The notes below the pieces were generated by a model. That model had not been told where the DNA came from and did not search any database. It saw only the letters and a list, made by a program, of their open reading frames with translations. Positions 1-64,000 of a DNA stretch of 64,000 bases are shown one piece after another. Source of the DNA: Sphingorhabdus sp. (GTDB lineage Bacteria; Pseudomonadota; Alphaproteobacteria; Sphingomonadales; Sphingomonadaceae); contig NZ_JAAVVZ010000007.1 of assembly GCF_023910635.1 (NCBI RefSeq), positions 62,001-126,000 on the forward strand. Reading direction: 5' to 3'. Numbering within the stretch: position 1 is the stretch's first letter; each line of letters starts with the position of its first letter. A program made the position numbers and the translations under genes.

Positions 1-20
1 TCTTCATCCCCCTGCCCTTC

Positions 21-1091
21 CTACAACACACAGCAATTGCGTTTGCGCCAAACCAAATAGCCCATGTCCTCTCCGATAATCGGATAAGTTCGACCTGAAC
101 CCGGCTTCATGTCGGAAGATCCAATAGGCGGACACGCCCATCGGCCTTTGACCATCGGCGATGGAACAGTCGCCTGAAAGCGATATTGCTGCTTACGCAA
201 TATCGGCATTAGATATTTGCCACAGAGCCCCTTGCTCCCCATCGTTCCCCACGCAATTCCTTGTCTGTGGAGCTTGTAGGTGAAACGCGACAGTGCAAGC
301 CGCGACGACTGGACCGGACCCACATGTTCAGCAATATTGCCGTTCATCGGGTACATTGAACCAAGACAACCAGCGCACCAAAATAATGGATCAAGCGGCA
401 ATTTAGTGGTCGCAGCACCGCAATCAGCAGCACAAGCAACCTGTGCAATCGGATTAGCAAAAAGAGCCACCTCGGGATTGATAAGCGCAGTAAGAACATC
501 ATCCTGCCAAAGGGGATCAATCTCGGTGACATACGCGATATCGAATGATGACTGCTCAAGGCAGGCCATGTCAGTGAGAAGCTCCATCCAATATAAAAGA
601 GGATAGACATACCAATGGACGTGCCATTTAGCTCCCTGCCCCGTCCCATCGACACTTCGGGCGGCCTTTCCGTAACCAATATTGAACCCGGGAGAAATTT
701 TCTTGCCGCCAAGGCTTGAAAAGCACCAAGGCTTGGTGGTCACATCTGCCAAGCGAACCGGCTCCCAAAAGCCCATCGCGACACCGATACGAGGGACCGG
801 CGACCCGCATGCACAAATTGGTGAATCAGGGTTTTTCGGATCTGGCCGATCACTAGGAATGATTTTGAGCCCACCGACCGACAATGGGAAAAGGCAAGAC
901 CAGCAGACATCGGTAATCGGATTAACAAACCGGCCAGTGCATTTGCCGGGCACATTGCCCGCACCGCTTGTTTGCGCAGAAGCACTTGGCGTAACCATAA
1001 AAGCAAACAGCAACAGGAATAGACAGCCTATCAAAAACCTTGTGCGCTGTTGAGCTAATTGCGATCTTGAAAAAATATAGGCCATGTTCAC
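21..1091 (-). CDS. traU: F-type conjugative transfer protein TraU
   Basis: Signal peptide, many Cys, TraU-like text (CWSCLFPLSVGG, DPLFWCAGCLGSMYP, GRWACPPIGSSDMKPG); last in a minus-strand tra cluster. Confidence 0.92.
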   Translation of the reverse strand: MNMAYIFSRSQLAQQRTRFLIGCLFLLLFAFMVTPSASAQTSGAGNVPGKCTGRFVNPITDVCWSCLFPLSVGGLKIIPSDRPDPKNPDSPICACGSPVPRIGVAMGFWEPVRLADVTTKPWCFSSLGGKKISPGFNIGYGKAARSVDGTGQGAKWHVHWYVYPLLYWMELLTDMACLEQSSFDIAYVTEIDPLWQDDVLTALINPEVALFANPIAQVACAADCGAATTKLPLDPLFWCAGCLGSMYPMNGNIAEHVGPVQSSRLALSRFTYKLHRQGIAWGTMGSKGLCGKYLMPILRKQQYRFQATVPSPMVKGRWACPPIGSSDMKPGSGRTYPIIGEDMGYLVWRKRNCCVL

Positions 1092-1720
1092 TGCCTCCCG
1101 ATTGCAACGGGAAATTCAGAAACGCGCATCACCTCACCAGCTTGCTCGACAACGGCAGGAACAGCCCTAATGCCGAATCGATCAGTCAAATAACCGCCCT
1201 GATCAAAATACACGCGTCGTTGATATTTGGTCATCGCATCAAGCGGAGCGCCCTTCACAAAAATCAATTTTGAATTGCTGTCTTTGTATTTTGCAATTGC
1301 CCAATCAATTTGGTCACGGTCATCGCCGTCGATGAATACAAGGGCTTGACGAACGCGCACAAAGCTAAGCGGATTAACCCTCTGGCCTTTGCGGGCTATG
1401 ACATTGCCCTTGGTGTCCAAAATATCATGTTGGACAGCAACAGTCGGATCATATACCCAACTTCTGCGCTTCACGGCCAGACCAACGCCCCATACCGGCT
1501 CAGGACGGCGCACCTTAGCTTCGGTCCGGCGCGCCAATTCAGCGTTCATCTTTTCGATGCCACCATTCGATTCTAGCGTCTTAAGTTTTTGCTCGATCGA
1601 ACGAAGCAAATCGGTTTCTGCGATCGGAAATACCGCGCCCCGTTGCCCATAGTCCTTTGCCATCGAAGGCACCGCACACAAGATGAGTGAGACGATCATG
1701 ACACGCAGGATATTCATCAC
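1088..1720 (-). CDS. traW: TraW-like conjugative transfer protein
   Basis: Signal peptide, FVRVRQALVFIDGDDRDQIDWA and GIRAVPAVVEQ motifs; 4-bp overlap with traU. Confidence 0.85.
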   Translation of the reverse strand: MMNILRVMIVSLILCAVPSMAKDYGQRGAVFPIAETDLLRSIEQKLKTLESNGGIEKMNAELARRTEAKVRRPEPVWGVGLAVKRRSWVYDPTVAVQHDILDTKGNVIARKGQRVNPLSFVRVRQALVFIDGDDRDQIDWAIAKYKDSNSKLIFVKGAPLDAMTKYQRRVYFDQGGYLTDRFGIRAVPAVVEQAGEVMRVSEFPVAIGRQ

Positions 1721-2304
1721 AGTATCAACTTATCGGCGACACCAACGAGCTGGCGCTTACACACAAAACCGATGTCGCCATAGCGACTGTCAAATCCATC
1801 AGGATGACGCGAGCCCATGTAAAAACAATCATTGGGAATGACGCCTGTAGGCCCGGGCCGCAAAACCTCGCCGACGGATGAACGCGGTTTGATGAATGCT
1901 ACTTGCACTTCACCTCGCGCTACCGAACGAGGGTTCGTCCTCTTGTTATCGCTCGGCCCAAAGCGCACAAACACGCGCGCGCCGCGATGAACAATTTCGT
2001 CGCCGGGCACACCGTAGACAATCTTGCCAAATGCGCTTGGAACCTTACCAAAATGCTTTTCAACAATCGGACCTCGAGGCGGTACAAAAAAAGCTACATC
2101 ACCACGTTTGGGAATTTTGCCTGTTTCAACAATGTATGCCCAATTAGGTAGTGAAGGTGACCTGTTGATCAAAAACAGATGCGAGCGCGCATAAATGTCT
2201 AATGCAAACCACGCACCAATGGCTGCCAAGCCACCCAGCATCCAAATGCCGCGTCGCGCTAGAGTACCAGGCTTGGATTTTGCATTATCGAGCGTATACG
2301 CCAC
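1717..2304 (-). CDS. traF: TraF-like S26 family signal peptidase of the T4SS
   Basis: S26 signature text (GDVAFFVPP, VYGVPGDEI, FYMGSRHPDGFDSRYGDIG); likely GTG start at 2304. Confidence 0.82.
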   Translation of the reverse strand: MAYTLDNAKSKPGTLARRGIWMLGGLAAIGAWFALDIYARSHLFLINRSPSLPNWAYIVETGKIPKRGDVAFFVPPRGPIVEKHFGKVPSAFGKIVYGVPGDEIVHRGARVFVRFGPSDNKRTNPRSVARGEVQVAFIKPRSSVGEVLRPGPTGVIPNDCFYMGSRHPDGFDSRYGDIGFVCKRQLVGVADKLIL

Positions 2305-2886
2305 CTCTGGCCTCCAAATATGCTGGCTCTCGTGTGCCAACACCCGTTTCCAAAGGCGGCACAACAGCGCGCGGCTGCATTTGAGCTGAACCAGGAGAGA
2401 TTTGGCCAACATTTACACTTGCGCTGAGACGCGGAGGAGGATTGTCCAATATATACTGGCCAACCTCTGCACGCACTTGCGGCGTGATATCGGGCGCAGA
2501 ACCCGAAACCACAGCTTCGCCAACAATAAGTGTTTCGCCCAAGGCGGCTCGCTTACGAAGCACCATTTCAAGCCCCGCAAGATAATGGCGCGTATCGGCT
2601 TCAACCTGTTCTGGGCTTCCGCCGCTTCTTGCCTGCGCAGAGACAAAATCATTTGCCATAGCTGCAAGATTGACCGCAACAACACGGCGGCCTTCCAACG
2701 CCATGACCTGCTTGCTTATCCAAACACTCCACAAAACAGCGATAATCAAAACTGCGCCCGCGATTATTTGACGCCAACTAAAACCGGCAAAGCCGTCACT
2801 TTTCTTCGCACGATATGCGACCGGCTCGGCCTTGTTAACTGAAGTAATTTGGGCAGCGGCCTGATTGATAGGAGCATCAATATTCA
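2285..2886 (-). CDS. TrbI-like T4SS inner-membrane protein
   Basis: Single N-terminal TM, position between traC and traF, ATG at 2886. Confidence 0.65.
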
Positions 2887-3237
2887 TAGCGTATCTCCCG
2901 GGCGCACACAGAAACAACCCCTCAACGTCTGTATGAAATATGGACCCCGGATAAGGCAAACCAACATAAAGACCGTGATAAAAGAGCGCATGAAGTCCAA
3001 TTGAAAGGCGACGCGAGCGGCGCTCCCCGCCGCCAGATAATGATCAGCCAAATTGTCGATTTCGGTAAAGAAGCCTAAAAAGCTGGCATTGGCGAGCATC
3101 GCAAAAAGTATGAAGAAGATGCCCAATGCTATCGACAAATTGACAAGACACCACACCACTGCCGCGACGGTGAAATACATCAGGCTCGCAACCGCGGCCC
3201 TGAAACCGGCATGCTCTTGGACGGCCATTTTGCTCAT
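2884..3237 (-). CDS. Hypothetical membrane protein of the tra operon
   Basis: Two to three hydrophobic segments; ATG at 3237 overlaps the traC stop. Confidence 0.6.
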   Translation of the reverse strand: MSKMAVQEHAGFRAAVASLMYFTVAAVVWCLVNLSIALGIFFILFAMLANASFLGFFTEIDNLADHYLAAGSAARVAFQLDFMRSFITVFMLVCLIRGPYFIQTLRGCFCVRPGDTL

Positions 3238-5810
3238 TCGGCTGCCTCCTGATACTGCTCTTGGGTCACGCTCCATTTTGAAGTGTCATTTGGATAGGCT
3301 ACCCGCTCAATGGCCTGAGCCATCGGCAAACCCTGGGCAACCAAGGCATCGACATCCGCAAAAACCTGAGGGCTCGATGAATAAACAGTTGCAGAATATG
3401 GATCGAGTACAAGCCGACCCCGAGCCAACATGTCCGGCCCCTTGATAAGCAGATCTGAATACTCAACGCCGTTACGCTTAAGCGACCGCATCATCGTTTC
3501 GACACCTTCATTCATGTCGAACCGGTCAAGTTTCTTAAAATCCGAAATGGTTTCTGACTTTTGCTGCAAGATAATGAACCAGTCGCTGTTTTCGAGCGCT
3601 GCAATTGACCCTTCTGACTTATAATAATCGTTTAAGGACTGCGTTGCGGTAATAAGCGAAGCGCCGTATTTCCGGCAGGTACGCGCATAGGTTTCCACAA
3701 AATCGGCCATTGAGCCTCCTTTGAGCAACTGCCAAGCTTCGTCGAGCAGCAGCGCTTTACGCGTCGAACGATCTTTACGCATCGCCTGGCTCGACAAGAA
3801 CATGATAGCTGTCAACACAACCGACCGGAGCTCTTCGCGTGCGGATAAATCCGATAACTCAAAGACCGTCAGCGCAGCCCCAATCTTTAGTGTCGACTGT
3901 CCGACAAAAAACTGGCCATACGTGCCAGTGGCGGAAAATGGACGCATTGCAATCGATAGTGCTTCAGCCTGAGGATGCGCGACATCACCCAATCGCTGGA
4001 TGACACCATCAATGGACCCATTGGTGCCATTCTCTTCCCATTCGTCATTGACCGCACCATCAATCAGCCCACGTTCAGTATCATCGAGACGGTCAAGATG
4101 GCGGCCCATTTGGCCAATGATTGATTTAAGCATCGCAATACAATCTAACTTATAGTCAGCATCACGCGCAGCTTCATTGGCATCAATCATTGAAAACGGA
4201 TTCAGACAAAATCCCGAACTCATGGTAAACTCGACAAAATCGCCGCCCTGCAATTTGCAACTATGCTCAAAGCTGCGGCCATCATCGATCACGATCACCT
4301 TGGCACCGGCACCAACAAACGCAGTCGTGATTTCCTGAAGCGCAACCGACTTGCCCGAGCCAGATTTACCAAACACAGCAACATTATGGTTGCCGGCTGT
4401 GTTTTCGAACGGTGACCAGAAAAAAGGCTGTCCGCGAACGCCAAGCAACAATAAATGCGGAATACTGCCGCCATTATACTCACCTTGAAGCGGAGCAATA
4501 TTGGCAACGGTCGTCGTGAGCATGGTCCGCATGCGCTTAAGACGATCAAAGTCACGCGCGAGACCATTAGCCATCGTCAACGGTATAACCGATAATAGCC
4601 CAGGCATCTGCAGAAAGCGTTCGTCTTGCAATTCCCACCCGCAAGCTTTGTAAACCGCCTTCAAACTTCGCTCATTGGCATCGGCCGTGCCCATTTGGGA
4701 ATAACTGACAACACCGTAAAAAACACGGACCAGCTTTTGGCCCTGCCTCAGTTGCTCCTGCACAAATTCCCACTCACGTGACTGATCTCGCACTTGGGGC
4801 ATAAGCCGCGCTGATTTTGAATCTGCTAAGCTCGTCGTCCGCATAAACTTGAATGCAGCTCTTGAAGTAGCGGCTTGTTCATCGGGATATTCAATTGCAA
4901 GGACGGTTGCCACAGGACAAGGCATACGCAGCTTATCAACATAAGGATCGCCGATCAGACGCGCCGTGTCCCAAGGAGCCCAGCGCGGCGGTAGGTTGCG
5001 AATTGCATAGCACCGCACGTCAAAGCGGTCAGGCACAACATCACCAATGTCAGGCGTACCATCTTCCAACGACCCAATTGCCCGGAAGCGTTCCGTACGC
5101 AATAATATCCGCTCCGGTGCGACCACAATTTCCATATCACGCCGCACAGCTTGATCAGCAATTGGATCGAAGCGGTTATAGTCAACCACATCTTCACCCG
5201 AGAACGTTGTCGGTGATGTAAGATCATCAATGAGCTTTAGAAGTCCAACAGGCTCAAGCGACGCTGATTGCACCTCAATAGAGCGCAGCATTGACATCAT
5301 CGATTCCCGCAAAGCAACGAGCTCCTCGTCTGCAACATTTTTGCCTTCAGGAACGCCAAGCGAGACAAAAACACGGTGATGTCTTAAATGAAATGGTGCG
5401 TCTTTTGATAAACTGCCCCACACACCTGCTTCAAGGTGAGCGTCCCTATGCCTCGCGATCGCTTCATAGATTCCGCCGGCACGACGACGCGGCAAAAACC
5501 ACTTGCCCATTGCTTCTGTGATCCGCGGACTCATCCACTGCAAAATCTGGATGGCAGTCCCATCAGGAATGCCTTCAGACAAAAATTGCGCGATAATTTC
5601 ACTTGTTCGCGTATCACCGCCAACCAAGGGAGATATTTCCAAGATCCATCCGCGAGATGCGCTATTGTAATAAATACCCGATTTTGGATCAAAACTTCGA
5701 TAAGGTAACCATGCGGCCAGCATCGGAATAGCTGTTGAGGGAGGTGTTACATCAACCTTCTTGGGGCCGCCAAGCAGGTCAGCGATCAGCTTATTAAGAA
5801 AGCCGGTCAT
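3234..5810 (-). CDS. traC: TraC/VirB4 T4SS ATPase
   Basis: 858 aa; Walker A GKSGSGKS, ALLLDEAWQLL Walker B, TraC C-terminal text. Confidence 0.95.
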   Translation of the reverse strand: MTGFLNKLIADLLGGPKKVDVTPPSTAIPMLAAWLPYRSFDPKSGIYYNSASRGWILEISPLVGGDTRTSEIIAQFLSEGIPDGTAIQILQWMSPRITEAMGKWFLPRRRAGGIYEAIARHRDAHLEAGVWGSLSKDAPFHLRHHRVFVSLGVPEGKNVADEELVALRESMMSMLRSIEVQSASLEPVGLLKLIDDLTSPTTFSGEDVVDYNRFDPIADQAVRRDMEIVVAPERILLRTERFRAIGSLEDGTPDIGDVVPDRFDVRCYAIRNLPPRWAPWDTARLIGDPYVDKLRMPCPVATVLAIEYPDEQAATSRAAFKFMRTTSLADSKSARLMPQVRDQSREWEFVQEQLRQGQKLVRVFYGVVSYSQMGTADANERSLKAVYKACGWELQDERFLQMPGLLSVIPLTMANGLARDFDRLKRMRTMLTTTVANIAPLQGEYNGGSIPHLLLLGVRGQPFFWSPFENTAGNHNVAVFGKSGSGKSVALQEITTAFVGAGAKVIVIDDGRSFEHSCKLQGGDFVEFTMSSGFCLNPFSMIDANEAARDADYKLDCIAMLKSIIGQMGRHLDRLDDTERGLIDGAVNDEWEENGTNGSIDGVIQRLGDVAHPQAEALSIAMRPFSATGTYGQFFVGQSTLKIGAALTVFELSDLSAREELRSVVLTAIMFLSSQAMRKDRSTRKALLLDEAWQLLKGGSMADFVETYARTCRKYGASLITATQSLNDYYKSEGSIAALENSDWFIILQQKSETISDFKKLDRFDMNEGVETMMRSLKRNGVEYSDLLIKGPDMLARGRLVLDPYSATVYSSSPQVFADVDALVAQGLPMAQAIERVAYPNDTSKWSVTQEQYQEAAE

Positions 5811-6472
5811 CGCTGATCATCCAGCGGCGCTTCCGGGAAAGACGGTGCTGCCACATTGGGCGATGCAACCGAGATACCAGAATTAGCGGCTTGACCAGTT
5901 GACGTATTTGTCGCTGCACGCGCCACACTCTGATTGTCATCTTGAGAAACGAATGTCGAAGCATCAGAAGACGTTTTTAGTCTCCGCTCAACGTCAGCGC
6001 GTATGCGCTCAACAGGCCCATCTCCAAGCTTTGTCTCACTCCCATCGGCGACCGATGTTTTGACATTGGGCATTGCATCAAGCGCCGGCGCGCCCGATGC
6101 AAGTTCGACGATCGAAAGACGTGACTTGACGGCTTGTTCATTTGCCGATGCCGACACTGACATCTGCGGCACCACGTCCAATTCAGCATACACAACAGCC
6201 TGATCGCGCCACCTGCCGAACCTATCTTGCCTTGCCGGCAATATAATCTTCAGGGCCGAAGCAGAATGCATGCCCGCTGCGGGCGCGGCAAAAGCAGCAT
6301 TTGATTCAGACTGAATATCCATGCTGGCAACAGCTTGATCATCGATTGCACTTGTTGGTGAACATATTCCATCAGGAGCGTTACACACAAAATTGCCTTT
6401 AACATTCCCACCGATTGCCGCGCAGCCTGCAAGCAGCGGAGTTATCGCAAATATCAAAAAAGATGCTCGCAT
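5807..6472 (-). CDS. traV: TraV-like lipoprotein
   Basis: Lipobox LLAGC at the N-terminus; position between traC and dsbC/traB; ATG at 6472. Confidence 0.75.
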   Translation of the reverse strand: MRASFLIFAITPLLAGCAAIGGNVKGNFVCNAPDGICSPTSAIDDQAVASMDIQSESNAAFAAPAAGMHSASALKIILPARQDRFGRWRDQAVVYAELDVVPQMSVSASANEQAVKSRLSIVELASGAPALDAMPNVKTSVADGSETKLGDGPVERIRADVERRLKTSSDASTFVSQDDNQSVARAATNTSTGQAANSGISVASPNVAAPSFPEAPLDDQR

Positions 6473-7308
6473 CACGAGCCTCCCTTCAACCAATTTTCGA
6501 GAAACTCTTTGGGTCTGTACCCAACCAGAACAGTGCCATCCTTGCGGACGATGATAGGCGTCCCGCTAAAACCGTGGGCACGTGCAAATTGCTCATTGGC
6601 GTCCAGGCCCGAAGTATCGCAACTCGAAGTGGGCAAGGGATCGTTCCGATAGGCCGCTAAAACCGCCTTTGCCTTATCCTTTGCACAATAGACCTTGTTG
6701 GAAATATCGCGCGTTCCAAGCGTCGATATTGGCCGCTCAATCACCTTCACATTCATTGTCTCAAGTGCCGCAGCCAAAGATCTGCAATAGCCACAACGAA
6801 AATCGGTGAATATCGTGACAGGCTCGCCTTGGGGCTTACCCCAAATAATTGCTCCGGTTTTGCCAAGTTGAGACAAATCGATTTTACGCTGTGTGCCCGC
6901 AGATTCCACGCCTCCTGCGTTTCTCGCGGCTTGCGCAATGCCTGAAATTTCTTGACTTTCATCCCCGCCAGCACCCGCAGCACCGCCCAAAAGCATAGAA
7001 GGATTAATTTCGAGCAATTTTGCCGCAGTCATGTCCTGACGCGTTTCCATGTCATAAACACGGCCGACAAACAGATAGCGCGCCTTGCCGTCAACGTAGA
7101 ACAAATTGTTGCCGGCAACGACCTCGCACAGGCCGTCGAGCTTATTGCAATCAATCGCTGACACCGCTGTTTTGGGCAGGCGTGTTTTCAAAGCCTCAGT
7201 CACACGGGCTGCATCTAACGGAGCACTTGCATAAACAGTAGATGCTAAAAGCGCGATCGCGACCGTTATTGCACCAATCAGCTTCAACTTCATCACCTGC
7301 TCCTTCAA
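6472..7308 (-). CDS. DsbC-like thiol:disulfide interchange protein
   Basis: FRCGYCR active site in a thioredoxin-like fold, N-terminal DsbC dimerisation text, signal peptide. Confidence 0.87.
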   Translation of the reverse strand: MKEQVMKLKLIGAITVAIALLASTVYASAPLDAARVTEALKTRLPKTAVSAIDCNKLDGLCEVVAGNNLFYVDGKARYLFVGRVYDMETRQDMTAAKLLEINPSMLLGGAAGAGGDESQEISGIAQAARNAGGVESAGTQRKIDLSQLGKTGAIIWGKPQGEPVTIFTDFRCGYCRSLAAALETMNVKVIERPISTLGTRDISNKVYCAKDKAKAVLAAYRNDPLPTSSCDTSGLDANEQFARAHGFSGTPIIVRKDGTVLVGYRPKEFLENWLKGGS

Positions 7309-8654
7309 TTGCGGATGAACACACCTTCGAGGAATACAATTTCGACCTCGATGCCTGTCGGCATCTCAATGACTGGCTGATATTGTTCGGCACGCTCGAT
7401 CAGATATTGCGACAACATGTCGCCAGCTTGCGCCACACCCTCACCAAGGCCGCCTTGCGCTATCTCTCCGGCTGACAATTTTTGCCTCTCGCCATTTACA
7501 ACTGTCGTATTTCCCGAAAGGATACCTTGGGTGTTTGCGCCAAAGCCGCGACCGACGCCCCCTACGAGCCCAGCCATAAACGCCTGCATCGTCAAACTAC
7601 CTTCCCGGCTGACAACGCGGCCACGCACACCAGTTTTACCACCAAACGCGATAAAACCTTTGACTTCGCTTTCTGCAAACCGACCGCCTGGTTGTGGACA
7701 GGTCATTTTAGCGAGGCGCACATAGACTTTTTCGGACGACAGATCGCCCCTTGCCGCACCATTGACCAAGCATCCCTCGATCCGTGTCGTCAAAACTTTG
7801 CCATTCAGCGTCACAGAACGTGCAGGTCCGGTTATACGAAGCACTACAGGCAAAGGATCTGACTGGGATTGTACACTGGATGCGGCATCAACGCCTACAA
7901 TGACCCTCGCACGGGCGTAGCTGTTTGCAGGCAAATAGCTCGGGCTATCGGTCACAACCATGTTTCCGCGCTCAGGCGCCTGTGACTGAGCGGTGACAAG
8001 CAAACCTGCAGCAGCTGTAGTCGAGGCAAAATTAATGACCTTCAGCTCTCCGCGCGACAACACCGGCAGCGGGACATCTCCTGCCTGCGGTGCATAGCCT
8101 GCCGGACCTTGCGGTCCATATAATGCTCTTGGTCCAGCTCCATTGCTGGCAGCATTGGCTTGGACCGATGCCAGCTGCTGTTTCAGCTGTTGATTTTCAC
8201 TTTCGTAAGCCGACACAACGCGCGAACCGTCCGAGGCCATATTTTGGTTTTCAGAGCGGAGCGCATCAATCTCGCTTTGCAGATCATCAAACTGCCTACC
8301 TTGACCTCGCAGTGCCCGAATTTGATTGTCCTGCGCGGTCAGCCTATTCTCCGACATCGCGAGCCACTCTTTTTCAGACAGGTTTTTCGATGCCAAGTCA
8401 TCGGTTGAGACCTGAATACTCTGCCCACTCTGTTTGGCTGCAATGTCGACCTCATTCCCGCCATCGGCACCTGTAAAAAACAGCCAATAAGCCGCGGCAA
8501 TTACCAGCACCGAGCCGCCTGCAAGTAATAACATCCGCTGACGCCTTTCAACGCCGTCATTGACGGTAAGATCAACACCTTCGGGCACAGCCGGCTTTGC
8601 TGGATCGACGCTTCTATCCCTGCGCTTCTTGAACAAACTGCCCAATCCAGCCAT
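7305..8654 (-). CDS. traB: TraB/VirB10-like T4SS protein
   Basis: N-terminal TM, coiled coil, C-terminal TrbI/VirB10-like region. Confidence 0.9.
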   Translation of the reverse strand: MAGLGSLFKKRRDRSVDPAKPAVPEGVDLTVNDGVERRQRMLLLAGGSVLVIAAAYWLFFTGADGGNEVDIAAKQSGQSIQVSTDDLASKNLSEKEWLAMSENRLTAQDNQIRALRGQGRQFDDLQSEIDALRSENQNMASDGSRVVSAYESENQQLKQQLASVQANAASNGAGPRALYGPQGPAGYAPQAGDVPLPVLSRGELKVINFASTTAAAGLLVTAQSQAPERGNMVVTDSPSYLPANSYARARVIVGVDAASSVQSQSDPLPVVLRITGPARSVTLNGKVLTTRIEGCLVNGAARGDLSSEKVYVRLAKMTCPQPGGRFAESEVKGFIAFGGKTGVRGRVVSREGSLTMQAFMAGLVGGVGRGFGANTQGILSGNTTVVNGERQKLSAGEIAQGGLGEGVAQAGDMLSQYLIERAEQYQPVIEMPTGIEVEIVFLEGVFIRN

Positions 8655-8887
8655 TATCTGGTCTCCGTAGCTGACTGATGATTTAGAGTTTTGGTGACCG
8701 AGCCGCCCATACGGTGCCGCACATGCGCTTCACGCAATATCGCATCCCGCTCAGCTTCAAATTTGCGCAATTTCTGCCTGTCGGGTTCACGTGCCATAAT
8801 ATTCTGAGGCGCTGCGGCCTCAAGGATCATCACGCCAATCATTGAAAGGCTAAGTAATGCGGCCATAAAATGTGCAATTCCAATCAT
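8654..8887 (-). CDS. Small hypothetical protein in the tra operon
   Basis: Overlaps traK and abuts traB; one TM segment. Confidence 0.55.
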   Translation of the reverse strand: MIGIAHFMAALLSLSMIGVMILEAAAPQNIMAREPDRQKLRKFEAERDAILREAHVRHRMGGSVTKTLNHQSATETR

Positions 8888-9702
8888 GGCGACATCCTTT
8901 GCGAACGCGTAACAACATATGCCGTTGTAACTTGCCCTCCCGCCAGACTTGAGTTTGCTATTGCCACCGCAAGCGCGCCAGGTGGCGCAACATCGCTTTC
9001 GGAAAGAACGACCGGTTCTTTTGTCATATTCTCGATACGAATGGCTCGGCCAACCATTTCCAGACCTTCATATTCTGCGAGCAACTGGACCGAAAGATTG
9101 CCTACCTTGACAGGAACCAATGGCGATTTGCGCATCCTGTACCCAGGAACAACCCTTTGCGATGCCATTGCTTGCACCAGCCTTACCGCTGTCTCGTCGC
9201 CATCAGGAGCCACTTCATCGCCCTCCAACTGTGCAACATCAGATTTTATTTCGGCGGTCGGATTGGACAGAAATATTTGCTGTGCTTCAATCGCTTCAAC
9301 GCGGCACGCAAATTTATACACATAGCCCTTTTTGCTAGTGCCAAAAAACGACAGGGTTTTGGGGCGAAAGCCATCGGGAACCGAAATATAAATGTCGCCG
9401 CGTGTAGGCTCATTCACCACCGAAAAATCATCAAGCGCATTGCTTGGCTGAATTTTTGATACACTCGCAAATTCGTCGCCAAGCAGACTTACGCGCGTCA
9501 AATCTTTTTTCGACGCAATGCACTCCACACGGCTATTATCCTCGACCATCACAGTTTGATCAGCCCAGGCAGGTGAAGCAGCCACAAATAGCAATGCCGA
9601 CAAAAGCGTAAAACCTGCGCATTGCTCTCCAACACGCCCTGTGCGGGACAACAAAACTACACCGACTACAAAAGTTGCGAGCATTGCGATCTCCATCATC
9701 TT
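8884..9702 (-). CDS. traK: TraK-like secretin-associated protein
   Basis: Signal/TM N-terminus, TraK-like beta-rich sequence, operon position. Confidence 0.8.
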   Translation of the reverse strand, partial: KMMEIAMLATFVVGVVLLSRTGRVGEQCAGFTLLSALLFVAASPAWADQTVMVEDNSRVECIASKKDLTRVSLLGDEFASVSKIQPSNALDDFSVVNEPTRGDIYISVPDGFRPKTLSFFGTSKKGYVYKFACRVEAIEAQQIFLSNPTAEIKSDVAQLEGDEVAPDGDETAVRLVQAMASQRVVPGYRMRKSPLVPVKVGNLSVQLLAEYEGLEMVGRAIRIENMTKEPVVLSESDVAPPGALAVAIANSSLAGGQVTTAYVVTRSQRMSP

Positions 9703-9703
9703 G

Positions 9704-10294
9704 TCATCCAGCTTGCGCTGAAGACAAGGAAGCGCCATGAGCATTGTTCTCAACGACAGCGCCAAAGCCGGTGAGCCGCAGCTCGATCCCAGTGTATGTC
9801 CAGTCAAAGCGGAATGTTCGTTTAACCGCTCCCACCTCGGACCGGCCAACAAGCGTATGCAAAGTGCCTGACACTTCAGACGTCAACGCTTCGGGATCGA
9901 CCTTCATCCGTTCAAGCGTGAAATATTGAGAAACACTTGACCCGCGCTGATCGGCAACGATCTTGAGCAAGTCACCCTTGATCTTGCCATGCGCCGAGGG
10001 GTGCACAATCTTGAGCACCTCCTCAAGCCAGTAATCAACACTCTGCGGTGTTCGATTGAACATCAACAACGCGCTATCGCGCGTTACGAGTTCCAAATAT
10101 TCTTTTGTTACGCCTGATGTCGAAAGAATAATCTGACGACTTAAAACTGGCTGCAATACAACCTCGCGGTCACGCGCCGATGCAGAGATAAGCGCAAATA
10201 TGGCGACGATGCCAAAACCAACGCTGGCCAAGACAAGCATGTTGCGCTGTTTTAATACCCTTTGGGCTTGCGCCTGACTGAATCCAATTTCCAT
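9704..10294 (-). CDS. traE: TraE-like T4SS protein
   Basis: ~196 aa, N-terminal TM, TraE family pattern, position between traL and traK. Confidence 0.85.
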   Translation of the reverse strand: MEIGFSQAQAQRVLKQRNMLVLASVGFGIVAIFALISASARDREVVLQPVLSRQIILSTSGVTKEYLELVTRDSALLMFNRTPQSVDYWLEEVLKIVHPSAHGKIKGDLLKIVADQRGSSVSQYFTLERMKVDPEALTSEVSGTLHTLVGRSEVGAVKRTFRFDWTYTGIELRLTGFGAVVENNAHGASLSSAQAG

Positions 10295-10298
10295 GATT

Positions 10299-10613
10299 TT
10301 ATCCCGCCATCACACGAAGGTGGGAAGGAGGAACGGTTCTGACCCCTGTTACTTTTGAAGGAAGATACCAAAAAGCTGCATGTATCAGCCAAGAACTAGC
10401 GCGCCCCGCTTTTGCCTTACGAAGAACCCACCAACCCAAAATGCCAAATACAATTCCCCAAACGATAAGCTGCGTCAAAATCCCGATAAAAAACGGTCCA
10501 GCCATCACGACAAACTCGTCGATGGTCCAAAACCCAATTCTTTCGGGCTCGTCGAGCCTTCCTGGAATAACATAACGATCCAAAACCGTCCCTCCCTCCA
10601 TGTCTGCGAGCAA
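10299..10613 (-). CDS. traL: TraL-like T4SS protein
   Basis: 104 aa, YVIPGRLDEPERIGFWTIDEF start typical of TraL. Confidence 0.87.
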   Translation of the reverse strand: MLADMEGGTVLDRYVIPGRLDEPERIGFWTIDEFVVMAGPFFIGILTQLIVWGIVFGILGWWVLRKAKAGRASSWLIHAAFWYLPSKVTGVRTVPPSHLRVMAG

Positions 10614-10632
10614 GCCCGCCTACATTTCAAAA

Positions 10633-10953
10633 TCAAATGATTGCGGTTATTGAAGATGTGACGATTGGAACGCCGGTGCCAACCGCAATCCCAACGCCCA
10701 CAGGAAGAGCAATCTGACCCATCGCAAAGCGGCCAGAGGCCATGGCGGCAATACCAAGCGCCAAGGAAATCAACGTGATGATCTTACCACCTGACCCTTG
10801 GAGAAAACCGCTAAACTTGGTGAAAGCGGTATCGAAAGTAGTATCCGCACCTGCAAAAGCAGGGCCTGCAGCGATGATTGCCAAAGCAAAAACAAAAACT
10901 GCAATTAAAAGCATGTGCCGTTGCACCATGCCCGGTTTTATAGAAAGTTGCAT
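10633..10953 (-). CDS. TraA-like pilin
   Basis: ~100 aa, signal peptide plus two hydrophobic helices, first gene of the tra operon. Confidence 0.65.
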   Translation of the reverse strand: MQLSIKPGMVQRHMLLIAVFVFALAIIAAGPAFAGADTTFDTAFTKFSGFLQGSGGKIITLISLALGIAAMASGRFAMGQIALPVGVGIAVGTGVPIVTSSITAII

Positions 10954-11110
10954 ATCGACCTCTCAGCTTATTGTCCAAAGCATCTTCAATGATGCCACGT
11001 TCAACAATCGAGAATCTGCAACCCGCGTCAATGACGAGAGACATAAAATTATATCATTTGCAGCAAACAAATCAGAATAGTTCGCAAACGGTCAGCTATC
11101 TGTTATTTTT

Positions 11111-11213
11111 GGCCATTCCACTTGCCAACTTGGCGATTTACCTTTCCATTATGAACATTCGGTTTGCCATGTTGGCAGTTTCACTGGCCTGTTTTACCAT
11201 TTCACTTGCCACT
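11111..11213. promoter_or_regulatory. Cluster of TTGCCA/TTGGC operator-like repeats upstream of the pilin operon
   Basis: CCATTCCACTTGCCAACTTGGC, TTTGCCATGTTGGCA and CCATTTCACTTGCCA within ~100 bp. Confidence 0.4.
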
Positions 11214-11762
11214 TGAGTAAAATCCATGCCTAAGTTGTCGCGCTTAAAAATGTTCAATCACCGGATCTAACACGTGGATAACAATAGCGAAATAAACAAC
11301 TCTTACATAGTGCACCGGTTCAAACTGAGCATCAACTCTTGGGCTGCTTTATGCCTTGCCCTGCATATCGTTTCTTTCAAAACGCACCGCGTACACACTG
11401 TGGCAACGATGATAAGCTATATCTTGTCTCACCCTCGCAAACCCTTGGATTTCTAACAATTCGCACATGTTGAACAATATGCTGATGCCTCATCTGTCTT
11501 AGGCTCTATACCTATCGCTATTAGAGTTGACATCACTACCAACGATAAGATCAGAGACGTGCGAAATAGGCTGAGATGCGAAGGGCAACGTCCCGTTTCA
11601 ACGGCACAAATTCTCCGACTAATATTCCATGCCGCCACAGATCTATGATGTAAAAACCAGCGACGTTTCACGATATTTTATTTGACAGAAATGGACCCGG
11701 CCTGTCGTGTAGGGCCGAGATGACTTTTTTGCATTATAAAGATTGTATAGCTGTTCTATATA

Positions 11763-12230
11763 ATGAGAGGGCATAACATGCGGAAAAATTGTGATTCAAT
11801 TGACCCCCTTTATATTGAATTGTATAAAACTGAGATAGCAGATCAAAAAGTTTCACGTCGAACGATCGCCAAAGAATCCAAACTAAGCCATACGACAATA
11901 AGCAATTTTTTAGACGGCGTGACGTCACCTACATACAACACACTGATCGCAATAGGCGACGCTCTCAAAGTCCGGCGCATCGATGCATTCTTAGCCGTCG
12001 AAATTCTAAAAGATATAACATCGTATAATCAGCCCGGGATGGAGGTCCTTAGTTCACTGTTATACCCTCTTGGATTGTCGCTTGCCGGCAATGGCAGCCC
12101 AATCGTTGAAAATTTCAAAGACCGGGACCTTGCGGCATTTAATGCGCGCATGATCGCAAGCGCTGTCGAAAGCGTTGCAAGCCGCGAACGCGCATTAAAC
12201 AGCTTTCGTGATAAAAGAGAATATACGTGA
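11763..12230 (+). CDS. XRE-family HTH transcriptional regulator
   Basis: HTH: SRRTIAKESKLSHTTISNFLDGVTSPTYNTLIAIGDALKV. Confidence 0.75.
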   Translation: MRGHNMRKNCDSIDPLYIELYKTEIADQKVSRRTIAKESKLSHTTISNFLDGVTSPTYNTLIAIGDALKVRRIDAFLAVEILKDITSYNQPGMEVLSSLLYPLGLSLAGNGSPIVENFKDRDLAAFNARMIASAVESVASRERALNSFRDKREYT

Positions 12231-13027
12231 AAAGGATTGCGGCCTTCGCAGCCTTCGCATTTACCTTTGCCACCCCGGCGTTATACGCAAAAGAGACAAC
12301 ACAGCATCGCGCCGTGACCGTTCTCAAATTTAGTGACGCACCAACAAACGAGTTGCCTTCAACCTTACAGCAATTTCCTATGTCCGATATCCGCGCCGCG
12401 ATGACCGCCGACTTTACAACAATAGGTGCGCCCTCCTCTTCCCCTGCACTGCATAATTGGACACAAAAGCCAGCAACCTCCGAGACATTCTTGCGCATAC
12501 CAACATGGATGAAAACCGGCCTGGCGTCGGCAACAGTTTCGGCCCGCTTAATCCCGCCTTCCATTGGTAGCCCATGCAATACGCGCCCATACCAACCTTC
12601 AAACATCCTCAAGCCCATGGCTGAAGACCGGCGCCGAATTCTCTATCCTCTGGTCCAACAAACCGCATGCGCGCATGGTCTGCCTGTTGCTTTAATGGAC
12701 GCCATGCTGATGCAAGAAAGCGGCTATAACCCATATGCGATCAGTCCAAAAGGCGCATTGGGGTTGGGACAGCTCATGCCAAATACAGCCAAAATGCTTG
12801 GCGTAAATCCACACCATCTTGGCGAAAATCTAAACGGCGCGGCGAGATATCTGCGCAGCCAATTAAACGAGTTCGGTCGCTACGATCTTGCACTTGCGGC
12901 GTATAACAGCGGCCCGGGCCGTGTCCGCAAAGTGGGCCGCATTCCCTACATCCGGGAAACGCAAGACTATGTTCGCATCATCCTCAGTAACTGGCGGCAA
13001 CTCGAACAGAGCAACGGAGCGCCATGA
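12227..13027 (+). CDS. VirB1-like lytic transglycosylase
   Basis: SLT signature MLMQESGYNPYAISPKGALGLGQLMP...AYNSGPGRV; 4-bp overlap with the upstream regulator. Confidence 0.87.
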   Translation: MKRIAAFAAFAFTFATPALYAKETTQHRAVTVLKFSDAPTNELPSTLQQFPMSDIRAAMTADFTTIGAPSSSPALHNWTQKPATSETFLRIPTWMKTGLASATVSARLIPPSIGSPCNTRPYQPSNILKPMAEDRRRILYPLVQQTACAHGLPVALMDAMLMQESGYNPYAISPKGALGLGQLMPNTAKMLGVNPHHLGENLNGAARYLRSQLNEFGRYDLALAAYNSGPGRVRKVGRIPYIRETQDYVRIILSNWRQLEQSNGAP

Positions 13028-13242
13028 TATATGCAGGAGTATTGGATTAGTACGCAACCAGCGCGGTTTAGACCATTCCCGTGCGTTTACTCGATGAATG
13101 GATCGATGTGGAAATAACCACTGCGTTAAAGGAATGTCCGCCGAATTACTCATGCTGTAAGCGATAGCCGATAGCCGTTAAGGCTAGCATTTGATGCTTG
13201 CGCCGCGACCGGGTAGCGTCGATACAATTGTCTGTGGAGGGC

Positions 13243-14610
13243 ATGATGGCAACGAATATCGTATTTGCAGCGGCGCTGTTTGCGGCACTTACTGCGGTAC
13301 CTGGCACCGCTGCATCAGCGCCCGTCGCGATGAGCAAGGCTGACGAACGGTCGCCCGCGCTGCCCCCGATACTTAACGCTCGCGAAAGAGCGATTACCGA
13401 AAACCGCATACTAGCCGAACGGCTTGATACGATCATCCCTGCGATCATGCGCGAACAGGGCATCGATTTATGGCTGCTGGTGGCCCGCGAATATTTTGAA
13501 GAGCCGGTGGTGGCGTCGATGCTTGATGCCGAAAATATGCACGCACGCCGGCGTACAATTCTGATCTTCCACGACCCTGGTGACGGAAAACCGATCGAGC
13601 GTCTTACCGTCAGCCGGTATGGGCTTGGCGGCTTGTTCGCGCCTGCTTGGGATCCCGGTAAACAGCCTGATCAGTGGCGGTCGGTCGCAGACATCATAAC
13701 GAAGCGTAATCCTGCAAAAATTGCGATCAACACCTCCGATCTCTATCAGTTCGCCGACGGTATGACGCTCAGTCAGTATGAGAAGTTCGTTGCCGCTTTG
13801 CCTGCTCCTTTGCATTCGCGGATCGTCAGCGGCGAAGCGCTCGCAATCCGTTGGCTTGAAACCCGCACGCCTGCCGAAATGGAAATCTACCCCGCAATAA
13901 TGCGCACGGCCCATATGGTGATTGACCAAGCGTTTTCGCGGTCAGTTATCACCCCCGGCGTGACGACCGCGGAGCAGGTGCAGTGGTGGTATCGCGACCG
14001 GCTGCTTCAGCTGGGCCTCGATCCGTGGTTTCACCCGTCCGTTGCGATCCAGCGCGAAGGGGCGAAGGGTATGCTTGAAGGCGACGAAGTGATCCAGCCT
14101 GGCGATCTGTTATGGACAGATTTTGGCATCACTTACCTTCGGCTTAATACCGATACGCAGCATCTTGCTTATGTATTGAAGCCGAGCGAGAGTAAGGCGC
14201 CTGCAGGGCTCAGCCGGGGGCTAGCGAACAGCAACCATGTGCAGGATATGCTCACCCGCCATTTCGCGGTTGGGCGCAGCGGGAACGAGGTGTTGGCGCT
14301 TACTCGGGCGGAAGCGGTGGCGGCGGGGCTTGATCCATCGATTTACACGCACCCGATTGGCTTGCATGGTCACGGTGCAGGTCCCTCCATAGGATTTTGG
14401 GACAATCAGAATGCTGATCCACGCGGCAGCGGGTTAATTGCCGCTAATACTGCTTGGTCCATTGAGTTGACAACTTACGCCGCAGTGCCCGAATGGAACG
14501 GTCAGCGCGTAGATTTCCGGACCGAAGAGAATGCATTCTTCAATGGGACTAACGTGCACTTCATCGACGGACGCCAAACAGAAATCACCTTAATCCCCTC
14601 AGGGCAGTAA
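13243..14610 (+). CDS. M24-family metallopeptidase (Xaa-Pro aminopeptidase-like), exported
   Basis: Signal peptide; GDLLWTDFGITYL, HPIGLHGHGAGPSIG metal-binding regions. Confidence 0.83.
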   Translation: MMATNIVFAAALFAALTAVPGTAASAPVAMSKADERSPALPPILNARERAITENRILAERLDTIIPAIMREQGIDLWLLVAREYFEEPVVASMLDAENMHARRRTILIFHDPGDGKPIERLTVSRYGLGGLFAPAWDPGKQPDQWRSVADIITKRNPAKIAINTSDLYQFADGMTLSQYEKFVAALPAPLHSRIVSGEALAIRWLETRTPAEMEIYPAIMRTAHMVIDQAFSRSVITPGVTTAEQVQWWYRDRLLQLGLDPWFHPSVAIQREGAKGMLEGDEVIQPGDLLWTDFGITYLRLNTDTQHLAYVLKPSESKAPAGLSRGLANSNHVQDMLTRHFAVGRSGNEVLALTRAEAVAAGLDPSIYTHPIGLHGHGAGPSIGFWDNQNADPRGSGLIAANTAWSIELTTYAAVPEWNGQRVDFRTEENAFFNGTNVHFIDGRQTEITLIPSGQ

Positions 14611-14759
14611 GTCCGCATCATCGTTCCGGCATCAAAGAATGCTGGTCGTCGCAAGCCTTATCTCTGGGCATAAAGCAGGAAAGACCCAAACGGCAATGAG
14701 CTTTATTTTCCTAGCATTACTATACTTGCGGCGTCTGCATTAAGCGCAGTAATGCCTAA

Positions 14760-15713
14760 GTGTCTGACCCGAAATTAAGTTGAGTAGTGTCAGCGAGTTA
14801 GCTTGACGCTTTTCCACATCATTGATTCAGCGGTTTTGCAACAACCCGAAGGATTTCAACGATGTGGACCGACACCACTCGCGCGCATCATGCACGCAAC
14901 GGATTGGCTTTGCCAAGTGATTTAACTGATGAGGAGTGGGCGGTTCTGGAACCGTTTTTTCCGCTGCCGTCCTTTGTCGGCCGTCCGCGCAAATGGCCGA
15001 TGCGGCGGATAGTAGAAGCGATGCTGTATCTGCTACGCGGTGGCCTGCCATGGCGGATGCTGCCGCCGGGCTTTCCACCTTCCTCGACGGTGCAGCGTTG
15101 GTTTTACGCTTGGCGCGATGATGGCACATGGCAACGGATCAACCATTATCTGATCCAGGATGCCCGGGTGGCGCAGGGTAGCGAGGCTTCACCCAGCGCC
15201 GGAGTGATTGACAGCCAGTCTGTCAAAACGACGGAAAGCGGCGGCATACGCGGCTATGACGCGGGCAAGAAAGTTAAGGGGCGCAAGCGCCATATCATCA
15301 CCGATACGAACGGCTTTCTGGTACACGCCATTATTCACAGCGCCGATATACAGGACCGCGACGGCGCGCCGATCGTGCTCTCCGACATCCGTTATAGCTT
15401 CCCTTGGCTGCGCCATGTCTTTGCCGATGGCGGCTATGCCGGTGACAAGCTCAAAACCGCGCTGACCAAGATCGGCGACTGGACCATCGAAATCATAAAG
15501 CGTTCTGACCGGGCAAATGGCTTTGTTGTTCTACCGCGCCGCTGGGTCGTCGAGCGAACGTTCGCATGGCTAAACCGCAACCGGCGCCTTGCCAAAGACT
15601 TCGAGCGCAGCATCGCTTCCGCAACGGCATGGCTGTTCATGGCCTCCGTCCAGTTCCTCGCTAGACGAATCGCAAAACTATGATATTAAACACGATAATT
15701 ATGAGTCAGACTC
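14760..15713 (+). mobile_element. IS5-family insertion sequence, ~954 bp, flanked by TAA direct repeats
   Basis: Imperfect terminal repeats GTGTCTGAC... / ...GTCAGACTC, TAA at 14757-14759 and 15714-15716, transposase inside. Confidence 0.8.
14862..15683 (+). CDS. IS5-family transposase
   Basis: LTDEEWAVLEPFFP, GVIDSQSVKTTESGG, FADGGYAG, WVVERTFAWLNRNRRLAKDFE. Confidence 0.93.
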   Translation: MWTDTTRAHHARNGLALPSDLTDEEWAVLEPFFPLPSFVGRPRKWPMRRIVEAMLYLLRGGLPWRMLPPGFPPSSTVQRWFYAWRDDGTWQRINHYLIQDARVAQGSEASPSAGVIDSQSVKTTESGGIRGYDAGKKVKGRKRHIITDTNGFLVHAIIHSADIQDRDGAPIVLSDIRYSFPWLRHVFADGGYAGDKLKTALTKIGDWTIEIIKRSDRANGFVVLPRRWVVERTFAWLNRNRRLAKDFERSIASATAWLFMASVQFLARRIAKL

Positions 15714-15804
15714 TAAAAACGGACAGTCCGCTCCCGACCCAAACGCGGCCCTTCATTAACAGGTGTATTCTTCTCGCGGCCATTCCGGCCAAAGGAGAAG
15801 TGTT

Positions 15805-15950
15805 ATGGGTATTTCTAATCTCGATCCTGGTGCGCATGAGCGTAGACCTTGGAATGCTGGAAGTTTGGTTGGTGCCAAGCGGCCACTTAAACCACGCGAC
15901 GTATGAGCAATTCGTTTCTTTCTGGATGAATATCGACGACGCTCTCACAT
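15805..15950 (+). pseudogene. Tyrosine integrase/recombinase N-terminal remnant
   Basis: MGISNLDPGAHERRPWNAGSLVGAKRPLKPRDV*AIRFFLDEYRR; the TGA sits where the family usually has W. Confidence 0.6.
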
Positions 15951-16059
15951 TGGCTGAACGAACGGAAATATGAATGTCTGGTCCCTCGTAAATTTCGGGA
16001 GGCCAGTTTCGCCAGCAAATCGCGTGGCTGAAACTGGGCCGTATCCTGACAGGCAGTTT

Positions 16060-16365
16060 TCAGTGCCAAATATTCTTACGACGGGGAATAGAGGCAACTT
16101 CGTCGAGGCCATCGATCATTAGGCGCTGGCCCCCGAAATCGCTGCCGTCCGGTTGCCGCAGCAAGCTGGTGGCGCGGATGAATTGGAGGCCGTCCGCTTT
16201 GCCGAGCTCTTCCATCAACCAAGTTTTACCGATACCTGGGTCGCCAAGAATGACGACTGGCTCCGAAAATCGCGAGACTATCTCTTGATCACGCACTGTC
16301 TTATTTTTTAGCACGGTATCGACCCAGCTGAGGGTACGCGGAATGTAGTCTCGCCCCTCGGTCAT
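16060..16365 (-). pseudogene. N-terminal fragment of a NACHT/STAND-like NTPase
   Basis: Walker A GDPGIGKT and Walker B LMIDGLDEVAS, ORF ends immediately after; ATGA overlap with the upstream ATPase gene. Confidence 0.6.
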
Positions 16366-17549
16366 GCCTGCACTGCCGCGCTGATTTCGTCCATTGCCAC
16401 GGTCAGTGGCATCGCCTCCACACCGCCGCGCATCGGGAAACGCTCGCTTCCCTTGTAAACGAGCAATCGGCGCTCTGCTCCCAAATCGTCGGCCGCGTTG
16501 TGAAAGCCCCGGTCAATGGTTGGTGCACTGGAAAGTTTGATTTCAATTGCCCAGCATTTTCCTGGCGCAAATTCAAGCACCAGGTCGGCTTCAGCTCCGC
16601 CGCTGGAACGGTAGAAATATGGTTTGGCCCTGCCAAGTGACGCGCCGACCAAATTTTCGATGACAAAGCCTTCCCAGCTTTTTCCAGCAACGGAGTGGCG
16701 GCGAATATCGTCGGTATTTCGAAGGTCCAGTAGTGCGTGCAGTAGCCCGCTGTCGCGCACAAATGGCCGGGGTGATTTGACAAGCCGTTTGCCGCTGTTA
16801 ACGGACCACGGTCGTAAGACGCGAATTAGTAGCAGTTTTTCCAGCATGTCGAGATACCGCGTCACCGTATGGCCGCTGACGCCTAAGGATCGTGCGTATC
16901 GTTCCGCGTTGAAGAGTTCACCTTGGTCATTGGCAAGCATTCGCCAGAACCTATCAATCTGCTCGCTGTCCACATTGAAACCGAATTGGGGAAGGTCGCG
17001 CTCAAGATATGTCTGTATAAAATCGCGGCGCCATTGCAGGCTTTCCTCCCCATCATCGCGAACATAGCTCGGGGGAAAACCGCCCTGCAGCCACAGTCGG
17101 TCAAGCGACGCTTCATCCTCGCGGTCCACTTCGCGCGCATTCAGCGGTCCCAACTCAAGGTAGCTAATTCGACCAGCAAGGCTTTCCGACGACTGCCGCA
17201 GGAGGTCCATTGAAGCCGACCCAAGAATCAGAAACTTCCCACCTGCACCACCCATTCGCCGACGTTCGTCGATCTGTCCGCGCAGCACGCGGAATATCTC
17301 AGGGGCGCGCTGAATTTCGTCCAAAACGATTAGATGTTGGGCATGGGCAGCGAAATAGGCATCAGGGTCATCTAGCAGCCGACGGTCTGCCGGGCGTTCG
17401 AGGTCAAGATATTTTGCCCTATCCCCAGCGGTATCAGCGATTTGACGAGCAAGTGTGGTTTTGCCAACCTGACGCGGCCCAAGCATCGCCACGCTATCAA
17501 ACTGCCCAAGCCGTTTAACCAGCAACGGAAAGATTTCACGACTCAACAT
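16362..17549 (-). CDS. AAA ATPase with DUF4143 domain
   Basis: LGPRQVGKTTLARQ, LIVLDEIQRAPEIFRVLRGQID, C-terminal RSSGGAEADLVLEF. Confidence 0.87.
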   Translation of the reverse strand: MLSREIFPLLVKRLGQFDSVAMLGPRQVGKTTLARQIADTAGDRAKYLDLERPADRRLLDDPDAYFAAHAQHLIVLDEIQRAPEIFRVLRGQIDERRRMGGAGGKFLILGSASMDLLRQSSESLAGRISYLELGPLNAREVDREDEASLDRLWLQGGFPPSYVRDDGEESLQWRRDFIQTYLERDLPQFGFNVDSEQIDRFWRMLANDQGELFNAERYARSLGVSGHTVTRYLDMLEKLLLIRVLRPWSVNSGKRLVKSPRPFVRDSGLLHALLDLRNTDDIRRHSVAGKSWEGFVIENLVGASLGRAKPYFYRSSGGAEADLVLEFAPGKCWAIEIKLSSAPTIDRGFHNAADDLGAERRLLVYKGSERFPMRGGVEAMPLTVAMDEISAAVQA

Positions 17550-18099
17550 TCGTGTAAAATAGACAAAAGAGTTCCGATTTGCAAGGATATGAATTGATTT
17601 TAACTTAGCATCACCCGCGCGCGCTGGACGTACCAAATCAAGCGACTAATGTCCGCTTACCGCAACCTTGCTTGCAATGGCGGACGGTCAAAACACGACA
17701 ACATCCCAGACATTCATGACGGCTAAGCCACACCCCAAAAGCGGACATTTGTCTAAGTAATCGGAACGGGCGGGAGTGGGCCGAGAGCAGACGGTCTGCT
17801 TTTGTGCATGGATCGATCATTAGCTGCTGTTTAGGTCGGTCAGAGCGCTCGGCTGCTCCCGCTAAGTTAGCGGATCTCGCAGAGCCTTGGTGTCGGAGCA
17901 AAAAGCAGTCGTTCTTTTATTCGCCAACCATGGTTCTTATGCAAAAGATATTTGGACTGAGGTGCATGGCACAAATTGGCCTGAGATGAATACGCGTCAC
18001 AATTTCGTAACCTCATGGTCTTCATGGCGTTTCTGCAACGACATTAGTAGGTCACACATCATAATTAGAACGCCTCCCACACATCTGGGAGAATACAAA

Positions 18100-20721
18100 A
18101 TGCGGAATATTTCTTTGACCAAGCGGCAGGCCCGCTTGCTTTCGGGCTGTGCGACCATGTCGATTTTGGCGGCGGCGACTCCGGTGTTTGCGCAGAATGC
18201 TGAGACACGGGAAGATGATGCTACGATCATCGTCACTGGCTCCGAACTGCAAAGCATTGCCGAGGTGCAAAAGCGCCGCGATGCGACGGTTATTGTCGAT
18301 AGCATTTCGCAGGATGAAATTGGCGCTTTACCTGATCTAACCATCGCGGAAAGCATGCGGCGGATCACTGGCGTGAACACGATTTACAATGATGACATTG
18401 GGCAGTTCGCGTCGATTCGGGGGGTGCATCCCGATTTTGTGCCCGTGACCGCCAATGGTCTTTCCATCGCCACCACGGGCGATTTGGGGGAAGGCACGCG
18501 GATGATTAATTTACAAGTCATCCCCGGTGTGTCGGTGCGCACAATTTTGGCCTATAAAACACCGACGCCTGACCTAGATGCGGGTGCGCTTGGCGGTTTG
18601 ATCGATTTGGTTCCGTTAAGCGCGTTTGATGAGGGCGTGCAGACGCTGATCGCAACCGCAGGCATCAGCTATACGTCCTATATGGATGTGCCCGACGACA
18701 ACAGTTGGGGCGATCCAAAGGATTCGCCGATTGGCAAATCGTTCAACGCGATGTGGACCGGCCGTTTTGGCGCGAATGACGAATTCGGCTTCGTGCTTAG
18801 CGGGATTTATGAAGACCGTCCGCGTACGCAGTCAAACGACGCCATCACCAACCGGCTCTATTACACATCAACGGGCGCTACGACGACACCAGAAGCAGCC
18901 AACTGGAACGGTTTCGCCGCGCCCAACTCGCTACTTAATCACAATTATACGAACCTGTTTCAAAAATACGGCGGCACTGCGCGGTTGGAATATCGGCCAT
19001 CGGACAATTTCAGCACCGGCCTCTATGGCTATGCGTTTATTTCCGATGAGCAGGAAACACGCAACACCAACCGGTTGTTTCAACTTGACCAACCGCAAGG
19101 GCTGACCGAACTTACCGGATCGATGCGTGTGCGTTCGGTGGATACGCAATGGCGGTATAACACTTTTGAGCGCGATCAGGCAGGTCTCCAATCGCAGGCC
19201 GATATCAAGCCGTCGCTGCGCAGCACTTTGTCGATCAAGGCAGGCTATTCTTATGCACGCTTCCTGACCGACCGTCCATTTGTGACCTTCGTCTATCGTC
19301 CCAACACGCGCGTCAATTATGATCTGGGCAATGATGCACAGCGTTGGACTGTTGCAGATTATGCGCCGTATCTGAACGCAGCCAATTATCTGTTAGGCGA
19401 AACATACCGCGACAGCCGCGCGGCGAAGGAAGATTTGTTTGAGGCGCGCGTCGATTATGCGTTCAACTCTGCGCCGACCGATCGCGGCTTTGGCTTTAGC
19501 CTTGGCGCGAATGCCCGCCGCATCGATTTGGAACGGGACATCGAAAGCACCAATTATGTCACAGGCACGTTGCGGCTGACTGGGCTCGCCACACAACAAG
19601 AGTTCAACTACATCGGCTATCCGTATCCATCGTTGTGGATTGATGGCAATAAATTTTGGACCGAAACCGTCAACAGCGTGGCGGTCAATACTGCCCAATC
19701 GGCCAGCCTGTCGCGTATTGACGACTATCGTTATGTGGAGGATGTCTTCGCCGGATATGCCAAAGTAAGCTATATTTCGGACAGCATGAATTTGATGGCC
19801 GGCTTCCGGTTGGACCATGTGAAGGCCGATGCCACCAATGCGCAAATCATCTCCGGCGTGTTGCAACCCAATCTGGTCACTAACCCATCGGATTATACCA
19901 AATTGCTACCTTATAGTTTGGCCGTGTTTAATGTGACCCCCGCTTTTCGGATTAAGGCTGCCGCAAGCCAGACTTTGGGCCGTCCCAACCCGCAGGATAT
20001 CGCCACTGTGGAAAGTCGGGATCCGGTCGAGTTCACAATCTCGCGCGGCAATCCAGACATTCGCCCGCGGGTTTCGACCAATCTCGACCTTGGCCTTGAA
20101 TATTTTTTCAATAACGGCAAAGGGTTGATCACCCTGACAGGTTTTTACAAGGATATTAAAGATGATATCCTGACGGTCAGCAGTGAAGTGACCATTGACG
20201 ATAATGTTTGGACGGCAACGCAGCCGATTAATGGCGAAAAGACGAAATTCTACGGCGTCGAATTCGGCTTCGTCAACGCCAGCTTTGGCGAAGTATCGCC
20301 TGTTTTAAGCCGCGTCGGCGCGTCTGCCAACCTGATTTATGTTGAGGGCGAGACGGCATTCTTCTTCAACGGCGAACGCCGCGTACGCGACAAAATGCTG
20401 TGGCAGTCAAAATTCTCGGCCAATGCGGCACTGTTCTATGACTTGGGTGGTGGGTCCGAGGTGCGGGTCGCAATGAACCATAAATCGGATTATGTCGAAA
20501 GCTTCGCCGCCAGCCCATGGCTGGATATCGGGATTGAGCCGTTCACCACCGTCGATTTGACGATGAAATACGCGATCACCCCGCAATTGCAGGTCCGCCT
20601 TGAGGGGCGCAATTTGTTCAATGCCAACCGTTACCGCACCACGGGACCCAATCTGGAATATTACCGTGCGGGCCTCGAAATCGGCAACACATGGTTCCTT
20701 CGACTGAGTTACCGCATGTGA
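18100..20721 (+). CDS. TonB-dependent receptor
   Basis: Signal peptide, plug (DATIIVTGS...LPDLTIAESMRRITGV), terminal aromatic beta-strand. Confidence 0.93.
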   Translation: MRNISLTKRQARLLSGCATMSILAAATPVFAQNAETREDDATIIVTGSELQSIAEVQKRRDATVIVDSISQDEIGALPDLTIAESMRRITGVNTIYNDDIGQFASIRGVHPDFVPVTANGLSIATTGDLGEGTRMINLQVIPGVSVRTILAYKTPTPDLDAGALGGLIDLVPLSAFDEGVQTLIATAGISYTSYMDVPDDNSWGDPKDSPIGKSFNAMWTGRFGANDEFGFVLSGIYEDRPRTQSNDAITNRLYYTSTGATTTPEAANWNGFAAPNSLLNHNYTNLFQKYGGTARLEYRPSDNFSTGLYGYAFISDEQETRNTNRLFQLDQPQGLTELTGSMRVRSVDTQWRYNTFERDQAGLQSQADIKPSLRSTLSIKAGYSYARFLTDRPFVTFVYRPNTRVNYDLGNDAQRWTVADYAPYLNAANYLLGETYRDSRAAKEDLFEARVDYAFNSAPTDRGFGFSLGANARRIDLERDIESTNYVTGTLRLTGLATQQEFNYIGYPYPSLWIDGNKFWTETVNSVAVNTAQSASLSRIDDYRYVEDVFAGYAKVSYISDSMNLMAGFRLDHVKADATNAQIISGVLQPNLVTNPSDYTKLLPYSLAVFNVTPAFRIKAAASQTLGRPNPQDIATVESRDPVEFTISRGNPDIRPRVSTNLDLGLEYFFNNGKGLITLTGFYKDIKDDILTVSSEVTIDDNVWTATQPINGEKTKFYGVEFGFVNASFGEVSPVLSRVGASANLIYVEGETAFFFNGERRVRDKMLWQSKFSANAALFYDLGGGSEVRVAMNHKSDYVESFAASPWLDIGIEPFTTVDLTMKYAITPQLQVRLEGRNLFNANRYRTTGPNLEYYRAGLEIGNTWFLRLSYRM

Positions 20722-20767
20722 AGGGGGCGGATTTTGCAAAACGTGCGGTATTTTGAAGGGTAAAGGC

Positions 20768-22315
20768 ATGCGACTAGATCGGCGACAATGGATGACTGGG
20801 GCGATTGGCTTTGCGGCATTCGCCAGCGCGCCCGCCTTTGCGCAGACATTGCGAAACTATCCGTTCACCCTTGGTGTGGCGTCGGGTGATCCATTTCCCG
20901 ATGGGTTTGTGCTGTGGACGCGGCTCGCGACGCGTCCGATGGAACCGGGCCACGGCATGCCGCAGGCGATTTTCACGGTGAAATATCAAGTCGCCACGGA
21001 TGAGCGCTTCACGCACATCGTTCAGCAAGGCGAGGCAATGGCCACGCCCGAAATGGGCCATGCGGTGCATGTCGAAATCAACGGATTGCTGCCTGCCCGC
21101 CCCTATTTTTATCGTTTCCTGGTCGACGGTCACGCAAGCCGCACGGGCATGGTCCGCACCGCGCCGCTGGCGGGCAAAGATGTCGCCGCTTTACGCATTG
21201 GCGTTGCCGGGTGCCAGAATTACGAGCATGGCTATTTCACCGCGTATAAATATATGGCGGCGGAAAATTTGGATGCGATTTTCCATTACGGCGATTATAT
21301 TTATGAAGGACGACAGGGGCGCAAAACTGACATCCCGACTATCCGCGACCATATCGGCCCTGAGCCAGAGACCTTGGCGCAATACCGGATGCGGCACACG
21401 CAATATCGGCTTGATCCCGATTTGCAGGCAGCGCACGCCGCCTGCGCGTTTCTAATGACCTATGACGATCATGAGGTGGATAACAATTGGGCCGGAAAAA
21501 TCGACGAAAACGGTACAGATCCAGAGAAGTTCGTCCTCCGGCGCTTTGCCGCAATGCAGGCGTGGTATGAAAATATGCCTGTCCGCGCCGCCCAGTTGCC
21601 GCAGGCGGATGGCATTCAAATGTTCCGTCGGTTGGACTATGGCAGCCTTCTGCGCATCCATTTGATGGATACCCGCCAATATCGCGACGATCAGTTCTGT
21701 ACCAGCGAGGCAAAGGAGCATTGCCGCAAGGAAGGGTTGGACAGCGGGCTTTTGCTTGGCAATCGGCAACATCAATGGCTGCATGATGGGCTCGACAACC
21801 GTTTTGGCTGGAACCTGATTGCGCAACAGGTCGTGGTAATGCCGTATAACGGGCGCACCAACGGTGCGGGCGAGAATGAAATCGCCGCCGATAGCTGGAT
21901 GGGCTATCCCGAAAGCCGCCGCCGCTTGGTCAGCGCGATTCAGGCCAAGCAGATCAGCAACGCTGTAATTGCCACGGGCGATGTCCACCAAAACATCGTC
22001 GGTTACCTCCCCGCAAACGATCAGGAGCCCGACCGCAACCAGGTCGCGACCGAATTTGTCTGCACCTCAATCTCGTCACTTGGTGATGGCCGCGACATAA
22101 AGGTGCGCGGGGCCGATTTCCGAAAGATCATCGCGGGCAACCCCAATGTCTTGTTCGCCAATGGGCAGCGCGGCTATCAGGTGTTCTCCATCAGCCCAAC
22201 CGAATGGCGCACCGACATTATGAAGGTCGATAAGGTCAGCGACCAAACCGGCAAACTCAGCCGCCTCGCCGGTTTCACGATGGAGCGCGGATCGCCGTTG
22301 GCCATCCCGTCGTAA
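20768..22315 (+). CDS. PhoD-like alkaline phosphatase
   Basis: TAT-like N-terminus (RRQWMTGAIGFAAFASAPAFA), GVASGDPFPDGFVLWTRL, MTYDDHEVDNNW, IATGDVHQN. Confidence 0.92.
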   Translation: MRLDRRQWMTGAIGFAAFASAPAFAQTLRNYPFTLGVASGDPFPDGFVLWTRLATRPMEPGHGMPQAIFTVKYQVATDERFTHIVQQGEAMATPEMGHAVHVEINGLLPARPYFYRFLVDGHASRTGMVRTAPLAGKDVAALRIGVAGCQNYEHGYFTAYKYMAAENLDAIFHYGDYIYEGRQGRKTDIPTIRDHIGPEPETLAQYRMRHTQYRLDPDLQAAHAACAFLMTYDDHEVDNNWAGKIDENGTDPEKFVLRRFAAMQAWYENMPVRAAQLPQADGIQMFRRLDYGSLLRIHLMDTRQYRDDQFCTSEAKEHCRKEGLDSGLLLGNRQHQWLHDGLDNRFGWNLIAQQVVVMPYNGRTNGAGENEIAADSWMGYPESRRRLVSAIQAKQISNAVIATGDVHQNIVGYLPANDQEPDRNQVATEFVCTSISSLGDGRDIKVRGADFRKIIAGNPNVLFANGQRGYQVFSISPTEWRTDIMKVDKVSDQTGKLSRLAGFTMERGSPLAIPS

Positions 22316-22971
22316 TTGCGGACCGCTTGGTTAAGCGCGGGACTAATGACTGCGCAAATAGTCTGCCTTTGCTGATGCAACGGTATTCGTGGCCTTTGAT
22401 CGGACCTCGATACCAGGCGTTGTTTCGCAGTATCGCCCAATGGAATTGTCCGACGTAGTTGGCGCCATAACACGATTTAGGTGAACGCGACCGTCGGCTA
22501 CGACATTAAAAATGCGGCCGATGTTTCCACCGACCGCCATCTTTCCGGACTTTCAACAGAACGGACATATCAACATAGCTAAATCAACGTCCGCTTACAG
22601 GCGTGCAGATTAGCGCTTAATTTGACCGCAACTGGGCGCGAAGCTGTCGCGACCTCAGCTGGACCAAACGGCTGCTTTTGGCTTCGGCCACCTGAAAGCT
22701 GACGGTCTGCTCTCCACCCATAATCGGTCTTTTTTGAGCGCTCTAAGGATGCCCTTGAGCGGACCGGCAGTTTTGAAGGGTCCGTCACAAAAAGCCACCG
22801 GTCCGGATACGGCAAGATTGCGGACATTCCCGGTCGCGCTAATACCCAACTTTGCGAAGTATGAGCGCCACACAATGGCTCTTAGCGTCTCTTTCACAAA
22901 CCACATGGGCGGCGACGTAGTAGAGCCGAAATTTACATGGCCCTTTTCACTAAAGGAAAAGTGGGGCTTGA

Positions 22972-23526
22972 CTAGTCGCGTCGCAGCAGGGGGCGATCGA
23001 TCAGTACTGCGAGGAGCAGGGCCGGCCCGTTATGCGCTTCCCATGCGTGGTTGGTGCCGCGCTGGATGACAACCTGGCCGGGCTTTATCCGCGTTTCGCT
23101 GCCTTCGAGGATTAGCGATACCTCCCCCTGCAACAGACAGATGATGTCGAGCGAGTGGGTCTCGTGCATCCCCGAATGGCGCGTCTGGTCGATAATGTGC
23201 CCCTCACCGCCAACCGTGGCAAAGGCTGCGCGGGTGGCGGCGTCCAGCGCGGGTTTGGACACACCGGGCGGGGTCGGTTGCATGACGAACCAGCGGACCT
23301 GAACATTGCCGGGGCGCGGGCCGAGGACCGCAGTGCTATTCCCGCGGTCGCTGTGGTCCTTTGGGTCGAGCGGGCCGGAAGCGATGTCTTCCCATATCTC
23401 GAACAGCCCGCCGACATCCGGATCACCAGCGCTGGCGGAAGGGCCGCCGTCGAGGATGATGACCGACTGCCCATCGTCATCGTCTCCGGTGATGATGCGG
23501 CGCATCACGGCTTTGAAATCGGTCAT
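22972..23526 (-). CDS. Cupin-domain protein
   Basis: C-terminal cupin pattern HETHSLDIICLLQGEVSLILEGSETRIKPGQVVIQRGTNHAWEA. Confidence 0.78.
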   Translation of the reverse strand: MTDFKAVMRRIITGDDDDGQSVIILDGGPSASAGDPDVGGLFEIWEDIASGPLDPKDHSDRGNSTAVLGPRPGNVQVRWFVMQPTPPGVSKPALDAATRAAFATVGGEGHIIDQTRHSGMHETHSLDIICLLQGEVSLILEGSETRIKPGQVVIQRGTNHAWEAHNGPALLLAVLIDRPLLRRD

Positions 23527-23824
23527 GGCTTCTCTCGCTGTTATCGTGGCTCATGCTTACACCACGTAAGTAATTTTTGTGTAGACACTTTACTAGCACT
23601 TAATATCAGCGAGAAAGGTTAGTTAGGGCGTTGTCTTGTGAATGTCCGCTATCAGCTACTAATCAGCTGTATGAAGTAATCTTAGGACGCCTGCGAGCCG
23701 TGGGGCCGGATAGCTCGCACGTGCTCGGATTGTTTTGAACGGTTTTTATTACCGAGTTGCCTTTTTGAACAATCTTTGGCATTGTTGTGTCGAAACAGCT
23801 TCAAAAGGTTGATTGGTGATTGAA

Positions 23825-25018
23825 ATGGGTTCAGAAGTAACGCGGATTGCAGAGCTGGCAGAGGCTGGCGAGCGGATGATCGAGCGGTTGCGCAAGAAAG
23901 CCTTTCTGCCTGAGGATCGCAAGGGGCTGGCCGTGCGTTACGGCATTGCCGAAGCGGCCCAATTACTTGGTTGCTCCACAAATCGTATCCGTATGGCCGA
24001 AGAGGATGGTCGCCTTCCCCCTGCCCCGGCCACGGAAAACGGGCGTCGACCAGGGTATTCGATCGAATATTTGCTCAATATGCGAAAGGTTCTGGGAGCT
24101 TCTCCCGCCCGCAGGGACCTTGACCCACCTGCAATCATTGCGGTTCAAAATTTCAAGGGAGGAGTAGGCAAGTCAACCGTTACCACCCATCTCGCCCATT
24201 ATCTCGCCGTGCAAGGATTTCGAATACTTGTAGTGGACTGCGACAGCCAAGCCACAACGACGACGCTTTTCGGGTTCAATCCACACTTCAACATAACCCG
24301 CGAACAGACGCTATACCCGTATCTGTCGATCGAACCGACCGAAATGGACCTGTTCTACGCGGTGCAAAAAACGCCTTGGCCTAATGTAGACATCATTCCG
24401 TCCAATCTTGAGCTTTTTGACGTCGAATATGAGCTGGCGGCCGCCGGTGCCGACGGCGGCTCGGTTCTGGCTAGCCGTTTTCGAAAGTTGAAGCAGGGGC
24501 TGCAGGATCTGGCGCAGAACTATGACATTGTATTGCTCGATCCACCCCCTGCCCTTGGAACAATAAGCTTGGCCGTTATGCAGGCAGCAAATGCCCTTTT
24601 GGTTCCTTTGGCTGCGACCACTCCTGACTTTTGTTCGACAGTACAGTTTCTTTCGATGATGGAACAGGTGACTGCACAGCTCACAAATGCCGGAATTGCC
24701 GTCGAATATGATTTTATCCGACTTATTTGCTCCAAATTTGATGCCAATGACCCTAGCCATGCCATGGTGCGCCAGATCATGGAACAGGCCTTCGGCCCTT
24801 CCCTATTGCCAATACCTATCCTCGAAAGCGCAGAAATCAGCCATGCCGCCTTGCGTATGATGACGATTTACGAGCTTGAGCGACCGATCGGAACGCCCAA
24901 AACGCACAAAAGATGCCGCACCAATCTCGATGAAGCCATGGGCCAGATAGAGGCTCTCGTCCGTCGCAGCTGGGGAATCGCGGCCCCTGCTCGTGAGGAG
25001 GATGTTGTAAATGCCTGA
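23825..25018 (+). CDS. parA: ParA-type partition ATPase with N-terminal HTH
   Basis: FKGGVGKSTVTTHLAHYLA, VVDCDSQATTT; MerR-like HTH at the N-terminus. Confidence 0.92.
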   Translation: MGSEVTRIAELAEAGERMIERLRKKAFLPEDRKGLAVRYGIAEAAQLLGCSTNRIRMAEEDGRLPPAPATENGRRPGYSIEYLLNMRKVLGASPARRDLDPPAIIAVQNFKGGVGKSTVTTHLAHYLAVQGFRILVVDCDSQATTTTLFGFNPHFNITREQTLYPYLSIEPTEMDLFYAVQKTPWPNVDIIPSNLELFDVEYELAAAGADGGSVLASRFRKLKQGLQDLAQNYDIVLLDPPPALGTISLAVMQAANALLVPLAATTPDFCSTVQFLSMMEQVTAQLTNAGIAVEYDFIRLICSKFDANDPSHAMVRQIMEQAFGPSLLPIPILESAEISHAALRMMTIYELERPIGTPKTHKRCRTNLDEAMGQIEALVRRSWGIAAPAREEDVVNA

Positions 25019-25095
25019 TGGTGTCAGAATGGTCGAAATCATAATGTTCATGATATGTTCGACGACATTTCAGGAACATGCCTTGGAGCTGAGCT

Positions 25096-26175
25096 ATGGC
25101 GCGTAAGCAAAGTGATTATCTGGCCGATATACTCGGCGATGAATACATCAGTGGATCTGAACAGGTGCCTGAGCGCCCTGACGCCTCCCCTGCCCCTTCA
25201 CCACCTGTCAACGCCTCAACTGGCTCCCAAAGAGCAGGAATGAGCCTTTTGGGACGTGAATCCGCCTTGACGCGCGTTGCATCTGGTGAGGTCAAACAGG
25301 TAACCCAACTGCTTCTTGATCCGGCTCGCGTCCGCATCTGGTCAGGCAACGCCCGCGTACAAAACCGGCTGACTGAAGACAATTGCCAAGATCTTATCGA
25401 TTCCATCCTTTCCGAAGGCGGACAAAAAGTTCCGGCGGTCGTCCGGAGGGTTTTGGCCGATCAGAATTTTGACTATGAGGTCATTGCCGGAACCCGGCGC
25501 CATTTTGCAATCAGCTGGCTCAGGAGCCACAGCTACCCCGACATGAAATTGTTGGCTCACGTTGCCGACATAGACGATGAAGCCGCCTTCCGGCTTGCCG
25601 ATATCGAGAACCGTGCGCGCAAGGACGTCTCCGACATCGAGCGGGCGCGCAACTATGCGCAGGCCATAGCAGACCATTATGGCGGCAAGCAGCGCCGGAT
25701 GGCAGAAAGGCTGCATCTGACAGAAAGCTGGCTTTCGAAAATGCTGGCCGTAGCTCGGATACCCGATGCAATTATCGATGCCTTTGCATCACCCGCGGAC
25801 ATTCAACTCAAACCGGCATATCCTTTGGCTAAGTGGATCGCGGAGGACGGTCATGCAACAGTTGCTGCAGAGCGAGCGAAAATGCTGGCAGCAGAACAAG
25901 ACAAACGTCGTACACACGGCAACCCGTCTCTGCGCGCTCCGGATGTCATCCGTCAAATCATGTATGGCCTCGACAGCGAGGCTACCCCACCCCCTGCCCT
26001 TCCGTCCATCCAAGCCGCCAACGGCCGACCCATGTTGAGCGTTGCATCGCGCAATCGGCAAGGTATCACATTACGATTGCACGCCGGATCAGGCGCAAAC
26101 CATAACGAATTGGCTGCAGCTCTCAAAACCATCCTCAATGCTCTTGAACAGGACGGGAAGGCTTTGCCGTTATGA
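25096..26175 (+). CDS. parB: ParB partition protein
   Basis: ParB/RepB domain (VIAGTRRHFAISWLR), HTH with MAERLHLTESWLSKMLAVARIP, follows parA. Confidence 0.9.
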   Translation: MARKQSDYLADILGDEYISGSEQVPERPDASPAPSPPVNASTGSQRAGMSLLGRESALTRVASGEVKQVTQLLLDPARVRIWSGNARVQNRLTEDNCQDLIDSILSEGGQKVPAVVRRVLADQNFDYEVIAGTRRHFAISWLRSHSYPDMKLLAHVADIDDEAAFRLADIENRARKDVSDIERARNYAQAIADHYGGKQRRMAERLHLTESWLSKMLAVARIPDAIIDAFASPADIQLKPAYPLAKWIAEDGHATVAAERAKMLAAEQDKRRTHGNPSLRAPDVIRQIMYGLDSEATPPPALPSIQAANGRPMLSVASRNRQGITLRLHAGSGANHNELAAALKTILNALEQDGKALPL

Positions 26176-26216
26176 TTCAAAAGCCATGCGGCCCGCCTTC
26201 GCCCGCGCCTAATTTG

Positions 26217-26240
26217 AAAACTTTCCCCGGGGAAAGTTTT
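26217..26240. promoter_or_regulatory. Perfect 24-bp palindrome upstream of repA
   Basis: AAAACTTTCCCCGGGGAAAGTTTT directly 5' of the repA start. Confidence 0.8.
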
Positions 26241-26242
26241 TC

Positions 26243-27466
26243 GTGAGCAAAGGCCAGCGACAGTCAATAAGCGAGCAGTTTGATCTGTTTCTGCCTTATC
26301 TGGCGGACTTGCCGTTGCGCGATCAGCGCGAAATGATGGAGAGGCCCTTTTTCAGTCTTGCCAAGACCAAAAGGGTCAAGCCGATTGACTATACATCTCC
26401 CGATGGAAAGCTTTGGGTCAATGTATCCCCCAATCCAACTTACGGCATGGCAACAATCTGGGATGCAGACATTTTGATATATTGTGCGTCGATGCTTGCC
26501 GATATGGCGCGACGTGGAGCCAACGATGTTCCTCGCAAGCTACACATCATGCCCTATGATTTGTTGCGCGCCATTGGCCGTCCTACAACAGGCCGCGCTT
26601 ATGAGCTCATGGGCCAAGCTTTGGATCGATTAGTTGCTACGACCGTAAAAACAAATATCCGTGCCGAAAACCGACGAGAGGCTACATTTAGCTGGTTAGA
26701 TGGCTGGACCCAACTGGTAGACGAAAAGACTGAACGCTCCAGAGGCATGACCCTTGAGTTGAGCAACTGGTTTTACGAAGGTGTCCTTATGAACGGGGGC
26801 GTGTTGGCTATCGATCGGGCCTATTTTAATTTGACCGGCGGTCGCGAACGTTGGCTTTACAAGGTCGCCCGAAAGCATGCTGGCGGGGCAGGGGGTGACG
26901 GTTTTTCCATTGCGATGCCCACGCTGTTCGAGAAGAGCGGCGCCGAGGGGCCTTATCGCCGTTTCAAGTTCGAAATAATCAAGATTGCCGAACGCAACAC
27001 CCTGCCAGGGTATAATCTGTCAATCGAAGTTTCGAAGAGCGGTACAAAAGAACCTCTGCTGCGGATGGTGCGCTGTGACAGCAAGGCAACCAACGAGGCA
27101 GGGCAGGGCGTTTCGGTTTCTCATTCTAAAAAACTTTCCCCAGGGAAAGTTTTGCAAAGCAACCCACCCGACAAGCAGCCAAAAGCTCCCAACTCGCCTC
27201 ATTCCAATGCCATCTTCGACGCCGGCGCACTTGTCCGCACAGCCGTGGCAGGCCTGGCAGATGCATCGACACGCGGATACATGACCGACGACACCCTAGC
27301 TGTGTTACGCCAAGAATGCCCCGGATGGGACCTCTACACCCTCCATGCCGACTTCGAGACATGGGTGAACGCAGATCCATCGAGGCTACCAGCTAATTGG
27401 CAGCGAGCCTTTATCGGCTATGTTCGCAAGTGGCATGAAAAGCATCGCCACCAGTTGCGCAGCTGA
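26243..27466 (+). CDS. repA: Plasmid replication initiator protein A (RPA family)
   Basis: 407 aa; RPFFSLAKTKRVKPIDY, YGMATIWDADILIYCAS, RPTTGRAYELMGQALDRL; next to parAB and iterons. Confidence 0.9.
   Translation: MSKGQRQSISEQFDLFLPYLADLPLRDQREMMERPFFSLAKTKRVKPIDYTSPDGKLWVNVSPNPTYGMATIWDADILIYCASMLADMARRGANDVPRKLHIMPYDLLRAIGRPTTGRAYELMGQALDRLVATTVKTNIRAENRREATFSWLDGWTQLVDEKTERSRGMTLELSNWFYEGVLMNGGVLAIDRAYFNLTGGRERWLYKVARKHAGGAGGDGFSIAMPTLFEKSGAEGPYRRFKFEIIKIAERNTLPGYNLSIEVSKSGTKEPLLRMVRCDSKATNEAGQGVSVSHSKKLSPGKVLQSNPPDKQPKAPNSPHSNAIFDAGALVRTAVAGLADASTRGYMTDDTLAVLRQECPGWDLYTLHADFETWVNADPSRLPANWQRAFIGYVRKWHEKHRHQLRS
27130..27153. promoter_or_regulatory. Second copy of the repA palindrome inside the repA ORF
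   Basis: AAAACTTTCCCCAGGGAAAGTTTT, one base different from the upstream copy. Confidence 0.75.
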
Positions 27467-27682
27467 GCGTATCTTCCTATTCCCGTAGAATTCCATTTTC
27501 TTCCAACAACGGCAGCAAACCACAAAGGCGTTCCTAAAGTGTCGTGCCTAGAACAAGAATGATGTATTATCTTTTGTCCTCACTCTACTTTGCCCATCAA
27601 TTGAACCTCTTTTGAATCGCACATGCGCAAACTGATTCAAAACAGGCGGGATTTGGAGAGAGTAACTTGACCCTTCGACACA

Positions 27683-27905
27683 ATGGGAACGACTATCACC
27701 GAGTGATAGACATATCGGGAACGGTTAAACGACCTTTCGGGAACAAAGGCACCGACCTATCAGGAACGGATCAACGCACTTTCGGGAACAAGCCCCGAGC
27801 CGTAACTGGCGCATTAGCTGGACTTTAAGGCATTTGCTGCGCGCTTAACCTTCTAAAATATCTTATAAACCCTCTAACCCTATAGATATTCTATTTGAAT
27901 TAAGG
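27683..27905. other. Candidate oriV: ~22-bp iterons followed by an AT-rich stretch
   Basis: Repeats of (A/T)TC(G/A)GGAAC at ~22-23 bp spacing (about 27714-27800), then AT-rich DNA to ~27905. Confidence 0.7.
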
Positions 27906-27935
27906 ACGATATCATTCCTTAAGGCTCAGTCAAAG

Positions 27936-28247
27936 TCAGACGCTGTGTTTCAAGGCGACTTGGGCTCCATTAACGAGGACATAATCAACCCCAATGCGGT
28001 TACGCGCACTTTTGCGGCGCGCAAGGTTATGGCCTACAAAACGTGAAGCATCATCGAATTGATCGAAACTAAGTATGCGACCTTGCCCGCTTGCGCCAAT
28101 CCGCCCCCAATGCAGTGCGACTATCCAATGACCGAACAGATCGCGTTGCACCTCAAGTTGATATTCGCGAGCAACATTGCGCTCCAGATTGATTGCGCGC
28201 AAATGCAGTCGGCAGGGCAGGGGGGGTTGGAATTGGGAGAGGGCCAT
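27936..28247 (-). CDS. WGR-domain protein
   Basis: LHLRAINLERNVAREYQLEVQRDLFGHWIVALHWGRIGASGQ. Confidence 0.8.
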   Translation of the reverse strand: MALSQFQPPLPCRLHLRAINLERNVAREYQLEVQRDLFGHWIVALHWGRIGASGQGRILSFDQFDDASRFVGHNLARRKSARNRIGVDYVLVNGAQVALKHSV

Positions 28248-28719
28248 TTGCTAATATTAGCGCTGGGCACGGACCAAGTCTTATGGATATTTTGAATCTA
28301 TCAACCATATTTGATTCAGCGAGTCGAACTACTCACTAGGCGACTTCCTTTTGGGCTTGCCGACAGGCTCAACATTTCACTCACACGCATATAAAATTAA
28401 ATACTCAAACATCAATGTTATCAGATACTTGACTGCGTATCTACGTCGGTAACGTTACAAACACTTAATATACGTAATAAAACAGCACCACGTGGCTGCC
28501 TTGGGCTCAAGCCAGCCTAGCCAAGCCATATCCGGCGCTACCTGCAGCGTAAAAGGGCTATCAGATGGGGTAAGACGGATAACCCATATAAGCCTTAATC
28601 GCGCAGATCACCCCCATCCTATTAAGATTTTCAGCGCCTAACAGCGCATTTCCTCTCGCACCAAAAGGGAAGGGGGAGAGGAGATTGGGAGAATTTCGTA
28701 GCATCGAAAGGGTCCCATT

Positions 28720-31700
28720 ATGTCAATCACTACAACAGTCCAGTCATCTGAAAAAGCTGCACGCATTCATGCTGCGGCCAAACAGATCATCCAACTATTT
28801 CCCGGCACGATCAGCCGCGCCAATCTCGACGCAGCAATGTACAACGCTTTTGGTTCGACCAGCGCGCAAGGAGAATGGAGCCAGCGTGAATCCTTCGAAA
28901 TGCTCGAACATGCCCTGACATTGTTTCTTATAGCTCAGCCCGATTGCTCCGATGAACAAATCCATTCGATTGTCTCGTCACTTCCCACCCACACGGTACG
29001 CAGCGAAACGCAGATAGACTATCAGCAATTCTCAACACCAGCCCCGCTTGCCCGTTTGATGCAATTAGCCGCTGCTATCACCAACGAAGATATCATACTT
29101 GAACCTAGTGCTGGCACAGGCCTGTTGCTTGCACAAATTGCTGGCAAAGGCGCAACACTTGCTATCAATGAATTTGAAACGCTGCGCGCCGAATTACTTA
29201 AACTTGCATATCCACAGTTCAACGTCACAACATTCGATGGCCAATACATCAACGCAATGTGCAAAATACGCCCAAGCGTCATCTTGATGAACCCGCCATT
29301 CAGCAGAAATGGCGACAAACATCACGACCCGCTCACTGCAGGCCGCCACATCGATGCCGCGCTAAACACACTCCTGCCAGGGGGCCGACTGGTCGCTATC
29401 ATGCCGCCATATTTTCATGAATTTGGTCGCACTGATGTGTACACGCGGATTACCAAAACCTACACGGTACAAGCCAACTGCCCAATTGAAGACGGGTTTT
29501 CCAAACAAGGAACGGACACCGCCACCCGGCTTGTCGTCATCGACAAGATAGCCACCGAGCAAACAGCAGCTTGTATTTCAAATCTGGCAGACATCCCATC
29601 CAAACTGCCCGCACGCACAGCAATCGATGCCGCAAAACCAAAGCCTCAAAGGCTATTTTCAGCATTCAAAACAGCAGCCAAAATTACACCGGCACCAATG
29701 AAGCACACCGCCAGCATAGAGGTTGGCGCCATTACCTATTCAAAGCTGACAGAGCCAAACTACTCAGCGGACCAAGCCGGAATTTATCTCAACTACCAGC
29801 CAACGCGGATAGCAATCGACAGGGCAGGGCGGCATCCGACACAATTGGTTGAATCGATAGCAATGGGATCAATTGCTGCACCAATCCCAAACTATGTCCC
29901 ACAGTTGCCCGAACAAATCGTCACCAAGCGCGTTTTAAGCGCTGCTCAGCTCGAAACGCTCATTTATGCAGGTGAAGCCCACAATCACTTCCTACCGGGC
30001 TCCTACACGCTCTCGGACGACAAGGCTAACCTGATATCAAGTCCACACGGCGAGACATATCGTCAAGGATATTTCATCGGCGATGGAACAGGCGCAGGCA
30101 AGGGCAGGGAAGTTGCCGCTATCATCATGGACCAATGGGTCCGCGGCAGCCGCAAACATATCTGGATCAGCGAGAACAACACTTTGCTCGAAGACGCACA
30201 GCGCGATTGGACAGCACTTGGCGGTTTAACACCCGACATTCAGCCTCTCGCCAACTGGAAGCCGCACGAAGTCATTCAAATGCGCCAAGGCATATTATTT
30301 TTGTCTTACCCAGGCCTGCGCTCCAAAACGGGAGAACGACCCCGCCTCGAACAAATACTCGAATTTGCCGGACCGGATTTCGATGGGGTTCTTATCTTCG
30401 ATGAATCTCACGCCATGGGCAATGCTGCCGGCAAGAAAAACGAATTTCGCGAACAGTCCGCCTCACAGCAAGGCATTGCAGGCGTTCGGCTACAGAACCA
30501 GCTTCCAAAGGCACGCATAGTCTATTCGTCGGCCACAGGCGCATCAAATATCGAAAATCTCAGCTATACGCTTCGACTGGGCCTATGGGGCGAGGGGACG
30601 GCATTTGGTAACCGCGAACAATTCATCAACGAAATATCAACAGGCGGGATTGCTGCCCTTGAACTGATTGCGCGCGAACTCAAAGGACTTGGCCTTTATT
30701 GCGCCAGGTCACTTAGCTACGCCGGGGTCGAATATGATATTCTCGAACAAAATCTCACGCCCGAACAAATAACCAACTTCAATATCTATGCCGACGCTTG
30801 GGCAATCATTCACCAAAACCTGAAAATTGCGCTTGAAGCAGCCAATATTATTGATCCATCTAACGGCCAAACCCTTAACGGACAGGCGCTTGGCTCGGCG
30901 CGGTCGCGGTTTGAAAGCACAAAACAACGGTTTTTTGCAGCTTTGCTGCTGTCAATGAAATTACCAGCGTTAATTCCTGCCATACAGTCCGCACTCGATG
31001 ATGAGATGAGCTGCGTCATCCAACTGGTTACCACCGCCGAAGCAACGCTTGATCGCAGGCTTGCAGCCCTCTCAGACGAAGATCGGGCTGATCTGATGAT
31101 CGACTTATCGCCGCTTGAGCATATGATGGACTATCTCCAAAACGCCTTTCCAGTGCGCCAAATGATTGTTCGGCGCGATGAAACGGGTGATAAATATTCC
31201 GAACCGATGTCCGATGCAGACGGAAATCCGGTTTTCAATCCAGAAGCCCTCGACTTACGTGACCGTTGTATCGAAAATCTGTGCGCAATGCCGCCCATCG
31301 CAACCGCGCTCGACGCTCTCATCAACCATTTTGGATCCGAACATGTCGCGGAAATAACAGGGCGCACGCGCCGGCTCATCACACTCGAAAATGGCGAACA
31401 GAAGCTGGAAACACGCTCGGCGCGTACAAATATCGTCGAAACCGACCACTTCATGCAAGGCCGCAAGCGCATATTGGCATTTTCTGACGCTGGCGGCACT
31501 GGGCGGTCTTATCATGCCAGCCTCACACATCCCAATCAACAGCGCCGCGTCCACTTCCTGCTCGAGCCAGGCTGGCGCGCTGACAAGGCAATCCAAGGAC
31601 TCGGGCGAACAAACCGAACAAATCAGGCATCCGCCCCGATATTTCGTCCGGTCACGACCGATTGTCGCGGAGAACGGCGCTTCATTTCGACCATTGCACG

Positions 31701-32892
31701 GCGGCTCGATTCACTTGGTGCCATCACGCGCGGACAGAGACAAGCCGGAGGACAAAACATGTTCAATCCAGCTGACAATCTTGAGAGCGATTTTGCCAAA
31801 GAGGCCCTCAAAAAATGGTATAATCTTCTGTTCAACGGCAAATTGCAAAGCATCACACTCAATCAATTTGAAGATATCAGCGGCCTAAAACTAACCGACG
31901 AAGGTGCACTGAAGGACGAATTACCGCCAATCCAGCGCTTCTTAAACCGCCTTTTGGCTATGCGCATTGAATTGCAAAATACGATTTTCGATGAATTCAT
32001 GGGTCTGATCGAATCCCGGATCGAAGAAGCTCGCAAAGCGGGCACGCTCGACCTTGGCGTCGAAACGATCCGCGCCGACCGCCTCGAAATTATCGAAGAT
32101 ACGCTGCTGCGCACCGACCCAAAAACAGGTGCCACCTCAAATCTTCTCTCGATTTCTGCCGAATGGAAAAGTGAGTTTATCCCGCTCGAAGACGCCGAAA
32201 ACTACATTGCTAAGCATCCTAGTGTAAGAATCTTACAAAATGACAGATCAAAACGCGTTGCAATTTTGCGTCCGAGCCACATTTTCACAACCGATGATGG
32301 CGCAAGTCACCGTTACTACCGGCTCGTTACCCCTGGCGGGGACGAACGCATCAGCGATCAAACCCTTGCTGAAAGCTACTGGCGTGATACCCCTATCGGG
32401 GCATTCCGCGAAGGTTGGAAAGCGCAGGCTGCCGAGCTTGCAAACACAGTTAACCGCGACATAATCTATGTCGCGACCGGCCAGATTCTGCCAATCTGGA
32501 ACCATCTTGATAAAAACCACGTCACCGTTCGGCGTATCGTAACCGCAGACGGAAGATCAATCTTAGGCCGCGTTGTACCAAAGCATTCGCTTGATGCCCT
32601 CTACACCGCAACCGGCGTGGATAAAGCAGCCAAGCTCACGCCTGCCGAAATCGCAAAGCATGTCATGGATGGCAACAGATACACGCTGCCGATCGCGATC
32701 AAACTTCAGCTCAAACGCAGCCGCGTCAACACCGAATTCCGACTTGAAATCCTAGAATTACCGCCAGCGCGGCTCGAAGAATTCAAGGCAATGGGCTGTT
32801 TCACAGAGATCATCCAGTGGAACACCCGGCTTTTCATTCCCAAAAGCCGCGAGATCGAAATTCTCACGCACATACTCTCCCGCACATTTTGA
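28720..32892 (+). CDS. DarB-like/strawberry-notch-type bifunctional DNA methyltransferase-helicase
   Basis: 1390 aa; NPPF MTase motif (ILMNPPFSRNG), EPSAGTGLLL SAM motif, GTGAGKGREVA, VLIFDESHAMGNAAG, GLGRTNRTNQ helicase C motif. Confidence 0.85.
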   Translation: MSITTTVQSSEKAARIHAAAKQIIQLFPGTISRANLDAAMYNAFGSTSAQGEWSQRESFEMLEHALTLFLIAQPDCSDEQIHSIVSSLPTHTVRSETQIDYQQFSTPAPLARLMQLAAAITNEDIILEPSAGTGLLLAQIAGKGATLAINEFETLRAELLKLAYPQFNVTTFDGQYINAMCKIRPSVILMNPPFSRNGDKHHDPLTAGRHIDAALNTLLPGGRLVAIMPPYFHEFGRTDVYTRITKTYTVQANCPIEDGFSKQGTDTATRLVVIDKIATEQTAACISNLADIPSKLPARTAIDAAKPKPQRLFSAFKTAAKITPAPMKHTASIEVGAITYSKLTEPNYSADQAGIYLNYQPTRIAIDRAGRHPTQLVESIAMGSIAAPIPNYVPQLPEQIVTKRVLSAAQLETLIYAGEAHNHFLPGSYTLSDDKANLISSPHGETYRQGYFIGDGTGAGKGREVAAIIMDQWVRGSRKHIWISENNTLLEDAQRDWTALGGLTPDIQPLANWKPHEVIQMRQGILFLSYPGLRSKTGERPRLEQILEFAGPDFDGVLIFDESHAMGNAAGKKNEFREQSASQQGIAGVRLQNQLPKARIVYSSATGASNIENLSYTLRLGLWGEGTAFGNREQFINEISTGGIAALELIARELKGLGLYCARSLSYAGVEYDILEQNLTPEQITNFNIYADAWAIIHQNLKIALEAANIIDPSNGQTLNGQALGSARSRFESTKQRFFAALLLSMKLPALIPAIQSALDDEMSCVIQLVTTAEATLDRRLAALSDEDRADLMIDLSPLEHMMDYLQNAFPVRQMIVRRDETGDKYSEPMSDADGNPVFNPEALDLRDRCIENLCAMPPIATALDALINHFGSEHVAEITGRTRRLITLENGEQKLETRSARTNIVETDHFMQGRKRILAFSDAGGTGRSYHASLTHPNQQRRVHFLLEPGWRADKAIQGLGRTNRTNQASAPIFRPVTTDCRGERRFISTIARRLDSLGAITRGQRQAGGQNMFNPADNLESDFAKEALKKWYNLLFNGKLQSITLNQFEDISGLKLTDEGALKDELPPIQRFLNRLLAMRIELQNTIFDEFMGLIESRIEEARKAGTLDLGVETIRADRLEIIEDTLLRTDPKTGATSNLLSISAEWKSEFIPLEDAENYIAKHPSVRILQNDRSKRVAILRPSHIFTTDDGASHRYYRLVTPGGDERISDQTLAESYWRDTPIGAFREGWKAQAAELANTVNRDIIYVATGQILPIWNHLDKNHVTVRRIVTADGRSILGRVVPKHSLDALYTATGVDKAAKLTPAEIAKHVMDGNRYTLPIAIKLQLKRSRVNTEFRLEILELPPARLEEFKAMGCFTEIIQWNTRLFIPKSREIEILTHILSRTF

Positions 32893-33008
32893 AAATTCAT
32901 CGGCGCGTGCGCCGATCCCCCAATAAAATCTGAAAAGAGGGAAGGGGGAAGAGGAGAATTGCGTCCGGAAAAGGTTCGGGAGCATCATCTATACCAAGGA
33001 ATACACCC

Positions 33009-35012
33009 ATGAGCATCATCACAGTCAAACTAAACAAGCTTCGGATTGCTGAGACAAACGTCCGCAAGGCGTATACCAATATCGAACCGCTCGCAGCTTC
33101 AATAGCAGCCCACGGCCTCTTGCAAAAAATGCGCGTCGCACCGTCCAAGAAGAAAGGCTTTTACGACGTGTTCGCAGGTGGCCGCAGGCTCCGCGCGTTT
33201 CAGTATAATGTCGAACAAGGCCTCACAAAGACCGATATTGAAATTGACGTCGAACTCGACGAGTCCGATGAAAACACGCAGCGCGAAAAATCGACCGCCG
33301 AAAACACGCAACGCGTCGCCATGACCGCGGCTGACGAGGTCCGCGCTTTCAAGGAATTCATGGGCGACAGAACCGATGCCCAGGCAATCGCTGATGTTGC
33401 CAAACGCTTTGGATGCACCGAAAATCTTGTCTCCCGGCGTCTTCGCCTAGCAAATCTTGCCGATCCCATCTTCAATGCTCTTGCCGAGGGCAAAATCACG
33501 CTCGATGTTGCCGCTGCCTATGCCGCGACTGATGACCAGGCAAAGCAGCTCACCGTATGGGATCAAGCCGCGGGTCTTTATACCAACGCATCCACCATCA
33601 AGCGGCAAATCCAGGACGGATCTATCCCGTCGACCAGCCCTGTTGCCATCCTCGTGGGTGCGCACGAATATACAGCCGCAGGCGGCCGTATCGAATGCGA
33701 CCTGTTTGCCAATGAAAATGATGCTGTATGGCTTGACGGCGACATCGCCAACAATCTCGCAATGGCCAAAATGGAAGCGCAAGCGACCATCGTTGCGGCT
33801 GAACACAACATCGCTTGGGTGACGCCTATCCTGCAGAGCTACGCTCCGCACGAACAGGTCAGCCAGCTACACCGTTACTATGCTCAGCGCGAACCGCTTA
33901 ATGATAAAGAACAAGCGAACATTGAACAGCTCCAAACAAAGTTGGCCTCGATCTACGAGGCTGTTGAATCTGGCGATCTTGCTGAAGACGAAGCTCAAGA
34001 GCAAATTGGACCGCTTGAAAAAGAATATGAACGCATATGTGCCAAGTCCTTCGTCATCCCCGAAGCGATGAAGCCTCACATCGGCCATTTTCTCCTGCTT
34101 ACGCGCGAAGGAACCGTTGCCCTTGATGCAACATTATACTCCACCGTCAAATCCATCAGCCTTACCAACGATGAAACAGGCGAAGAGACAGTCGTTCCTA
34201 TTCAGAAGGGCGCTGGCGATCCGGCAAAATTGTCGGCAAAACTGGTGGAAGAACTTTCCGTTCAACGGCGTGATATTCTGTCGCTTCATGTCGCCAACAA
34301 CCCGCAAGTTGCGCTCGATATCACTATCTTCCAGCTCGCACTCAAGACTGCCGGGATCTATGATTATCAGATTAAGACCAATTCGGTCATCACAATGCAC
34401 GGGTCGGTAAACCCATCGCTAACCGCCCGGGTTGAATCGCCCGCAAGCCAGCAGCTTCAGGCAATCCGCAATAGTCTCGACATGAGTTGGTACACCGAGC
34501 ACAACACTGTAGCGTCATTCGTCGCATTCATGAACTTGCCCGAAGAGACCAAAGCCGCTTGGCTTGCCTTTGCAGTCAGCAGCTCGCTTGTCGCCTCGCT
34601 CAACGAAAGGGACAGTTTACACAACTGGCTTGGACAGCATCTCGATATCGACACCGCAGCCTACTGGCGGCCAACCGGAGCCAATTTCTTCGACCGCGTA
34701 TCAAAAACCGTCACAATGGCTGCACTTGCCGACGTCGGCGGACCCGGCTTTGGCGCCCACTACGCCAATTGCAAAAAAGCTGACCTTGCTGCTGCTGCCG
34801 AAAAGATTTTTGCTGGCGACTTCATTGAAAGCCCTGAAATCAAGGCCAAGGCGCTTAGCTGGACACCGGCTGTCATGCAATTTGACAGCGCGGCCAGCGA
34901 AGAGCCCCCATTGGTTGAAAACGAAGAATACTCCGACGACAACCAATTCGAAGCCGGCGAGAATATCGAAGCCGAAACAGCTTCTGAACCCGAACCTGCC
35001 GAAGAAGTCTAA
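33009..35012 (+). CDS. Long ParB-like protein (ParB N domain + HTH, unknown C-terminus)
   Basis: LRIAETNVRKAYTNIEPLAASIAAHGLLQKMRV...VFAGGRRLRAFQ; VAKRFGCTENLVSRRLRLANL. Confidence 0.83.
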   Translation: MSIITVKLNKLRIAETNVRKAYTNIEPLAASIAAHGLLQKMRVAPSKKKGFYDVFAGGRRLRAFQYNVEQGLTKTDIEIDVELDESDENTQREKSTAENTQRVAMTAADEVRAFKEFMGDRTDAQAIADVAKRFGCTENLVSRRLRLANLADPIFNALAEGKITLDVAAAYAATDDQAKQLTVWDQAAGLYTNASTIKRQIQDGSIPSTSPVAILVGAHEYTAAGGRIECDLFANENDAVWLDGDIANNLAMAKMEAQATIVAAEHNIAWVTPILQSYAPHEQVSQLHRYYAQREPLNDKEQANIEQLQTKLASIYEAVESGDLAEDEAQEQIGPLEKEYERICAKSFVIPEAMKPHIGHFLLLTREGTVALDATLYSTVKSISLTNDETGEETVVPIQKGAGDPAKLSAKLVEELSVQRRDILSLHVANNPQVALDITIFQLALKTAGIYDYQIKTNSVITMHGSVNPSLTARVESPASQQLQAIRNSLDMSWYTEHNTVASFVAFMNLPEETKAAWLAFAVSSSLVASLNERDSLHNWLGQHLDIDTAAYWRPTGANFFDRVSKTVTMAALADVGGPGFGAHYANCKKADLAAAAEKIFAGDFIESPEIKAKALSWTPAVMQFDSAASEEPPLVENEEYSDDNQFEAGENIEAETASEPEPAEEV

Positions 35013-35094
35013 CCCCGCTTCACGGTAGCTGTGCAGGGGCCAGGCCGATGCCCCTGGTCCCTGCATATTCAAAACATCCAACAGAGACGCATTA

Positions 35095-35339
35095 TGCACG
35101 CACTTCCTGCGAATATCCAACCCCGCGCCTATTTCACAGGGCAAAACCCTGCACCATACCGGGCCTATGACGACGACGGTGACGTCTATTTCATTTCAGG
35201 TCGGCACGGTGCTTGGGCAGCCAGCTGCGCCGCCGATCCGGCAAAGCCCAATTTATACGCAGCAACGCTTCAGCGGCTGTCGATGGAACTTGCACGCACG
35301 CACTATCCGCGACCGCGCCAATTGCAGCTGAATATCTAG
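35095..35339 (+). CDS. Hypothetical protein
   Basis: Short ORF between the ParB-like gene and the ArdC-like gene, same strand. Confidence 0.45.
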
Positions 35340-35499
35340 GATCAAAGCCGCAAACCCACCAACCTCAATAATTCCACCGGCCATCACAGATTGCCCGAAA
35401 AACACAACGCAGCAGCGCCTTCGGCCCAATTCACTGCGCCTGACAAAAGGGGAGCGGGGAAGGGGTGTTGACGCTTTTTTTCGCCAAAGGAGAAATAAC

Positions 35500-36414
35500 A
35501 TGCCCAGCAATCAGTCAGACCGCTGCGACATTTATCAAAAGACCACGAATCACATCATCAAGGCCATTGAAAAAGGCGCAGGCGACTTTCAGATGCCCTG
35601 GCACCACAGCGGCAACGCGATCACGCGGCCCCTCAACATTGCCAGCAAGAAGCGCTATCGCGGCGGGAATGTCATTATGCTTTGGGCAACCGCCGACGCA
35701 ATGAACTATTCAACAGGCATTTGGGGAACATACCGGCAGTGGCAAGCCCTCGGCGCACATGTCCGCAAAGGCCAATCTGGAACTTATCTGATTTTCTGGA
35801 AACGAACCGAAGCAGCTGAAACCGGGGTGAACAATCCGCTTGGTGATGCGGACGAGGCAACCCGCAGCCGGATGTTTGCCCGCGGCTTTACCGTATTCAA
35901 TCAGGATCAGGTTGAAGGCTACGAGCCGCCCGAAGCAGGCGAACCCGTTCTTGAAGACGCCATGCGTATACCCGATGCACAAATGTTCTTCGATAACCTT
36001 CAGATCGCTATGCGATACGAAGGCGATCAAGCTTGCTACATCCCGTCGGCTGACATGATTAAAATGCCGGAATTTGCCCGCTTCAAATCCAGCGACGCCT
36101 TCTATTCAACGCTGTTTCACGAAGCTGGACACGCAACAGGCGCAAAGACGCGGCTGAATCGCACCTTTGGCAAGCATTTTGGTGACGAACTCTACTCCAG
36201 AGAGGAACTGACTGCAGAACTCACCGCCGCTTACATCATGGCCGATCTTGGTCTCGCCTGTATTCCGCGTCCCGATCATGCCGCCTATATCCAGTCATGG
36301 CTCACAACGCTGCGCGACGATCCAAAAGCACTGCTAACAGCAGCAAGCAAGGCACAGGCGGCCGCTGACTGGATGCACGAGGCGCAAGAGCGCGCGCTCA
36401 AGATTGCCGCCTGA
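35500..36414 (+). CDS. ardC: ArdC-like antirestriction protein (ssDNA-binding + zincin)
   Basis: LNIASKKRYRGGNVIMLW, HEAGHATG zinc site, EELTAELTAAYIMADLG. Confidence 0.9.
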   Translation: MPSNQSDRCDIYQKTTNHIIKAIEKGAGDFQMPWHHSGNAITRPLNIASKKRYRGGNVIMLWATADAMNYSTGIWGTYRQWQALGAHVRKGQSGTYLIFWKRTEAAETGVNNPLGDADEATRSRMFARGFTVFNQDQVEGYEPPEAGEPVLEDAMRIPDAQMFFDNLQIAMRYEGDQACYIPSADMIKMPEFARFKSSDAFYSTLFHEAGHATGAKTRLNRTFGKHFGDELYSREELTAELTAAYIMADLGLACIPRPDHAAYIQSWLTTLRDDPKALLTAASKAQAAADWMHEAQERALKIAA

Positions 36415-36508
36415 CGATGCTCAAAGTCACAGTTTTGAAGAGGCGTGATGCACGACAGCTGCCGAGAATGGCGATTAAGGCAGACTGGCACCATCAGGAG
36501 ATTTTGAA

Positions 36509-36820
36509 ATGGAATGTTTAACAGTACAGCTTGTTCCTTTGTCTGTTTTTCGGAAAGATGGGACTCCGGTTCTAACAGCGGATTTAACCAAATATCCCGG
36601 GAAAAAATCAGATTTGAAAGATGCGGTGCGATATCTGCAGCAAGCCGCCGCCGCGCCGATTTTGTTGCAGCAGCTTATAGCCGCGCAAGCTGAATGCCTG
36701 GCATGGCGCGCAGGCCTCAATCGTCGCACAAATTTATCCAAAACGAAAGTTGGTGCAACCTATGCGGATCAATCGCGCATTGCGGCAGCCATAGCTCAGG
36801 CAAAGACGGTGCAATCATGA
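36509..36820 (+). CDS. Hypothetical protein, first of an ATGA-linked chain
   Basis: Stop overlaps the next start by 4 bp. Confidence 0.6.
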   Translation: MECLTVQLVPLSVFRKDGTPVLTADLTKYPGKKSDLKDAVRYLQQAAAAPILLQQLIAAQAECLAWRAGLNRRTNLSKTKVGATYADQSRIAAAIAQAKTVQS

Positions 36821-37074
36821 GCGCAAATTTAACAGTCGAAAAACGCATTTATTGGCAAGTCTTTTGGCGCGGCTATTCAGTGCATTCCGCAGCGCTTTTT
36901 CATCACAAAAGCGTTGCGACGCGACTGCACGACTTCATTCTCAACGAATTGCAACAGCTATCCGTCGGTGATCATCGTCCGCTTTTAGATCAGTTTGCCT
37001 ATAAACGGGTGACCAGCTTTATTAACCAACTTCTGTTGGACGATGAAGCCGCAGGCCGCGCGGTGCAATCATGA
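36817..37074 (+). CDS. Hypothetical protein
   Basis: ATGA overlap on both sides. Confidence 0.6.
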   Translation: MSANLTVEKRIYWQVFWRGYSVHSAALFHHKSVATRLHDFILNELQQLSVGDHRPLLDQFAYKRVTSFINQLLLDDEAAGRAVQS

Positions 37075-37274
37075 CCGCCGCCGCAACCAAAGAGCAACTG
37101 ATTGCCGAACGCGACAACGCACTGGACGGCATTGACCGCTTTATTGCGAAGCGCGACCGGCAAATGATAGCCGCCGCCGTCAACGGCCCGCACCGCCGCG
37201 CGATGCACGTTGATCAACGCGACTCGGGCCATTTACCCCTTTTCATAGCAGCTAACGAACCGAGAATAACATGA
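37071..37274 (+). CDS. Hypothetical protein
   Basis: ATGA overlap on both sides. Confidence 0.6.
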   Translation: MTAAATKEQLIAERDNALDGIDRFIAKRDRQMIAAAVNGPHRRAMHVDQRDSGHLPLFIAANEPRIT

Positions 37275-37465
37275 GACCGAGAAAAATCGCTATCGGCGAT
37301 AGCATTACTTTCAAGGCGGTCACGCGGTCGCACTACAAAATAGCAACCCGAAAAGTCGTCGGGATCGACTGCTTTGGAAACCCGCAAGTGCGCTATCATG
37401 GCTGGGACAAGTTTGTGGTTCAATGGCGAGAAGTCAAAGCCGTGGTTAAGGCGGTGCGAAAATGA
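37271..37465 (+). CDS. Hypothetical protein
   Basis: ATGA overlap on both sides. Confidence 0.6.
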   Translation: MRPRKIAIGDSITFKAVTRSHYKIATRKVVGIDCFGNPQVRYHGWDKFVVQWREVKAVVKAVRK

Positions 37466-37569
37466 TGGCGCAACTCGACCTGTTCGCCGCCGCGCCTGTC
37501 ATGCCACAGCCCGCCAGTCCCCAATCGACGTCAACCAGTAAAACCCTTCAAAAGGAACCAATATCATGA
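37462..37569 (+). CDS. 35-aa microprotein with QLDLF motif (MMAQLDLFAAAPVMPQPASPQSTSTSKTLQKEPIS)
   Basis: ATGA overlap with both neighbours; too short for the ORF track. Confidence 0.5.
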   Translation: MMAQLDLFAAAPVMPQPASPQSTSTSKTLQKEPIS

Positions 37570-39608
37570 CCCAATACCCAATGCGCGTCACCGTCTCTCC
37601 AGACATGATCCAAAAATCAACCCGGCTGTTTAATGGCACGCCCCAAGACATCATCAACGAACTGTTTCAGAACAGCCGTCGCGCTGGTGCAACTATCATT
37701 ACAGTTGACGCTGTCATTTCAGGCAATGTCTGCTCGATCAGCATCACAGACAATGGCTGCGGAATAGACCATCCCGGCAAAGTTGTCACGCTTGGCACAT
37801 CTGCTTGGGGGCAAGATGTTATTACACGTGAAGACCCCGCAGGCATGGGCCTGTTTTCCCTAGCGGGCAAACATGTCGATGTTGAAACCATCACGCACGC
37901 AGGCAAAGCGTTCCGCCTCGTGCTTTCACCCGCCGCATGGACAGGCAACGAATTGGTGCCCATTGATTTCAATATTGCTCCCGACTTTCCGCACGGCACA
38001 CGGCTTCGATTTGATTTCGCGCTCACGACCGACAAATATGGCGTTAAAAATATTGACGTCCTGCAATCTATTGTTACCCAAGCAGCTCACTACCTGCCCG
38101 TACAGGTAGAATTCAACGGCATCCTGTGCGAGCAAGCCGATTTTCTAGCCGACGCACTCCACATCGAAGAAACTCTAGGCCTACGGATTGGCATATTTGA
38201 AAACAAATATTGCCGTTACAACCCTTACTATCCGGCTATCAACTTCTTCGGGTTGACGCTCAATTACAATAATTTGCCAACACTGGAGGAAGTCGGAATA
38301 CTACGTTCGCTTAGCTGCAGAATCGACATCATCGACTGCCCGGCGCTGAAGCTTGTTTTACCAGCACGTAAAGAGTTGCTGATGAACGCGTTCATTCCCG
38401 AAATGGAGACCGCCTGCAAACGTGCATTGTTCACCGTCATCGCAAAACAGGATCACCATACATTATCATTCGACGATTACTCCAAAGCCTTGACACTCGG
38501 CATCGACCTTTCAGAAGCACGCGCCACGTTGAAGAATTGGACACCTTCAATTTGCGATTCAGACGCTGGCAGTTTCACCGACTATAACGTGCGCGCCGAT
38601 CTTGCGGCAGCCGAGGCATCTTATCTCATAGCTCAATCTTTTTCCGTGCCCAGTGAACAAACACTTCACCGCGCGCTTGATCTTAACAAACCCTTCGCAT
38701 TCACGCTTGTCGAGACACAAGATCAGTTTGTCGGATATAGCTGGTACGACGCGATACCCGTTCTTGGCGAAATGAGTATAACCGCGATTTACGACAAAAA
38801 ACTGATTGACGGAGATAGCGCATATGAGCGCGCCAAAAATCCTGATACATGCCGGCCAGACCAAATTAATCTCACGCTCACCATTCACCATATAATCGGT
38901 GAAGCCGACAAAGAAGCGATCACGCTCCACACAGACTTATGGCTGCTGGACGATACTGAATGTTATTCCGACCCTGCGGACATGCCGGTGCTCGTGCGCA
39001 AAAACACCGATCTCACAATAGGCTCCCTCGAATCCTATATGACCGACGCCTATTTTTCCGTTTTCAACGATGTCGACGCCGACAGCAGCTATACCCAGCA
39101 ATCAAACTGGGAACACGCATGCCAACCTGCCGCTATCGCGCTTCTTTTCAGCCGCGAAGAAGCAAAAATGGTCGAAATCAAGGCAGCGGTGGAACGCGCG
39201 ATCGGCGGCCTTGTTTCCAATAGCGCTTCGCTAGCCATCCATTTCTGCGACGGCGAAGCCAAAATTGATATGACACCACCGGGCCCCGATACCTCCGCAC
39301 CAAACAAGGCCGACAACAACAACTCGGAAGAACCGCTTTGCAAAATGCTGACTATTTCGACCGCGCATCTTTCCCAGGAAACTTGCAATCATGCATTACC
39401 GCAGCTTTGTCGGACATTGCCCGTTTGGGTCAAGGGCGAATATGGATGGTTTATGTATGCACATCTCGAGCAACTCGAACTCGGCGGTGATATTCCGACC
39501 GATCTTCAAAATGTCCTGCAATATGCGCGCGCGCGGGGTTGCGATTATATTATGCTGGATAAAGACTGGCCAATCTCCAGCGATCTTGCGTTATTCGATT
39601 GGGAATGA
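37566..39608 (+). CDS. GHKL (Hsp90/MutL-type) ATPase protein of unknown function
   Basis: N box DIINELFQNSRRAGA, G1 DNGCGI, G2 DPAGMGLFSLAGKHV. Confidence 0.82.
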   Translation: MTQYPMRVTVSPDMIQKSTRLFNGTPQDIINELFQNSRRAGATIITVDAVISGNVCSISITDNGCGIDHPGKVVTLGTSAWGQDVITREDPAGMGLFSLAGKHVDVETITHAGKAFRLVLSPAAWTGNELVPIDFNIAPDFPHGTRLRFDFALTTDKYGVKNIDVLQSIVTQAAHYLPVQVEFNGILCEQADFLADALHIEETLGLRIGIFENKYCRYNPYYPAINFFGLTLNYNNLPTLEEVGILRSLSCRIDIIDCPALKLVLPARKELLMNAFIPEMETACKRALFTVIAKQDHHTLSFDDYSKALTLGIDLSEARATLKNWTPSICDSDAGSFTDYNVRADLAAAEASYLIAQSFSVPSEQTLHRALDLNKPFAFTLVETQDQFVGYSWYDAIPVLGEMSITAIYDKKLIDGDSAYERAKNPDTCRPDQINLTLTIHHIIGEADKEAITLHTDLWLLDDTECYSDPADMPVLVRKNTDLTIGSLESYMTDAYFSVFNDVDADSSYTQQSNWEHACQPAAIALLFSREEAKMVEIKAAVERAIGGLVSNSASLAIHFCDGEAKIDMTPPGPDTSAPNKADNNNSEEPLCKMLTISTAHLSQETCNHALPQLCRTLPVWVKGEYGWFMYAHLEQLELGGDIPTDLQNVLQYARARGCDYIMLDKDWPISSDLALFDWE

Positions 39609-39649
39609 AGCCTGTATCATCCCGAAAATCACCTTAAAGGCCGCACCCG

Positions 39650-39838
39650 ATGACACATCTTGCCACCTTCGAAAACGCGTACCGGGTTGCCAACCAACTT
39701 GCCGACAATAACGGCCGCAATTACGCCATCGTGCGCAAAGGTGATTGGCACCAGGTCTGTGAATATCCTTGTCCAGAGGCCATTACGATCATTCGATCAA
39801 ACGATGATCCGGCAATATTGATCAATTTAGCTGTCTGA
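39650..39838 (+). CDS. Small hypothetical protein
   Basis: 62-aa ORF, same strand as the block. Confidence 0.4.
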   Translation: MTHLATFENAYRVANQLADNNGRNYAIVRKGDWHQVCEYPCPEAITIIRSNDDPAILINLAV

Positions 39839-40306
39839 CAGCATATCAAACGCCGACACGTCGAAGTCGGACGTAAAAACACCGATCGGTCCACGTGGGC
39901 CATCACAAGCATATGGTGCATCGTCGGTGACGACACTCAAACCATTGTTGCTCATCTCAATCGCCACCTTCAGCCGTGCATCGAGTTGCTCGACCAACCA
40001 GCCAAGATCGCTCAGCACCCCAAAATGATTTCGGCCCGCAACCGCGTACCAAAGAGCGCGTTGATAATCATCGCACCGCGCACCAAGGATTTCGGCAAGC
40101 TTGATCCGGCCCCGGCGCGTACCGCCGACGATCAGCTGGACAGCATTATGAAGCTCGCGCGCTGCATAAAATGCATCGCCCGGCGGCATACCAATCGACA
40201 ATGCTGCCAATATCCGGCGTGAAGGCTGCTGCGTAGTATCATCAAATGCGTCTTTCAGACCCAATTCGATGTCAAAAGTATCAGACACAAACTCTTCCAA
40301 CATATT
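39827..40306 (-). CDS. Hypothetical protein
   Basis: ~160 aa ORF convergent with neighbours. Confidence 0.5.
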   Translation of the reverse strand, partial: NMLEEFVSDTFDIELGLKDAFDDTTQQPSRRILAALSIGMPPGDAFYAARELHNAVQLIVGGTRRGRIKLAEILGARCDDYQRALWYAVAGRNHFGVLSDLGWLVEQLDARLKVAIEMSNNGLSVVTDDAPYACDGPRGPIGVFTSDFDVSAFDMLSDS

Positions 40307-40501
40307 CATTTCCTTTCTTATCAAGACATTAGAACATTACATGAACATTGCAAGCGAGCAAATGGATCACAATATATTTTTCCGCTGCAACCAACGACCT
40401 GAAAGGTCAGCGTCAGCCGCTTTGCGGCAACTCCCATTAAAATACAGAGAGAAGAGGGAGGCTGAGGGAGGATTAAATCTGAAACAGAAAGGATCAACCC
40501 C

Positions 40502-40894
40502 ATGGATGCAATACTTCCCAGCCTGGAGGGCTACGATCGCAAAAAATGCGCGGAACTCAACGACAAATTTCGCCAAGAAGGACCCCAACTTAACAAAGAC
40601 GCAATAATACTAACGCACGCGCTGCGCAGTCACATGACCGAAAACGCAAACGGCTTCACATTTGCACGACGCTGCGACGAATTGAACCGGCTGATTGCAG
40701 GATATGACTTCAGCCTCTCGTGGGACAACGATCCCCATGGAGAACGCGACATGGGTTTTCTCGATTTCATGGGCGAGCGCGTGTATTTCAAAATCGATTA
40801 TTATGACCTTGATCTCAAATATCGGTCAGACAATCCCGCCGATCCCACGATCACATCGCGCGTCATGACCATCATGCTGGCGAGTGACTACTAA
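40502..40894 (+). CDS. Hypothetical protein
   Basis: 130 aa ORF preceded by a polypurine leader. Confidence 0.55.
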   Translation: MDAILPSLEGYDRKKCAELNDKFRQEGPQLNKDAIILTHALRSHMTENANGFTFARRCDELNRLIAGYDFSLSWDNDPHGERDMGFLDFMGERVYFKIDYYDLDLKYRSDNPADPTITSRVMTIMLASDY

Positions 40895-41136
40895 TGGAAC
40901 GCTCTGCATCACAGCTCCGGCTTGGCAAACGCATCCAGCCCCTCGTTATCGTTAGATCTCAACGCAGGACACAGCACGCAAGGGAGCGATGCCGCCGCGC
41001 CATCATGATAGTGTTCATCAGCGTTGTTTCCGCCGCCGCTGGCATGGCCGCATTGACAATCGCCGTGTTGATTCGGGCTACACCGCCAGTCTGACCAGAC
41101 CGTCGCATTTCTTTCATCCTATCAAAGGACCGTCTC

Positions 41137-42192
41137 ATGACTGACAACCCATCTTCTCTTCAGCGCGCCCTGATTGATCTTGCGCATACCGGTGATTTCG
41201 ACTTGCTCACCTTCGAACACCGCAATGTCTTGACCAATGAAATCACCGACCGGTCAAAAAACGCCTATTTCCAAGCTTGGCAACAAGACAGAAGCAGCAT
41301 CCCGATCAAGACATGCAACCATGTTGCAGATGTCGCACTTTCCAATCTAGAAACGGGCGATGACCCACTGCTTGCGATAACCGATAGCGGCTGCTTTGAG
41401 CCCCATACACCCTATTATGAAGCACGCGAAATTGCCCAAGCAATGATCGCCGCTGAGATCCCACCTTATCCCGACACGCCTAGCGTGACCGCCGCCCAGG
41501 TTGAATGTCTTCAGGAAACCTTGACCGAAATGCTGTGCGACAAGTTATACGAACAGGACACTTCGTCTGCAAAGGATATATTCTCATCATTCGACCGCGC
41601 CGAGATTGTCTTCCTGCTGGCACCGCCAGGACATGCGCTTGATGCAACCATATCATCAACCCGGCCTTGGTTCGATTACCGCGGCCTGACGGTCTGCGAC
41701 AATCTGGTCCACGCGCTGGCAGCACTCGGTTATACGGTCAGCGCCTACCGCGCGCATAGCGGCAACCGAAACTCGTCATCACCAGAATGGTCGAAATCGC
41801 GGCTCAAACGCCCCTCATTTACAAGGCCATCGCAACCGCTGTGCACGCTGGAACAACTCAAGGAGATGATCGAAAATAGCTGTTCACAGCATTTTCTCAT
41901 CTGCCTTTACGCAATTGTGCCCGTGTCACAGATATTTGGCCTCGACCTGTCGAAGCCCATTACATTTTCGGATGCATCAATTGCCACCTACAATCCGTTT
42001 TCCGGAACGTTTCACGATGCTGCCCGCATCCAAAATGTAACCGTACCCCCTAAAATGGGCAGGCTGATTAGCCCCCATCGCTGGTACGCGCCAGAAGACA
42101 TTTGTGGTCTCGTACAGAGATATTATCACGGCGAACTGTCGCAGCACGGCATCGACGCCGAACGATACAGAGGCGATAGAATAGCCGCGTAA
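41137..42192 (+). CDS. Hypothetical protein
   Basis: 351 aa ORF on the block strand. Confidence 0.6.
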   Translation: MTDNPSSLQRALIDLAHTGDFDLLTFEHRNVLTNEITDRSKNAYFQAWQQDRSSIPIKTCNHVADVALSNLETGDDPLLAITDSGCFEPHTPYYEAREIAQAMIAAEIPPYPDTPSVTAAQVECLQETLTEMLCDKLYEQDTSSAKDIFSSFDRAEIVFLLAPPGHALDATISSTRPWFDYRGLTVCDNLVHALAALGYTVSAYRAHSGNRNSSSPEWSKSRLKRPSFTRPSQPLCTLEQLKEMIENSCSQHFLICLYAIVPVSQIFGLDLSKPITFSDASIATYNPFSGTFHDAARIQNVTVPPKMGRLISPHRWYAPEDICGLVQRYYHGELSQHGIDAERYRGDRIAA

Positions 42193-42269
42193 ACGAGTTC
42201 TGGAAAACAGTCATTGAACATTTTTGCTATTTTAGCTATTATAGCTAAAGACGATAAGGAACGAGAATA

Positions 42270-42527
42270 ATGACCAGCGTTGCCGCTACTGAATTTCAAA
42301 CCCGGACAGGGCGCTACATGGAAGACGCGGGCAAGTCGCCAGTGTTCATCACAAAGCACAATCGTGCTGTGCGCGTTTTGATTGATATCGACGAGTACGA
42401 ACGCTTGAAGGCATGCGACAAGCGCCGCGCTTACCATATTCATGAGTTACCCGAAGAATGGCGTACCGCTCTCGACAATGCGGATTTATCTCATATTGAT
42501 CCCCAGCTCGACACACTAATCGACTAA
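42270..42527 (+). CDS. Phd/YefM-type antitoxin
   Basis: TEFQTRTGRYMEDAGKSPVFITKHNRAVRVLIDIDEYERLKA. Confidence 0.83.
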   Translation: MTSVAATEFQTRTGRYMEDAGKSPVFITKHNRAVRVLIDIDEYERLKACDKRRAYHIHELPEEWRTALDNADLSHIDPQLDTLID

Positions 42528-42531
42528 AACA

Positions 42532-42957
42532 ATGAAAAAGCCAGCACCATCAAGCGGACTTGTAATCCGCTACGATTATCTATGGCGAAATGAAGCGCGC
42601 CGCGGCAGCGTTGAAGGCGCGAAGGTTCGGCCTTGTGCAATTGTTGTTGCCGTCATCAATGCCCAAGACGAACAACGCGTTATGATTGCCCCGATTACGC
42701 ACACCCAACCAGAATCAACAGATGGCATAGAGATACCCTCTGGCATAAAACGCCACCTCAATCTGGATGATAAACAATCATGGATCATAACCACAGAGGT
42801 CAATGAGATCGACTGGAATGATCCGGGCATCGTGCCGGCAAGTACGACCCAATGGGAGTATGGCTACCTTCCATCAACGCTTGCACAAGCGATGATTGAC
42901 GCAATCCGAGATCGCCTGAATGCCAGTAAGCTGAAGGTCACCATGCGCGAGGCTTGA
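42532..42957 (+). CDS. PemK/MazF-like toxin
   Basis: GSVEGAKVRPCAIVVAVIN...VMIAPITHTQP; immediately follows the antitoxin. Confidence 0.78.
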   Translation: MKKPAPSSGLVIRYDYLWRNEARRGSVEGAKVRPCAIVVAVINAQDEQRVMIAPITHTQPESTDGIEIPSGIKRHLNLDDKQSWIITTEVNEIDWNDPGIVPASTTQWEYGYLPSTLAQAMIDAIRDRLNASKLKVTMREA

Positions 42958-43638
42958 ATCAGCCACAGCATCGTCTGGACACCTTTCGGCCCTGTAACCT
43001 GCAAGTATACCGCTTTGACGGTTAATACATAGACAATGACGTGGCTTAGTCATCACAGATCGACTTCACCGCGATCTTGATGACCGCTGCCGGGGTCCCA
43101 TTAAACCAAGACACGCGCACGGCGCTTGCGCTCGCGCACGAGTCTTTCACGGCATAAAAATACCGGAGAAAATATATGCTCAAATTGTCCTACGAAGAGT
43201 GGGCCGATCAATATCGCCCAATTCAAAATCCGTATGACAACAACGCCTCACACGATGGCCGAATGTTCGAAACAAACTGGCTTGATCACAAATTCATCAA
43301 AAAACACCCGAACGCTGTGATCTGGAGCTAAATTGACGAAGGCGACCTGATGTGGATTGTATCGGGATGCCACTATATAAACCTAATAGGCTATTTCATA
43401 ACCGAGGTTGAACATGACGAAACTCACATCGAAATAGACCTACTCAGCGCTGCAGACAGGTTTGATAACGCGGTTGATAATGCAACGCATTTGGTCATGC
43501 TACAATTCGGATGGCTTGACCTGCCAACTCAAGATGCGCGTAGCGCCCTCATGGCCAAACTGAACGATGCAATCTCGGCGATCATGACAAAATATGACTG
43601 ACTGACCTGACTGCGATCGTTTAGGTTCTTTTGTCTAG

Positions 43639-45058
43639 CACTACTTTGGCACTTTCTCATTATTGATGAATTTTCGGCAATGCGGGCATAGTGTTGGCGG
43701 CGGTTGGGCGAGAGCGTTAAGGATGGCTTGGCGCACTGCTGGCAGGCTGGGTTGTGGCGGAGGTCCGGAGATTCTTTTTTTCCCCTTTGGCCTGTTTGAG
43801 CCGCCGGGATTGGAGGAAGGCGAGCGCGATCATGCACATGAGGCAGTGCCGGTGCAGTCCTTGCCATGACCGCCCTTCGAAGTGATCAAGGCCAAGCTCT
43901 TCCTTAAGCTGCTGATGGGCCTGTTCACAAACCCATCGTGCCTTGATGGCCCCGGCAAGTTGCTTGATCGGGGTATCGGCAGGCAGGTTCGAGAGATAAT
44001 ATTTGCGTTCGCCGGTCGAACGATGTTCACCGATCACCCAGACCTCCTCACCGGGCAGATGCTGTGCCCCCATATCGTGGATGCGCTGAGTTGGCCCGTC
44101 GGCGACGCGCACCCGCACGGCGGCAAATCGAGCGGAAAGCCGTCCTTTGGTTCCCTTGCGCCAGCTGACCGTCCGCCAATTTGCAGCTTCCAGCATGGCT
44201 TTTGCCGTCACAGACTTCACGTCCGGGATATGGCGCTCGCGTGGCCTTCCCCTTCCTGATACAGGAAAGATCATGGTGACGTCGGCTGGATAGACCTTCT
44301 GTTTGTAAGGGATGCCCACGGCCCATGTTAGCCCACGCTCAGAAAGGCCCTGCCGGAACGGCGCGGACAGACCATATCCGGCATCAGCCAGCACACAGCC
44401 GAAGCGGACATCTGCTTGCCGAGCCCGGTCGATCTCTTCAAGGGCAATCTCGGGCTTGGTCCGGTAATCGCGGCGCGCTTCTGGCACTTTGGCGCGGTCA
44501 AGCCGTGCCAGATCACTGGTCCATATCTCGGGCAGGAACAGCCGCAAGCCTATCATCACCGGCACCTCCCGCCGCGCCAGTGTCAGCGATACCAGTGTCT
44601 GGCAGTTGGACGTCTTGCCCAGCGTCGAAGCATATTGCGGCGCAACCCCCACCGAATGCGTTCCCTTCTTGGGCAAAGACGTGTCATCGATGATCAACCA
44701 AGCATCGTCCCCGCCGATTTGCGCGTCCGCTTCTGTCAGTAAAGCTGTCTCCAATGGGGCCGCATCCCAGACGCCGCTCGAAACGAAATGGTGCAACTGG
44801 TCGTAGCTCGCACCCCCGCTACGGGCCGCCATGGGCTGAACACTCTTGCGATCCCCGGGCCCGATCAAACCAGCCACATACGATGGACACATCCGCCCCC
44901 GCGTCTTGTGCCGAAGCGCCGCAACAAACGGCTCTAGCCAAGCCTCAAGATCATCCCGCCAATCACCAACCATCGCCAGCCTCCATAAGCTAGCTCCCTA
45001 TGAATCACCGATCGGACAAAAAGGGAATCCCCTAAATTACAAATCTGCCAAAGTAGTG
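43639..45058 (-). mobile_element. IS701-family insertion sequence, ~1420 bp, CTAG target duplication
   Basis: Terminal repeats CACTACTTTGGCA / TGCCAAAGTAGTG; CTAG at 43635-43638 and 45059-45062. Confidence 0.9.
43717..44973 (-). CDS. IS701-family transposase
   Basis: AWLIIDDTSLPKKGTHSVGVAPQYASTLGKTSNCQ, KARWVCEQAHQQLKEELGLDHFEGRSW. Confidence 0.93.
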   Translation of the reverse strand: MVGDWRDDLEAWLEPFVAALRHKTRGRMCPSYVAGLIGPGDRKSVQPMAARSGGASYDQLHHFVSSGVWDAAPLETALLTEADAQIGGDDAWLIIDDTSLPKKGTHSVGVAPQYASTLGKTSNCQTLVSLTLARREVPVMIGLRLFLPEIWTSDLARLDRAKVPEARRDYRTKPEIALEEIDRARQADVRFGCVLADAGYGLSAPFRQGLSERGLTWAVGIPYKQKVYPADVTMIFPVSGRGRPRERHIPDVKSVTAKAMLEAANWRTVSWRKGTKGRLSARFAAVRVRVADGPTQRIHDMGAQHLPGEEVWVIGEHRSTGERKYYLSNLPADTPIKQLAGAIKARWVCEQAHQQLKEELGLDHFEGRSWQGLHRHCLMCMIALAFLQSRRLKQAKGEKKNLRTSATTQPASSAPSHP

Positions 45059-45320
45059 CTAGTGTCACACCCTTCGTTGCGGTTTGGCGGAATCGGCGCG
45101 ATAGATTTACACTGCTCGTTGAAAGGACGTGGAGTTTTTGAACGACGATTGTGTCGCCGGACTGCAAATTCTTGTCGGTCGCTCTCAACAGTGCCTTAAT
45201 GTTTTCTCCTCGCACAACGCGAATGATTTTATGACAGCCGGCGCTTTGAAGCGCTTTTTCTTGATCATAGGCATCGTCATCCGCGCCTTTGACAATACCG
45301 ATTCGTCGTTTAGTCGTCAC
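45059..45320 (-). pseudogene. Resolvase N-terminal-like ORF interrupted near its 3' end by IS701
   Basis: RIGIVKGADDDAYDQEKALQSAGCHKIIRV...LQSGDTIVVQKLHVLSTSSVNLSRRFRQTATKGVTL; rejoins across CTAG to DKRT*. Confidence 0.65.
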
Positions 45321-45524
45321 AACGGGACCTTTATTAGTTTCGCGTCAACCTTCGGTTGAGTGTATTTCACACAGAAATGCCACTCTACAGCTAACACGTG
45401 TGATTTTTTGGTCTTCCTACTGGTATCTGCTTAAGTGGACTGCTAAATGACTTGAGGGATGTCAAAACATGATTGCACTATAGGCTTCGAGCAAGTGCAT
45501 GATAAAATGTGAAAAGAGCCCTTA

Positions 45525-45698
45525 ATGGTTGAAAATAATAGATATGAGACGCTTGCTTTGGGTATGCGCGAGCTTCTTGAGAAATTAGACGAATTAAAGC
45601 TGACTACGGTGGCCGTGCATGTCGATCTGGGTTTGAGGAGGCTAGAGGCCATGATTGCCAACGAATCATCGAATACGAACGATTTAAAAAGTAATTGA
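45525..45698 (+). CDS. Small hypothetical protein (57 aa)
   Basis: MVENNRYETLALGMRELLEKLDELKLTTVAVHVDLGLRRLEAMIANESSNTNDLKSN. Confidence 0.45.
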   Translation: MVENNRYETLALGMRELLEKLDELKLTTVAVHVDLGLRRLEAMIANESSNTNDLKSN

Positions 45699-45756
45699 AT
45701 CATTGTATTAAATTTTTTATTCTCAGTACCGAGTCACTGCGAAGGGAACGCAGAAA

Positions 45757-46281
45757 ATGGAAGCTGAAGCCATCGAGCGCGCAAACGTCGCCCGTCTCAC
45801 TGAGAAGCAGCGCCAGTGCATGCACCTGGTCGTGTTGAGAAAGTCTTCAAAGGAAATCGCAAGAGAGCTGCAAATCGCTAAACCAACAGTGGACCAGCGT
45901 ATTGCGAGCGCACGGCACATCTTGGGAGCAAAAAACCGAGACGAAGCGGCCATTATCTTTGCTCGTGCCACACAAACATATGACCGGATCATATATGATG
46001 CAGCACGTATTCCAAGCACGATAGCTTTGCTTGATACATCTCAGCAGGAGGTACGACCGAATATCGGCTTGACGCTTAATGAACCTGCATTGATCCCCTT
46101 CAGCGGCGTTCTAGAACATCAAGACTTTGAACGGTCAAGCCTCTCGTGGAGCCCGTCAGTCGATATGGGTACTCTAAATAGGGTAGCCATAATGTTCGGA
46201 TTAACGGTTGGTATTTTATCCGTTGTTTTGGTCGGCTTATCGGTCGCTCAAAGCTTATCGAGAATGCTAGCAGCTTCATAA
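45757..46281 (+). CDS. LuxR-type HTH protein with C-terminal TM
   Basis: LTEKQRQCMHLVVLRKSSKEIARELQIAKPTVDQRIASARHILGAKNRDEAAIIF; hydrophobic C-terminus. Confidence 0.75.
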   Translation: MEAEAIERANVARLTEKQRQCMHLVVLRKSSKEIARELQIAKPTVDQRIASARHILGAKNRDEAAIIFARATQTYDRIIYDAARIPSTIALLDTSQQEVRPNIGLTLNEPALIPFSGVLEHQDFERSSLSWSPSVDMGTLNRVAIMFGLTVGILSVVLVGLSVAQSLSRMLAAS

Positions 46282-46344
46282 GTAAGACGAAACCATTCAA
46301 ATCAAGCCTGCAACGTGTGTGCGTTTCGGGACAGGAGAAACTGT

Positions 46345-46680
46345 ATGAATATGAACATTGAACTAGCTGCCGCTCGCATATCCCGTCAGGTTCCGTTGAC
46401 AGAAGGGTCTATCGATGATGCACTTATTCAGGTTTCAACGTTAATAACTCAACTCGTCACGGCAAGAAAACAGACAGGCGTTTCGGCAGCGACGGGTCAA
46501 TCAACAATTGTAAGACTTGCCAAGGCGCAAAATGCACTAATGACCGCAAGCAGCGATGTGCTTAGAGTGCATAAAGACTTGGCTCAACTTGCAGAGGTGC
46601 ACGCCGGCTTTGACCTTCATGAGTGTCCAAAGAACGCGATTACCGAAGCCACCGTTACAAGGTTGTCAGTTGCAAGCTAA
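46345..46680 (+). CDS. Hypothetical protein
   Basis: ~111 aa, downstream of the LuxR-type gene. Confidence 0.5.
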   Translation: MNMNIELAAARISRQVPLTEGSIDDALIQVSTLITQLVTARKQTGVSAATGQSTIVRLAKAQNALMTASSDVLRVHKDLAQLAEVHAGFDLHECPKNAITEATVTRLSVAS

Positions 46681-46724
46681 CATCTGACATTGACTTAATT
46701 GCCGCCGCGTGATGCTACGGAGAA

Positions 46725-47162
46725 GTGCGCTTACTTCCTGTTTTATTGCTCCTAGCCATCTGTGCTGGCTATGCACTGTGGAAGGGCGGAAAACCGGAGC
46801 GCGCTGCGGCAATTGTCTTGTTGTTAATGGCCGTAAGCGATCCGTTTGTACATGCCCTCACACCGCCGACCTATATTAAACTCGATCCCGGGCATTTCAT
46901 CATCGATTTGGCTGGATGGTCGGCGCTTTTTGTCATCGCTATTAGAGCACGGACATTATGGCCGCTATGGGTAACTTCTCTTCAAACCATATCGCTAATT
47001 TCACACGTAACCCGACTGATGGACTACACCCTTCTTCCAACAGCCTATGCGATCATGCAGGTATCGAGTTCTTATCTGCTGCTCGTAGTTTTGACAGTCG
47101 GCACATACAATCACCAGGCTCGTCTTCACATGAACCTCACAGATCAGCCTTGGAGAAACTGA
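46725..47162 (+). CDS. Hypothetical membrane protein
   Basis: 145 aa with several TM segments; GTG start. Confidence 0.6.
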   Translation: MRLLPVLLLLAICAGYALWKGGKPERAAAIVLLLMAVSDPFVHALTPPTYIKLDPGHFIIDLAGWSALFVIAIRARTLWPLWVTSLQTISLISHVTRLMDYTLLPTAYAIMQVSSSYLLLVVLTVGTYNHQARLHMNLTDQPWRN

Positions 47163-47734
47163 TTGCGAATGTTGCTCCTTGTCAGGCGGCCAGTTTTGCT
47201 GAGGCTTTAATTGAAGAATTTCGTTCCGTTGGACGTGTTTTTTCAGAAACACCTGAATCGCTGCGTCGGGTCATCGGTCCTTGGCCCCAAGTTATAGAAT
47301 TAATCGAAGCCGCTCACGTTGCGATGGAAGTGGGGTTACGCGGCGAAGTCCAGTGCATCCCCATTCAGGCCACCGACCAGCGCCTGATCGATTATCTTGT
47401 CATGGGGATGGGTTCTCTTTCTGTTGAACAACTTCGCGTTTTGTTTCTGGATGGTGGCAATCGTTTGGTGGGCGATGAAGTGCTGGCTTCAGGTACACTC
47501 ACAACGTTAACCGCCTATCCACGAAACATTTTTAGGAGAGGATTTGAACTGTCCGCAAGCGCAATCTTGCTCGTGCATAATCACCCGAGCGGGCAGGTGG
47601 TACCAAGCAAATGCGACATTGAGTTTACCAAAAAATTAAAGGCACTTGGGTACCAAATGGAGATCGAAGTCAGGGACCATATAATCGTTTCTGGGTCGCG
47701 GTGGTTTAGCTTTCTTCGCGGGGGACTAATGTGA
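46958..47734 (+). CDS. radC: RadC/JAB-domain protein (real start may lie further downstream)
   Basis: JAB motif ILLVHNHPSGQVVPSKCDIEFTKKLK; HhH-like N-terminal part. Confidence 0.87.
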   Translation: MAAMGNFSSNHIANFTRNPTDGLHPSSNSLCDHAGIEFLSAARSFDSRHIQSPGSSSHEPHRSALEKLIANVAPCQAASFAEALIEEFRSVGRVFSETPESLRRVIGPWPQVIELIEAAHVAMEVGLRGEVQCIPIQATDQRLIDYLVMGMGSLSVEQLRVLFLDGGNRLVGDEVLASGTLTTLTAYPRNIFRRGFELSASAILLVHNHPSGQVVPSKCDIEFTKKLKALGYQMEIEVRDHIIVSGSRWFSFLRGGLM

Positions 47735-48189
47735 TGGATGCGGGTACCGATGAATTAAGGGCCGAGTTTGCGCAAATTGAAGCAGCTCTCCGGTCTGTTG
47801 AAACCAGAGTGGTCGCGCTTCGTAATGACGCGGCAGTTAGCTTTTTGAATAAAACCACCGCGCTGGAAAATGCGGTAAAATATTATAAGATGCGGAGGGT
47901 CAGAAATAAAATTTTTGGCACGTGTGATCTGTTTGCAGACCCAGCATGGGACATTTTGATCGACCTTTTTATCGCAGGTGAGCAAGGGCGACGCATATCA
48001 GTATCAAGTGCCTGCATTGCGGCCGCTGTTCCTGCAACAACGGCCTTACGATGGGTAAGCGTTCTTGAGGATAATGGTTACATATCGCGGCAACCAGATC
48101 CCAATGATCTGAGACGAATTTTCGTCGCGCTGACACCGGAAGTAACTGAAAAGGTCAGGGAATACTTCGCCGGCGATATCGGTGTTTAG
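47731..48189 (+). CDS. MarR-like winged-helix protein
   Basis: VPATTALRWVSVLEDNGYISRQPDPNDLRRIFVALTPE; ATGA-type overlap with radC. Confidence 0.72.
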   Translation: MMDAGTDELRAEFAQIEAALRSVETRVVALRNDAAVSFLNKTTALENAVKYYKMRRVRNKIFGTCDLFADPAWDILIDLFIAGEQGRRISVSSACIAAAVPATTALRWVSVLEDNGYISRQPDPNDLRRIFVALTPEVTEKVREYFAGDIGV

Positions 48190-48376
48190 TTGCGGCAGCT
48201 CTAAGTTGCTTCTACATTCTGTCAGTTCGCAAATCGTTCTCGCTTCACATGTTAGTACTACTATATGGGGTCTGAGGTACAGAATACGTTCAACTAGAGA
48301 AACGGCATACTGCTTAAATCATCGATGACATATGGCAGATTTTTATCTTTGAAGGTAATTTCATCAGGAAAATTGC

Positions 48377-48967
48377 ATGAATTTGGGAACAGCTATAGAA
48401 ACAATGGAGCTTGCTTCAACGTTGGACGCAAAATTGGAAATCAGCGCGCTTCTGGAGCGCACCATAGTCTCCCTGTCTAATCTAGCATCAAGGCCTGAAG
48501 ACCCCTCCTTCCAAGCTAATACACGAAGCGTGCTCCACGATTTAGCAGTCAACTTAAGCAAAATTGACGTATGGTTGTCGGATGCGGACGCAGCGCGCTT
48601 AGAAGAGCTCGGCGCGAGCGAACTTTTTCCAAGCGATTTATACGATAAAATCATGGACCAGTTTAACGTCCACGTTGCCACCCCGTCGGTCAGCAAAAGT
48701 TATGTCCAAGAAATACTGAACACAAGAACCACCATTCTGGCTGCCTTTAGCACAGTGGTTGGAGTAGCTAAAACGCAGAAATGCGATTTGGGCGGCCAAA
48801 TTAATTTAGATGTTGAAATAGGCTTCCCGGTTCACCCTGCCATAATCCACGACAATGTGACCGGACTACCTAAACAGCTTGATTGGATAAATAGGTTCAT
48901 GCTGGCTTGGAAAACGCCAACAGAAATCAGACAAAGGCGCAATCAAACAAGCAACAAAGGCAACTAA
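48377..48967 (+). CDS. Hypothetical protein
   Basis: 196 aa ORF. Confidence 0.5.
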   Translation: MNLGTAIETMELASTLDAKLEISALLERTIVSLSNLASRPEDPSFQANTRSVLHDLAVNLSKIDVWLSDADAARLEELGASELFPSDLYDKIMDQFNVHVATPSVSKSYVQEILNTRTTILAAFSTVVGVAKTQKCDLGGQINLDVEIGFPVHPAIIHDNVTGLPKQLDWINRFMLAWKTPTEIRQRRNQTSNKGN

Positions 48968-48971
48968 AGGA

Positions 48972-49030
48972 GCCAAACCTAACAGAGATTTTTCTTCCAA
49001 AAAATGGACCAATTTATCGGGAGCAGGTCA
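48972..49030. repeat. 59-bp IS tip, left copy (inverted relative to 53200-53258)
   Basis: 54/59 identity to the reverse complement of 53200-53258; ends ...CAGGTCA facing the cargo. Confidence 0.88.
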
Positions 49031-49087
49031 GTTCAGTTCGTCCTGGTATGATTCAGACTGATCGAAAGACGCTCTATTTCGCCCGGA

Positions 49088-49618
49088 TCAGGTCGCTTCC
49101 ATCTGTGTGGCATAGTCTAAAATCGCGCCATAGGGGTCGCCGACAAGTCCAAGCCGCATGGCAAAGGCAGGTTCCGTTTTGATACCCGATCGCTTCAGCG
49201 AACGAATATCTCGCCGAAATTCCTCATCAAATCGCTTCAGAATTTGCCATTCCGCGATCATATGGCGAAATCCGAATTGCTCGTTCAAAGGTTTTTCCAC
49301 TGCGAAGAATTCAACCAAATATCCCTCGATCCTTACTTTGGCAACCAAAGCTCGACCATCCGAACTGGTAAAATAGAATGAAATGAAGTTTGGATAATCG
49401 CAGAATTTCTTGGAAAGCCAAGACTCCATCTTTTTCAAATCTGGTGTTGATGAGATTATATCGATATCGCTATCTTCAATATCAATATCGATTGGAATCG
49501 TTCCGGCCACGCAGTAAGTCAGGTCAAAATCAACGCTGCTATCAATATTCAATGATTCCACGATTTTATACGCCTGCTTTTGGCGTTCATTACCATGAGC
49601 CAGTTTGCGCCAGTCCAA
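49088..49618 (-). CDS. DUF4269 protein (nucleotidyltransferase-like)
   Basis: GNERQKQAYKIVESL, YCVAGTIPIDIDIEDSDIDIISS. Confidence 0.82.
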   Translation of the reverse strand: MDWRKLAHGNERQKQAYKIVESLNIDSSVDFDLTYCVAGTIPIDIDIEDSDIDIISSTPDLKKMESWLSKKFCDYPNFISFYFTSSDGRALVAKVRIEGYLVEFFAVEKPLNEQFGFRHMIAEWQILKRFDEEFRRDIRSLKRSGIKTEPAFAMRLGLVGDPYGAILDYATQMEAT

Positions 49619-49647
49619 AAAATCTTTGGTAACTTCGAAAATTAGAC

Positions 49648-50940
49648 TTACGCCGGCAAAGTGTATGCAAGTTCGCTGACTTTACGAAACGCGGCCGCGA
49701 TATCGTGCATCAGCTTTGGATTTTTGCGGGTGTAAGGCTCTATTACAAGCGTTTTGCTACTGTAAACCATACTTCCCCGGAAATCGCTGTCCTTGTATCG
49801 ACGCAGCCCTCCACCAAACTTGCTGCTATCAAAATGGCCGAAGGTCGCAACATGGTCGTGCGCTTTTCCCTGAAAGATCGGCTCACAATGCAATGGGCGC
49901 GTTTCCGATCGCTCAATTTCGACGCCCTCTGCCCTCAAGGCCGCTACATAAGTGTCGATATCCACCGTAGGCAGCGAAGCCTGATCGAACAACGGCTTAT
50001 AACTGTACCACACGCAGCGATCGGCATAGTCTGGCACCTGTGGCGCGATCACGCCAGGGATTCCAGCGAGTAAGCTTGAGAGGAGTTCAAAATTGCTCCG
50101 GCGCCCATCGATATACTCCTCCAGACGCACAAATTGGTTATGCGCAAGCCTGGCTGCAAGAGGATGCATGCGATAGTTCAGGCCCAGACCAGTTCCGCCA
50201 AAATCTTTCAGTTCCGACGACGTAACATCTTGAAATGATCGAACCTTGAAATGACCAAACAGTACCGCGCGTTCAAACAGATTCCGATCATTGCAGGTCA
50301 GCATCCCTCCCTGACCAGCCGCTACCAGTTTTTTGCCTTGCAGGCTGAAGGCTCCAATATCTCCGATTGTACCAACCCGCTGCCCATCCACTTCTGCCCC
50401 ATGCGCATGCGAACAATCTTCCACCACCGCGATGCCATGCTTGCGGGCAATTTGCATGATACGCCTCATATCGCATGGAATACCCCACATGTGAGTGAGC
50501 ACGATCGCGCGGGTGCGAGGGCCGATATGGCGTTCAATATCGTCGGGATCCATGTTCCCCGTAACCGGATCCGAATCAACCAGGACTGGAACCAGATTGA
50601 GGGCAAACAGCGGCATGACCGTCGCCAAGAAGGTATAGGTTGGCGCCAAAACCTCATCACCGGGCGAAAGATTCAATGCGAAAAAAGCCGAATGAAGCGC
50701 TGCGGTGCCGGAACTGGTAGCGAGCGCATAGCGACACGGCAAATAGTCTCGAAACTGGTCTTCAAGATCCTTCGCATAGCCTTCGCGACCATAATAAGAA
50801 AGTTCACCGCGCAGAACCATATCGGCGACATCCTGCGCGTCGGCGGAGGTCATTGGCGGCCACTTCTCCGCGAATTTCTCGGTAATGGTTGGAGCGCCAC
50901 CATAGAGGGCAAGCCGCGTTCTGTCTTCAATCAACGTCAT
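49648..50940 (-). CDS. DegT/DnrJ/EryC1/StrS-family PLP aminotransferase
   Basis: YALATSSGTAALHSAFFAL, VVEDCSHAHGAEVDGQRVGTIGDIGAFSLQGKKLVAAGQGG. Confidence 0.92.
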   Translation of the reverse strand: MTLIEDRTRLALYGGAPTITEKFAEKWPPMTSADAQDVADMVLRGELSYYGREGYAKDLEDQFRDYLPCRYALATSSGTAALHSAFFALNLSPGDEVLAPTYTFLATVMPLFALNLVPVLVDSDPVTGNMDPDDIERHIGPRTRAIVLTHMWGIPCDMRRIMQIARKHGIAVVEDCSHAHGAEVDGQRVGTIGDIGAFSLQGKKLVAAGQGGMLTCNDRNLFERAVLFGHFKVRSFQDVTSSELKDFGGTGLGLNYRMHPLAARLAHNQFVRLEEYIDGRRSNFELLSSLLAGIPGVIAPQVPDYADRCVWYSYKPLFDQASLPTVDIDTYVAALRAEGVEIERSETRPLHCEPIFQGKAHDHVATFGHFDSSKFGGGLRRYKDSDFRGSMVYSSKTLVIEPYTRKNPKLMHDIAAAFRKVSELAYTLPA

Positions 50941-51860
50941 GACATCTCTCTCATCTTCGAATTGTAGTAGTCGCGAAAATTGTGCTTAGGAACGTAGCCA
51001 AGATGCTCTCGTGCCTTGGAAATGTCGAAAATCCGATCAATCGACTCCGGCATGGCCGCATTCATCCGCGCAAGCATCTGGCCAGCACCTGGAAAATAGT
51101 TCTCAACGACACTAGGAGCGTGGCGATATAGTCCTGCGCAATCGGATTTCTTGAAGGGACAATGGGCCGCAATATTATAAGCTTCGAACCCAGTTGGCAA
51201 TCGCGCAAATGCGGCTAGTACATGCGCCTCGGCCACATCTCTGACGTCAACGCCGCGATAAAGCTTCAGCAAATTGTAGTTGAGATCGTCGGCACGGAAA
51301 AAGCGCGTCGCCCTCAGCGCGATCACCCCGATTGCGTGCTTTTGGCAGGCTATCTGCAGATGCTCTTCAGACAGCATTTTCGTAAGATCATATATGTCAT
51401 CCGGGCGGGGATCAAGCTGCTCATCAACCCAGATGGCCTCCCTTTGCTCACGTTTGGAAAGCCCATAGATGGACGTCGAACTAGTAAAAACAATGTGCTT
51501 TACGCCATGTTCTATGGAAATTTCAAAAAGATTGTTATCGCTCATTATATTGTTGAACAACAATTCTTCTTTCGACATGTATTTTAAATGATACCCGTGC
51601 AACGCCGCAGTATGAATTACGATTTCCGCCCCTTCAACGGCCTGAGTCAGGTCATCCTTGTCGCGTAAATCGGCGACTACATGGCGGTATAACTTGTTGT
51701 CCGGTTCGAACTTTGGAGCGAACTTATCCACACCAGTAACCGCCACGCCACGGGCAAGCAGCATCTCGACGATGTGCGTGCCAAGCCAACCACAAGCGCC
51801 GGTCACCGTGATGCGCCCCGTGGATTCCACCAATCGCGCGTCGCCCGCTGGTTCTCTCAT
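50937..51860 (-). CDS. NAD-dependent epimerase/dehydratase
   Basis: VTGACGWLGTHIVE Rossmann start, YDLTKMLSE (YxxxK), FTSSTSIYG. Confidence 0.9.
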   Translation of the reverse strand: MREPAGDARLVESTGRITVTGACGWLGTHIVEMLLARGVAVTGVDKFAPKFEPDNKLYRHVVADLRDKDDLTQAVEGAEIVIHTAALHGYHLKYMSKEELLFNNIMSDNNLFEISIEHGVKHIVFTSSTSIYGLSKREQREAIWVDEQLDPRPDDIYDLTKMLSEEHLQIACQKHAIGVIALRATRFFRADDLNYNLLKLYRGVDVRDVAEAHVLAAFARLPTGFEAYNIAAHCPFKKSDCAGLYRHAPSVVENYFPGAGQMLARMNAAMPESIDRIFDISKAREHLGYVPKHNFRDYYNSKMREMS

Positions 51861-52822
51861 GTGGCCGCCATGGCGTTGAAGCCAAGCTCACACCAGATTG
51901 CATAGTGATCAGAGGCCGCTGCCGAAAACTCGTCTTTGACATCGACGCGCCCAGATCGATCTTTCAGGAAAACCTCCCGAGAAGTCTTGAAAGAGGGAGC
52001 AAATAACTGATGGTCAATCCACACGTAATGCAGCTTGCCAAAAGCTTCTTTGATGATCGGATCCTCGTAAGTGCAGGTCCAGAGATCCTCACGACCCTCC
52101 ACTTCGACCCAGCGATAACCCAAAGCATCGTGTAGAATCGTTTCAGGTTTGTAAATATTTCCCATTAGATTAGAGAGATAACTTCCATCTAGCAAGCGCT
52201 CACTGTAATCAAGAGTGGGGTCATCGTTCATGTCACCTTGAATTATGAACGGTATGTATGACTCTGTCTTGAGTAACTGCTCGATACGAATACGCAGCCT
52301 ATCAGCCTCTGCAACCATCTGTATGCGTTTAGCGAGAGAAATTCGTTCGTACATGAAGAAACTAACCGCCTTCAATATACCCTTGGTTGGACCGTGGACC
52401 TGAATGACGCGAAATTGCTGGCCGTATTCTTTTTCCTTGAAGATAACTTCGAGCGGTTGTTTGTCCCACCAGAACTTTTTGGTCAATCCGTTACCATCGG
52501 GATCGGCAAGCCAGGTGTCGTAGAAGTTCAGGTCTGGGTCGATTGCAACCGGTTCAACATTGTCTCGATGGGCAAACAGAAGATTTTCGTAGCCCCGCGA
52601 ATAGGACCGCACGACTTTCAATTTCAATTCAGGAGCAAATTCATCAAAAAATGACTGTAACTGCGACGATTTTCTAGGCCCTTCGCATATTCCAATAATA
52701 TCTGGATTAATTCTCTTCAAGACCGTTGCTATGGCATTTGCCCGTGGGATAGCGCTTTTTTTTATATTATCACCATCGAACATCGCGGTCATGCTCTCGA
52801 TGTTATATGTACATATTTTCAT
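51857..52822 (-). CDS. Endonuclease/exonuclease/phosphatase (EEP) family protein
   Basis: MKICTYNIE, PDIIGICEG, IIQGDMNDDPTLD, ASDHYAIWCEL. Confidence 0.87.
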   Translation of the reverse strand: MKICTYNIESMTAMFDGDNIKKSAIPRANAIATVLKRINPDIIGICEGPRKSSQLQSFFDEFAPELKLKVVRSYSRGYENLLFAHRDNVEPVAIDPDLNFYDTWLADPDGNGLTKKFWWDKQPLEVIFKEKEYGQQFRVIQVHGPTKGILKAVSFFMYERISLAKRIQMVAEADRLRIRIEQLLKTESYIPFIIQGDMNDDPTLDYSERLLDGSYLSNLMGNIYKPETILHDALGYRWVEVEGREDLWTCTYEDPIIKEAFGKLHYVWIDHQLFAPSFKTSREVFLKDRSGRVDVKDEFSAAASDHYAIWCELGFNAMAAT

Positions 52823-53025
52823 AGCACGACTCGCTCATTTTTCTTGTGAATGTCGTCATCGGCGCGAAACGGAAGAGACTGACCGAAACGAGGTGAAAGC
52901 GAGAGGTCCAGGCCGCCCTCCCAACGCTCGGATTCACTCATGGATGGAGATATTTCCTGAGCAGCGGCTGGCGCTCCAATAACTAGCGCGATGCCAGCGA
53001 CGGCAGTCGAATAATCGAGTCTCAC
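52819..53025 (-). CDS. Small secreted protein (68 aa, GTG start)
   Basis: Signal peptide VRLDYSTAVAGIALVIGAPAAAQE; RBS-like GGGAGAAG; 4-bp overlap with the EEP gene. Confidence 0.55.
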   Translation of the reverse strand: MRLDYSTAVAGIALVIGAPAAAQEISPSMSESERWEGGLDLSLSPRFGQSLPFRADDDIHKKNERVVL

Positions 53026-53199
53026 ATTCTTCTCCCTGTTTGGCACTCGATAGCACACACTGAATTTTAGTATCAAAAGCTGAAGAGAATAGGAATTGGT
53101 CTGAGCCCTTAGATTACTCCAGTTTGGACTAGCTTCCGATCCGGTATTGAGCCTAGCCCCTTTTTTGGTCCGACCTTTATGAGAAAGACCGGTTCTTTT

Positions 53200-53258
53200 T
53201 GACCTGATCTCGTCAAATTGGTCCATTTTTTGGGAGAAAAATCTCTGTTAGGTTTGGC
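53200..53258. repeat. 59-bp IS tip, right copy
   Basis: TGACCTGATCTCGTCAAATTGGTCCATTTTTTGGGAGAAAAATCTCTGTTAGGTTTGGC, just 5' of an IS3-type orfA start. Confidence 0.88.
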
Positions 53259-53282
53259 ATTTGTCAGCCAGGAGATTTTGGC

Positions 53283-53432
53283 ATGAAGAAGAGTAGGTTC
53301 AGCGAACAGCAAACAGCGTTCATATTGAAGCAGGCAGAGGACGGGAGGACGGTTGAGGAAGTCTGTCGCAAGGCCGGCATATTCTGCGCATATCTAACCG
53401 AACTACCCATGATATGTCTTGCCGCTAAGTAG
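53283..53432 (+). pseudogene. Truncated IS3-family (IS407-like) transposase OrfA
   Basis: MKKSRFSEQQTAFILKQAEDGRTVEEVCRKAGI then unrelated sequence. Confidence 0.82.
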
Positions 53433-53635
53433 CCGCATATCATGCTTGTGTAATGATGTTGGCCGGTCGGCTCAATGTCCAGGCTGTGATAGAAAAAACA
53501 ATTCAGCAGCGCAAAGCAAAGTGCCCGACAAAAATCCTACTCCCAAAATACCAACCTTCGGCAACGCATGAAAAACACGATGTTCTCGAATTTTTGAGAT
53601 TGATAGTTATGAAATTTGAGGAGAGCTGGGCGAGA

Positions 53636-54122
53636 CCCGGCCTCTGGCCGGGCACGGCTCTAGTCGGCCCAAATGGGCCGACCGGAGCCAGGCTGAAGCC
53701 TGTCTCCGCCTTTGCAGGTGACGATCCTCTCGTGAAGCAAGAAAAGTGGCAAGCCCGGCCAGGTCTGGCCGGACTTGCGTGCCGCTAAAACCTGCGTCTT
53801 CATCCATCTCTGCGCCACTTCGCTACAGTGACTGCGTTGCATGGGCGCGAGTCAAAGCAATCGCTGCCTCTTGCCTAGCTGCGCTAGAAGAAAACGGCAT
53901 TTTGGCGTTTGTTTGATTTTGAAAGATGCAAAATGCCGTTTTCTTCAAGCTGCGCTTAGGCTCCAGCGCGACGTCGATTGCTTTGCCAGTCGCTTGCCCA
54001 TGCGCCTTGACCCTTGCGCGAAGGTGGCTCCGAGACGGATGAAGACGAAGCCCCCTTGTGTTTTTGCAGCACCGATTATGGAAAGCCTACGGCTTTATGT
54101 TTATTGTGGGAGCTAAAGCTCC
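53636..54122. repeat. Cluster of hairpin-forming inverted repeats including a ~253-bp imperfect palindrome
   Basis: Seven inverted repeats read directly; central arms GAAGAAAACGGCATTTTG/CAAAATGCCGTTTTCTTC. Confidence 0.85.
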
Positions 54123-54284
54123 GGTTTGCGCTCAGGTTCACCAAGCCAGATGAATTTTTGTCAAGAAATCAATGATATAGACGAAATAAAAGTGGGGCTC
54201 TATATATAAGACATCAAGTCGCTAACCGGCTTGATACTTAAAAAATCCGGCAATTTTGCCGATATTAGATGAAGGATTAAGAAT

Positions 54285-54758
54285 ATGTCGAATATGCAAC
54301 AGCTTGGTATCGTTCGCCGCAACGCCAATAACGGAACAGTCATGGGCCGTTTTGTAAGTCTGGAAATATCACTTGTGGTAGCCTTGCGCGCGGTAAGTTC
54401 CGACAATCCCGATGCACCCAAATATGAAGTTCATGGCCTCAATAAAAGCGCGAATGAATGGGTGCAAATCGGCGCGGTATGGGAAAAGTTCAGCAACTCC
54501 GATGGCTCGGCTTTCTTGCAAGGCAGCATTAAAGACCGCTCTTTTGGTCAAATCCAGTTGCTTGGCTTCCCACGCCAAAACAACGAAACTGGCGAAGATG
54601 AAATCGTTTTCGGTATTCCAGCCAATCGCCGCCGGAGCAATGCGCCAATGGACGCAGCAGACGATGGACTAGGCAACAGCACCGAAGGCGAAGCAGCAGC
54701 TAGCCCAAAAGGCCGCAAGGCAAAGACAGAGCAGGAAGTTGAAGCACCCGCACTGTAA
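54285..54758 (+). CDS. DUF736-like protein
   Basis: EVHGLNKSANEWVQIGAVWEKFSNSDGSAFLQGSIKD. Confidence 0.65.
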   Translation: MSNMQQLGIVRRNANNGTVMGRFVSLEISLVVALRAVSSDNPDAPKYEVHGLNKSANEWVQIGAVWEKFSNSDGSAFLQGSIKDRSFGQIQLLGFPRQNNETGEDEIVFGIPANRRRSNAPMDAADDGLGNSTEGEAAASPKGRKAKTEQEVEAPAL

Positions 54759-54864
54759 AAGGAAAGGGGGAGGGCCAAAAGCCTTCCCCCAATCCAGTTT
54801 CGGCAAAAGCAGTCTAACCCTGCAAAGGCCGCGATAGTCGCCAATCAGACGAAGGATTAGAACG

Positions 54865-55860
54865 ATGACCAGCAACCAACCCAAGCGCATTAGCAGCTTA
54901 GCCGAGATAATGGAACTATACGCCGAGCAAACCGACGTTCGCGGCGATTATGCATCCGCATTCGCCGAAGATATCGCGCGCGCCCAATTATCGGTATACG
55001 AACCAGAAACGAACGACGAGCTCCCCGATCCACGCACAGCGCAGCTTTGCGTAGAAACCGTCATGCGAGGGATGTTCGACGTCATGGCCGAAACCCGTTT
55101 GCAGCCCTTCGCGCAGCGCCTTGCATGGGGCTTTGTGAACAGCTTCCATATGGTAGCTGGACAGATTGAACGCCAAGAAGATGACGCAGCCAAAAAATTA
55201 GGCGAAATGGCGCGAGAGTTTGACCCGTCAGAAATCTATGCAACCCAGCTCGAAACACAGCAACGCATAACCCAAACGCTAACAGAAGCCCGCCAAGCGC
55301 TGGAATGTATGCGCGACCATGCAGCCGAAGTCTATCGCGTTGAAGCCGGACAGCCTTGGAGCAGCACCAAAGGTTCGCGCGTATCATCAGCCTTGAGCGC
55401 TTCGCACATCGAAGCCCGCGACTTTCTTGCATCCAGAGCGCAGCAACGCCGCGAGCAATTGGCCCCCACTGGCCCCGTCGTCGTTATAACAGGCGCAAGC
55501 GTTTGGGATGACTACCGCGCAGTCTATGCAGCGCTTGACCAAGCAAAAGCATTTAGCCCATCCATGATTTTGGCAACAACCGCACAGCGCACAGGCGTTG
55601 ACGCAATTGCAGCCGCATGGGCAGCAGCAAATGACGTCAAACTCATCGCGTTCAAATTGAACATGGCCCACGGACGCGCCGCAGGATTTAAGCGCAACAT
55701 CGCGCTTGTAAAACTGGCACCCGTTCAAGCCATCATCTGCAAAGGCTCACACATACAGGTCGACTTGGCAGAAAAAATGCGGACCGCCGGAATTGCCGTC
55801 ACAATCATCCGGCCAGAAATGGACCAGAGCCAACACACAGGAGAAACCAAAGCCGCATGA
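54865..55860 (+). CDS. DUF2493-domain protein
   Basis: VVVITGASVWDDYRAVYAALDQ...MILATTAQRTGVDAIAAAWAAANDVKLIAF. Confidence 0.78.
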   Translation: MTSNQPKRISSLAEIMELYAEQTDVRGDYASAFAEDIARAQLSVYEPETNDELPDPRTAQLCVETVMRGMFDVMAETRLQPFAQRLAWGFVNSFHMVAGQIERQEDDAAKKLGEMAREFDPSEIYATQLETQQRITQTLTEARQALECMRDHAAEVYRVEAGQPWSSTKGSRVSSALSASHIEARDFLASRAQQRREQLAPTGPVVVITGASVWDDYRAVYAALDQAKAFSPSMILATTAQRTGVDAIAAAWAAANDVKLIAFKLNMAHGRAAGFKRNIALVKLAPVQAIICKGSHIQVDLAEKMRTAGIAVTIIRPEMDQSQHTGETKAA

Positions 55861-55913
55861 ACCCGATTTATAGGCGGAGCGGCTAGCCGCCCCGCCTATA
55901 TAATCATGTCCGC

Positions 55914-56167
55914 ATGGTAACGACTGTTGACATTGCTCGACAAATTGTCATCGGAAGAATTGAGCGCGCCGCATTTGGAAATGTTGGAAAATTTCGGGAT
56001 TTAGGGCAGGGGCTGGCCGAGATAAAAATAATTATGGCCCAGGTTATCGACTGTATTTTGTGCGCCGCGCAGATGAACTCATCATTCTGTTATGTGGCGG
56101 CGACAAGTCGTCGCAAAATAGAGATATTACGCTCGCGCAGAGACTGGCGAAGGAGATAAATTTATGA
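55914..56167 (+). pseudogene. Decayed RelE/HigB-type toxin (COG3657-like)
   Basis: RIERAAFGNVGKFRDLGQGLAEIKI in one frame, NYGPGYRLYFVRRADELIILLCGGDKSSQNRDITLAQRLAKEINL* in the -1 frame. Confidence 0.82.
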
Positions 56168-56454
56168 TCGATCCAAGCACATTAGAAATTTTTGACGCTG
56201 CAAAATTGCTCGAAAACGAAGAAGATATCGCTGACTATCTCACCGACATGCTCGCCGATGGCAACGCAGCCTTAACGCAACATGCACTAGGCGTTGCTGT
56301 GCGCGCCGCTGGAATGATGAAGGTTTGCGATAAAACCGGATTAACACGCCAAGGCATCAACAAAGCCACACGGCCAACAAGCAAACCCAGTTTTCAAACG
56401 GTGGTGGCAATTGCCCAAGGCTTAGGCTTGCAACTCCAATTTGTTCAGCGATAA
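56164..56454 (+). CDS. HigA-like addiction module antidote (COG3636-like)
   Basis: FDAAKLLENEEDIADYLTDMLADGNAALTQHALGVAVRAAGM; KPSFQTVVAIAQGLGLQL. Confidence 0.82.
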   Translation: MIDPSTLEIFDAAKLLENEEDIADYLTDMLADGNAALTQHALGVAVRAAGMMKVCDKTGLTRQGINKATRPTSKPSFQTVVAIAQGLGLQLQFVQR

Positions 56455-56515
56455 AGCAAACAAAGGCCAGCGAAAAGTTTACGTGAAGCGCCATGCCGCT
56501 GCACCTGTATCGCGG

Positions 56516-57772
56516 TCAATGCGCCTTGCCAGACCCAACACCGCTTGGCGTTGCAATCGGCTGTGCAGCCAAGCCTTTGGAAGGCAATTCATCGCCCGTG
56601 CGCCACGTCATATGGGACACACCTTGCGTCCGCATCAGATCGGCAAGCGCCTTGTCATACGCAGGGTCAGGCAAGTTCCTTGTTAAATAGACCGCAGTTG
56701 CCTCATGCGGCGTGTCGGTAAAGGTCAAGCTTGCAATGGGTTTATTCAGGGCCAAATTGACCCGCATGCCCTTCACAAAGCGCCGACGGGACGCCACAGA
56801 CTTCATTAAAAGTGCCCGCTCCTCCAAACCTTCATATGGCAACCAATCGCGCGTTACTGGCATTACCGACAATTCATAAAGTTGCGGTAATCCCGACGCA
56901 CCAATTGAAAAACTGGCGGCCATGACCAAATGCCCGCCATCGTCGTCTGATTGCCATAATGCTTCTTCGACCGCGAACCGTTTGTGAAAGCGCCGCGCCA
57001 TGTCCTCGTCGATCAAAAACGGCCATTCCGGTAAATGCTTGATCAGCATCTTTTCACCGAAACGCGCTTTTTCTATCGACTTCACTTCGCCGACCATAAT
57101 CATGATAGCATCGCGCGACGCATCGGCGACCGAAAGTTCGCCATGGCGACGGCGCGAAATCGCTTCCTTGTCATCAAGCTTAAAAGTCTCAGGGACAAAC
57201 AAATATTGACCAAGCGATTCGCCGCGCACCTTGCACGATAGCGCAGCGCTCACCAGCTCGCGCCGCACAACAAACCAGTTGCGCTTACCCTGCATCGCCG
57301 GATGCCAATGCGTCAGCTGCGCCCTGTCCCAAAGATAATGCAAAAAACCGCGAATAGATAACTTCTGCCCCGTTGATCGCACATCAGGCTTGTCATTTGT
57401 AAACGAAGCCGGAGCACTACGCGCAGGACCACGCGAAAGCGCAAATCCAAACTTCAATAAAGTCTCGCCTGTCACATCATCATCAACAACCGCTTGGCCG
57501 CGAACCTGTCCGATACCGGTGAGAAAATCAGGTGCCTCATAATGGTCGCAATAATACGCATGGAGCGCGCCAGTTCCGGGCCAGCGTGCCAAAATATACG
57601 CGCCCTGCCTGTTAGCAATATATAGATCAAGATCGCGATCACGGCGGCATAAACAGCGCACCTTGCTCTTGATAGAATAAGCGCGCTCAACCATCGCTTC
57701 AAAACCGGTATCGCCGGGCGACATTTCGCGGTCTATGACAAAATAACGCTGCATGATGTTGATCCCCGTCAA
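56516..57772 (-). CDS. DUF1173-like protein
   Basis: 418 aa; DLYIANRQGAYILARWPGTGALHAYYCDHYE; position in the transfer leading region. Confidence 0.6.
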   Translation of the reverse strand: MTGINIMQRYFVIDREMSPGDTGFEAMVERAYSIKSKVRCLCRRDRDLDLYIANRQGAYILARWPGTGALHAYYCDHYEAPDFLTGIGQVRGQAVVDDDVTGETLLKFGFALSRGPARSAPASFTNDKPDVRSTGQKLSIRGFLHYLWDRAQLTHWHPAMQGKRNWFVVRRELVSAALSCKVRGESLGQYLFVPETFKLDDKEAISRRRHGELSVADASRDAIMIMVGEVKSIEKARFGEKMLIKHLPEWPFLIDEDMARRFHKRFAVEEALWQSDDDGGHLVMAASFSIGASGLPQLYELSVMPVTRDWLPYEGLEERALLMKSVASRRRFVKGMRVNLALNKPIASLTFTDTPHEATAVYLTRNLPDPAYDKALADLMRTQGVSHMTWRTGDELPSKGLAAQPIATPSGVGSGKAH

Positions 57773-57884
57773 TGCCTAAATTGAATCAAAAAGCTGCCTA
57801 TTTTGCAAGCAAACGATCATGCAAGCCTTGTCCAATCAAGGATGGAATATCGTTAGCCCCAACGAGACCATTTAAGGCTCCATT

Positions 57885-58139
57885 CTATCGCAGTTTTTGC
57901 GCAATTGCAGCACCGCCCAGCGTTTCGATTGCCTTTGCAATTGCTTTTGCATCACCTATTTCCATCTTGCCGATCTTAACCTTTTGGAGTGCAGCCAGCA
58001 GCACCGTGCGGCCAGCATCAAGCGTTGCTTGTTTTGCGCGCTTTTCAGCCTCATTGAGTTTGGCTAATTCAGCCTTGAGCGTCTTACGTCGTGCATCGAT
58101 TGCAGCCAGATCATCATTGTCTTTTTTTATGCGCGCCAT
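57885..58139 (-). CDS. Small coiled-coil protein, possible mobilisation accessory factor
   Basis: 84 aa, charged coiled coil, upstream of the candidate oriT. Confidence 0.45.
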   Translation of the reverse strand: MARIKKDNDDLAAIDARRKTLKAELAKLNEAEKRAKQATLDAGRTVLLAALQKVKIGKMEIGDAKAIAKAIETLGGAAIAQKLR

Positions 58140-58429
58140 GTCAAAATTCCTTGCAGTTCATGATATTAAGTCTTTGGCAGATGTAACCACGATAATGTGA
58201 TTTACCAACCGATAATATGGTATCCTTAGAACCGCCAAAAACTTTCTGTCTTACCTATCCGATCCGGGACATTGAATAGATGGAATGCATGATGTTTGCC
58301 TCAAGCCCAAGCGGGCAGGGGTTGCCCAGATAATTGGCAACTGACGCCCAGTTAAGAAACCGGAACAAGGACCAACAAGGACAGCGTTCAGGGGATATAC
58401 TCTTTGAAAAGAGTGCACACGGTATGCGC

Positions 58430-58640
58430 TAGCGCGGGGTGTCGAGAAAGTCAAAAACCCGCAGAAATGCGAAACAAATGGAGAGGTGCTTATGTGCGCA
58501 TTATGAGGTGTAAAAAAACACAATAGGGTCATTTTCGCCAGAACGAGGTGCTTATGAGCATACACCTGCAGAAACCTCGACAAAAATTAGCATGTCGAGA
58601 GCAAGAAGCAGGTGCGTATCTGAACTCTCTAGATAGCAAC
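58430..58640. other. Candidate oriT
   Basis: Direct repeats AGGTGC(T/G)TAT, inverted repeats AGGTGCTTATG/CATACACCT and CTCGAC/GTCGAG upstream of RHH-traD-traI. Confidence 0.5.
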
Positions 58641-58710
58641 AATTGCGGAGTATTGACAAATCTGACGCCAATCGGTAACCAAAAGTTGCCTTACGAAGTA
58701 TCCACCACCC

Positions 58711-59022
58711 TTGATTATTGGGGGTGATTACATGGTTAGCGAGTTACGACGGCAATCAGTTGTCTTGGACAGACCCACATGGGACCGCCTTCGGGTAGCC
58801 GCTGATGATGCCGGTATCACAAAATCTGAATTAGTACGTTCCGCCGTAGAGCATTATCTGGCTTTTAGATCTGGGCAGTCGTGGAACCCAAACCGGATCG
58901 CCGAATTGGTCGAATACTCGCAAATGGCAGTAGACCAGATGCTGCTCAAATTGGCTCCTGAAACACGTGACGAAATCATTGAAGCTGTTGATATACGCAT
59001 GGAGCAATATCATGGCGGATAG
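58711..59022 (+). CDS. Ribbon-helix-helix DNA-binding protein (relaxosome accessory candidate)
   Basis: RRQSVVLDRPTWDRLRVAADDAGITKSELVRSAVEHYL. Confidence 0.72.
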   Translation: MIIGGDYMVSELRRQSVVLDRPTWDRLRVAADDAGITKSELVRSAVEHYLAFRSGQSWNPNRIAELVEYSQMAVDQMLLKLAPETRDEIIEAVDIRMEQYHGG

Positions 59023-61375
59023 AGGGCCGCGTCCGCTCCACCCGCAAGCCTGGTCTAGCCACGGAGAAGCAAACCGTAATTCAGGAAACTTCACGAGGGG
59101 CTCGCAACTTTTAGGACACCAGTTTTCAATGTGGTGGCGAGGGGTGCGCCTACCAGTGGTGATCTGGGCGGGGTTGCTCTTGTTATTCTTCACGATCAGA
59201 ATGTCCATGACACTTGGCCAATATGAATGGCAAATGATCGGCCAAAGGCTGCTGGCAACTTTGTGGCTGTATCTTGATATTTCCGAAATGAAGCGCGTGG
59301 ATATTACGTTACGCGATGGCAGCGTATTTCAAACCTATATGGGATATGTACCGTTCATTGCCGACGTACAGACAGCTTGGGCAAAGCTTATAAACGCCTT
59401 CCTTGGATCACTCATATTTTCAACGACAATAACAGCTCTATTTGTATACTGGTATGTGCCATGGGCGCGCAAGCGCGGCGAAAGTATCCTAGCCGATCAC
59501 CATGAGCGCGGCGTCGAACTGGTTGAATATCACGCTTTGCGCAGGTTGATTGTACGCCACAACAGAAAAAAATTGCACGAGCGGGCAGAAGAAATGTTTC
59601 CCGATCACAGCGCTGCCGAAGTGGCCGATTTGCCATTTGCAACCCGAAAGCAGGCAGGGCTTGCACCACCTTACATGATAGCAACCCTGCCCTTTACATA
59701 TGGTACAGAGCAAAGCCACGTCATGGCGGTCGGCACGACAGGCTCGGGAAAAACGACGGTACTTAGATCATTGGTGGCACAAGCAATCGAACGCGGGGAT
59801 AACATTGTTCTTTTCGATCTAACTGGCCATTATGTTGAAGCTTTTTATAGGCAAGACCGCGACTATATTTTGAACCTCAATGACCAAAGATGTGAAAGCT
59901 GGTCGGTGTTTAATGACTGCGAGACACAAAGCGAATTTGTGGCAGCCGCGACTGCACTTATTCCCACAGAGTATGGGTCGGACGGCGGTTTTTGGGAACG
60001 CGCAGCACGAACGCTATTTGTTGAAATGTGCGTTAAACTAAAGTCGCTTGGGTTGACCAGTAACAAGGCCCTTTCAGATGAACTTTTGAAGGCCAGCCTC
60101 AAGCATATCTATTCCCGTTTGAGAGGAACCGTTGCCGATCCTTTGACGTCGCCGGACGCTGCAAAGATGGCGCAATCCATTCGCGCCGTCCTTAACGCGC
60201 ACGGAGATCATTTGCGGTTTTTACCGGATGGTGGTGCGCCATTCTCCATAAAGAAATGGATCAAACTCGAGGAAGAAACGCCTTCGATATTGTTCATCAC
60301 CGCGAGCTATTCCGATCTTGATATGGCAAAACCGCTGCTTACGATGTGGATGAATATTGCGATCAATACATTGATGACTTTAAAGCATACACGCGTGCTT
60401 CGTACGTGGTATATATTTGACGAATTGGCAGCGCTGCATAAGCTGCCAGCGTTGGAACGCGGTCTTCAAACCGCACGTAGTTTTGGCGGCGCCTTTGTGC
60501 TTGGTCTGCATAACTTTGCAGGGCTAAGAGTGCCCTATGGCGATGACGGAGCCTCCAACATCATCAGCCTGACCAATACAAAGTTATTCCTACGCGTAGC
60601 CCACACAGAAACGGCAGAGGAGTGTTCGCGTCTCATTGGAACACGCAAGGTGAGATTCATGGACGAAAGCTACTCCTACGGGGCCCATCAAACGCGCGAT
60701 GCTTCAACGATCAGCCCCACAACAAAGGAGGAAGCTTTGGTGATTGCTGATGACCTTACAAGCCTTCCAAACCTGACGGGTTATATTCGGTTTCCGGGAA
60801 AATTTCCGTCGGCAATGGTAACAATACCTTACGTCAACTACGAGGTGGTCGCTCAAGGATTTATTCCAAACGAACCACCACCATTGTTGCTTTTAGACAA
60901 GGACGATGGAGATGATGACAGTGGCGGGCAGGGCGAGGGTGGAGGTCCTGATATCGCAGAACTGCATCCAGAAAGCGATATGCCACCGGAAGAAGCACCT
61001 CGGGATAATGCTGTCCATTTAGGCAGTAGAAAGGACATAGACCCGAAAACCGAAAATCCTATTAAACGGGTCACATTGCCCACACCCATCAGTACCCGAA
61101 ATGCCCCGCGGCGCGGCAGATTGAGTATGCCAAAGAAGCCGGTCCAGTCGACGGAAGGCGATGTAAAACTAAATGTCAGGGAAAGTCAAAAAGGCAAACT
61201 AAACACCGTCGCGCCCTTTGCGAAACAGGGTCCTAGGCCCCGTGCCGCGCAGGTTGAGGAGAGTGTTTCAGGTAATATTGCCAAACGTGAAGTGCAGCAA
61301 GATTTCTACGACGATTCCACAAAAGCTTCGCGAATAGCAAGTCGCGACGGCGACGAATTGGATCATGATATATGA
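59012..61375 (+). CDS. traD: TraD-type IV coupling protein
   Basis: HVMAVGTTGSGKTTVLRSLVAQAIERGDNIVLFDLTGHYVEAFY; WYIFDELAALHKLPALERGLQTARSFGG. Confidence 0.93.
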   Translation: MADRGPRPLHPQAWSSHGEANRNSGNFTRGSQLLGHQFSMWWRGVRLPVVIWAGLLLLFFTIRMSMTLGQYEWQMIGQRLLATLWLYLDISEMKRVDITLRDGSVFQTYMGYVPFIADVQTAWAKLINAFLGSLIFSTTITALFVYWYVPWARKRGESILADHHERGVELVEYHALRRLIVRHNRKKLHERAEEMFPDHSAAEVADLPFATRKQAGLAPPYMIATLPFTYGTEQSHVMAVGTTGSGKTTVLRSLVAQAIERGDNIVLFDLTGHYVEAFYRQDRDYILNLNDQRCESWSVFNDCETQSEFVAAATALIPTEYGSDGGFWERAARTLFVEMCVKLKSLGLTSNKALSDELLKASLKHIYSRLRGTVADPLTSPDAAKMAQSIRAVLNAHGDHLRFLPDGGAPFSIKKWIKLEEETPSILFITASYSDLDMAKPLLTMWMNIAINTLMTLKHTRVLRTWYIFDELAALHKLPALERGLQTARSFGGAFVLGLHNFAGLRVPYGDDGASNIISLTNTKLFLRVAHTETAEECSRLIGTRKVRFMDESYSYGAHQTRDASTISPTTKEEALVIADDLTSLPNLTGYIRFPGKFPSAMVTIPYVNYEVVAQGFIPNEPPPLLLLDKDDGDDDSGGQGEGGGPDIAELHPESDMPPEEAPRDNAVHLGSRKDIDPKTENPIKRVTLPTPISTRNAPRRGRLSMPKKPVQSTEGDVKLNVRESQKGKLNTVAPFAKQGPRPRAAQVEESVSGNIAKREVQQDFYDDSTKASRIASRDGDELDHDI

Positions 61376-61587
61376 GCAAACCGGAGCAGCTTGACGATGA
61401 AACGTCACATGTCCCGCGTATCGCGCATGAGCGGGCTGAATTTGTCGGAACGCAGCTTCACCGGCAATGCACCAATCTGGTTGGCACGTCTGCACCCAGC
61501 GCCGATAATCTGATATGGGCTGACCTCGTTCAGTTTGTATTGCGCGCTGCGCGCGCGGCAGAGCAGAATGGCGGGACAGAGCAATGA
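61372..61587 (+). CDS. Small hypothetical protein between traD and traI
   Basis: 71 aa; 4-bp overlap with both neighbours. Confidence 0.55.
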   Translation: MSKPEQLDDETSHVPRIAHERAEFVGTQLHRQCTNLVGTSAPSADNLIWADLVQFVLRAARAAEQNGGTEQ

Positions 61588-64000
61588 GTGTGTCGATTGG
61601 CGCGGTGCACTCAGCCAGCGGAGCAGCTGCATATTTTGCGGCCGACAATTATTACAGCGCTGAACAAGCCGAAGGCACATCGCAATGGGCAGGACAAGGC
61701 GCAAACGAAGCAGGGCTTGCAGGGGCTGTCGATACAGTTGTCTTTGAGAAAATTCTCAACGGTGTTCTTCCCGACGGCACGCAAGTTGGCGATCCCGAGA
61801 AACGTGACCACGGCCGTGATTTTACCTTCTCGATGCCCAAATCTTTATCGTTGTTGGCATTGGTATCAGGCGACAAGCGCATCTTGGAAGCGCATGTCGA
61901 GGCCGTGCGCGAAACGATGCAATGGGCAGAGAAGAATTTGGCAGAAGCCCGCATCAAGGTGGACGGCAAGGATGTCGCGGTCAGAACAGGTAATCTTACA
62001 TACGCGCTGTTTCAGCATGATACGAGCCGCAAAACCGATCCGCAAAGTCACATTCATGCCGTGATTGCCAATCTGACTCGGCTGCCAGAAGATTACCGAC
62101 AGGCCGATAAGATTGACCCAAACACAGGCGAGGTCACCCGCGATGATGGTTGGCGTGCTTGGCACAACGGGGCGATGTATAAAGCCAGCACGACTCTCAC
62201 ATCGATTGCTAACGCCAATTTGAGGGCGCGCGTCGAACAGCTCGGGTATAAAGCTGAATTGGTGGCTGGCGGCAAACATGGTGCGTTTGAAGTTATAGGG
62301 CCAGATGGGGAACGCATTGCAAAGACCGCGCTCGATGGATTTTCCAAACGTGGCCAGGATATCAAGGCTAAGGCGCAAGAACTTGGCGTGCACAGCCCGC
62401 AAGGCCGGCGGGAAATAACAAAACGCACCCGCGATGCCAAGATAGATGCTGGTGACCGCGACGCTCTGCAAAGCAAATGGCGCGAGGAAGCAAAAGAGCT
62501 TGGCTATAATGGCGATAGCATATTCAAGGCCGCCAGCCTTGCTTGCGAAAAAGGAACGACCGAGCGCGGCGTTATTGCTGTGGGCGCGGCCGTTCGCGAT
62601 ACTATCCAAAATATCGGTGAACATTTACGCCGCGGCGATGACCCTCTGATCGACCAAGGATTATCGCGACTAACGCGGACACCTAATGTCGTTCGCACCC
62701 AATATGCGACCGCTAGTGCGGTTCGTATATTGAGTGAGCGCGAAGCAGCGTTCAAAACATCGGATGTTATAAAAACAGCGGTCGACTTAGGGCTTAAGGG
62801 CGTCACACATGCCAGCGTTGAAAAGCGCATGGAGCAGCTCGCCGAAAAAGGTCAGCTCGTCGTCGGCCAGTCGCAGCGCCACGATCGCGCCGTTGACTTT
62901 GTAACCACAAAAGACGCCATCGAGCAGGAAAGACGCATCCTGAAGGCAATGGATACAGGCATGGGGCAAGGCAGACCATTGATGCCAGCCAATGAAGCTG
63001 CGCGCGCGCTACAGGCGCTCGCTGGCGACAAGCAGCTTAATCCCGAACAATTGGCGGCAGCCATTCAGATTGTGTCGTCCACCGACAGGATTGTGCAAAT
63101 CCAAGGCAGGGCAGGGTCAGGTAAATCGACATTGTTGCAACCCGTTGCCAAAGCAGAAGCTATTGATGCCGCAGCGCGCCTTTTGGGCCAGGATGGGCAT
63201 AAAACCTTAATTCTAACAGGTGAGGTTAAAGGCGATGCCACGGCCCTGGCGTTTCAAAACAAGATGGTCGGCGACTTAAAAGCCGATACCGGGCTTGAAG
63301 CAATGACAGTAGATAGCTTCATTTATCGCAACACAAAATTCTTGGACGGGAACGCATCACCTCAAAGCTTTGCTGCGCGTAAATCGGAACTTCAGGGCAG
63401 ATATTTGATCCTTGACGAAGGATCCATGAATTCCAACGAACAGATGGATAGGCTTACTTCGCTTGCAAATCTGATGGAGGTTGGCCGTCTTGCCATTATC
63501 AGTGATCGAAAGCAGTTAAGCGCGATTTCTGCAGGTAAACCCGCTGCGATGATGCAGGCCCGCAGCATCCAAGATTCCCTTCCGGTCTCCGAAGTGAACA
63601 TAAATATGCGGCAGACAAACCATGATATGCAACTTGTCGCCAATCTGGCTGACGCGGGCAATATAAGGGGCGCGTTGGACGTTTTGGGCGACCGTGTCAT
63701 AGAGAGCAATGACCGAACCGGCGATGCAGCGCGCGCATGGCTTAAATTAAGTCCGCAGGAGCGCGGCAAAACTATATTATTGCCTTCGGGGCGTCAGGGC
63801 AGGGCAGAAGCCAACGCGCTTATCCAGGCGGGCTTAAAAGCCGAAGGAAGCATATTTGGAGAGGGGCGCAACTTCAACGTCCGCGAAAGTGTTCAGTTGG
63901 CGCATGAAGAACTGCGTTATGCCCAAAACTGGCGCGAAGCTGAATTTTTGGAAGTTGGATCAAAATACAACTCTCTTGGGCTGCAGCCGGGAGATTACCG
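61584..64000 (+). CDS. traI: MobF-family TraI relaxase-helicase (3' end outside window)
   Basis: MSVSIGAVHSASGAAAYFAADNYY, HGRDFTFSMPKSLSLLALV, SHIHAVIANLT, IQGRAGSGKSTLLQ, YLILDEGSMNS; not in the ORF track because it runs off the end. Confidence 0.93.
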   Translation, partial: MSVSIGAVHSASGAAAYFAADNYYSAEQAEGTSQWAGQGANEAGLAGAVDTVVFEKILNGVLPDGTQVGDPEKRDHGRDFTFSMPKSLSLLALVSGDKRILEAHVEAVRETMQWAEKNLAEARIKVDGKDVAVRTGNLTYALFQHDTSRKTDPQSHIHAVIANLTRLPEDYRQADKIDPNTGEVTRDDGWRAWHNGAMYKASTTLTSIANANLRARVEQLGYKAELVAGGKHGAFEVIGPDGERIAKTALDGFSKRGQDIKAKAQELGVHSPQGRREITKRTRDAKIDAGDRDALQSKWREEAKELGYNGDSIFKAASLACEKGTTERGVIAVGAAVRDTIQNIGEHLRRGDDPLIDQGLSRLTRTPNVVRTQYATASAVRILSEREAAFKTSDVIKTAVDLGLKGVTHASVEKRMEQLAEKGQLVVGQSQRHDRAVDFVTTKDAIEQERRILKAMDTGMGQGRPLMPANEAARALQALAGDKQLNPEQLAAAIQIVSSTDRIVQIQGRAGSGKSTLLQPVAKAEAIDAAARLLGQDGHKTLILTGEVKGDATALAFQNKMVGDLKADTGLEAMTVDSFIYRNTKFLDGNASPQSFAARKSELQGRYLILDEGSMNSNEQMDRLTSLANLMEVGRLAIISDRKQLSAISAGKPAAMMQARSIQDSLPVSEVNINMRQTNHDMQLVANLADAGNIRGALDVLGDRVIESNDRTGDAARAWLKLSPQERGKTILLPSGRQGRAEANALIQAGLKAEGSIFGEGRNFNVRESVQLAHEELRYAQNWREAEFLEVGSKYNSLGLQPGDY

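Follow-up and report, generated by a model that had tools for sequence, protein, structure and literature searches.

KOPS-like octamers and a chromosome-type dif site on a Sphingorhabdus plasmid

In a 64,000-nucleotide stretch of DNA from Sphingorhabdus sp., hereafter called the window, a G-rich octamer changes strand beside a plasmid replication gene, which raises the questions of what organizes this polarity and why so many copies crowd around the gene. The window covers positions 62,001 to 126,000 of C56, a 155,458-bp contig that is probably a whole plasmid, in an assembly of 89 contigs and 3.05 Mb; by the relatives of its RepA, the contig belongs with sphingomonad-type alphaproteobacteria. 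Genes on C56 were called with a crude script and dif sites with a hand-made score.

Octamer polarity on the plasmid contig

Seventeen exact octamers are present on the two strands of the window, at the very positions given in the original prediction and nowhere else. CCCTGCCC, i.e., GGGCAGGG on the minus strand, occurs at 10–17 and 634–641 (left arm), 24019–24026, 24547–24554, 25188–25195, 25992–25999, and 59685–59692. GGGCAGGG on the plus strand occurs at 26886–26893, 27101–27108, 28215–28222, 29822–29829, 30102–30109, 56004–56011, 58313–58320, 60926–60933, 63109–63116, and 63797–63804. The predicted cluster of nine around the origin is confirmed (24019–30109). The octamer fits the FtsK-orienting KOPS consensus GGGNAGGG, as had been recognized; the full consensus adds GGGAAGGG at 24796–24803 (minus strand; CCCTTCCC on the plus strand) and, on the plus strand, at 28667–28674, 32939–32946, and 35457–35464, as well as GGGGAGGG at 54767–54774 (plus strand), giving 22 sites in the window with a switch that is just as clean. 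The empty block described after 30.1 kb indeed has no GGGCAGGG, but it holds the GGGAAGGG sites at 32939 and 35457.

All but one of these sites have the orientation that leads from the origin to dif (see below), which is called permissive here. The exception at 59685, singled out beforehand, proved to be the sole opposite GGGCAGGG on the whole of C56, where 22 copies are permissive; for GGGNAGGG, the contig-wide counts are 28 and 2. The consensus sites form blocks, with four plus-strand sites at 3.4–25.5 kb, nine minus-strand sites at 38.2–88.0 kb, and plus-strand sites from 88.9 kb onward, and with two exceptions. The best two-block split accommodates 28 of the 30 GGGNAGGG sites, a result matched by random signs in 0.035% of trials and by shuffled signs in 0.01%, and the distribution over the full plasmid is thus non-random. 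The sites diverge between window positions 25992 and 26886, and their convergence, at a distance of 93 kb, lies within C56:25.5–38.2 kb. A second inversion opposite the origin had been anticipated; the inversion exists, at dif, but it lies 60% of the way round and not exactly opposite.

The divergence falls in a partition and replication locus. On the plus strand, parA (23813–25018; ParA/SopA-type ATPase; Pfam AAA_31, 2.4e-34, and CbiA) shows synteny in relatives, and its coding strand carries three CCCTNCCC, i.e., leftward KOPS, which point away from repA and to dif. It is followed by parB (25096–26175, plus strand; SopB-type HTH; Pfam SoPB_HTH, 2.4e-25, and ParB_N, 3.1e-05), whose two leftward KOPS include the final one ahead of the switch (25992). 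The plus-strand repA (26243–27466; replication initiator protein A; Pfam RPA, 5.8e-64), whose product shares up to 72% identity with RepA proteins in PLSDB, has two rightward KOPS. The first of them and of the right arm, at repA +643, is likewise a KOPS in five PLSDB relatives (W04, W05, W11, W14, and W18). The site at 29822 lies in a Strawberry-notch-like gene (28720–32892).

Between parB and repA, inside the switch interval, a 24-bp perfect palindrome, AAAACTTTCCCCGGGGAAAGTTTT (26217–26240), is a candidate parS, with a second copy (96%) within repA at 27130–27153. In the relatives W05, W10, and W18, the matching GTTTCCCCGGGGAAAC comes after the parB stop and not at repA. A function as RepA operator is less likely, because the palindrome follows the parB stop where parB and repA are apart. 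Four iteron-like repeats, (A/T)TC(A/G)GGAAC with a spacing of 22–23 bp, at 27714–27790 on the plus strand are the likelier oriV. The predicted interval of the switch at repA therefore stands, but its location is the parB–repA junction; an exact coincidence with oriV was dropped, since the iterons are ~1.5 kb downstream.

Replication strand skew, gene orientation, or codon usage could make a G-rich octamer polar as a mere by-product of composition; skew along replichores is a general property of G-rich octamers, and it is also found in the G-rich neighbors of the motif, GGGAGGGG and GGGGCAGG. When synonymous codons were shuffled in the 91 predicted genes of C56 and the remainder was block-shuffled (400 replicates), the signal was lost: the 22 permissive GGGCAGGG compare with 3.8 ± 1.9 expected (maximum 9), and the one opposite copy is no excess over 2.2 ± 1.5. 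Moreover, parA, parB, and repA share the plus strand, but their sites do not share a direction: those in parA and parB point leftward and those in repA rightward. Because the switch lies inside these co-oriented genes, and in view of the codon null, neither gene orientation nor codon use explains the polarity. The GC skew of C56 is negative on the right arm despite its richness in plus-strand KOPS, and the skew extremes do not match the KOPS polarity. The polarity on C56, which GC skew does not follow, is organized by dif and not by replication-linked composition. With this correction, the proposed translocase signal is supported as a KOPS-like one running from origin to dif.

On C56 alone, a 66-bp tandem repeat located beyond the window accounts for most of the octamers that outrank GGGCAGGG. 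Over-representation in a maximal-order Markov model of C56 was uninformative, because the expectation derives from heptamers that are themselves driven by the octamer.

The dif site and the host machinery

A scan run after the convergence had been located found a chromosome-type dif of 28 bp, AAGATTGATAATATATCTTATGTTAAAT, at C56:26182–26209. It is inside the KOPS convergence and outside the window, about 35.8 kb to the left of window position 1. The site has a XerC arm, a 6-bp center, and a XerD arm, and its core, ATAA-N6-TTATGTTAA, has zero mismatches; the XerC arm is unlike that of the chromosomal site. Two further dif-like cores occur in the assembly. The one at C11:6089, on which 13 of 13 KOPS converge, is taken as the chromosomal dif, polarity and density on the host chromosome having been sampled on some contigs. 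At the other, C1:248295, there is no polarity switch.

The host encodes an FtsK with a gamma domain (E = 5.3e-26). According to the part of PMC2680272 consulted, E. coli FtsK reads KOPS with R1300, E1303, and E1306; the equivalents of R1300 and E1306 are kept in the host protein, and E1303 is replaced by Asp. Two tyrosine recombinases on contig C18 are the best matches of the XerD and XerC models, below the NCBIfam cut-offs, and are the XerC/XerD candidates. On C56, the PF00589 profile found no tyrosine recombinase and the PF00239 profile no intact serine recombinase, only a 53-aa resolvase relic; the contig as assembled encodes no intact dimer-resolution recombinase among these families.

Here, we propose that the octamers are very probably KOPS in a KOPS/FtsK/XerCD-dif architecture for dimer resolution, as judged from the sequence; this high confidence covers the KOPS/FtsK/dif reading and excludes the reason for the crowding at repA. 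KOPS are FtsK loading sites that set the direction of translocation, and are predicted to do so for the host FtsK. They would split the plasmid into two arms that diverge at the parB–repA junction, with parS and the origin, and converge on the plasmid dif. Where homologous recombination has joined two sister plasmids as a dimer, FtsK positioned at the septum during its closure would load on KOPS and pump the DNA to dif from both sides. FtsK would then activate host XerC/XerD, and the dimer would be resolved at dif. We infer FtsK loading and XerCD recombination on the C56 plasmid from these elements.

The same layout in related plasmids

Fifteen PLSDB relatives were taken whole, 13 with a C56-type RepA (77–257 kb) and two with other rep genes. 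A dif was scored in seven of the 13 (80–257 kb), and in all seven the KOPS layout is as on C56, which bears out the origin-to-dif arrangement in related replicons. In the eight dif plasmids including C56, rotated to repA, GGGCAGGG is permissive at 176 of 194 sites (18 opposite). Among the seven relatives without C56, the origin-to-dif bias ranks GGGCAGGG first and GGGGAGGG second of 29,443 octamers; all four N variants of GGGNAGGG are skewed in the relatives, most strongly that with C. In seven of the eight plasmids, the cumulative KOPS polarity peaks in an interval that contains dif or at about 0.2 kb or less from it, and in W17 the distance is about 2 kb; the product of seven interval fractions, which were picked post hoc, is 3e-10 for this coincidence. 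W03 (185 kb) has its dif just 16 kb away from repA, at 9% of the circle, and every one of its 22 sites agrees with the layout. As the organizer of the polarity, the replication midpoint was rejected, fitting three sites versus 15 for dif in the discordant stretches. For three plasmids, the prediction was fixed beforehand with the site positions unseen, and hand counts gave 23 of 24 sites for W13, 29 of 41 for W15, and 57 of 75 for W16; the misfits of W15 include a block at 43–58 kb.

These data also bear on readings other than KOPS. In W03 and W08, GC skew also has a turning point close to dif, so that replication-linked skew may contribute in some plasmids. However, in both octamer rankings (those of the relatives and of the genome-collection loci below), GGGCAGGG is many orders of magnitude ahead of octamers other than KOPS, and a compositional explanation is largely refuted; we give it almost no weight. 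E. coli Chi is also a G-rich, polar octamer, and a Chi-like site for RecBCD/AddAB would likewise be strand-biased along replichores. The likeness in length, G-richness, and polarity is to E. coli Chi, from which the host's own Chi may differ. Such a site is very unlikely, because the fourth base is tolerated as in KOPS (GGG[ACG]AGGG all skewed), the polarity inverts at dif even with dif at 9% of the circle, the octamers converge on the chromosomal dif, and they are few on the chromosome contig sampled near gidB. It is similarly improbable that the repA-proximal octamers are targets of a protein of the plasmid itself (for ParB spreading, for RepA, or for transfer) with a chance likeness to KOPS. 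Their density peak is centred on par-rep and plasmid-specific among the sampled contigs, but the identical motif with the same fourth-base tolerance continues through both arms as far as dif and also serves on the chromosome, and the KOPS switch is also near rep in both plasmids with other rep genes.

Relatives without a scored dif give a mixed picture. Five of the six C56-type plasmids below the dif threshold are still two-armed, W09 with a weak signal (p = 0.04), whereas W04 does not reach significance; in the five, either dif has diverged or KOPS have a role beyond dimer resolution. Among five small relatives (22–52 kb), in which an annotated recombinase family protein is present, four still have some KOPS that point outward close to repA, and the smallest, of 22 kb, contains a dif-like site. 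A simple rule of plasmid size was rejected, because these small relatives keep part of the cluster.

Crowding of KOPS around repA

Across the 14 C56-type RepA plasmids including C56, GGG[ACG]AGGG reaches 0.9–1.9 per kb within 3 kb of repA, versus 0.30 overall, and nearly all of these sites point outward. Codon-preserving shuffles of the par-rep genes again do not account for this: 24 permissive sites versus 2.6 expected in parA, 27 versus 6.8 in parB, and 23 versus 5.3 in repA, with 0, 0, and 1 opposite sites observed. A wider sample from a genome collection comprised 80 loci, reduced to 76 by removal of near-duplicates, of which 62 are Sphingomonadales-type, a grouping by titles and similarity in which three loci (L209, L214, and L229) bear other labels. 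The 62 loci have 797 outward and 64 inward KOPS, although the loci are mutually related, so that these are not counts of independent events, and some are large or second-chromosome contigs. Outward sites exceed inward ones within 6 kb of repA in 61 of the 62, with one tie, and the density falls from ~1.8 per kb at repA to ~0.3 per kb by 10 kb. GGGCAGGG ranks first of 29,125 octamers in the genome-collection loci. The outward pattern is also seen in 11 of the 14 other loci, and not in L270, L271, and L273.

The plasmid density peaks at repA and does not rise toward dif, whereas the sampled chromosome contigs do rise. On C56, it is 0.92 per kb within 6 kb of repA; the host chromosome samples are reversed, with 0.07–0.08 per kb on C12 near gidB and 0.28 per kb at dif. 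In the passages of the searched literature that were consulted, no description of an origin-centred KOPS peak was found.

We think that the crowding arises because outward sites next to the origin are correct wherever dif lies; they would hence always be favored and travel with the par-rep cassette, which can keep them when it moves. Outward KOPS by the origin may, in addition, make FtsK reverse ahead of the ParB–parS complex. We tentatively suggest, at somewhat less than even odds, that the cassette holds a divergent, origin-centred KOPS array that makes the cassette portable or else shields ParB–parS, or the replication start, from FtsK. The main rival for the cause of the crowding, within the KOPS reading, is age: the par-rep cassette may be the oldest part of the plasmid, with accessory DNA too recent to have gained KOPS. 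Age has roughly one chance in three in our judgment. Outside par-rep, the gene content is in flux, the density declines smoothly to the level reached by 10 kb, and some KOPS positions are common by inheritance, all as age would have it. However, the chromosome core is older still and yet has the far lower density of the sampled contigs, and the parB and repA sites occupy 14 and 11 distinct alignment columns, which suggests repeated gain.

The known chromosomal KOPS/FtsK/XerCD-dif system of E. coli and many other bacteria shares with C56 the consensus GGGNAGGG, the origin-to-dif polarity, a 28-bp dif-like site, and a host FtsK-gamma with XerC/D candidates. It differs in that the present case is a 155-kb plasmid contig, known here from sequence alone, with KOPS densest at the origin and not toward dif. 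In the examined sections of an Enterobacteriaceae survey (PMC11724359), xrs occurs in every replicon only above 242–250 kb, mid-size plasmids carry a recombinase, and FtsK-dependent xrs/KOPS was demonstrated experimentally on R27 (180 kb). Large plasmids such as R27 resemble C56 in their chromosome-like dif with KOPS converging on it, and the annotated recombinase family protein of the small relatives resembles the situation of the mid-size plasmids in those sections. Unlike them, the present plasmids are from Alphaproteobacteria and have the layout down to 80 kb; the same sections report no origin-centred cluster. The part of PMC13342612 consulted describes KOPS polarity that inverts at dif, as here, on large extrachromosomal replicons including those of Alphaproteobacteria, but with a replication-profile cutoff of 250 kb and no mention of sphingomonads in its main text. 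As far as these texts go, KOPS with dif on large plasmids and replicons was already known, and what is new is their presence on plasmids as small as 80 kb, within an order that the two texts leave uncovered, together with the origin-centred peak.

These results suggest that medium-size plasmids, some of them typed conjugative, are laid out for dimer resolution of the chromosome type by their host, in a size range for which resolvases encoded by the plasmid itself are considered the usual case. How a plasmid turns chromosome-like thereby becomes testable. The origin-centred peak, present at nearly every Sphingomonadales-type locus (61/62), is a strong regularity of par-rep regions that current accounts of KOPS, in the texts consulted, do not predict. 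If the proposal of a divergent array in the cassette is true, the origin array would put FtsK signals to a use specific to plasmids, unlike their dif-ward accumulation on chromosomes.

Candidate parS and a second par–rep-like locus

A palindrome around TTTCCCCGGGGAAA, parS-like in character, is found at window positions 26217–26240 and 27130–27153. In a pattern search of the 14 RepA plasmids, a match was present in 13, usually positioned near the parB stop, and W08 gave no match by the pattern used. The palindrome is a candidate for the plasmid parS. W11 (NZ_CP011772.1) harbors a second par–rep-like locus, ~106–108 kb from repA, which is accompanied by its own inverted cluster of KOPS, the octamers that orient FtsK. 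The octamer skew list of the plasmid contig C56 was dominated by a 66-bp tandem repeat, with ~23 near-exact copies outside the window (C56:47859–49345).

A dif-associated block common to C56 and C1

Sequence comparison revealed a 268-bp block, starting with dif, that is common (92%) to C56:26182–26449 (L013) and C1:248054–248320 (L014), C1 being another contig of the same assembly. The C1 copy is located at the third dif-like site, where KOPS polarity does not switch, and a partial copy was found at C1:243179–243263. The block is possibly a mobile dif module. Three genes matching the Lamassu defence proteins LmuA, LmuC, and LmuB (C1:244.5–247.9 kb; L029:4517–7886) directly adjoin this non-switching site.

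Putative resolution genes

A gene annotated as a recombinase family protein is present in all five small RepA relatives (L193, L194, L195, L197, and L198; 22–52 kb), the smallest of which, the 22-kb plasmid, also has a dif-like site. On C56, a serine resolvase relic was found at positions 50241–50357 (48/145 positions, 53-aa frame). The C56 plasmid may formerly have possessed, and since lost, a resolution system of its own.
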